Source: a bacterium (GTDB taxonomy: Bacteria; Campylobacterota; Campylobacteria; Campylobacterales; Sulfurovaceae). Taken from it: DNA of 32,918 nucleotides. The notes beneath the pieces are model-generated. The model made no database searches. It was not told the DNA's origin and was given only the letters and a program-made list of their open reading frames with translations. The DNA lies in NCBI GenBank assembly GCA_018822805.1, contig JAHJJU010000026.1, positions 1-32,918 on the forward strand, given 5' to 3'. Shown here piece by piece: positions 1 to 32,918 of this stretch (position 1 is the first letter of the stretch; every line of letters starts with the position of its first letter). The translations under genes and the position numbers were made by a program.

Positions 1-96
1 TATATTAAATAGATTAATAGTATTTAATCTTGAAGTTAAATAATTTTCCTTTAAATGAAAATTGTGGATTTGAAACAAATTTTTAAATTCTTTTGC

Positions 97-102
97 TATA
101 CT
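97..102 (+). promoter_or_regulatory. Candidate -10 element for the antitoxin gene
   Basis: TATACT preceded directly by TGC gives an extended -10 box. It lies 28 bases before the preferred ATG at 131. No convincing -35 is seen, which is usual in Campylobacterota promoters. This is inferred from sequence only. Confidence 0.35.
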
Positions 103-130
103 AAAAGTAATAAATATGAAGGAGCTAAAA

Positions 131-331
131 ATGCAAACCATAAGATTAGACACAAACAACAATAATATTTTCAATACCATCATGGATTTTCTAAACAACT
201 TACCACAAAATGAATTTAAAGTAAAAATAGAAAATAGACCAACTAAAACAGTTAAAAAAAGAAAGCTTAACGCCATATCGTTAAAAACAAAAGGTTTTAA
301 ATTTGACAGAGAAGAAGCACATGAGCGATAA
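131..331 (+). CDS. Small type II antitoxin-like protein
   Basis: A 66-residue protein beginning MQTIRLDT, rich in Asn, with a basic patch (KTVKKRKL) and a charged C terminus. The start at 131 is preferred over the in-frame ATG at 116 because AAGGAG (119-124) sits six bases before 131 and lies inside the longer reading frame. The 3' end overlaps by 11 bases the start of a gene remnant that clearly encodes the two ends of a PIN-domain toxin. That ATG-within-gene coupling is the normal layout of VapBC-type modules. I therefore infer that this is the antitoxin or DNA-binding partner of that module. I do not recognise the exact antitoxin family. With the toxin broken, the gene is probably an orphan: it may still repress its promoter, or may simply be decaying. 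Confidence 0.6.
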   Translation: MQTIRLDTNNNNIFNTIMDFLNNLPQNEFKVKIENRPTKTVKKRKLNAISLKTKGFKFDREEAHER

Positions 332-501
332 AGTATTTTTAGATACAAATATAGTCATCTACTCCTATTCAGATTTATGACTCAATGATATTGGCTACAG
401 CTTTGGAAAATGGTTGTAATATTGTCTATAGTGAAGATATGCAACATGGACAAATCATAGAAAATAGCTTAACAATTATAAATCCATTTAAAAATATATA
501 G
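321..501 (+). pseudogene. PIN-domain (VapC-like) toxin, internally deleted
   Basis: From ATG 321 the frame reads MSDKVFLDTNIVIYSYSDL and stops at 378-380. This is the start of a PIN ribonuclease, with the first metal-binding Asp in FLDTN. In a different frame (from about 376) the sequence continues YDSMILATALENGCN, then IVYSEDM, and ends at TAG 499-501, which is the C-terminal third of a PIN domain with its later acidic residues. A complete PIN protein would have roughly 70-80 more residues between these parts, so the middle has been removed and the join is out of frame. The remnant overlaps the antitoxin gene upstream. No active toxin can be made from this copy. Confidence 0.75.
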
Positions 502-526
502 AAAGTTTTAGAAGTAGAAAATAAAT

Positions 527-549
527 GTTCCTACGGAGACCGTAGGAAC
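527..549 (-). terminator. Hairpin downstream of the icd fragment
   Basis: A perfect 10-bp stem (GTTCCTACGG / CCGTAGGAAC) with a 3-base loop. On the minus strand it follows the icd fragment's stop codon by 15 bases and runs into a T-rich stretch (ATTTATTTTC). This fits a factor-independent terminator inherited with the icd 3' end. The intact icd also has a GTTCC-starting hairpin after its stop. Confidence 0.55.
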
Positions 550-564
550 AAGAGCTATTATCGA

Positions 565-731
565 TTATATACCATCAATAATAGCATTAAGCGTAGCCGA
601 AGGTCTCATAGCCTTGCTAGCCATCTCATCGTTTGGCTTAAAGTAACCACCAACATCTTGAGCAGTACCAGCAACAGCAAGAAGCTCTTCCATAATCTTA
701 TCTTCGTTCTCTGTAAGAGCAGCAGCAACAA
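565..731 (-). pseudogene. icd: Detached 3' end of an isocitrate dehydrogenase gene
   Basis: Read on the minus strand, about 54 codons encode the C terminus of a monomeric isocitrate dehydrogenase, including GGYFKPNDE, KAMRPSATLNAIID and the stop at 565-567. By hand alignment it matches the end of the complete icd at 2488-4668 at about 43 of 54 residues and 132 of 165 bases (about 80% for both). Homology stops near 730 and there is no upstream part of the gene. The frame has no stop or frameshift, so it diverged mainly as coding sequence or has not decayed long. It lies in the same orientation as the intact icd, and the AAA/PD-(D/E)XK gene is between them. Confidence 0.85.
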
Positions 732-855
732 GTAAAATAGAAATTACAGATAATAAACATATCGACTATTTATTTTATAGAATGATTAGTTTAATACATT
801 TATTTTTAATAGAATTGGAATAGGTTATACAAGCTACAAATAACTATTTATAACA

Positions 856-861
856 TATAAT
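856..861 (+). promoter_or_regulatory. Candidate -10 element for the AAA/PD-(D/E)XK gene
   Basis: A consensus TATAAT lies 23 bases before the ATG at 885, followed by the ribosome site AGAGGA (875-880). This would give a very short leader. No clear -35 is visible. Confidence 0.4.
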
Positions 862-884
862 ATGATTGAAAAAAAGAGGAAAAA

Positions 885-2435
885 ATGAAAAACCTACCAA
901 TAGGAATCCAAACATTCCAAAAAATAAGAGATAAAAAAGAAAATTACATTTATATAGATAAAACTGACTTAGCCCTAAAGCTTATAAATAGTAGTGGTTA
1001 TTACTTCCTCTCACGTCCACGCCGTTTTGGTAAGTCTCTTTTTTTAGATACGCTCAAAGATATATTTGAGGGTAAAAAAGAGCTGTTTAAAGGGCTTTAT
1101 ATTTATGATAAGTGGGATTGGGAAACCACCTATCCTGTGATTAAAATTAGTTTTGGTTTAGGTGTTGTTAAGAGTGTAGAAAACTTAGATATGCGAATTT
1201 TGTCCATTATAAAAGAGAACCAAAAAAGATTAGATGTTGAGTGTGAAAATATAGAAGACAGTAGTGGTTGTTTAAGAGAGCTTATCATATCTGCATATGA
1301 AAAATATAATCAAAAAGTAGTTATATTGATAGATGAATACGATAAACCTATTTTGGATAATATAAATGATAAAGAGTTGTCAACAGAGATAAGAGATGGG
1401 TTAAAAAATATCTACTCCGTTATAAAAGATAGTGACCAGTATGTAAAATTTGCTTTTTTAACAGGGGTTAGTAAATTCTCAAAAGTAAGCCTTTTTAGTG
1501 GATTGAATAATTTAGAAGATATATCATTAGATGCACGATATGCAACGGTTTGTGGATATACCCATAACGATGTAAAAGAGACTTTTATTGAACGATTAGA
1601 GGGTGTTGATTTAGATGAACTGAAAAAGTGGTATAACGGTTATAACTTTTTAGGGGAGGGCGTTTATAACCCTTTTGATATTTTACTATTTTTCTCAAAA
1701 GGTAAAATATACAGTCACTATTGGTTTGAGACAGGTAGTCCATCATTTTTAATTCAAGTTTTAAAAGAGCAAAAATATTTTCTTCCAAATTTAGAAAATA
1801 TTTATATGAGTGAAACAGATTTAGGTAGTTTTGATATTAATGATATAAAGATAGAAACACTTCTCTTTCAGACAGGATATTTAACAATTCAAGAGGTTAA
1901 TACCAGGTTTAATCAAAGAGTTTTTAAACTAAGCTATCCAAATCTTGAAGTAAGAACAGCATTAAATGAGCGAATTTTTAGGTATCTTTTAACTGATAAT
2001 ATTTTACCAAAAAATGCGATGTTTGATGCAATTGAATTCAAAGATATGAAACAGTTTGAAAAAGCTCTTTATCAACTTTTTGCTTCCATTCCATACAATT
2101 CATATGTGAATAACGATATTCAAAATTATGAGGGGTATTATGCCAATGTTATCTACTCTTATTTGTCAGGGTTAGGAATTCAATTTATAGCTGAAGATGT
2201 AACTAATTTAGGGAGAGTAGACCTAACCATAGCCACACCCGATATGAGTCAAGTCTATATAATAGAGTTTAAAGTAGTTGATAGTAAAAATCAAAAAGGT
2301 AATGCTTTACAACAGATAAAAGATAAAAGGTATCATGAGAAGTATAAAGAAAAAGCTAATGAAATAATTATTATAGGTATAGAGTTTTTTAAAGAAGAGA
2401 AAAATATTTGTAAATTTGAGTGGGAGAAGATTTAA
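885..2435 (+). CDS. AAA-ATPase-like / PD-(D/E)XK nuclease-like protein
   Basis: A 516-residue protein of the widespread two-domain family with an N-terminal AAA-ATPase-like domain (PF09820 type) and a C-terminal PD-(D/E)XK nuclease-like domain (PF08011 type). It opens with LPIGIQTFQKIR and an IYIDKT segment. The P-loop-like motif RPRRFGKS has its Lys at residue 50, and the Walker B motif is VILIDEYD (D150, E151). The C-terminal nuclease motif is Asp446 in GRVDL, then Glu461 and Lys463 in IIEFK, so the D-ExK triad is complete. The biochemical role of this family is not established. It is often patchily distributed, and a defence or mobile-element role is a guess. Here it is a single gene with its own candidate promoter, inserted between a detached icd 3' end and the intact icd, which suggests arrival by transfer. 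Confidence 0.8.
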   Translation: MKNLPIGIQTFQKIRDKKENYIYIDKTDLALKLINSSGYYFLSRPRRFGKSLFLDTLKDIFEGKKELFKGLYIYDKWDWETTYPVIKISFGLGVVKSVENLDMRILSIIKENQKRLDVECENIEDSSGCLRELIISAYEKYNQKVVILIDEYDKPILDNINDKELSTEIRDGLKNIYSVIKDSDQYVKFAFLTGVSKFSKVSLFSGLNNLEDISLDARYATVCGYTHNDVKETFIERLEGVDLDELKKWYNGYNFLGEGVYNPFDILLFFSKGKIYSHYWFETGSPSFLIQVLKEQKYFLPNLENIYMSETDLGSFDINDIKIETLLFQTGYLTIQEVNTRFNQRVFKLSYPNLEVRTALNERIFRYLLTDNILPKNAMFDAIEFKDMKQFEKALYQLFASIPYNSYVNNDIQNYEGYYANVIYSYLSGLGIQFIAEDVTNLGRVDLTIATPDMSQVYIIEFKVVDSKNQKGNALQQIKDKRYHEKYKEKANEIIIIGIEFFKEEKNICKFEWEKI

Positions 2436-2449
2436 TACTTTTTAAATCT

Positions 2450-2472
2450 GTTCCACCCAAAAAAGGTGGAAC
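2450..2472 (-). terminator. Hairpin between convergent icd and the AAA/nuclease gene
   Basis: An 8-bp perfect stem (GTTCCACC / GGTGGAAC) with a 7-base loop sits in the 52-base gap between two convergent genes. The T tract on either side is weak, so termination strength is uncertain. It probably serves icd on the minus strand and perhaps both genes. Confidence 0.5.
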
Positions 2473-2487
2473 AAAAGTTACTGATGC

Positions 2488-4668
2488 TTAAATAGCATCA
2501 ATAATAGCATTCAAAGTAGCCGAAGGTCTCATTGCCTTCTCAGCCAACTCGTCGTTTGGATGGAAGTAACCACCGATGTCTTGAGCTTTACCTTCTACAG
2601 CAAGAAGTTCAGCCATAATGGTATCTTCATTCTCTTTAAGAGCTTTTGCAACAGGAGCAAATTTTTCAGCCAACTCAGTGTTGTCCGATGCAGCAAGTGC
2701 GTCTGCCCAGTATTGTGCTAGGTAGAAGTGAGATGCTTTGTTGTCTGGTTGACCAACTTTTCTACCCGGCTCTTTGTTGTTGTCAAGGTAGCCTTCATTT
2801 GCTGCATCCAGTCCAGCTGTAAGTGCAGCCAGTTTTTCATCATTGTGCTTTTGACCGATAAATCTTAATGACTCAGCCAATGCCAAGAACTCACCCAATG
2901 AATCCCATCTTAAGTGACCCTCTGCAAGGAATTGGTCAACGTGTTTTGGAGCAGATCCACCGGCACCTGTCTCATACAATCCACCACCGGCAATCAATGG
3001 AACAATAGAAAGCATTTTAGCCGATGTTCCAAGCTCTAAGATTGGGTACATATCGGTTAAGTGATCTCTAAGAACGTTACCTGTAACAGCGATTGTGTTT
3101 TTACCTTCTCTAATTCTAGCATTGGTAAATCTGGTTGCATCGGTAACATTCATAAATTGAATATCAAGTCCAGTCGTATCAAAGTCTGCAAGGTATGCAT
3201 CTACTTTTTTCTTTACTTCAGCATCGTGAGCTCTGTTTTCGTCTAACCAGAAGATAGCAGGAATGTTTTCAAGTCTGGTTCTTTCAACCGTTAATCTCAC
3301 CCAGTCTTTGATTGGAATATCTTTTGTTCTTGACATTCTCCAGATATCACCGGCTTCACACTCAAAACTCATCAACACTGTACCATCTTCAGCAGTAACC
3401 GTTACTGTACCAGCCTCTGCCAGTTCAAATGTGGTTGGGTGAGAACCATACTCTTCAGCTTTTTGAGCCATAAGACCAATGTTTTGCATGGTACCCATGG
3501 TGGTTACATCGTATTGACCATTGGCAACACAATCAGCCACCATTTCAGCATGGAACATACCGTAAGTAGAATCAGGAATAACAGCCACACACTCAACAGC
3601 ATCACCGTTTCTGTCCCACTGTTTACCACCTTCACGTACAACTACCGGCATAGAAGCATCAATAATAACATCGTTAGAAGCATTGAAGTTGGTTGTTCCT
3701 TTATCTGAGTCAACCATGGCAAGTTTTGGAGAATCAGACTCTAATACAGCAAGGAAGTCAGCTTTAATTTCAGCTTCTTTTGCATGACCTTTAATTTTTT
3801 TCTCTAAATCAGACATACCTTGATTTGGGTTTACATTTAATTCTTTAAATGTTTCTGCATGTTTAGCAAATACCTCTTCGAAGAATGCTACAAATCCATA
3901 ACCAAACATGATTGGATCAGAAATCTTCATCATGGTTGCTTTAAGGTGTAATGACCATAAGACATCGTTTGCTTTTGCATCTTCAATAGTCTTTTTGTAG
4001 AATGTTTTAAGAGCAGCAACAGACATAAATGTACCATCAAGAATTTCACCTTCAAGTGCATCAATTGTTGTTAACGTATTGCCATTAAGGGCAATGGTTA
4101 CTTTTTGATCTTTAGCTGAAGTTACAGACTTCTCATTTCCAAAGAAATCTCCATTACCTTCCATGTGTGCAACATAGGCTTTAGAGTTTTCAGAGAATGC
4201 TCTAAGTTTATGAGGATTGTTTTGTGCAAACTTTTTAACAGCTTTAGCAGCTCTTCTGTCTGAGTTTCCTTCTCTAAGTACTGGGTTAACAGCTGAACCT
4301 AGACACGTACTGTATTTTGCTTGAAGAGCTTTCTCTTCATCATTTGCTGGATTTTCAGGGTAGTTAGGGATATCATATCCTTGACCTTGAAGTTCTGCAA
4401 TACAATCTTTTAATTGTCCTACTGACGCAGAAATATTTGGAAGCTTAATAATGTTTCCATCTGGTTGTAAAACAACTTCTCCAAGTTTAGAAAGTTCATC
4501 TTCTGCAAGACCCATTGCTGCAAGAACTCTTCCTGCTAGTGAAATATCACTGGTTACAACTTCTACACCGGCAGCTTGTGTAAACGCGTTTACAATTGGT
4601 AACAACGAATAAGTAGCTAATGCTGGAGCCTCATCAATTTTTGACCATATAATTTTTGGTAATGACAT
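2488..4668 (-). CDS. icd: NADP-dependent isocitrate dehydrogenase, monomeric type
   Basis: A 726-residue enzyme that converts isocitrate and NADP+ to 2-oxoglutarate, CO2 and NADPH in the cytoplasm. In autotrophic Campylobacterota the same enzyme can run in the carboxylating direction of the reverse TCA cycle. The length of about 730-740 residues and the start MSLPKIIWSKIDEAPALATY are characteristic of the monomeric family, which is unrelated in architecture to dimeric E. coli Icd. Recognisable blocks are SASVGQLK, LREGNSDRRAA, MDSLGEF-like WDSLGEFLA and the C-terminal KAMRPSATLNAII. The start is supported by AAGGAAG just upstream (minus strand). The last ~54 codons have a second, diverged copy at 565-731. 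The two copies and the gene between them resemble an insertion at the icd 3' end. Confidence 0.97.
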   Translation of the reverse strand: MSLPKIIWSKIDEAPALATYSLLPIVNAFTQAAGVEVVTSDISLAGRVLAAMGLAEDELSKLGEVVLQPDGNIIKLPNISASVGQLKDCIAELQGQGYDIPNYPENPANDEEKALQAKYSTCLGSAVNPVLREGNSDRRAAKAVKKFAQNNPHKLRAFSENSKAYVAHMEGNGDFFGNEKSVTSAKDQKVTIALNGNTLTTIDALEGEILDGTFMSVAALKTFYKKTIEDAKANDVLWSLHLKATMMKISDPIMFGYGFVAFFEEVFAKHAETFKELNVNPNQGMSDLEKKIKGHAKEAEIKADFLAVLESDSPKLAMVDSDKGTTNFNASNDVIIDASMPVVVREGGKQWDRNGDAVECVAVIPDSTYGMFHAEMVADCVANGQYDVTTMGTMQNIGLMAQKAEEYGSHPTTFELAEAGTVTVTAEDGTVLMSFECEAGDIWRMSRTKDIPIKDWVRLTVERTRLENIPAIFWLDENRAHDAEVKKKVDAYLADFDTTGLDIQFMNVTDATRFTNARIREGKNTIAVTGNVLRDHLTDMYPILELGTSAKMLSIVPLIAGGGLYETGAGGSAPKHVDQFLAEGHLRWDSLGEFLALAESLRFIGQKHNDEKLAALTAGLDAANEGYLDNNKEPGRKVGQPDNKASHFYLAQYWADALAASDNTELAEKFAPVAKALKENEDTIMAELLAVEGKAQDIGGYFHPNDELAEKAMRPSATLNAIIDAI

Positions 4669-4700
4669 TTGTCTTCCTTAAAAGGTAATTTTGTAGCATG

Positions 4701-4706
4701 ATTTTA
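4701..4706 (-). promoter_or_regulatory. Candidate extended -10 element for icd
   Basis: On the minus strand TGC-TAAAAT lies about 33 bases before the icd start, preceded by a run of A residues. It fits an extended -10 promoter typical of Campylobacterota. Confidence 0.35.
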
Positions 4707-4785
4707 GCAATTTTTTTTGAATAGGGGAATTAAACTTATATTTGGAGAAAATTATATTTATTATTTGTTTCTTTCTTACACAATA

Positions 4786-4813
4786 AAACAGAGCAGAAAA
4801 ATCTACTCTGTTT
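4786..4813 (-). terminator. Terminator after the small membrane protein gene
   Basis: An 11-bp stem with one mismatch (AAACAGAGCAG / CTACTCTGTTT) and a 6-base loop lies 11 bases after the stop codon. On the minus strand it ends in TTTTATTG. It separates the VWA/small-protein pair from icd. Confidence 0.5.
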
Positions 4814-4823
4814 ATTATAAAAA

Positions 4824-5030
4824 TTAAGGTTTTGCTGTGTTGATACCAGGGTTTTCTACTGTTCCAACATAGTCACTTGGTGATGAGAAGTTGTATTTAA
4901 CCAGTGCATAGAGGGCACCTACAATAAGTATACCTATTATTACTAGACGTACAGTTCTTCTTTTCTCAGGGCTTTCATTGTTATTATAGTCATCGATTTG
5001 ATCTAATGACGGTTCACCTTGTAAACTCAT
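4824..5030 (-). CDS. Small single-pass membrane protein
   Basis: A 68-residue protein of unknown function. The N-terminal ~25 residues are acidic and polar (EPSLDQIDDYNNNES), followed by a basic stretch EKRRTVR, then one membrane segment at about residues 29-45 (LVIIGILIVGALYALV) and a short polar tail. The charge pattern suggests the N terminus stays in the cytoplasm and the tail faces the periplasm. The start has an AAAGGAT ribosome site. It follows the VWA lipoprotein gene by 57 bases on the same strand and is followed by its own terminator, so the two may be co-transcribed. I do not recognise a family. The ribosome site, membrane segment and terminator are the reasons to call it real. Confidence 0.6.
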   Translation of the reverse strand: MSLQGEPSLDQIDDYNNNESPEKRRTVRLVIIGILIVGALYALVKYNFSSPSDYVGTVENPGINTAKP

Positions 5031-5087
5031 GTATAATCCTTTATTATAATTTTTATAACTTGTACCATAAGATTTCTAAAATAAAAC

Positions 5088-6395
5088 TTATTTACAAATA
5101 CCGTTTTGATAAGAGCCAACCGTTCTTAAGATCGACGCTCTATCAGCCTCTATACGTTTTCCGGAAAGTTCACTTTGAATCACTCTTGCAATTAATTGAT
5201 CCAGTCGTGTTACTTGGTAGCAGTTAACTTTTGGTTCTTCATGGCTATTACCCACACCAGAGTCGTCGGTTAGCCAAAGGTAACGACCTTGCGTAAACAA
5301 AGCCAAGTGACGCATGAAGTACTCAGCTTTTTCTGCCACACCACTTGCCCCTAGAGAGTAAATATGTATACCTTCTGCTCTGGCTTTTTCTATTATAGGC
5401 ACCATTTGCTTAATGTTTTCATCATGAGGTGGTGCATCGGCTACGAGAAACATCATTCGTACACCATCATTGGCTTGCCATGACGCATCTAATGCTTTTT
5501 TAATTCCTTCATCCATTGCTTCGGGGTAGTCACCCCCACCATTAGCAGATTGTTTCTCTAGCTGTTCTTTCATCACATTTACACTGGAGGTAAAATCAAA
5601 GTCACGAACCACATAGTCATCACCCACATCACGGTAAAGGGTCAGACCGAAACGAATTTCAACATCAGGATGCTTCTCTTTTATATTTGAGACAATGGCA
5701 TCAAACTCTTTTTCTAAATATCGCATCTCATCACCCATACTTCCTGTGGTATCTAGGACAAACATTAAATCAAGTGTTTTTGGTAACAGAGCAGATTGAT
5801 GAAGTGTGATCGTTTTCTCTTTATCTTTTTGAAAGTTAACGGGTAATGCTTTACCATTAATAGTAATAGAAGTTGAATTAATGTTGTCTACAGCAGGAAA
5901 GAGATGAAGTATTCCGGCACTGTTGGTGTAGGATGTAAAATTCCCTACGCTAACTTTGGCTCTGTTAATACCTTTACCATAACTGTCAATGACTTTAAGT
6001 GTAAAACGGTCTTTGGTATTCATCAATGGAAAAGTATTTTCTGCTGTTGATTGCAATGCTTTATTAACATATTTTTGAAAATAGTTTAGGTTTAAGTTGT
6101 CGTCAATATCGGCAGCTGTGAGTATGCCTGATTGTACTTCTTTAGGAGGTGTCGATATGGTGGTCGGTTCATCACTTGGCACATCTATACTGTCAGAGGA
6201 CATCACAGGAGAGGGTACAGGCTCAGGTGCGACAACACTAGCCTCAGCAGGCATATCACCTGATGTTTCAGCAGAGATTCTTCCTGTGGCAACAATAGGT
6301 GAAGGAGTAGAAGCTTCCGGATGAGAAGAGAACTTTTTTCCACACCCTGTAAAAGTAAGAAGCAGTCCAAAAAGTAAAACTATAAAATAACGCAT
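5088..6395 (-). CDS. VWA-domain lipoprotein
   Basis: A 435-residue predicted lipoprotein. The N terminus is a hydrophobic signal with lipobox FTGC (Cys18). A long Ser/Pro/Glu-rich linker (about residues 25-95) follows, then a region like a carboxypeptidase-regulatory or Ig-like beta fold (about 125-200, with INRAKVSVGNFTSYTNSAG), then a von Willebrand factor A domain (about 208-400). The MIDAS metal site starts DTTGSMGDE with Asp215. A second cluster, GGGDYPEAMDEG, fits the conserved loop after the first MIDAS motif in this VWA subgroup. It probably binds a protein partner or surface ligand in the periplasm or outer membrane; no ligand can be named. It lies 53 bases after dnaE on the same strand and before a small membrane protein. 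AAAAGGA precedes the start. Confidence 0.8.
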   Translation of the reverse strand: MRYFIVLLFGLLLTFTGCGKKFSSHPEASTPSPIVATGRISAETSGDMPAEASVVAPEPVPSPVMSSDSIDVPSDEPTTISTPPKEVQSGILTAADIDDNLNLNYFQKYVNKALQSTAENTFPLMNTKDRFTLKVIDSYGKGINRAKVSVGNFTSYTNSAGILHLFPAVDNINSTSITINGKALPVNFQKDKEKTITLHQSALLPKTLDLMFVLDTTGSMGDEMRYLEKEFDAIVSNIKEKHPDVEIRFGLTLYRDVGDDYVVRDFDFTSSVNVMKEQLEKQSANGGGDYPEAMDEGIKKALDASWQANDGVRMMFLVADAPPHDENIKQMVPIIEKARAEGIHIYSLGASGVAEKAEYFMRHLALFTQGRYLWLTDDSGVGNSHEEPKVNCYQVTRLDQLIARVIQSELSGKRIEADRASILRTVGSYQNGICK

Positions 6396-6448
6396 GATTT
6401 TTCCTTTTAAAATATATGTTTATTATAGCTAAATATTGTTGAGTTTTT

Positions 6449-9400
6449 TTATGAGTTTACCACCAATTGTTCCTCTTGATAAACCCCTAAAGCTTTGGCT
6501 TCAGGCAAAATCATAGAACTTACTTTCATCTTGGATTCGATAACTACATCAGATAATTTAGATTTTATATGTAACTCTAATGGGTGTTTACCGGGATATT
6601 TTTCAGCCAAACAAAAGAGCTCTTCAATTACTTTTGAATCAGGCATCAAATTAATAGCTAAAGAGAGGGTTGGCAAAATCTCTTCGGGAACAAATTTCTC
6701 CTCTTTTATCATTTTTACTTTTTCTTTTTTCGCATCTTTTAAGGACTCGATTTTAATAATATTCATGCGTGTAAAATCACCATCTTTGGTAATCCGTACT
6801 TTAAAAGCAATGGGTTTATTGAGGTCAAAATCTTCTTCCAACTCTTTCAAACGGTTTTCAAAGAGCATTAACTCAATGTTCCCATGTAAATCCATAATAT
6901 TGGCGATACCAAATTTATTTCCCTTTTTAGAAATTTTTTCAGTAATGCCCTCTATTTTCCCGACTAAAAGTGCTTGTGATCCATCGGCTAAATCGTCTAT
7001 TTCTGAACTGAGGGTATAGTGTATCTCGTCGAGTTGCTCACGGTATTTATCAAGTGGATGCCCCGATACATAGAAGCCTAAAGACTCTTTTTCTATGGCT
7101 AAAATTTCGAGCAAGTCATATTCAGGCATTGGTTTTAGGTCAACGGTTACACTGGTCATCTCTTCGGCATCACCAAAGAGGGAACCAACAGCCATTTTTT
7201 TGGCTTGGGCTGCTTTCCCTGCTGCTTCGACAATATCTTCTATTTGTGTAATCAGTGCACAACGTGTATGAGCAAATTCATCAAAAGCTCCTGCTTTAGC
7301 AAGTGATTCTATAACCCTTTTGTTGACTTTAGAAGCATCGATTCGTGAAACAAAGTCGTTCATGTCTTTAAAGTCACCACCCTCATTACGTGTTTTTATA
7401 ATTGAATTAATCGCCACATCACCGGCACCCTTTAATGCACCCATACCAAAGAAAACCACTTTTTTACCTTCTATTTCATCAGCTTGAAAGACCAATTCTG
7501 AACGGTTAATGTGGGGTGGACGCAGTTCAATTTTTAGATGTTTTAACTCATCGACATATTTAACCACTTTGTCGGTATTGTTTTTTTCTAGGGTTAAAAT
7601 CGCAGCCATAAACTCTGTTGGGTAGTAGCGTTTTAAAAATGAGGTATAGAAAGTAATCATCGCATAGGCTGCCGAATGAGATTTGTTAAAGCCATATCCG
7701 GCAAATTTTACAATGAGGTCGAAAAGTTCTGCTGCCGTTTGTTTGTGAAATCCTTTTTTTTCAGCCCCTACAGCAAATTCCTCTTTAAGCTTGTCCATCT
7801 CCTCTTTAATCTTTTTACCCATGGCACGACGTACCAAGTCGGCTCCACCCAAACTAAAGCCACCAATGGTCTGCACAATCTGCATCACTTGCTCTTGATA
7901 AACAATAACTCCATAAGTAGGTTTAAGGATTGGTTCAAGCTCCGGAAATACATAGGTAATCTCAGCACGACCATGTTTACGTTCTACAAAGTCATCGAGC
8001 ATTCCCGACTCCATTGGTCCGGGTCGGTAGAGTGCCAACATCGCAATAATATCTTCAAATCCTGATGGCTTGAGCTTTTTTGCCAAATCTTGCATCCCCG
8101 AAGATTCTATCTGAAATAAGCCCAGAGTGTCTCCTGTTGAGATGTAATCGTAAACGCCCTTGTCGTTAATGTCCTCTTGAATAAAATCAATGCGTTTTCC
8201 ATACCGTTTTTCGACCAGTTTATTGGCTTCTTCAATAACCGTTAGGGTCTTAAGACCCAAGAAGTCAAACTTAATAAGGTCAACATCTTCTACATATTTA
8301 CCGTTGTATTGGGTTGCAAGTGTATCTTGTCCTGTGGGTTTAAAGATGGGGACTTTTTTCCAAAGAGGTTCATTTGAAATAACAACACCGGCAGCGTGTG
8401 TTCCGGCATTTCGGTTCAGACCTTCAAGAGCTAAAGCATAATCCCATGTACGTTTAGCTAAAGGATTGCTGTTACAGAGTTCAGCTATTTTAGGCTCTTT
8501 GGCATAGGAGTCGGTCAGATTGATTCCCAATTCGTCAGGAATCAGTTTTGCCATTGCATCAGCTTGAGAGTAGGGCATATCCAATACCCGTGCTACATCT
8601 CGAATGACCCCTTTGGCTTGCAACTTACCAAAAGTAATAATTTGAGCCACGTTAACTCGACCATATTTATTAATTACGTAGTCGAGTATCTCTTGTCGTC
8701 GTGCTTGACAAAAGTCCATATCGATATCGGGCATAGATACCCGTTCAGGATTCAAAAAACGTTCAAAAAGAAGACCGTAGGGAATGGGATCAATATCGGT
8801 AATTTCTAAGGAATACGCCACCAAAGAACCGGCAGCCGATCCACGCCCCGGTCCTACAGGAATATCCATCTGTTTGGCAGCATCCACAAACTCCCAAACA
8901 ATGAGCATGTAGCCGGGGAATTTCATCGAGTTAATAATGTCCATCTCTACTTGTAGTCGTTCACGGTACGCTTGGTGTTGCTCTTGGGGTACAATTTTTA
9001 GCCGTTTTTCAAGACCTTTTTTAGAGAGATGATTAAAAAGTATAATATCATTTTCAAGGGAGTACTCTAAGTCATTAGGAAGTGCTAATCCTTCTTCGTT
9101 GGCTACCTGTTGGGTAAATTTAAAGTTCGGAGGCGTTGGGTCTCCAAGTTTTATCTCTAGGTTGCACTTATCAGCTATCTCTTGGGTATTTTCAATGGCT
9201 TCCGGTATATCAGCAAAGAGCTCGGCCATTTGCTCTGGTGATTTCACATAAAACTCATGCACCGAGTGACGCATACGGTTAGGATCATCATAGAGTTTGT
9301 TCATCGCAATACACATAAACGCCTCATGAGCATCAGCATCTTTTTGTACCGTATAGTGGGTGTCATTGGTGGCAATTATTTTTATGCCTGTTTCTTGTGA

Positions 9401-10039
9401 AATTTGAATGATTTGTTTGTCAATGTTGTATTGATGGTCAATCCCATGACGCATAATCTCCATGTAGAAATCGTCGCCAAAAACCTCTTGATAACGCAAA
9501 GCAACTTTTTTGGCTTCTTCATACCCTTTGGCTCCATTTTTAACATTTCTATCGGATAGATTCAGGTGCCAGTTTACTTCTCCTTGAAGACAGGCCGAAG
9601 AACAAATAAGTCCTTCGGCATTCTCTTTAAGCAGATCCCAATTGATTCGAGGGTAGTAGTAAAATCCATTAATGTAAGCTTGTGAACTTAAAAACATCAG
9701 GTTTTTATAGCCTACTTCATTTTTAGCATAGAGACAGAGGTGAAACCGTTTACGGGTACTTTTGTCACCTATTTGGGCTTTGTTATGGACATAGGCTTCC
9801 ATACCTATAATGGGTTTAATTCCCTCTTTACGCATGGTATTGTAAAAATCAATGGCTCCAAACATGTTTCCATGGTCGGTCATGGCAACGGAGTCCATAC
9901 CGAGCTCTTTTATTTTTTGAGCCAATACTTTAATTTTATTGGCACCATCAAGCATGGAGTATTCAGTGTGCAGGTGTAGGTGGGTGAACTTTGGTTGATT
10001 ATTCTCTATTAGGAGTTCTTGCATGGGTTCTTGGGACAT
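6449..10039 (-). CDS. dnaE: DNA polymerase III alpha subunit
   Basis: A 1196-residue replicative polymerase of the DnaE1 class (E. coli DnaE has 1160). The N-terminal PHP domain begins at FTHLHLHTEYSMLDG (about residue 18). The polymerase active site includes GPGRGSAAGSLVAY and PDIDMDF, with Asp438 and Asp440 matching the metal-binding aspartates D401/D403 of E. coli. The fingers and tandem helix-hairpin-helix region follow (YGFNKSHSAAYA, then GMGALKGAGD). The C-terminal OB-fold is near SGHPLDKY and LLVGKIEG. There is no 3'-5' exonuclease insert, so a separate epsilon subunit is expected. The ATG at 10039 has TAAGG seven bases upstream. No intein or frameshift is seen. Several sizeable open frames on the opposite strand are shadows of this gene. 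Confidence 0.98.
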   Translation of the reverse strand: MSQEPMQELLIENNQPKFTHLHLHTEYSMLDGANKIKVLAQKIKELGMDSVAMTDHGNMFGAIDFYNTMRKEGIKPIIGMEAYVHNKAQIGDKSTRKRFHLCLYAKNEVGYKNLMFLSSQAYINGFYYYPRINWDLLKENAEGLICSSACLQGEVNWHLNLSDRNVKNGAKGYEEAKKVALRYQEVFGDDFYMEIMRHGIDHQYNIDKQIIQISQETGIKIIATNDTHYTVQKDADAHEAFMCIAMNKLYDDPNRMRHSVHEFYVKSPEQMAELFADIPEAIENTQEIADKCNLEIKLGDPTPPNFKFTQQVANEEGLALPNDLEYSLENDIILFNHLSKKGLEKRLKIVPQEQHQAYRERLQVEMDIINSMKFPGYMLIVWEFVDAAKQMDIPVGPGRGSAAGSLVAYSLEITDIDPIPYGLLFERFLNPERVSMPDIDMDFCQARRQEILDYVINKYGRVNVAQIITFGKLQAKGVIRDVARVLDMPYSQADAMAKLIPDELGINLTDSYAKEPKIAELCNSNPLAKRTWDYALALEGLNRNAGTHAAGVVISNEPLWKKVPIFKPTGQDTLATQYNGKYVEDVDLIKFDFLGLKTLTVIEEANKLVEKRYGKRIDFIQEDINDKGVYDYISTGDTLGLFQIESSGMQDLAKKLKPSGFEDIIAMLALYRPGPMESGMLDDFVERKHGRAEITYVFPELEPILKPTYGVIVYQEQVMQIVQTIGGFSLGGADLVRRAMGKKIKEEMDKLKEEFAVGAEKKGFHKQTAAELFDLIVKFAGYGFNKSHSAAYAMITFYTSFLKRYYPTEFMAAILTLEKNNTDKVVKYVDELKHLKIELRPPHINRSELVFQADEIEGKKVVFFGMGALKGAGDVAINSIIKTRNEGGDFKDMNDFVSRIDASKVNKRVIESLAKAGAFDEFAHTRCALITQIEDIVEAAGKAAQAKKMAVGSLFGDAEEMTSVTVDLKPMPEYDLLEILAIEKESLGFYVSGHPLDKYREQLDEIHYTLSSEIDDLADGSQALLVGKIEGITEKISKKGNKFGIANIMDLHGNIELMLFENRLKELEEDFDLNKPIAFKVRITKDGDFTRMNIIKIESLKDAKKEKVKMIKEEKFVPEEILPTLSLAINLMPDSKVIEELFCLAEKYPGKHPLELHIKSKLSDVVIESKMKVSSMILPEAKALGVYQEEQLVVNS

Positions 10040-10412
10040 GGATTGCCTTAAAATATATATTTTATTTTGACATGCGACATGGTCACAGTTATGAATTTTA
10101 TTATTTTTGAATATAGCATATTTTTTTTAAGGGGATGATGAATTTCTTCCAACATCAAAAAACATCAATATATCCATATTTTTGTTAGGACTCGACACAG
10201 CACTTCCGAAGAGGATAAAATGATATATTTAGATGAATAATGGTAGAGAATAACTAAAATCTGATTAAAAAAATTGTTTAATATTTTATATTATATGACT
10301 TTTTATTTTCTCTTAAGTGTTTTTTTAAAAACAGACTTAATCAACTATAAACTTAAAATAAAATAAATATTTTATGTGTTATTATTGATTAAAATTAAAT
10401 AAGGAATATACT
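10040..10412. other. Intergenic region between dnaE and the H-NOX gene
   Basis: A 373-base AT-rich gap between divergent genes. The dnaE-proximal part carries a nucleotidyltransferase-like relic (10127-10228, minus). The part from about 10250 is very AT-rich and must hold the H-NOX promoter, but no single -10/-35 pair stands out. The H-NOX ribosome site is AAGGA at 10401-10405. I see no RNA gene. Confidence 0.7.
10127..10228 (-). pseudogene. Nucleotidyltransferase-like gene relic
   Basis: Read on the minus strand, 33 codons between two stops encode FILFGSAVSSPN, then KNMDILMFFDV. This matches the active-site block of minimal nucleotidyltransferases (FGS, a short loop, then D-x-D followed by hydrophobics). 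The first Asp of the D-x-D pair appears replaced (NMD), no start codon exists, and both flanks are missing. It is best read as a decayed fragment of an MNT-type (HEPN/MNT toxin-antitoxin-like) protein. Because it is short, a chance match cannot be fully excluded. Confidence 0.4.
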
Positions 10413-10946
10413 ATGAGAGGTCTCATTTTTACAGAATTGTTTGAACTGGTTGAGGATAGATTTGGTTATGAATTACTTGATGATATTATAGTAGAGGCAA
10501 ATTTGCCAAATGATGGGGCGTATGCATCAACAGGAAATTACCCATTTTCGGAGTTACAAACCATTATTGTGAAACTTCATGAACATACCAATATTCCTAT
10601 TGAAACCTTACTTCAAGTTTTTGGAGAGTACTTGTTTACTAAACTTTTTGAAACACATCCTCAATTTGATGGTGCTAAGCGTATTATAGATTTTTTAGAA
10701 AATGTAGAAACTTATATTCATATTGAAGTTAAAAAACTCTATCCTGATGCTGAGTTGCCCAAGTTTGATATTGTTGCTAAAGATGAAAATAGTTTTACTT
10801 TTTATTATATCTCCTCTAAGCAACTACACCATTTAGCAAAAGGATTAATTCTGGGTGCTTCAAAATATTTTAATCAACCGGTAACCATTAACATGAAAGT
10901 AGAAGAAGAAAATAAGAGAACATTGTTTTCAGTGACTCAAGTATAG
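10413..10946 (+). CDS. H-NOX haem-based gas sensor
   Basis: A 177-residue single-domain H-NOX (haem nitric oxide/oxygen binding) protein. It starts MRGLIFTELFELVEDRFG, a normal H-NOX opening. The proximal haem ligand is His103 in IHIEVKKLYPDAELP, and the conserved G-Y/A-x-S segment is GAYAST near residue 36. The haem-propionate motif, normally Tyr-x-Ser-x-Arg, reads Y132-I-S134-S-K136, so the arginine is replaced by lysine at exactly the family position. In studied bacteria such proteins bind NO, and sometimes O2 or CO, and control a neighbouring histidine kinase or cyclic-di-GMP enzyme. Here a histidine kinase gene starts nine bases after the stop, so a pair of that kind is inferred. No membrane segments are present, so it is cytoplasmic. 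The ribosome site is AAGGA. Confidence 0.9.
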   Translation: MRGLIFTELFELVEDRFGYELLDDIIVEANLPNDGAYASTGNYPFSELQTIIVKLHEHTNIPIETLLQVFGEYLFTKLFETHPQFDGAKRIIDFLENVETYIHIEVKKLYPDAELPKFDIVAKDENSFTFYYISSKQLHHLAKGLILGASKYFNQPVTINMKVEEENKRTLFSVTQV

Positions 10947-10955
10947 GTTTATTTA

Positions 10956-12233
10956 ATGGATGACGAAAGAGTTAAACGTATTATCAATCGTGAAAGAGCT
11001 GCAAGAAAAGAGTCTGAGAGACTTTTGGAAAGTAAAAGTAGTGAACTTTATGAGATTAATCAGAACTTAGAAAAATTGGTTTTAGAACGTACCAATAAAC
11101 TCTCTAATGCTCTAAAAGAAGCTGAATTGGCGATGAAAGTTAAAGATGAATTTTTATCCAATATGTCGCATGAAATACGTACACCTTTGAATGCCATTAT
11201 TGGGTTTGTGCAAATTATGATGAAAAGCACTTATAATGAAAAATCTTTTTTTAAACATTTAAGCATTGTGAACAGCAGTAGTAAAAATCTTTTGCAAATT
11301 ATTAATGATATTTTAGATTTTTCAAAACTGCAGAGTGGAAAGTTTACGATTTCATTGGTCAATATTGATTTAAAAGCAAAGTTAGAGCATACCTTTAGCC
11401 TCTTTTCTCAGGAAGCAGAGGCAAAATCTCTTTATTATGAGTTGTTTTTTAGCGATGATTTTCCTAAATATTTGTTGGTTGATGAGACAAGAATTGTGCA
11501 GATTTTATCCAACTTTATTTCTAATGCTATTAAGTTTACACCAGTAGGTAAAGTAATATTGGTTAATGTGGGCTATGATCATAAAACAAGTAAGTTAAAG
11601 ATAGAAGTACAAGATACCGGAATTGGAATTGATGAGGAGGCAAAAGCTAAAATCTTTAACAGTTTTGAACAAGAAGATGCTTCAGTTACGAGAAAATTTG
11701 GAGGGACAGGTTTAGGTTTGGCAATCTCCAAACAGCTTATAGAGTTGATGGATGGAACGATAATTTTTGAAAGTACTAAAGGGAGTGGAAGTACCTTTGG
11801 TTTTGAAATGAGTGTTGAGACGGGAGGAGATGTAGAAGTGATTGAAGAGAAGTCAAAAGAAGAAGAACACGGATATAAAGGTAAAGTTTTAATTGCTGAA
11901 GATAATGAGATGAGTGCTATTTTAATGGAAACACTTATGGAAGGTTTTGAGGTTGAATTTGAAATTGTTGCTGATGGAGAACTCGCTGTTGAAGCTGTAA
12001 AGTCCAATGATTATGCTTTCGTTTTTATGGACAATCAAATGCCTAAACTTTCAGGAATTGAAGCAACTAAATGTATACGAACATTTAATACCGATATTCC
12101 CATTGTGGCACTTTCAGCCAATGCTTTAAAAACTGAACAAGAAGAGTTTTTAAGTGCAGGAATGAATGATACCCTTTCAAAGCCTGTTAATCAAGAGGAC
12201 TTAAAATTGATGCTGGACAAGTATTTGAAATAA
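10956..12233 (+). CDS. Hybrid histidine kinase partnered with H-NOX
   Basis: A 425-residue soluble hybrid kinase. Residues 1-60 form a charged coiled coil (RERAARKESERLLESKSSELYE) with no sensor domain or membrane span. The HisKA domain follows, with phospho-acceptor His72 in SHEIRTPLNAIIG. The ATPase domain has N-box SNFISNAIKFTP, G1 DTGIGID and G2 GGTGLGLAI. A C-terminal receiver domain has the acidic pair in IAEDN, phospho-acceptor Asp359 in FMDNQMP and the conserved Lys in LSKPV. The gene follows H-NOX with a 9-base gap, so input very likely comes from that protein. This matches the known HahK/HqsK-style arrangement. No output regulator or Hpt gene lies next to it, so phosphate must pass to a partner elsewhere. 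Confidence 0.92.
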   Translation: MDDERVKRIINRERAARKESERLLESKSSELYEINQNLEKLVLERTNKLSNALKEAELAMKVKDEFLSNMSHEIRTPLNAIIGFVQIMMKSTYNEKSFFKHLSIVNSSSKNLLQIINDILDFSKLQSGKFTISLVNIDLKAKLEHTFSLFSQEAEAKSLYYELFFSDDFPKYLLVDETRIVQILSNFISNAIKFTPVGKVILVNVGYDHKTSKLKIEVQDTGIGIDEEAKAKIFNSFEQEDASVTRKFGGTGLGLAISKQLIELMDGTIIFESTKGSGSTFGFEMSVETGGDVEVIEEKSKEEEHGYKGKVLIAEDNEMSAILMETLMEGFEVEFEIVADGELAVEAVKSNDYAFVFMDNQMPKLSGIEATKCIRTFNTDIPIVALSANALKTEQEEFLSAGMNDTLSKPVNQEDLKLMLDKYLK

Positions 12234-12269
12234 AATCAAGAAACAAATATATGAGTTTTTGAAGCAAAT

Positions 12270-12294
12270 GTCGGACAGAGGCAGTCCGACCTAC
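12270..12294 (-). repeat. Small hairpin repeat, unit 3
   Basis: A 7-bp perfect stem GTCGGAC / GTCCGAC with a 7-base loop, flanked by CTAC. On the minus strand it reads GTAGG, stem, GCCTCTGTC, stem. It shares the GTAGG...GCC...TGTC design with two units at 29206-29268, but with a different stem. It lies 36 bases after the kinase stop and could also act as a terminator. Confidence 0.5.
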
Positions 12295-12357
12295 AGTATT
12301 ACTTATCCAGTTGGATTTTAGATATAAAAGGAGTTTGTATGAACTCAGGTTTATACA

Positions 12358-15300
12358 TCACTGTGCCATAATCGAACTAAGTAGACGAATATACGCAGAT
12401 TGATACATTAACTGAGGTTCACTCATTTCATAAGAGTCATAATCAGAAGCATATGCTTTAAGTGGTGGTTGATTTGAAACATTTTCACTATAAATCATTG
12501 CATTGCCACTATAACTATCAATTGCACCACCTACTAGGAATCCTGATGCCACTTCCATCCCTTCAATAAACCAGGCATGATGCATTTGGTCTACTGATTT
12601 TTCTGAACCATAAGCATTCATATTTGAAAGGTAAACCAAATTTTGAGGATTTACACCATGTAAATAGTGTAAATATCCTACAGATGCTTTGAGGTATTTT
12701 TGATGATTGGTACTGTCCATATCATAACTTAACATATTCATGAGCATATTCCCACTTGAACCAACTGCTTGATTTGAACCCCATGGGTAAGCATCTAAAA
12801 ATGCAAAATATGGGTTTGTCTCATTGTCGTACTCTTTGAGTGGAGCAAAATCTACCCATTGATTGGTTTGTGCAAAGGTATAGTTCTTTTTTATTGCTTC
12901 TGCAAATGTACTCTCTGCTCCTGCTAGTGTGGTATAAAAGAGCTGTGCATCATGCGAACGCAACTTTGTACCACTTGAGTTAAAATAGGCTTTATCTTTA
13001 TCATTTAAGTTCGCATGGTTAATTAATTGTCCATCTATTGCATTGGTTTCATAATAGTTCTTATACGTCACATTATTGGTTAATGCATAAAGGTAAATTG
13101 CAGCTACAATTTTATTTGTTTTTTGAATGGCTATACTGTCTTCGGCTTCTGCTGTACCAAAACCATTATTACTATAGTTTGAATAGGCTTTTCCTTCTAA
13201 ATAATTCCATCCTTCAACAGCTGCATCTTTAAGCTTCTGTGTAAAATTATTATCAATAGACTCATAAATAATAGCAGCATGTGCCAACATTCCTACAGCT
13301 GAGATGGTTGCTGAAACGGTTGGTGGTGCATAATAGCGTGCATCGGTATTAGAGCTTGGTGGAGATTCATTTCCCTGACCAAAGTGTAGTGCTGATGCTT
13401 TATGTAGAAATGAACCTCTATCAGCTGCAGTAAATGTAGGGTTCGAACCATCTACATCATCACTGTTTACCTGCATTTTTAAAACCCATTCCAATTCATA
13501 ACGCAACTCATCTAAAATATCCGGTACTCCATTACCCGATTCCGGAATAGTATAATCATCTCCCCAAAATGTTGGGTGCATTGTATACGCTATTAATAGA
13601 TCATGTACAATTTCATCTGTATAATTAATATATTTATTATAATCACCGGCATCAAACCATCCTCCAGAGACATCTTTTTGTGTTGCCGGATTTGTTTTAT
13701 CTAAAATTGATGTTGCTATTTCATCTTGTGGAAATGCTTTACCATCAATAAAAGGTTCTTCTACATAGGGAGCAATTTTAGCAAAGTTTGACCGTTGCAG
13801 ATAGAGCATTCGTACACTCTGTTTTAAGACATCATCGTAAACTGTTGAAGCTATTTGAAATGGATAGGAGGATTGTTTATTATCTTTGTCGTAAATATAA
13901 TACTCTCCTTCTTCCTCAAAAGCACTAAAGTCATAATGCCACAGTTGATCTCCTGAGCTGCTATGTGTTGCCCCATTTTTCCATGATGTTACAACACCTC
14001 CGTTCCATGCTACTGTATTGTCTGAAACTCGACGAATTTCATAATTGTTTGATGGAATAAAAGTCTCTCCGGTATTAAATCCCTCTATTGGATTGGAGAG
14101 TACAGCTATTTTGGTTGATTTTGGTAGGTAGCCAAACTGATCTACTTTTATCGGATTGATGGTGTAGAGTATCTTTACCTCATTTTCTCTATAAGCATGA
14201 AAAAGTGTTCCACTACTCCCCTTAACCCAATATCCATACCCATTTAGTAGGGTATCAAGATTTGAATAGTTAGCCCCATCACCGGTATAAATAGTTTGCC
14301 CATTTTGAGCTTGTATTTCGTGGTAAGCACTCATATCAATATCTTCTTTTGAAGTATCCTGACATGTAGCCATTAGATTCCAACCATCTCTAAGTAATGG
14401 TTTACTCAGATTACTATCTGTTTTTTTACCATCAAAAAGAGCTCCTGCCTCACCTTTGACCCAATAGGCATAACCTGCTTCTAAAACAACCAAATTTGAA
14501 TAGTTACTATACTCGCCTGTATAGATACTCAATCCATCTTGATTTTGTATCTCTTCGATACCACTCATATTGATATCAATGGCGTAGATATCTTGACAAA
14601 CAGACATAAGATTCCAGCCTGTTCGTTGCAATGGCTTAAAATTACTGCTATTGGCATCATTGTTTAAACTCTGAAAGAATGCTTTCAGTTCAACATTGAC
14701 ATCTAATTCATCGACTTGAAAGCCATTCCAATTGCCATAAAGTCCAAATGAACTGCCATGATAATCAAAATAAAAACTGTTTATCTTTGTACCATATGAA
14801 TTGTCTCCATCAAAAATAGCGTAGGTGTCAGAGGTTAACTCTAATGCTCCAACATCATGGTCAAAAGTCTCAATAACCGAACCAAACTCTCCGATATTGA
14901 CGGGGACATTATGCGTGTTTGTAAACTCTAAAATCTCATCAACATAGAGCTGTTGTAACCAAGCTTTATTAAATGGTTTACTATTGGTCGGTGGGGTTCC
15001 ACCATCTTCAGGAGTCCAAACAACATCCCAATTTCCATCAATATAAAGAGGATTACTGTTACTGTAAGCTCCCCATCGTTTTCCATCTTTTCCATAGTGT
15101 GCAGAGTATTGAATAGAGTACCCCCATATTGCATAAGAGTGTGTGTCATACATAACATTGGTATCATTAACGGTTCTCATGGTATAGCCATTGATAAAGG
15201 GGGTTTGTAGATTAATCATATGGTTACTATCTTTGGTTCTTATTTTGGCAATCAGTTGTTCTGCATACGCTAACCACTCTTCACTGTTGTTGGGTCGTGG

Positions 15301-16356
15301 CTCATTTATTAAATCATAGGCTAAAATAATTGGTTCATGTTTATACCTATCGGCAATGGCACCCCAAAGGTTGATTAATCTATCTTGATTAGAAGTATTG
15401 GGTGCTGTACCTAAACCATCCCAAAATTTTGAAGTTCCTTGAACATCATCACTCTGATACCCACCTTGTGGTGTGTGCATATCCAATAGTAGATAAACCC
15501 CTGTCTCTTTAGCATAAGCAATGGCTCTATCCAGCCAGTGCCATCCATCTTTTCTGTATTGACCGATATTGTTGTCATCTTCAAATATTTTATAGTTTAA
15601 GTGCAGGCGAATAGCATTAAAACCCATACGTTTAATATTTTTAAAATCTTTTAATGAGACAGATTTTACATCCCAAATATCTTCAACCGTATTGTCATCG
15701 TCTGCCGGAACAGTAACATTCATTCCTTTAAAAAGAATGGGTCTATTACTTGCACCTACGACAAGGTTCTTTCCATTGGCTCGAATAAACATATTGGGAT
15801 TACTGCTATTTGGTGGCGTATAATCCTCTAACTCTCCTAAAAAAAAATCATCACTATAAAAGTCAAATGTTTCACCTGAAGCACTAGTCACATAAAAATT
15901 TAAATTCTGTAAAGAGCTGTCACTTTTCAAAACAAAATGTTTTACAATCTCTACCCACTGATTAGGAGGGACAACTTCATCTTCAAGTTTTTGATACTCC
16001 GTTCCGGCACCATCTACCTGTTTAATATTGAGTAGTAGTCTTTTAGTGGTTGCTTCACTATGATAGACCCAAACCGAAGCTGTATAACGTTCCCCACTAA
16101 CTAAAGAACCATTTTCAACCAATGGTTTAATATCGGTACTTGGTCCATGATAAAACTGGGTTCTATTTCTGTTTAAAAAACTGTAAGATCCTGAATGTGC
16201 TTGAAGTGTTGAGCTTTCAACTGCCGGTCCACCTCCAAAAGTTGTCCATGAACTGGTATTTCCCTCCTCGGCTCCTGGATTCGCAATAAAGTTATTTTGA
16301 GCATTACCAAATGAGATGCTTAAGAATATCAATACTAAAATGATACGTTTATTCAT
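12358..16356 (-). CDS. Secreted GH5-GH9 two-domain cellulase
   Basis: A 1332-residue multidomain glycoside hydrolase. In order: a signal peptide (1-19, cut after GNA); a carbohydrate-binding beta-sandwich of the CBM4/9 kind (about 22-175, FIANPGAEEG); and a GH5 domain (about 190-565) with acid/base Glu352 in LINEPRP and nucleophile Glu490 in NIGEFGS. Two 78-residue repeats follow, centred on GWNLM (Trp581, Trp659), each ending in YWVKG. Then come the Ig-like CelD-N module (about 738-830, VDQFGYLP) and a GH9 domain (about 840-1330) with GGWFDAGDYNKY (Asp902, Asp905) and catalytic Glu1313 in YEMSEPQL. All catalytic residues I can place are present. It should act outside the cell on beta-1,4-glucans such as cellulose. 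The start has AAGGGAG upstream. It is monocistronic, with no transporter or beta-glucosidase nearby. Such an enzyme is unexpected in Campylobacterota and suggests horizontal transfer. Confidence 0.93.
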   Translation of the reverse strand: MNKRIILVLIFLSISFGNAQNNFIANPGAEEGNTSSWTTFGGGPAVESSTLQAHSGSYSFLNRNRTQFYHGPSTDIKPLVENGSLVSGERYTASVWVYHSEATTKRLLLNIKQVDGAGTEYQKLEDEVVPPNQWVEIVKHFVLKSDSSLQNLNFYVTSASGETFDFYSDDFFLGELEDYTPPNSSNPNMFIRANGKNLVVGASNRPILFKGMNVTVPADDDNTVEDIWDVKSVSLKDFKNIKRMGFNAIRLHLNYKIFEDDNNIGQYRKDGWHWLDRAIAYAKETGVYLLLDMHTPQGGYQSDDVQGTSKFWDGLGTAPNTSNQDRLINLWGAIADRYKHEPIILAYDLINEPRPNNSEEWLAYAEQLIAKIRTKDSNHMINLQTPFINGYTMRTVNDTNVMYDTHSYAIWGYSIQYSAHYGKDGKRWGAYSNSNPLYIDGNWDVVWTPEDGGTPPTNSKPFNKAWLQQLYVDEILEFTNTHNVPVNIGEFGSVIETFDHDVGALELTSDTYAIFDGDNSYGTKINSFYFDYHGSSFGLYGNWNGFQVDELDVNVELKAFFQSLNNDANSSNFKPLQRTGWNLMSVCQDIYAIDINMSGIEEIQNQDGLSIYTGEYSNYSNLVVLEAGYAYWVKGEAGALFDGKKTDSNLSKPLLRDGWNLMATCQDTSKEDIDMSAYHEIQAQNGQTIYTGDGANYSNLDTLLNGYGYWVKGSSGTLFHAYRENEVKILYTINPIKVDQFGYLPKSTKIAVLSNPIEGFNTGETFIPSNNYEIRRVSDNTVAWNGGVVTSWKNGATHSSSGDQLWHYDFSAFEEEGEYYIYDKDNKQSSYPFQIASTVYDDVLKQSVRMLYLQRSNFAKIAPYVEEPFIDGKAFPQDEIATSILDKTNPATQKDVSGGWFDAGDYNKYINYTDEIVHDLLIAYTMHPTFWGDDYTIPESGNGVPDILDELRYELEWVLKMQVNSDDVDGSNPTFTAADRGSFLHKASALHFGQGNESPPSSNTDARYYAPPTVSATISAVGMLAHAAIIYESIDNNFTQKLKDAAVEGWNYLEGKAYSNYSNNGFGTAEAEDSIAIQKTNKIVAAIYLYALTNNVTYKNYYETNAIDGQLINHANLNDKDKAYFNSSGTKLRSHDAQLFYTTLAGAESTFAEAIKKNYTFAQTNQWVDFAPLKEYDNETNPYFAFLDAYPWGSNQAVGSSGNMLMNMLSYDMDSTNHQKYLKASVGYLHYLHGVNPQNLVYLSNMNAYGSEKSVDQMHHAWFIEGMEVASGFLVGGAIDSYSGNAMIYSENVSNQPPLKAYASDYDSYEMSEPQLMYQSAYIRLLSSIMAQ
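14160..14640 (-). repeat. Two tandem 78-residue protein repeats in the cellulase linker
   Basis: Between the GH5 and GH9 domains two consecutive modules share GWNLM(S/A)(V/T)CQD near the start, a central IYTG(E/D) and a Y(A/G)YWVKG near the end. The tryptophans of the GWNLM motifs are at residues 581 and 659, so the period is 78 residues. Each has one Cys in CQD. I do not recognise the fold; a carbohydrate-binding or spacer role is possible. Confidence 0.75.
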
Positions 16357-16516
16357 AATTGTTGACTCCCTTTACAGTTTATTTTTATTATATTATTTTA
16401 ATTTAAAATAAAAGATTATTTTTAAAAAAAATTGCATGATAAGTGAGTTGCACGTTAATCAAATGCCTATGTAAAATAAAGTCTAAAATTGATACTATTT
16501 TAAAAAAGGAAAAAGA

Positions 16517-17119
16517 GTGTTACAGGCATTTATAGAGGGGTTTTTACTAGGTCTTGGTGCTTGTGTTCCCATTGGTCCGATTAATATACTCATTATGAAC
16601 CATGCTCTCAAAAGCTATAAAAGTGCTTTTGTTTTTGGATTTGGGGCGATGAGTACGGATGTGGTCTATTTTGTAATAATATATCTTGGTCTTGTAACCT
16701 TTGTGAACCATCCTTTTGCTTTGCAACTCTTAGGGGTGTTGGGGGCGATTTTTTTAGCCTATATGGCGTATGGTATTTTCAAAGGTCGTAAAAGTCCTTT
16801 GGTGATAAAAGATGAGGTAATCTCCAAAAAAGGTCTACTCAAAATCTATTTGCAAGGGTTTCTTTTAACTTTGGTAAACCCCTATACGGTTGTCTTTTGG
16901 CTCAGTATCGCAGGGTATACGGTCAACAAAAGTTTAAATACCGGCATGATCATAGTGGGAATGTTCAGCTCTTTATTACTTTGGATAATCTTCATGCCGT
17001 ATTTTGTGCATCAATCAAAATATAAAATATCGCAGAGACTCTCTTACTACATCAGTATCGGTTCAAGCTTACTGCTTGGATTTTTTGCTGTTTCGTTGTT
17101 GGTGAATCTGTTGAAGTAA
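16517..17119 (+). CDS. LysE/RhtB-family exporter
   Basis: A 200-residue inner-membrane protein with about six hydrophobic segments. It is probably an efflux carrier for amino acids or related small molecules, driven by the membrane gradient. The N-terminal block GACVPIGPINILIMNHAL is the LysE-family signature (G-x-x-x-G-P), and a second one, LVNPYTVVFWLSI, matches the conserved N-P motif of the second half. Length is normal for the family. The start is GTG 16517, preceded by AAGGA at a good distance; no ATG fits better. It is transcribed away from the cellulase gene and followed by a 149-base gap before the restriction cassette. The substrate cannot be told from sequence. Confidence 0.88.
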   Translation: MLQAFIEGFLLGLGACVPIGPINILIMNHALKSYKSAFVFGFGAMSTDVVYFVIIYLGLVTFVNHPFALQLLGVLGAIFLAYMAYGIFKGRKSPLVIKDEVISKKGLLKIYLQGFLLTLVNPYTVVFWLSIAGYTVNKSLNTGMIIVGMFSSLLLWIIFMPYFVHQSKYKISQRLSYYISIGSSLLLGFFAVSLLVNLLK

Positions 17120-17135
17120 AGAGAGATTGATATTT

Positions 17136-17250
17136 GTCTACTTTAATTTTGACAAAATAAAATATTAATTTTAAGAATTTTATAAGTACATTACTACTAT
17201 ACTTTCCAAACAAATAAATGTTTACTTCTATTTTGACATAAAAAATACTA
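17136..17250 (+). repeat. Two imperfect direct repeats before the restriction cassette
   Basis: Units at 17136-17167 and 17220-17250 share about 26 of 31 positions (GTYTACTT..ATTTTGACA..A), and start 84 bases apart. Each contains TTGACA. The second ends 19 bases before the first gene's start codon, too near for a normal -35, so an operator role is more likely than two promoters. Confidence 0.5.
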
Positions 17251-17268
17251 GAAAGAAAGGGGGAAGTA

Positions 17269-17859
17269 ATGCAGATAAACTTAAAGAATTTATCCACCAT
17301 TAAAACAGGTTTAGTCTTATCAAGAAAGAAAGCTTCTCAACAGGCTAAGTTTAAAAAAAAATATAATGTAATCTCTCTTAAGTCCTTTTATGAAAATGGT
17401 TACTATGACCACGCATTAGCTGATGAGTTCATAGCAAATGAAGAGATTAAAGATGAGAACCTTTTACAAAAAGGGGATATCTTAATACGACTTAGAGAAC
17501 CGAATATAGCTGTCTATATTGATGAAGAGTACAAAGATACCATTATCTCATCATTGGCAGCTGTGGTTAGGGTTACGCACAAAGATATCAATCCACAATT
17601 TTTAGTGGACTATCTGAATTCATCACGTGTAAAGAGACAACTCTATAGCCAAGGTACTGCTGTATCGATGCTCAATGTAAAATTTATTGGAGAACTAGAG
17701 ATATTTGTGCCTTCTTTAGATATTCAAAATAGAATGGCTCAAATTCAAGCTCTCTCTCATAAAGAGATAAATCTTTTAAACCGGTTAATAGCAGCAAAAA
17801 AAGAGTACAACAAAAGTATATTTGAAACGTTAATCAATAAGGAAATAAAAAATGACTAA
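17269..17859 (+). CDS. Half-size type I specificity subunit (HsdS-like)
   Basis: A 196-residue protein resembling one half of a type I restriction HsdS: one target-recognition domain (about residues 1-150, with the typical KGDILIRLREPNI and VVRVTHKDINPQFLVDYLNS) and one helical conserved region (about 155-196, VPSLDIQNRMAQI, then a coiled helix). A full HsdS has two of each and about 400 residues. The ORF is complete: AAAGGGGG precedes its ATG, and its 3' end overlaps hsdM by eight bases, so it is not a decayed full-length gene. Half subunits can dimerise to recognise a palindromic or repeated half-site. This one may pair with itself, compete with the full HsdS encoded 2.9 kb downstream, or regulate. 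Its helical part is quite unlike that HsdS. Confidence 0.82.
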   Translation: MQINLKNLSTIKTGLVLSRKKASQQAKFKKKYNVISLKSFYENGYYDHALADEFIANEEIKDENLLQKGDILIRLREPNIAVYIDEEYKDTIISSLAAVVRVTHKDINPQFLVDYLNSSRVKRQLYSQGTAVSMLNVKFIGELEIFVPSLDIQNRMAQIQALSHKEINLLNRLIAAKKEYNKSIFETLINKEIKND

Positions 17860-19342
17860 AACAACACAAGAGACAATTAACAGCATCGTATGGAAAGCAT
17901 GTGATACCTTTAGAGTAACGATGAGCAGTAATGATTATAAAGATTATGTCTTAACAATGTTGTTTGTTAAATATCTATCAGATTTTTATAAAGAAAAACT
18001 AGAACTGTTAACGGTTAAGTATGGTAATAATGAAGAGAGAATTCAAAAAAGTTTAAAAAGAGAGAAGTTTAAACTTGATGAGAAATGTACGTTTGACTAT
18101 ATTTTACAACATAAAGAGGCAGAGAATTTAGGTGAAGTGATAGATAAGGTTTTAGAGCGAATCGAAGAGGACAACAAAGAGAAACTTGATGGGGTATTTA
18201 GAGAGATCAGTTTTAACAGTGAAGCCGTTTTTGGAAGAACCAAAGAGAAAAACAAAATCTTAAGAAATCTACTTGAAGACTTTAGCGATACACGACTCGA
18301 CTTAAGACCCTCTAGGTTAGAGGGAAATGATGTTATTGGTGATAGTTATGAGTATCTTATTGCCCATTTTGCAAGTGATGCAGGTAAAAAAGGTGGGGAG
18401 TTTTTTACGCCAAGTGCTGTTTCGACACTGCTCTCAAAACTGGTCGAAGCCAAAGAGGGTGAGCGAATCTATGACCCAACTTGTGGTTCAGGTTCACTCC
18501 TTATTAAAGCCAGTATAGAGGTAGGTAATAGTAACTTTAGAATCTATGGTCAAGAGAGTAAAAGTGCTACTGTAGCTCTTTGTAAAATGAATATGTTTTT
18601 GCATGATATTAATGATGCCGTCATAGAGTGGGGAGACACCATCAACAATCCACTACATTTAGAAAATGACCACTTAATGAAGTTCGATGTGGTGGTGGCA
18701 AACCCTCCATTTTCACTCGACAAATGGGGAGCTGAAGAGGCAACAACAGACAAATACAAAAGATTTGAAAGGGGAATCCCTCCTAAAAGTAAAGGAGATT
18801 ATGCCTTTGTTTCGCATATGGTAGCCAGTTTGAATGAGCATGGTCGTATGGGTGTGGTTTTGCCTCATGGTGTACTTTTTCGTGGAGCTGGTGAAGCCAA
18901 AATACGAAAGCAACTGATAGAAGATGACAATTTACTTGATGCTGTTATTGGGTTACCTACGAATCTGTTTTTTGGTACGTCTATTCCTGCTTGTATTTTG
19001 GTCTTTAAAAAACAACGAGAGAGTAAAGATGTTCTTTTTATTGATGCGAGTCGTGAGTTTAACAAAGATAAAAATCAAAACAGTATAGATGAGATACATA
19101 TAGAAAAAATACTTGATGTTTATAAAGGCAAAAAAGAGATAGAGAAGTATTCACATCTTGCGACATTGGAAGAGATACAAGAGAATGAGTACAATTTAAA
19201 TATACCAAGATATGTCGATACTTTTGAAGAAGAAGCTCCTGTAGATATGGATGCTACTAAGGAAAACATCGCCAAGATAGAGCGTGAGCTAGTAGAGGTT
19301 AAGGCTCAAATGAGTGCGTATTTAAAAGAGCTAGGTTTATAG
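17852..19342 (+). CDS. hsdM: Type I restriction-modification methyltransferase subunit
   Basis: A 496-residue N6-adenine DNA methyltransferase of the HsdM family. The N-terminal helical domain (about 1-150, SIVWKACDTFR, LTMLFVKYLSDFY) contacts HsdS. The catalytic domain has the AdoMet motif DPTCGSGS at 208-215 and the adenine-binding NPPF at 284-287. KGGEFFTPSAVS at about 180-191 is the conserved segment before motif I. With HsdS it methylates the recognition site; with HsdR added it forms the restriction complex. The start overlaps the half-HsdS gene by eight bases, and one base separates its stop from the next gene, showing co-translation. Length is normal and no defects are seen. Confidence 0.96.
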   Translation: MTKTTQETINSIVWKACDTFRVTMSSNDYKDYVLTMLFVKYLSDFYKEKLELLTVKYGNNEERIQKSLKREKFKLDEKCTFDYILQHKEAENLGEVIDKVLERIEEDNKEKLDGVFREISFNSEAVFGRTKEKNKILRNLLEDFSDTRLDLRPSRLEGNDVIGDSYEYLIAHFASDAGKKGGEFFTPSAVSTLLSKLVEAKEGERIYDPTCGSGSLLIKASIEVGNSNFRIYGQESKSATVALCKMNMFLHDINDAVIEWGDTINNPLHLENDHLMKFDVVVANPPFSLDKWGAEEATTDKYKRFERGIPPKSKGDYAFVSHMVASLNEHGRMGVVLPHGVLFRGAGEAKIRKQLIEDDNLLDAVIGLPTNLFFGTSIPACILVFKKQRESKDVLFIDASREFNKDKNQNSIDEIHIEKILDVYKGKKEIEKYSHLATLEEIQENEYNLNIPRYVDTFEEEAPVDMDATKENIAKIERELVEVKAQMSAYLKELGL

Positions 19343-19343
19343 C

Positions 19344-20195
19344 ATGAATACAGTAATTTATGATAATGGTGAATTAGATATAAAGATATCTGTAGAAGAT
19401 AATACCATTTGGCTTACACAAAAACAGATAGTTGAAATTTTTGACTCTAGTAAATCTAATATCAGTGAGCATATAAAGTCAATCTATCAAAGTAACGAGT
19501 TAGACAAACTTTCAACTGTTCGGAAATTCCGAACAGTTCAAAAAGAAGGAAATAGAGAAGTTCAAAGGGAGAGGGAGCATTATAATTTGGATATGATAAT
19601 TTCCATAGGCTATAGAGTAAACTCATTAAAAGCAACTAAATTTAGACAATGGGCAACCTCTATACTAAAAAGCTATATCTCTGATAGATATGTTATTAAT
19701 TTTGAAAAGATTACTCATCAAAGATTTAAAGAGCTCGAAAATGATGTATCATTTTTGAAAGAGAAAGTAGGAAACATATCAAATCAAATAGAAAATAAAT
19801 CTATTAAACAGTCCCAAGGAATATTTTTTGATGGAGAGGTATATGATGCTTATGCTTTTATCAGTAATCTAATTAGAAGTGCAAAAAAAAGCATAATAGT
19901 TGTAGATAACTATATTGATGATACTATTCTTACACTTTTTAGTAAAAATAGTGAAGTTAAAATCTCGATTTATACTAAAACCATAACAAAACAGCTTGAG
20001 CTAGACAGTAAAAAATATAATGCCCAATATAAAAACTTAGAAATTAAAAAGTTTAATCTCTCTCATGATAGATTTTTAATAATTGATGATGAAATTTATC
20101 ACATAGGTGCTAGTTTAAAAGATTTGGGTAAAAAATGGTTTGCTTTTAGTAAAATGGACAAAGGTAGTGTTGCCATCATGGAGAGACTAAAATGA
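19344..20195 (+). CDS. RhuM-like DNA-binding / phospholipase-D-like fusion protein
   Basis: A 283-residue two-part protein. Residues 1-115 match the RhuM virulence-protein family (IWLTQKQIVEIFDSS, YNLDMIISIGYRVNS, KFRQWATSIL), a winged-helix-like region probably binding DNA. Residues 120-155 are a helical linker. Residues 160-283 resemble a phospholipase D-like domain with a single motif H241-D-R243-F-L-I-I-D248, a His-x-Lys-x4-Asp motif in which Lys is Arg. PLD enzymes need two motifs, so this part would have to dimerise, or it may be a non-catalytic binding domain. It lies between hsdM and hsdS with a 1-base gap and a 4-base overlap, so it is made with the restriction enzyme. RhuM genes inside type I loci are known, but their job is not. 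A 25-base palindrome lies within the gene. Confidence 0.75.
   Translation: MNTVIYDNGELDIKISVEDNTIWLTQKQIVEIFDSSKSNISEHIKSIYQSNELDKLSTVRKFRTVQKEGNREVQREREHYNLDMIISIGYRVNSLKATKFRQWATSILKSYISDRYVINFEKITHQRFKELENDVSFLKEKVGNISNQIENKSIKQSQGIFFDGEVYDAYAFISNLIRSAKKSIIVVDNYIDDTILTLFSKNSEVKISIYTKTITKQLELDSKKYNAQYKNLEIKKFNLSHDRFLIIDDEIYHIGASLKDLGKKWFAFSKMDKGSVAIMERLK
19514..19538. repeat. 25-base palindrome inside the RhuM-like gene
   Basis: Two perfect 12-bp arms (AACTGTTCGGAA / TTCCGAACAGTT) around one central base. It encodes STVRKFRTV, so the protein itself reads almost as a mirror. It could be a binding site, an mRNA hairpin or a relic of an inserted palindromic element. Confidence 0.9.
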
Positions 20196-21427
20196 GTCAA
20201 GTTAAGCTGGGCTATAAGCAGACCAAAATTGGTGTTATTCCCGAGGATTGGGAGGTTGTAAGAAGTGATAAAGTACTACAACGAATCCGAAAAAAAGTCA
20301 ATGTTCAAAAAGATGAGAAATATCAACAAATAGGTATACGCTCTCATGCAAAAGGGTTGTTTCATAAAGAGCTTGTTACGGGTGAAACATTGGGAAATAA
20401 ATCGGTATTTTGGATAGAAGAGGATTGTTTTATAGTTAACATTGTGTTTGCTTGGGAACAGGCTGTTGCCAAAACAACGCATAAAGAAAGGGGGATGATA
20501 GCTTCTCATAGATTTCCTATGTATCAAGCAAAAGATAATAGAGTCGATATTGATTATTTGCTCTATTTTTTCAAATCAAAAAGAGGAAAACACCTTTTAG
20601 GATTGGCTTCTCCTGGTGGTGCAGGACGAAATAAAACCTTGGGTCAAGGTGAATTTAATGAGCTTAAACTACCATTACCTCCTTTAAAAGAACAACAAAA
20701 AATAGCCAAAATCCTAACCACATGGGACAATGCCATAGAAAAACAAGAGCAACTTATAGACCAAAAAGAATTCTTGAAAAAAGGGTTGATGCAGAGACTT
20801 TTGAGTGGAAAGATTAGATTAAATGAATTTGATAGTGAATGGAAAGAAGTTCGATTAGAAAGTATAACAATCAAAATGCAATCAGGTGGAACACCTAAAG
20901 CAACAAATAAAAATTATTATTCAGGAAATATCCCATTTGTTAAGGTAAAAGATATTACAAAAAATGGAAAGTATCTAATATCTACAAAAGTATCAATTAC
21001 AAAAGAAGCATTAAATAGTTCTTCTGCATGGTTAGTGCCTTTCAACAGCTTAATTTACTCAATGTATGCTTCGATAGGATTTGTAAGTATAAATAAAATT
21101 GAATTAGCAACAAGTCAAGCAATGATTAATATCATACCAAATACTAAAATAGTTGATTTAGAATATTTATACTACTATTTATTTGATTTGAAGAAATATA
21201 TCAATAAATATATTGAGACAGGAACACAAGGTAACTTAAATGCTCAGATTGTGAAAAGTTTAAAAATTAAACTCCCACCACTCCAAGAACAACAAAAAAT
21301 AGCTAACATTCTAACCCTAGCAGACAAAGAGATAGATTTATTAAAAGATGAATTATCTCAACTAAAAAAACAAAAAAAAGCTTTAATGCAAAAGCTACTA
21401 ACGGGGGAAGTGAGGGTAGCTGTATGA
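20192..21427 (+). CDS. hsdS: Type I restriction-modification specificity subunit
   Basis: A 411-residue full-length HsdS that selects the bipartite DNA target for HsdM and HsdR. It starts with the usual YKQTKIGVIPEDWE. The layout is first target-recognition domain (about 15-155), first conserved helical region with LPLPPLKEQQKIAKIL (about 160-205), second recognition domain (about 213-355) and second conserved region with LPPLQEQQKIANIL (about 361-411). The two conserved regions form the coiled-coil spacer that fixes the distance between half-sites. A 30-base in-frame direct repeat encodes the EQQKIA cores (27/30 identical). The ATG overlaps the preceding stop as ATGA, and its own stop overlaps hsdR the same way. 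The recognised sequence cannot be read from the protein. Confidence 0.95.
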   Translation: MSQVKLGYKQTKIGVIPEDWEVVRSDKVLQRIRKKVNVQKDEKYQQIGIRSHAKGLFHKELVTGETLGNKSVFWIEEDCFIVNIVFAWEQAVAKTTHKERGMIASHRFPMYQAKDNRVDIDYLLYFFKSKRGKHLLGLASPGGAGRNKTLGQGEFNELKLPLPPLKEQQKIAKILTTWDNAIEKQEQLIDQKEFLKKGLMQRLLSGKIRLNEFDSEWKEVRLESITIKMQSGGTPKATNKNYYSGNIPFVKVKDITKNGKYLISTKVSITKEALNSSSAWLVPFNSLIYSMYASIGFVSINKIELATSQAMINIIPNTKIVDLEYLYYYLFDLKKYINKYIETGTQGNLNAQIVKSLKIKLPPLQEQQKIANILTLADKEIDLLKDELSQLKKQKKALMQKLLTGEVRVAV

Positions 21428-24400
21428 ACCCAACCATTAGCAACGAAACCACCATCCAACAAAACACCATTAATCTACTCCAAGAAATGGGTTACACCTT
21501 TGTAAGTAGAGACGAAAATGCTCAAGAGAGAAAAGGAAAGTTGAGTACTGTACTCTTTAAAGACATTCTTGTAAAACAACTTCAAGAATTAAATAGCTTT
21601 GAGTATAAGGGGATAAATTATCCATTTTCATCAAAAAGCATTAGTAGTGCCATAGATGATTTGGATGAGTCTTTACAAGAGGGGCTTATGACAGCCAATG
21701 CTAGAGTAACCGATCAGCTTGTACTGGGGAATGCTTATCAAGAAGAGCTGGTGGATGGGGCTAAAAAAAGTTTTTCGTTTAAGTACATTGATTTTGAAAT
21801 ACCTAGCAATAATGTTTTTCACTTTACAGAAGAGTTTAGCGTTTTAAGAGCAATTCAAAATGAGCATGAAAAAACAAGAAGACCCGATATGGTTCTGTTT
21901 ATTAACGGCATTCCTTTTGGGGTGATAGAGCTAAAAAAATCAAGTGTTAACACCGAGCAAGGCATCTCTCAGATGATACGAAATCAGCTCAAAGGTGAAA
22001 TAAGGGAACTCTTTAAATATGTACAGATAACCCTAGCAGGAAACAACCATTCGCCACAGTACGCTACCACAGGAACCCCTAAAAAATTTTATGCGACTTG
22101 GGAAGAGGATGTAACAAAACCTTTAGAAGCATTGGTGACTAAACGAACAGTAAGTAAATTAGACCGTACACTCTATTCACTCTTTAACAAAAAGAGAGTT
22201 TTAGAGCTTCTGTACTCCTTTATACTCTTTGATAACAAGATGAAAAAAATAGCACGTTACCAACAGTTTTTTGCCATTAAAGAGATAGTTAAAAAGATAG
22301 AAAAGCTAGACAAGCGAGGTCGCAGGGGTGGTGGGCTTATTTGGCATACACAAGGGAGTGGAAAGTCACTTACCATGGTGATGCTAACGCGTGTGATTAA
22401 AAGAGAGATACTCAATGCAAAAGTCATTGTGGTAACTGACAGAAAAGATTTGGACAGACAGATACATGATACCTTTCAAAACAGTGAGATAGAAGCCAAG
22501 AGAGCAAAAAGTGGTAAAGACCTGATAAAGCTTCTGCAAAGTGGTAAAAGTGTTATTACCACACTGATTCATAAGTTTGAAACCGTTGCTAAAGAGAAAG
22601 TGGTGCTGAATGACCCCAATATCTTTATATTGGTTGATGAGTCACATCGTACCCAAGGAGGGAATTTAAACAGAGCCATGAAAAAAGTTTTTCCTAGCTC
22701 TTGTTACTTAGGGTTTACGGGTACGCCTCTTATGAAAAAAGAGAAAAATACCATCTCTAAATTTGAAGGACTGTTGCATAAATACACCATTGACCAAGCT
22801 GTAAAAGATGGTGCTGTACTACCTCTTCTTTATGAGGGAAGATTGGTTGAGCAGTGGGTCAATGATGAAAAAGGTTTAGAGAGACGTTTTGATATTATTT
22901 CAAGAGATTTAAATAAAGAGCAAAAGAGAGACCTTGCTAAAAAATGGGTACGCTTTCAAAAATTGGCTTCAAGTGAACAGAGGCTTGAGCTGATTATGTT
23001 AGACATAGAGAGTCACTTTGTAAAAAATATAAAAGAGACTGGATTTAAAGCGATGTTGGCGACGAGTAGCAAGTATGAAGCGATTAAATATCATAAACTT
23101 TTTGAAGAGCTTGGCAATGTAAAGAGTGCTTTTGTTATATCTGCTCCTGATAACAGAGAAGGTCATGAGAGTATTGACGATGATAATAAGACCTTTATTA
23201 ATGAAGCATGGACAAAAATCATCAAACAGTATGGTGATGAAGAACGCTATTTAGAAAAGATAAAAGATGAGTTTATTGAGGGGGATGAGTTGGAGCTGTT
23301 AATCGTGGTTGATAAACTCTTAACAGGATTTGACGCACCACGAGCAACGGTACTCTATATTGACAAAGAGTTAAAAGAGCATAACTTACTTCAAGCCATT
23401 GCTAGGGTTAACAGACTTTATGATGGTAAAGATTTTGGGTTTATTATTGACTACAGAGGTTTGTTAGGTAATCTTGATAGTGCTTTAACTTCATATGCTT
23501 CTCTTGATGGTTTTGATGAAGAAGATTTAGTAGGAGCTGTTGTTGACATTAGAGATGAGATAGCCAAACTCAAAACGTTCTATTCGCATTTGGAAGAGTT
23601 ATTTAAAGAGGTTAAAAATAGAGATGACCAAGAGAGCTATGAGGTATTTTTAGCTGATGAAGAGAAAAGAAAAGTTTTTTATGAGTATCTTTTTAACTAC
23701 GCAAGGGCATTAAAACTTTCCCTCTCTTCCGATAAAATCAATGAAGTTTTTTCAGAAGAGGAGATTGCAAACTATAGAGAAAAGATGAAGTTTTATGCTG
23801 ATTTGAGAGCCAGTATAAAGATTCGTTACCATGAGTCGGTTGACTTTGGTAAATATGAAAAACAGATGCAAAAACTACTCGATACTTTTATTAGTGCTGA
23901 TGATGTGAATCAATTGACAAAGTTAGTGAACATTTTTGATGAAGACTTCGATAGTGAAATAGAGCGAGTAGTAGGGGAAAATGCACGAGCCGATAGCATC
24001 TTAAGTGCAACGACGGCAGTTATTAACGAAAAAATGGAGTCAAATCCTGCCTATTATGAAAAATTAGCCAAACGCATTCAAGAGATACTTGAAGCCTATA
24101 AAGAGAATCGACTTTCAGAAGAGGAGAAACTGAAAGAGGCTAAGGATATAAGAAATCTATTAATCTCTCAACAGAGTAATGAAGCGAACAACTACCCTGA
24201 CGAAATTAAAAATAATGCTTATGCGATTGCTTTTTATGATAATATTGGTCACGATTTAAATGAAGCCATCAATAATAACCAACACGCCACTATGGTAGCT
24301 GAAGAGAGACCAAGTTATGGTAAAGTGAATAAAGAAGAAGATGTCGTTGTCAAAACAGTGATGCAACTCAATGCAATATTTAAAGAGGTCTCTAAAAAAC

Positions 24401-24555
24401 CAGACTGGGTAAACAACAGTGATGTGACCAATCAAATAGAAGGTCAAATCGAAGAGATATTGTGGGATTTAGAAGATGACTATAATATTAAATTTAAAAA
24501 TATGGATGAATTGGTAGGAAAGGTAAGGAGTATTGGAATCAATAACTACGCATAA
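21424..24555 (+). CDS. hsdR: Type I restriction endonuclease subunit
   Basis: A 1043-residue motor and nuclease subunit. The N-terminal PD-(D/E)XK nuclease has Asp155 (RRPDMVLF) and Glu169/Lys171 (VIELKK). A superfamily 2 helicase core follows: Walker A QGSGKS (Lys314), DESH box (Asp405-His408), motif III GFTGTPL, motif V region LLTGFDAP and motif VI QAIARVNR. A long helical C-terminal domain (about 680-1043) should dock onto the methyltransferase. It cleaves unmethylated foreign DNA after ATP-driven translocation. All key residues are present, so the enzyme looks active. It overlaps hsdS by four bases, and the next gene starts inside its last 23 bases. Confidence 0.97.
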   Translation: MNPTISNETTIQQNTINLLQEMGYTFVSRDENAQERKGKLSTVLFKDILVKQLQELNSFEYKGINYPFSSKSISSAIDDLDESLQEGLMTANARVTDQLVLGNAYQEELVDGAKKSFSFKYIDFEIPSNNVFHFTEEFSVLRAIQNEHEKTRRPDMVLFINGIPFGVIELKKSSVNTEQGISQMIRNQLKGEIRELFKYVQITLAGNNHSPQYATTGTPKKFYATWEEDVTKPLEALVTKRTVSKLDRTLYSLFNKKRVLELLYSFILFDNKMKKIARYQQFFAIKEIVKKIEKLDKRGRRGGGLIWHTQGSGKSLTMVMLTRVIKREILNAKVIVVTDRKDLDRQIHDTFQNSEIEAKRAKSGKDLIKLLQSGKSVITTLIHKFETVAKEKVVLNDPNIFILVDESHRTQGGNLNRAMKKVFPSSCYLGFTGTPLMKKEKNTISKFEGLLHKYTIDQAVKDGAVLPLLYEGRLVEQWVNDEKGLERRFDIISRDLNKEQKRDLAKKWVRFQKLASSEQRLELIMLDIESHFVKNIKETGFKAMLATSSKYEAIKYHKLFEELGNVKSAFVISAPDNREGHESIDDDNKTFINEAWTKIIKQYGDEERYLEKIKDEFIEGDELELLIVVDKLLTGFDAPRATVLYIDKELKEHNLLQAIARVNRLYDGKDFGFIIDYRGLLGNLDSALTSYASLDGFDEEDLVGAVVDIRDEIAKLKTFYSHLEELFKEVKNRDDQESYEVFLADEEKRKVFYEYLFNYARALKLSLSSDKINEVFSEEEIANYREKMKFYADLRASIKIRYHESVDFGKYEKQMQKLLDTFISADDVNQLTKLVNIFDEDFDSEIERVVGENARADSILSATTAVINEKMESNPAYYEKLAKRIQEILEAYKENRLSEEEKLKEAKDIRNLLISQQSNEANNYPDEIKNNAYAIAFYDNIGHDLNEAINNNQHATMVAEERPSYGKVNKEEDVVVKTVMQLNAIFKEVSKKPDWVNNSDVTNQIEGQIEEILWDLEDDYNIKFKNMDELVGKVRSIGINNYA

Positions 24556-25210
24556 TGTCAAGATTATAAGAAAAGAGATTAAAAATATTACTTTGAAAGT
24601 AAAGCCAAGTTGTGAAGTTATTTTATCGGTGCCTTTAGATACAGATGATATATATATTCGTTATATTTTAGAGAAAAGAAAAAGTTGGATAGCCCAAAAA
24701 GTTAGTTTTTTTGAAGCCAGTAATAAAATAGAAATAAAAGAGTATGTGAGTGGAGAGAGCTTTAAATATTTGGGTAAAAACTATAGATTAAAAGTGATTG
24801 AATCTAAGGAAGAGCAAGTAAAGTTACTTAGAGGCTATATTCAAGTTTTTGTTAAAGACAAAACAAATTTAAAAAAGAAACAGAAGCTTTTAGAAGCGTG
24901 GTACATGAGAAAAGCAGAAAACTATTTTCAAAAAATTGTTAAAGCGTATTTACCCATGGTTCAACAAGAGGTTAAAACCATAAGAGTAAGAGAGATGAAA
25001 ACCAGATGGGGATCATGTAACCCTGTAAAAGGGTATATTAATCTGAATAGTAAGCTTATTAAAAAGTCAAAAGCTTCCATAGAGTATGTGGTTTTTCATG
25101 AGTTAACACATTTGGTTCACCCCAATCATGGTAAAGCGTTTTATAACTATTTGGATACTTATATGCCTGATTGGAAAAAAAGAAAAGCCATACTTGATGC
25201 CAATTCATAG
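24533..25210 (+). CDS. YgjP-like zinc metallopeptidase
   Basis: A 225-residue protein of the YgjP/DUF45 (PF01863 type) metal-dependent hydrolase family. The N-terminal half is a beta-rich region (IRKEIKNITLKVKPS...VILSVP). The C-terminal half has the family signature KTRWGSC and the zinc site H189-E-L-T-H193, with a third ligand His199 (PNHGKAF). The most plausible start is TTG 24533: AAGGAG ends only two bases before it, so initiation may depend on hsdR translation reaching its stop at 24555. No in-frame ATG lies nearby. YgjP homologues often accompany type I restriction genes, but what they cut or bind is not established. A role in turnover or maturation of the restriction complex is a guess. 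Confidence 0.88.
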   Translation: MESITTHNVKIIRKEIKNITLKVKPSCEVILSVPLDTDDIYIRYILEKRKSWIAQKVSFFEASNKIEIKEYVSGESFKYLGKNYRLKVIESKEEQVKLLRGYIQVFVKDKTNLKKKQKLLEAWYMRKAENYFQKIVKAYLPMVQQEVKTIRVREMKTRWGSCNPVKGYINLNSKLIKKSKASIEYVVFHELTHLVHPNHGKAFYNYLDTYMPDWKKRKAILDANS

Positions 25211-25237
25211 AACTTTAATATATAAGGATATTTACAG

Positions 25238-26353
25238 ATGAAACTACTACTATTTGGTACAATTTTTCTCATTGTCTTTTCACTACTAAATCTCTACATC
25301 ATTAAACGCTTTATTAATAAGTTGCACATTGCTGAAAAGTACAAACACTATTTCAAAATTTTTTTAATTATCAATTTTATAGGGATGGTGGGGTATATTT
25401 ATGCACGATACAACCCTGCTATGCCCAATTGGTTGTATTTACTGCTCTCTTTACCGATTGGGGTCATTTTTCTTACTTTTTCTACGGCTGTTATTTATGA
25501 TGTGCTACAGCTATTTATTGGTAAAGCTCCTCTGTCAAATGAGCGAAGAGATGTTTTGAAAAAAGGGTTGGATTATTTTTCTGTGGCTACGGCATTGGGT
25601 CTAAGTAGTCGAGCGATGTATGAAGCGAAGTTTATAGAGCTTGAAAAGGTCGATATAAGAATCAAAAATCTTAAAGAGTCTTATGCTATTGTGCAACTCA
25701 GTGACATACATATCGGAGGCATTATCGACCAAGCCTTTATAAAAGAGATGGTGAAACGAACCAATGCACTGCGTCCTGATTTGGTAGTGATTACAGGAGA
25801 TTTGGTCGATATCGCTCTGGAGTATGCTCTACCGGCACTGAATGAACTTAAATCGTTACAAAGTACCTATGGTACGTACTTTATTGTGGGTAATCATGAG
25901 TATCTGCATGATTTTGAAGAGATTATCGTTACCGTTAATAAACTGGGTATTAAGACCTTAGAGAATGAAAATGTCTATATCGGCGATAGGGAAAAAGGAT
26001 TTAACCTAGCAGGAGTTTATGACCACTTTGGGTACAGAGTTGAACATCATGAACCCGATTTAGACAAGGCTCTTTTAGGCTGTGATAAAAACTCTCCTAC
26101 CATACTGTTGGCTCATCAACCACGCTTTATAAACGAAATAAAAAGTGGGGTTGATTTGGTTTTAAGTGGTCATACCCATGGTGGTCAGCTCTATCCATTC
26201 AGAGCCTTAGTAAAAATGGTACAGCCTTACCTAGCAGGACTTTATCGACACAATGAAAGCACCCAAATTTATGTAAGCAAAGGGACAGGATTTTGGGGTC
26301 CACCTATGAGATTGGGTGCGAGTAGTGAGATAGCGTATATTACTATCTCCTAG
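25238..26353 (+). CDS. Membrane-anchored metallophosphoesterase
   Basis: A 371-residue protein with three or four N-terminal membrane segments (about residues 1-20, 40-58, 64-95) and a calcineurin-like phosphoesterase domain (about 148-371). The metal site is formed by D156-x-H158 (LSDIHIGG), GDLVD, GNHE and GHTHGGQ, the complete set for a two-metal enzyme of the YaeI/YkuE-like group. Known relatives act on lipids such as UDP-diacylglucosamine or on phosphodiesters at the membrane; the substrate here is unknown. It starts 27 bases after the metallopeptidase gene and has AAGGA upstream. It is convergent with the nitroreductase gene, with only five bases between the stops. Confidence 0.9.
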   Translation: MKLLLFGTIFLIVFSLLNLYIIKRFINKLHIAEKYKHYFKIFLIINFIGMVGYIYARYNPAMPNWLYLLLSLPIGVIFLTFSTAVIYDVLQLFIGKAPLSNERRDVLKKGLDYFSVATALGLSSRAMYEAKFIELEKVDIRIKNLKESYAIVQLSDIHIGGIIDQAFIKEMVKRTNALRPDLVVITGDLVDIALEYALPALNELKSLQSTYGTYFIVGNHEYLHDFEEIIVTVNKLGIKTLENENVYIGDREKGFNLAGVYDHFGYRVEHHEPDLDKALLGCDKNSPTILLAHQPRFINEIKSGVDLVLSGHTHGGQLYPFRALVKMVQPYLAGLYRHNESTQIYVSKGTGFWGPPMRLGASSEIAYITIS

Positions 26354-26358
26354 GACTA

Positions 26359-27018
26359 TTAAGTATACCAAGCTGTAACAGCATCAATATCTTGTCTTGT
26401 CTTCCCTCTTGGCTCTTCTTTTCTATACCCAAAAGCGACCATTACTGCAGCACCAAACTCTTCGGTATCTATATCCAATTCATCTTTTAAAAAAACTTCG
26501 GTAAGTGTTGCGTCAAACCCTTCTATAGGACAAGAGTCGATCCCCATATAGGCAGCACCTGTCATCATATTGGCTAGTGCGATGTAGGTCTGTTTGCTCG
26601 CCCAATCAAAGAGGGTTCGGTCGCTTTCTAAAAGTTTAAAATCTTCTTTTTGGAACTTCTCATAAAATTGACTGTAGAGTTCAAGCACATCGGCTGGTAG
26701 TTGTTTGACATCGTTTAATATATGATTGACGTACGCACTTCCATGTAGCATGCTCTTTTTTTTTCGCGATAAGATAATTATAAAATGACTTGCCGTTGGC
26801 AGTTGCCCCTGTGCACCCCAAGTGAAAGTTTTGAGCTTCTCTCGTAACGCTTCATTTTGAATCACAACAAATTTCCAAGGCTCCATCCCAAATGAGCTGG
26901 GGCTATATTGTCCTATTTTTAAAATTGTGTTAAAATCCTCTTCGCTAATCTTTTTGTTTAGATCAAACTTTTTACAAGCGTGTCTAAACATCATGGCATC
27001 TAAAAATTTGTTTTCCAT
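26359..27018 (-). CDS. Nitroreductase-family flavoprotein
   Basis: A 219-residue FMN-dependent NAD(P)H oxidoreductase of the NfsB-like group. The N-terminal RHACKKFD motif corresponds to the R-x-S-x-R-x-F phosphate-binding region. SPSSFGMEPWKFVVI is the typical flavin-site block, and GAAVMVAFGYRKEEPRGKTR near the C terminus is the usual closing motif. The physiological substrate is not known; nitroaromatics and quinones are used by relatives. It forms a cytoplasmic dimer in characterised members. The ATG at 27018 has AAAGGAAAAAG upstream. It follows the DJ-1-like gene by 65 bases on the same strand, so the two may be co-transcribed as a redox or carbonyl stress pair; that is an inference from position. 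Confidence 0.92.
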   Translation of the reverse strand: MENKFLDAMMFRHACKKFDLNKKISEEDFNTILKIGQYSPSSFGMEPWKFVVIQNEALREKLKTFTWGAQGQLPTASHFIIILSRKKKSMLHGSAYVNHILNDVKQLPADVLELYSQFYEKFQKEDFKLLESDRTLFDWASKQTYIALANMMTGAAYMGIDSCPIEGFDATLTEVFLKDELDIDTEEFGAAVMVAFGYRKEEPRGKTRQDIDAVTAWYT

Positions 27019-27083
27019 TACTTTTTCCTTTGAGTAATTTTATTGTATAAGGGATTGCTTTTAACCTGAATTCGACGGAGATT

Positions 27084-27650
27084 TTATTCACAAAAATCTA
27101 AAAGCATTCCCTCTTTAACAGCTGTATAACTTTCAACGCCAACCAATCGTTTTACAATTTCAAGTCCAAAACACAGAGCCGTTCCCGGCCCTCGTGAGGT
27201 CATGATGTTTCCATCGGTAACAACAGCTTTGTCTTCTCTGTAACCTGGGTGATCAATTTCGTCAGCTGCTGCCGGGTAGCAGGTGTACTCTGTTCCTAAA
27301 ACATCGGCTTTTTTAAGGGCATAGGCTGCTGCACAGATGGAACCGATGACTTTTTCTTTTTGTTTAAACTCTTTTAGAAGTCTCTGTACGGTTTCATTGT
27401 CGGCTAGGGTATAGGTACCTTCCCAACCACCTGGAAGTAAAATCATATCGAACTCTTCACTCATCACATTGGCGATGGAGGTATCGGCTTGTATGGTGAT
27501 GCCATTGGCTCCTAAAACCATGTCGGTATCAGTATCGCCATCCATATGAGCTATACGTACTTCAACACCACCACGGCGTAATACATCTATAAGGGAAACT
27601 GCTTCTACCTCTTCAAATCCTTGTGCTAGGGGGAGTAATACTAATGCCAT
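27084..27650 (-). CDS. DJ-1/PfpI family protein
   Basis: A 188-residue member of the DJ-1/ThiJ/YajL branch. It starts ALVLLPLAQGFEEVEAVS, with Glu16 at the place of the conserved acidic partner. The nucleophile is Cys106 in GSICAAAY, the nucleophile elbow. A conserved VTSRGPGTA-like motif is present as MTSRGPGTALCFGLEIV. Members have been linked to methylglyoxal removal (glyoxalase III), protein or nucleotide deglycation and oxidative-stress defence; which applies here is not determined. AAAGGA precedes the start, and a good promoter lies upstream. Confidence 0.92.
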   Translation of the reverse strand: MALVLLPLAQGFEEVEAVSLIDVLRRGGVEVRIAHMDGDTDTDMVLGANGITIQADTSIANVMSEEFDMILLPGGWEGTYTLADNETVQRLLKEFKQKEKVIGSICAAAYALKKADVLGTEYTCYPAAADEIDHPGYREDKAVVTDGNIMTSRGPGTALCFGLEIVKRLVGVESYTAVKEGMLLDFCE

Positions 27651-27690
27651 TTGGTAATCCTTTGTTATTTATATATTTATATTGGCTTAG

Positions 27691-27696
27691 ATTATA
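27691..27696 (-). promoter_or_regulatory. Extended -10 promoter element for the DJ-1-like gene
   Basis: On the minus strand TGC-TATAAT is a perfect extended -10 box, 40 bases before the start codon. The gene pair DJ-1/nitroreductase would be transcribed from here. Confidence 0.6.
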
Positions 27697-27716
27697 GCAG
27701 AACTTAGATTACTTTT

Positions 27717-27724
27717 TATACAAT
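27717..27724 (+). promoter_or_regulatory. Candidate -10 element for the symporter gene
   Basis: TATACAAT lies about 27 bases before the ATG at 27752, preceded by a T run. It is divergent from the DJ-1 promoter within a 101-base gap. AAGGAG is the ribosome site. Confidence 0.35.
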
Positions 27725-27751
27725 GGTAATTTGTTATTTTAAGGAGTTTAA

Positions 27752-29203
27752 ATGAAAGAATTATTTGTATCTATTAATACATTTTTTGAAAACATTCTGT
27801 TTTTTGATATATTTTTTGGAACCATAGAAGGAGTGACTTTTCCTTTTGTCGTGGCATGGCTTGTAGGAGGAGGTATTTACCTTACTTTTAAAATGGGCTT
27901 TGTAAACTTAAGAATGTTGAAACACTCGTTTCAAATTGTTCGAGGAAAATTCCATACCAAAGAAGATAAAGGGATTATTTCTCCTTTTCAATCATTGGCA
28001 ACAGCACTTTCAGCCACGGTAGGTATTGGTAACATTGCAGCTGTCTCTATTGCTATTTCATTGGGTGGTGCAGGAGCTGCATTCTGGATGATTATGGCTG
28101 GCTTTTTAGGAATGACATTAAAGTTTACCGAAGTAACGCTGTCGGTAAAACACCGAGAGTTTTTACCCGATGGTACCATTATGGGAGGAGCTATGGAGTA
28201 TCTTTCTCGTGGTTTGGCACAAAAAGGTTGGGGGAAATTGGGGAAGTATTTGGCGATTACCTTTGCATTTTTTATGATTTTAGGTTCAATCGGTGCAGGA
28301 AATACTTTTCAAGTTTCTCAATCACTCATTATTATGCAAGGACAAGTTTCCTTTTTTGAGAGCTACCCTTATGCTTTTGGAATTTTAATGGCATTTATCA
28401 CCGGTTTGGTGATTATTGGAGGGATTAGACGTATTGCTCATGTGGCAGAAGCAATTGTTCCTTTTATGGTTATTTTTTACCTTATTATGGTTTTTTGGGT
28501 TTTAGGAACCTACTTTTCAGCCATTCCAGCTGCCTTTGAGCTTATATTTACCGAAGCATTTAATCCCACAGCTGTTGCAGGGGGAATGTTTGGAGCGATG
28601 GCACAAGGGTTCCAAAGAGCTGTTTTTTCTAATGAAGCAGGACTCGGTTCAGCAGGTATTGCTCATGCACCGGCACGGGTAAAATATCCTATACGTCAAG
28701 GATTGGTATCGTTGTATGAGCCATTTATCGATACCGTAGTGGTTTGTACCATGACAGCGTTAGTTGTGATACTCACTGGTGTTTACAGTGGTGGAACACC
28801 TGAGCTTCAAGCCATTATTGAAGCAAAGCAGGGTGCAGCGTTAACTTCAGCAGCCTTTGGTTCAGTGGTTTCTTGGTTTCCAACTGTTTTAGGTTTTGCT
28901 ATTTTTATGTTTGCATTTTCTACCATGATTTCATGGTCATACTACGGTGAGAGAGCATGGGTTTATCTTTTTGGAATTAAATCGTCGATTGTTTTTAAAC
29001 TTATATTTTTAGGGTTTATTATTATCGCAACCATTGTGGATACGGGAACGATGGTGGACTTCTCTTCCATACTTTTCTTGGCATTGGCACTTCCAAATAT
29101 ATTTGGACTTTTGGTCATGTCGGGAGATGTTAAGATGATGTTAAAAGAATATTTGGCAAAGTTAAAATCGGGTGAGTTGGACAGAGAGGCGATAGGGGAT
29201 TAA
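27752..29203 (+). CDS. Sodium/alanine (AGCS-family) symporter
   Basis: A 483-residue inner-membrane transporter of the alanine or glycine:cation symporter family, taking up small neutral amino acids with Na+. About ten or eleven hydrophobic segments are visible. Signature blocks are ALSATVGIGNIAAVSIAISLG (near residue 88), the GAGNTFQVSQS region, and NEAGLGSAGIAHAPA (near residue 295), all conserved in AlsT/DagA proteins. Length is normal. It stands alone, with its own promoter region and an AAGGAG site. It is convergent with efp, with two inverted hairpin repeats filling the gap. The exact amino acid cannot be told. Confidence 0.94.
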   Translation: MKELFVSINTFFENILFFDIFFGTIEGVTFPFVVAWLVGGGIYLTFKMGFVNLRMLKHSFQIVRGKFHTKEDKGIISPFQSLATALSATVGIGNIAAVSIAISLGGAGAAFWMIMAGFLGMTLKFTEVTLSVKHREFLPDGTIMGGAMEYLSRGLAQKGWGKLGKYLAITFAFFMILGSIGAGNTFQVSQSLIIMQGQVSFFESYPYAFGILMAFITGLVIIGGIRRIAHVAEAIVPFMVIFYLIMVFWVLGTYFSAIPAAFELIFTEAFNPTAVAGGMFGAMAQGFQRAVFSNEAGLGSAGIAHAPARVKYPIRQGLVSLYEPFIDTVVVCTMTALVVILTGVYSGGTPELQAIIEAKQGAALTSAAFGSVVSWFPTVLGFAIFMFAFSTMISWSYYGERAWVYLFGIKSSIVFKLIFLGFIIIATIVDTGTMVDFSSILFLALALPNIFGLLVMSGDVKMMLKEYLAKLKSGELDREAIGD

Positions 29204-29205
29204 TC

Positions 29206-29231
29206 GTAGGGGTCAAGCCGTGTCTTGACCC
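29206..29231 (+). repeat. Small hairpin repeat, unit 1
   Basis: GTAGG, then an 8-bp perfect stem GGGTCAAG / CTTGACCC with the 6-base loop CCGTGT. It differs from unit 2 at both stem arms in a compensating way. It begins three bases after the symporter stop codon. Confidence 0.65.
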
Positions 29232-29242
29232 TTTGATGTTAA

Positions 29243-29268
29243 GGGTAGAGACATGGCTCTACCCCTAC
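29243..29268 (-). repeat. Small hairpin repeat, unit 2 (inverted)
   Basis: On the minus strand GTAGGGGT leads into an 8-bp stem GGGTAGAG / CTCTACCC with the loop CCATGT. It is the mirror-oriented partner of unit 1, 11 bases away. Its GTAG end contains the TAG stop codon of efp. The pair may also terminate both convergent genes. Confidence 0.65.
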
Positions 29269-29831
29269 TTTGCTTTTTCTAGGTATTTACCTTCAACCGT
29301 ATCGACCACAATTTTTTGACCCTCTAAAATAAAGAATGGAACTTGAACCACAGCACCCGAATCAAGTGTTGCCGGTTTTTTACCACCTTGTGAGTCACCT
29401 TTGAAGTTTGGTGGAGTTTCTACTACGGTATAGGTAGCAGTCTGTGCAATTTCAACAGAGATGGCTTTACCATTATGGAAAAGAATGTCTGCTTCCATAC
29501 CATCAATCATATAATCAAAAGTATCTTTACCCACTTGCTCATGAGTTAGACCAATTTGCTCATAGTTAGTGGTGTCCATAAACTGTAACATCTCACCATC
29601 GTCATAAAGGTATTGCATGGTTTTTTGCTCTAAAGCCGGTGTTTCAAATTTGTCACCTGCATGAACAGTTTTATCGATTACTTTACCTGTTGATAAGTTT
29701 TTAATTTTACAACGTACAAAAGCTGCACCTTTACCCGGTTTAACGTGTTGAAAATCGATAACTTTATATGGGTTTCCATCTAATTCTAATCTAACACCTT
29801 TTTTAAGGTCTCCCATTGAGATTGTTGCCAT
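29265..29831 (-). CDS. efp: Translation elongation factor P
   Basis: A 188-residue EF-P, which binds between the ribosomal P and E sites and rescues stalling at consecutive prolines. The KOW-like N-terminal domain carries the loop HVKPGKGAA with Lys34 at the tip, the position modified by beta-lysylation in E. coli. No modification enzyme lies in the window. The central and C-terminal OB domains include [18 protein letters not shown] and [15 protein letters not shown]. The start is supported by AGGAG upstream. The stop codon TAG lies within a small hairpin repeat. Confidence 0.97.
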
Positions 29832-29859
29832 ATTTAGAACTCCTAAATTTTTTTTGGGT

Positions 29860-29865
29860 ATTATA
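29860..29865 (-). promoter_or_regulatory. -10 promoter element for efp
   Basis: Consensus TATAAT on the minus strand, 28 bases before the efp start, giving a short leader of roughly 20 bases with AGGAG in it. Confidence 0.5.
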
Positions 29866-29943
29866 TCCTTTGGTTGGTATTACATTGTTTAATGGTTTAC
29901 CATTTGCTGTTATGCTTGCAAAAAAATAAAATAAAGGTATTAG

Positions 29944-31380
29944 ATGAAAAACATATTAAAAGCATTAGCTTTCTTAAGCTTGGCTTTTTCAATGGCTCAA
30001 GCCGAAAATATTGACTCTTCAATAGTAAAAATATATACGGTTTCTAAAAGTACAGATTATATGGAACCTTGGAACAGTTCTATTAGCCGATCAAGTGGGT
30101 CAGGAAGTATTATTTCCGGAAATCGTATTTTGACAAATGCTCATGTGGTAGCCAATGAAACATTTTTAGAAGTAAAAAAATATGGAGATACTAAACGGTA
30201 TCAGGCAGAAGTTTTAGAGGTTTCACATGACACCGATTTGGCACTTTTAGAGGTTAAAGATAAGGAATTTTTTAAAGATGTTCAACCTTTGGATTTTGGT
30301 AATTTACCAAAAATGCAAGACAAAGTAACAGTGTATGGTTACCCTATGGGTGGAAATACGATTTCTGTAAGTACGGGTATTGTCTCAAGGATTGAACATA
30401 ATCAATATGCACACAGTGCTAAACGGTTTTTAGCCATTCAGATTGATGCAGCGATCAATCCCGGAAACTCAGGAGGACCGAGTATCTCAAATGGGAAGAT
30501 TGTCGGTGTGGTAATGCAGGGCATTACTTTTTCTCAAAGTATTGGGTACATGGTTCCTGTTGATGTTATTCAACACTTCTTGAAAGATGTTGAAGACGGA
30601 AGACATGATGGTTTTCCTAAATTGGGTATTATGACCGATAAAATTGAAAACCCAACACTGAAAGAGTATTATAAACTCGATGAGAAAGAAGGGGGCATTT
30701 TAGTTGTAGATATTGTACATAACTCTATTTTGAAAGATGTGTTAAAAAAAGAGGATATTATTACAGCGATTGATGGACATAAAATAGAGAGTGATGGTAC
30801 GGTTGAGTTTAGAGAGAAACAGTACACCCATTTTAAATATTTTATAGATGTCCATCAGTATGGTGATGAAGTAAAGTTGGATGTGCTTCGTAAGGGCAAA
30901 AAAATGACATTGAAAGTGACCTTACCCAAGCGTTCAAGTGCAGAGTATTCGACCTATTCGAGATTAGAGCATGACAAGATGCCAAGCTATTTTATGTTGG
31001 GTGGGTATGTGTTTTCTCCCATTACTCAAAACCTTTTAAATGCATCAATGAGTCCGGTGTTAGAGTTACGTTATAGAGCAACAAAGTTTCCTACTAAAGA
31101 GAAACAAGAGTTGGTGGTTCTCTTAAAAGTGTTGGCAGCAGAACACAGTCGTGGAGATTATGGCATCAGTCTTTGGCATATAGAAAAAGTAAATGGTCAA
31201 GATTTTAAAGACTTTAAAGAGTTTTATAGATTGGTAATGGATTCTAAAGAGAAGTATATTGTACTCGAAGATGAAGATGGGGCTAAAGTAGTAATTGACA
31301 AAGAAAAAGCATTAGCTACGGAAGAGGAACTGTTGAAACGTTACAGTATTAAAGCCAATAAGTCTGATGATTTAATGTAA
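29944..31380 (+). CDS. Periplasmic HtrA-like serine protease with PDZ domains
   Basis: A 478-residue exported protease. The signal peptide covers about residues 1-20 (cut after AQA). The trypsin-like domain (about 22-220) has the complete triad: His67 in TNAHVV, Asp98 in HDTDLALLEV and Ser176 in NPGNSGGP. A PDZ domain follows (about 225-320, with KEGGILVVDIVHNS and LKKEDIITAIDGH), then a second PDZ-like region (about 345-455, with ISLWHIEKVNGQDFKDFKEF). It likely degrades or refolds damaged proteins in the periplasm, as Deg/HtrA proteases do. The shape is close to plant and bacterial Deg-type enzymes with an extended C-terminal half, so it may be separate from a classical DegP elsewhere in the genome. 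It is preceded by AAAGG and convergent with rpsR. Confidence 0.92.
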   Translation: MKNILKALAFLSLAFSMAQAENIDSSIVKIYTVSKSTDYMEPWNSSISRSSGSGSIISGNRILTNAHVVANETFLEVKKYGDTKRYQAEVLEVSHDTDLALLEVKDKEFFKDVQPLDFGNLPKMQDKVTVYGYPMGGNTISVSTGIVSRIEHNQYAHSAKRFLAIQIDAAINPGNSGGPSISNGKIVGVVMQGITFSQSIGYMVPVDVIQHFLKDVEDGRHDGFPKLGIMTDKIENPTLKEYYKLDEKEGGILVVDIVHNSILKDVLKKEDIITAIDGHKIESDGTVEFREKQYTHFKYFIDVHQYGDEVKLDVLRKGKKMTLKVTLPKRSSAEYSTYSRLEHDKMPSYFMLGGYVFSPITQNLLNASMSPVLELRYRATKFPTKEKQELVVLLKVLAAEHSRGDYGISLWHIEKVNGQDFKDFKEFYRLVMDSKEKYIVLEDEDGAKVVIDKEKALATEEELLKRYSIKANKSDDLM

Positions 31381-31402
31381 GTGGGGGGATAGGATTTTTT
31401 AA

Positions 31403-31430
31403 ATTCACCCTCTAAGTTTAGAGAGTGAAT
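31403..31430 (-). terminator. Terminator between convergent rpsR and the protease gene
   Basis: An 11-bp stem with one mismatch (ATTCACCCTCT / AGAGAGTGAAT) and a 6-base loop. On the minus strand it follows the rpsR stop and runs into TTTAAAAAAT. It may act in both directions. Confidence 0.55.
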
Positions 31431-31446
31431 AGAAGAGAGTTGTTAT

Positions 31447-31710
31447 CTATTTAATCAACTCAAATGGGTTTTCCACAACATTCTTTCTATCAACAATGTA
31501 TGGAATAAGAGCAGTTTGTCTGGCTCTTTTAATAGCTATAGTAACAAGCTCTTGGTGTCTTTTACAGTTTCCTGTTAATCTTCTTGGCATGATTTTAAAT
31601 CTTTCACTTAATGAAAACTTTAATAGGTTTAAATCTTTATAGTCAATAAAATCAACTTTCATTTCACAATATTTACAATATCTTTTTTTGAACTTTCTTC
31701 TTTCTGCCAT
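31447..31710 (-). CDS. rpsR: Ribosomal protein bS18
   Basis: An 87-residue small-subunit protein that pairs with bS6 on the platform of the 30S subunit. The N terminus has [11 protein letters not shown] and a later GNCKRH, so cysteine pairs typical of the zinc-ribbon form are partly kept. The middle block [25 protein letters not shown] is the family signature. It is the last gene of rpsF-ssb-rpsR, 10 bases after ssb, and is followed by a hairpin terminator. Confidence 0.98.
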
Positions 31711-31720
31711 GGGTTATCTC

Positions 31721-32299
31721 CTAAAATGGTATCTCATCGTCATCGATGTCGATTTCTGGAACAGACGGTTGTGTCGGTTGTTGAGTTGCTGGAGAAGGTC
31801 GTTGTTGTGGAGCTTGAGGTTGACCATAACCTTGCTGTTGAGGAGCATTATAAGCACTGCTATCATATCCTCCGGCATTGTTATTACCATAAGCACCTTG
31901 GTTTTGTCCACCGTAGTTGTTTTGGCTTGGTTGGTCACCGTATCCGTTGTTATTGTTAGGGTTCTGGCTGTCTGCCTTGGTATCTAACATCTGTAGGGTC
32001 TCTACAGTTACAGCGTGTTTGCTTCTTTTACTTCCATCTTGTGCAGTCCACTGTTGAAATACAAGTCGTCCGTCTACTAAAACTTTGCTCCCCTTACGAA
32101 GGTATTGGTTTGCTATTTCAGCTGTACGCCCAAAAAATGTTAAGTCGATGAACATTACTTCATCTTTTTGTTCTCCTGTCGGTGTTTTCCACTTTCGGCT
32201 TGTTGCAATTCCAACATTACCTACTGCTGAACCACCTTGAGAGTATCTTATCTCAACATCTCTTGTAAGGTTTCCTACCAATACTACTTTGTTATACAT
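31721..32299 (-). CDS. ssb: Single-stranded DNA-binding protein
   Basis: A 192-residue SSB protecting single-stranded DNA in replication and repair. The OB fold spans about residues 1-105 (MYNKVVLVGNLTRDVEIRYS, then FIDLTFFGRTAEIANQYLRKG). A flexible Gly/Asn/Gln-rich linker (about 113-180) follows, then the acidic tip DIDDDEIPF that recruits partner proteins. It lies between rpsF and rpsR with 18- and 10-base gaps, the standard bacterial operon. The ATG has AGGAG close upstream. The repetitive linker produces several false open frames on the other strands. Confidence 0.98.
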   Translation of the reverse strand: MYNKVVLVGNLTRDVEIRYSQGGSAVGNVGIATSRKWKTPTGEQKDEVMFIDLTFFGRTAEIANQYLRKGSKVLVDGRLVFQQWTAQDGSKRSKHAVTVETLQMLDTKADSQNPNNNNGYGDQPSQNNYGGQNQGAYGNNNAGGYDSSAYNAPQQQGYGQPQAPQQRPSPATQQPTQPSVPEIDIDDDEIPF

Positions 32300-32317
32300 G
32301 GGGTTTCTCCTAAGGTT

Positions 32318-32725
32318 TTACGCTTCTGCCGTTTCGGTTGCAGGTGCTTCAGTTACTACGGGTGTTTCTTCTACTTTCGCAGGTGTTTCACTTTTGTTTG
32401 CTGCAGCTACAAGCTTTTCAAATTGTGCAACTTCTTTTTGCTTAGTATATCTAACTGTAAGGTATTTAATTACCTCTTCGTTAAACTTTAAGTTTCTTTC
32501 AAGTTCGCCAATTACCGTACCGGCTGCTTTAAAATAAACGATGGTGTAAACACCTCTTTCATTTTTTTCAACAGGATAAGCAAGTTTTCTCATACCCATA
32601 TTATTGGTAGCAAGAATTTCAGCACCTTCACGTACAAGAATCTCTTCGATTTTTGCAATGTTTGCTGCTGTCTCTTCATCTGTTAATGTAGGTTTAAGTA
32701 CATACAGTGTTTCGTAGTTGTTCAT
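32318..32725 (-). CDS. rpsF: Ribosomal protein bS6
   Basis: A 135-residue protein of the 30S platform, partner of bS18. It begins MNNYETLYVLKPTLTDEE. The ferredoxin-like core covers about residues 1-98, including NMGMRKLAYPVEKNERGVYTI. The last ~25 residues form an acidic, Ala/Pro/Thr-rich tail (KVEETPVVTEAPATE) longer than in many bS6 proteins but like the glutamate tails known in others. It is the first gene of rpsF-ssb-rpsR. AAGGA lies seven bases before the ATG. Confidence 0.97.
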   Translation of the reverse strand: MNNYETLYVLKPTLTDEETAANIAKIEEILVREGAEILATNNMGMRKLAYPVEKNERGVYTIVYFKAAGTVIGELERNLKFNEEVIKYLTVRYTKQKEVAQFEKLVAAANKSETPAKVEETPVVTEAPATETAEA

Positions 32726-32758
32726 TATGTTCCTTTTGGTTTAATAGCCCATTTAAAT

Positions 32759-32774
32759 ATAGTCAAGTGACTAT
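32759..32774 (-). promoter_or_regulatory. Palindrome in the rpsF leader
   Basis: ATAGTCA-AG-TGACTAT is a 7-bp perfect inverted repeat with a 2-base centre, 33 bases before the rpsF start. It could be an operator, or a hairpin of an autoregulatory leader such as the known S6:S18-binding type. I cannot confirm the conserved internal bases of that motif. Confidence 0.3.
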
Positions 32775-32806
32775 CCAAAAAAATGAGCAAGAATTTTGGA
32801 AGCAGT

Positions 32807-32812
32807 ATATTA
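32807..32812 (-). promoter_or_regulatory. Candidate -10 element for rpsF-ssb-rpsR
   Basis: On the minus strand TGC-TAATAT lies about 81 bases before rpsF. It would place the palindrome at 32759-32774 inside the transcript leader. Other AT-rich boxes upstream are possible. Confidence 0.25.
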
Positions 32813-32918
32813 GCATATTATCTATTCATCCTAACTAAATATATGCCAAATTTTGTTATAAAAAATGGTATACAAGAGATGTTTAATTTTATTTATAAAA
32901 ATAATCTTAAAATAAATA

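What the first reader, a model, noticed from the sequence alone, without database searches (positions are those of the whole stretch)
12358..16356. GH5 and GH9 cellulase domains fused in one secreted protein of a probable Campylobacterota member
Both catalytic domains keep their key residues (E352/E490; D902/D905/E1313), with a CBM, a signal peptide and spacer repeats. Two-domain endo/processive cellulases are known from specialised cellulose degraders, while this phylum is mostly lithotrophic or host-associated. No sugar uptake or beta-glucosidase gene is adjacent, so the purpose may be biofilm or host-polymer remodelling rather than feeding.
Basis: partly seen in the sequence, partly recalled or inferred. 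Interest (0 to 1): 0.6.

Follow-up and report, generated by a model that had tools for sequence, protein, structure and literature searches.

The report
Two cellulases fused in sulfur-bacteria relative
A bacterium of a mostly sulfur- or hydrogen-eating group makes one large secreted protein with two different cellulose-cutting enzymes, and a distant relative built the same kind of protein with the two halves in the opposite order, which suggests that the pairing was put together twice.

Summary
Window 12358-16356 (-) encodes 1332 aa: signal peptide, CBM4_9, GH5, a tandem pair of ~75-aa repeats (called WNL here), CelD_N Ig domain, GH9; the named catalytic residues are present. The genome is in the order of a record titled Campylobacterales. 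The two-enzyme protein is rare there: no other copy found in 175 genomes of its family or a sample of 397 of its phylum. Each half has a close single-enzyme relative: CBM4-GH5 in a congener (70%), GH9 in the same genome (69%). A second Campylobacterales genome (L028) carries the same two blocks in opposite order (WNL-CelD_N-GH9-CBM4-GH5). Trees put each fusion's GH5 next to a single-enzyme GH5 of its own genus and separate the GH9 halves, so two independent fusions are most likely. In the window the repeat pair, normally right behind a signal peptide, sits mid-protein, marking the joint. The genome holds four GH9 genes and no GH1, GH3 or GH94 hit, so feeding through the usual beta-glucosidases looks unlikely; no true cellulose synthase was found either. 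GH9 relatives are in Bacteroidota and Gammaproteobacteria, pointing to horizontal transfer. The enzyme class is known; the convergent, order-swapped assembly is the new part. Activity is untested.

The parts
12358..16356 (-). Whole ORF, 1332 aa, CBM4_9-GH5-WNL-WNL-CelD_N-GH9
16300..16356 (-). Probable signal peptide (aa 1-19, MNKRIILVLIFLSISFGNA)
   Evidence: read from the sequence; no predictor run
15883..16296 (-). CBM_4_9 carbohydrate-binding domain (aa 21-158)
   Evidence: E 2e-18
14875..15735 (-). GH5 catalytic domain (aa 208-494; acid/base E352, nucleophile E490)
14407..14631 (-). WNL repeat 1 (aa 576-650)
14173..14397 (-). WNL repeat 2 (aa 654-728)
13891..14157 (-). CelD_N, N-terminal Ig-like domain of GH9 enzymes (aa 734-822)
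   Evidence: E 7e-13
12382..13839 (-). GH9 catalytic domain (aa 840-1325; D902, D905, E1313)

Best explanation
It is a secreted two-enzyme beta-1,4-glucanase made by joining two once separate secreted proteins end to end: a CBM4-GH5 enzyme and a WNL-CelD_N-GH9 enzyme. The GH5 half would cut inside amorphous glucan chains while held by its CBM4, and the GH9 half, tethered by the repeat pair, would cut the same fibre nearby, so that the two act in synergy. The blocks came into these lineages piecemeal, probably by horizontal transfer, and were joined independently in two families of Campylobacterales in opposite orders. Most likely use: cutting cellulose-like glucans of other organisms in mats and sediments (sheaths, algal or plant debris, biofilm matrix) to get in, spread or release short oligosaccharides, rather than full saccharification by this cell. 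Shown: domain make-up, catalytic residues, order-swapped relative, tree positions, missing GH1/GH3/GH94. Inferred: secretion, activity, substrate, synergy, purpose.
For: Single-enzyme relatives of each half: CBM4-GH5 in congener G171 (70%), GH9 on contig C66 of the same genome (69%). Reverse-order fusion L028. GH5 tree: window with G171 (100/100), L028 with G613 of its own genus (99/97); window and L028 as sisters rejected (p-AU 4e-98), also with their two single-enzyme relatives (4e-46). GH9 tree: window with C66 (100/100), L028 with gammaproteobacterial rows (95/91); window and L028 as sisters rejected (1e-68). The repeat pair lies directly behind a signal peptide in the seven other own-genome proteins read and in L028, but mid-protein in the window. 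The closest solved GH5 is endoglucanase CelC, the closest GH9 are endoglucanases 3x17 and CelD. No GH3, GH1, GH94.
Against: The sister-group tests show that single-enzyme genes stand nearer to each fusion, but one ancient fusion followed by repeated splitting and reordering is not formally excluded. The weaker test, GH9 of window+C66+L028 as one group, is not rejected (p 0.098 and 0.053). GH5 is a family of many specificities. Codon use gives no clear sign of recent arrival. Draft genomes can hide copies.
Confidence: 0.65

Rival explanations
1. A feeding enzyme: the organism is mixotrophic, cuts cellulose outside the cell and takes up cello-oligosaccharides, splitting them with enzymes of families not searched here.
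For: Four GH9 genes plus a GH5, CBM2 and CBM4 modules in one genome look like a cellulolytic set; a GH2-like gene (my reading of the sequence) lies on C50; Sulfurovum was abundant on rice straw in a coastal enrichment (PMC10469889).
Against: No GH1, GH3 or GH94 in a 99.8% complete genome; no uptake system beside the gene.
Confidence: 0.2
2. Remodelling of the cell's own glucan matrix: the enzymes trim an exopolysaccharide made by the cell.
For: A GT2 synthase locus with glycoside-hydrolase-like and acyltransferase-like partners exists on C50.
Against: The GT2 scores 76 bits against a cut-off of 699 for cellulose synthase CelA, so the polymer need not be cellulose; several CBM-bearing enzymes are more than trimming needs; no link between C50 and the window gene was found.
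Confidence: 0.15
3. A single fusion in an ancestor of the two families, later reordered in one line (through tandem duplication and loss) and split into single genes several times.
For: All six campylobacterotal GH5 as one group is not rejected (p 0.077); GH9 of window, C66 and L028 as one group is not rejected.
Against: Each fusion's GH5 is sister to a single-enzyme GH5 of its own genus; opposite block order; needs several splits.
Confidence: 0.12

Closest known systems
CbCel9B/Man5A of Caldicellulosiruptor bescii (GH9, three CBM3, GH5)
   Same: GH9 and GH5 catalytic domains in one secreted polypeptide (PMC4892530, PMC4928363).
   Different: There GH9 is N-terminal, the modules between are CBM3 and the GH5 is a mannanase; here GH5 comes first, the joint is the WNL pair plus CelD_N, the CBM is CBM4_9, and the GH5 is nearest to CelC.
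L028 protein of Campylobacterales bacterium ZodW_Metabat.179
   Same: The same blocks: WNL pair, CelD_N-GH9, CBM4-GH5.
   Different: Opposite order; GH9 39% and GH5 36% identical; different nearest relatives of each half.
Clostridium thermocellum CelD (1clc) and metagenomic endoglucanase 3x17, GH9 with N-terminal Ig domain
   Same: CelD_N-GH9 arrangement and catalytic residues.
   Different: No GH5 fused, no WNL; no dockerin was found in the window protein.
Clostridium thermocellum CelC (1cec), GH5 endoglucanase
   Same: Closest solved GH5 by profile (E 1e-31).
   Different: CelC is matched over the GH5 part only; CBM4 and GH9 are additional here.

Membership tests
GH5 (Pfam PF00150) | Profile match above the curated cut-off | tested here: met
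   92.2 bits against 23.5
GH5 (Pfam PF00150) | Two catalytic glutamates (NEP motif and EFG motif) | tested here: met
   E352 and E490, invariant in A3
GH5 (Pfam PF00150) | Endo-beta-1,4-glucanase activity | not testable with these tools
   The family has many specificities; nearest solved relative is CelC
GH9 (Pfam PF00759) | Profile match above the curated cut-off over the full model | tested here: met
   153 bits against 27.7, model 1-443 of 444
GH9 (Pfam PF00759) | DAGD aspartates and C-terminal catalytic glutamate | tested here: met
   D902, D905, E1313; the residue before the glutamate is Ser, recalled as Asn in most GH9
Processive GH9 endoglucanases of the GH9-CBM3c type | CBM3c fused behind GH9 | tested here: not met
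   No CBM3 in Pfam scan; CelD_N precedes GH9
Cellulosomal enzymes | Dockerin domain | tested here: not met
   No dockerin in Pfam scan
Multi-catalytic modular cellulases (CelA-like, Cel9B/Man5A-like) | Two catalytic GH domains plus CBM in one secreted polypeptide | tested here: met
   secretion inferred from the N-terminus only
Multi-catalytic modular cellulases (CelA-like, Cel9B/Man5A-like) | Synergy between the catalytic domains | not testable with these tools
   needs enzyme assays
Any described family for the WNL repeat | Match in Pfam-A or PDB | tested here: not met
   Only sub-threshold hits; low-confidence fold, pLDDT 49

The most novel reading that the evidence does not exclude
In lithotrophic Campylobacterales an N-terminal repeat module of this group works as a targeting or surface-binding adaptor onto which borrowed cellulase blocks are plugged repeatedly and in either order, giving a secreted glucan-cutting arsenal without the usual beta-glucosidases, used against neighbours' glucan sheaths or matrix and not for feeding.
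Probability: 0.25. Interest if true: 0.65.

Novelty: new variant of a known kind. Interest (0 to 1): 0.45.

Why it matters
If right, it shows the same two-enzyme cellulase assembled twice, in opposite orders, in a phylum known for lithotrophs and host-associated species, which is a natural test of whether domain order matters in multi-catalytic cellulases. It also marks a lineage with several secreted cellulases and none of the three usual beta-glucosidase or cellobiose-phosphorylase families searched, which raises the testable question of what it cuts and for whom. The repeat module, without a described family, offers a handle on how these bacteria place secreted enzymes.

Tried and rejected
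Assembly chimera: rejected as unlikely, longest exact match to other held stretches of the genome 20 nt. Contamination of the bin: unlikely, since the contig carries dnaE, icd and efp and both halves have relatives in a congener or on another contig, but the core genes were not placed by a tree. Recent foreign origin by composition: GC 0.365 and codon distance within the range of core genes, no signal. Cellulose synthase partner: none at the curated score. Structure of one WNL repeat from four sequences and of GH5 from two sequences: both low confidence (pLDDT 49.5 and 49.6), so no fold search was made. Literature: no paper on cellulases of this lineage was found in the held library.

Full report
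Check of the observation. The ORF, the two catalytic domains, the CBM, the Ig-like CelD_N domain and the named residues are all present. The order from the N-terminus is signal peptide (by eye), CBM4_9, GH5, two ~75-aa repeats, CelD_N, GH9. The neighbours are dnaE, a monomeric isocitrate dehydrogenase, a VWA protein, a haem-NO-binding protein with a hybrid histidine kinase, a LysE-type exporter, a type I restriction-modification system, a symporter, EF-P and an HtrA protease; none belongs to sugar uptake or breakdown.

Where it comes from. The window is a complete contig (C14) of a 2.79 Mb genome in 121 contigs, 99.8% complete. The genome is in the same order as genome G640, whose contig holds the L028 sequence letter for letter over the 1 kb compared; L028's record is titled Campylobacterales bacterium isolate ZodW_Metabat.179.

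How rare. With the whole protein as query, 6 of 175 genomes of the family match anything at E 1e-10, several of them only the repeats; 3 of 397 in the phylum; 4 of 228 in the second family. None but the window and G640/L028 has both enzymes in one ORF. With the GH9 profile, 15 of 175 family genomes have a GH9, so GH9 as such is thinly spread in the family, mostly of another type with CBM2.

Two fusions in opposite order. L028 encodes 1269 aa: signal peptide, repeat pair, CelD_N (190-277), GH9 (296-782), CBM4_9 (801-925), GH5 (975-1236). These are the same blocks, GH9 block first. Single-enzyme versions exist for the parts: CBM4-GH5 in G171 (Pfam), GH5 genes with the matching N-terminal region in G232 and G600, and repeat-CBM4-GH5 in G613; CBM2-CBM2-CelD_N-GH9 on C66. 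In the GH5 tree the window pairs with G171 and L028 with G613, each well supported; window plus L028 as sisters is rejected, also when the two single-enzyme relatives are added. In the GH9 tree the window pairs with C66, and L028 falls with a Thiotrichales MAG and a sulfidic-cave MAG titled Dichelobacter nodosus. Window, C66 and L028 as one GH9 group is not firmly rejected. The simplest account is two separate fusions. The clade test only shows that single genes lie nearer; repeated splitting is the costlier alternative.

The joint. The repeat pair (profile) is found in nine places of this genome and in 11 of 397 phylum genomes. In the seven other own-genome proteins that I read, and in L028, it starts directly behind the signal peptide; in the window it starts at residue 576. 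Exceptions exist elsewhere (C-terminal in L159, L162, L165). None of the GH9 loci from outside the phylum showed it. I read the mid-protein pair as the former N-terminus of a secreted GH9 enzyme whose signal peptide was lost on fusion. Its function is unknown: no Pfam or PDB match, no confident model.

Horizontal transfer. The nearest GH9 outside the phylum are Bacteroidota and Gammaproteobacteria; the five-row clade with the window stands beside Saprospiraceae and Chitinophagales rows. The genome of the Thiotrichales MAG also holds the best GH5 found outside the phylum, 41%, and a Thiothrix fructosivorans plasmid has a GH5 relative at 29%. Thiothrix-type bacteria share sulfidic springs with Campylobacterota (PMC10811913, PMC9319827). 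Direction and date of transfer are not shown, and codon use gives no hint.

What it does. Activity on beta-1,4-glucan is inferred from the families and the closest structures, CelC for GH5 and CelD/3x17 for GH9. The absence of GH3, GH1 and GH94 from the genome weakens the feeding account; the absence of a true cellulose synthase weakens the own-matrix account. Attack on, or passage through, other organisms' glucans is the remaining favourite, by elimination and not by direct evidence. Glucan-type sheaths of Thiothrix would be a candidate; that chemistry is recalled and was not found in the library.

Verdict.

Noticed in passing
L015:7576-13326 (own genome C25); also L122:98-5947 (G150): A 1916-aa protein joins the repeat pair, a GH9, CBM2, fn3, cytochrome c domains and PSD/PSCyt domains (DUF1587, 1595, 1592, 1588), followed by a DUF1552 gene and a flavocytochrome c sulfide dehydrogenase-like flavoprotein gene: a cellulase fused to redox domains. 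A CBM2-DUF1592 protein is listed from Cellvibrio (PMC6004670); no plasmid record covers the whole protein.
   Followed up: partly
L121:7534-12984 (own genome C117); relative L126:7216-12645 (G172): An 1817-aa protein with the repeat pair, CelD_N and GH9, plus a C-terminal stretch with SNEVWN and YEGGQ motifs that may be a second glycoside hydrolase domain without a Pfam match.
   Followed up: partly
L017 (own genome C12): Four secreted proteins with the repeat pair at the N-terminus lie within 14 kb, with different C-terminal parts.
   Followed up: partly
10413-12233: A haem-NO-binding (H-NOX type) gene and a hybrid histidine kinase stand tail to tail with the fusion gene.
   Followed up: no
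17269-25210: A type I restriction-modification system with hsdM, hsdS, hsdR, a RhuM-like gene and a second, short specificity-type ORF in front.
   Followed up: no
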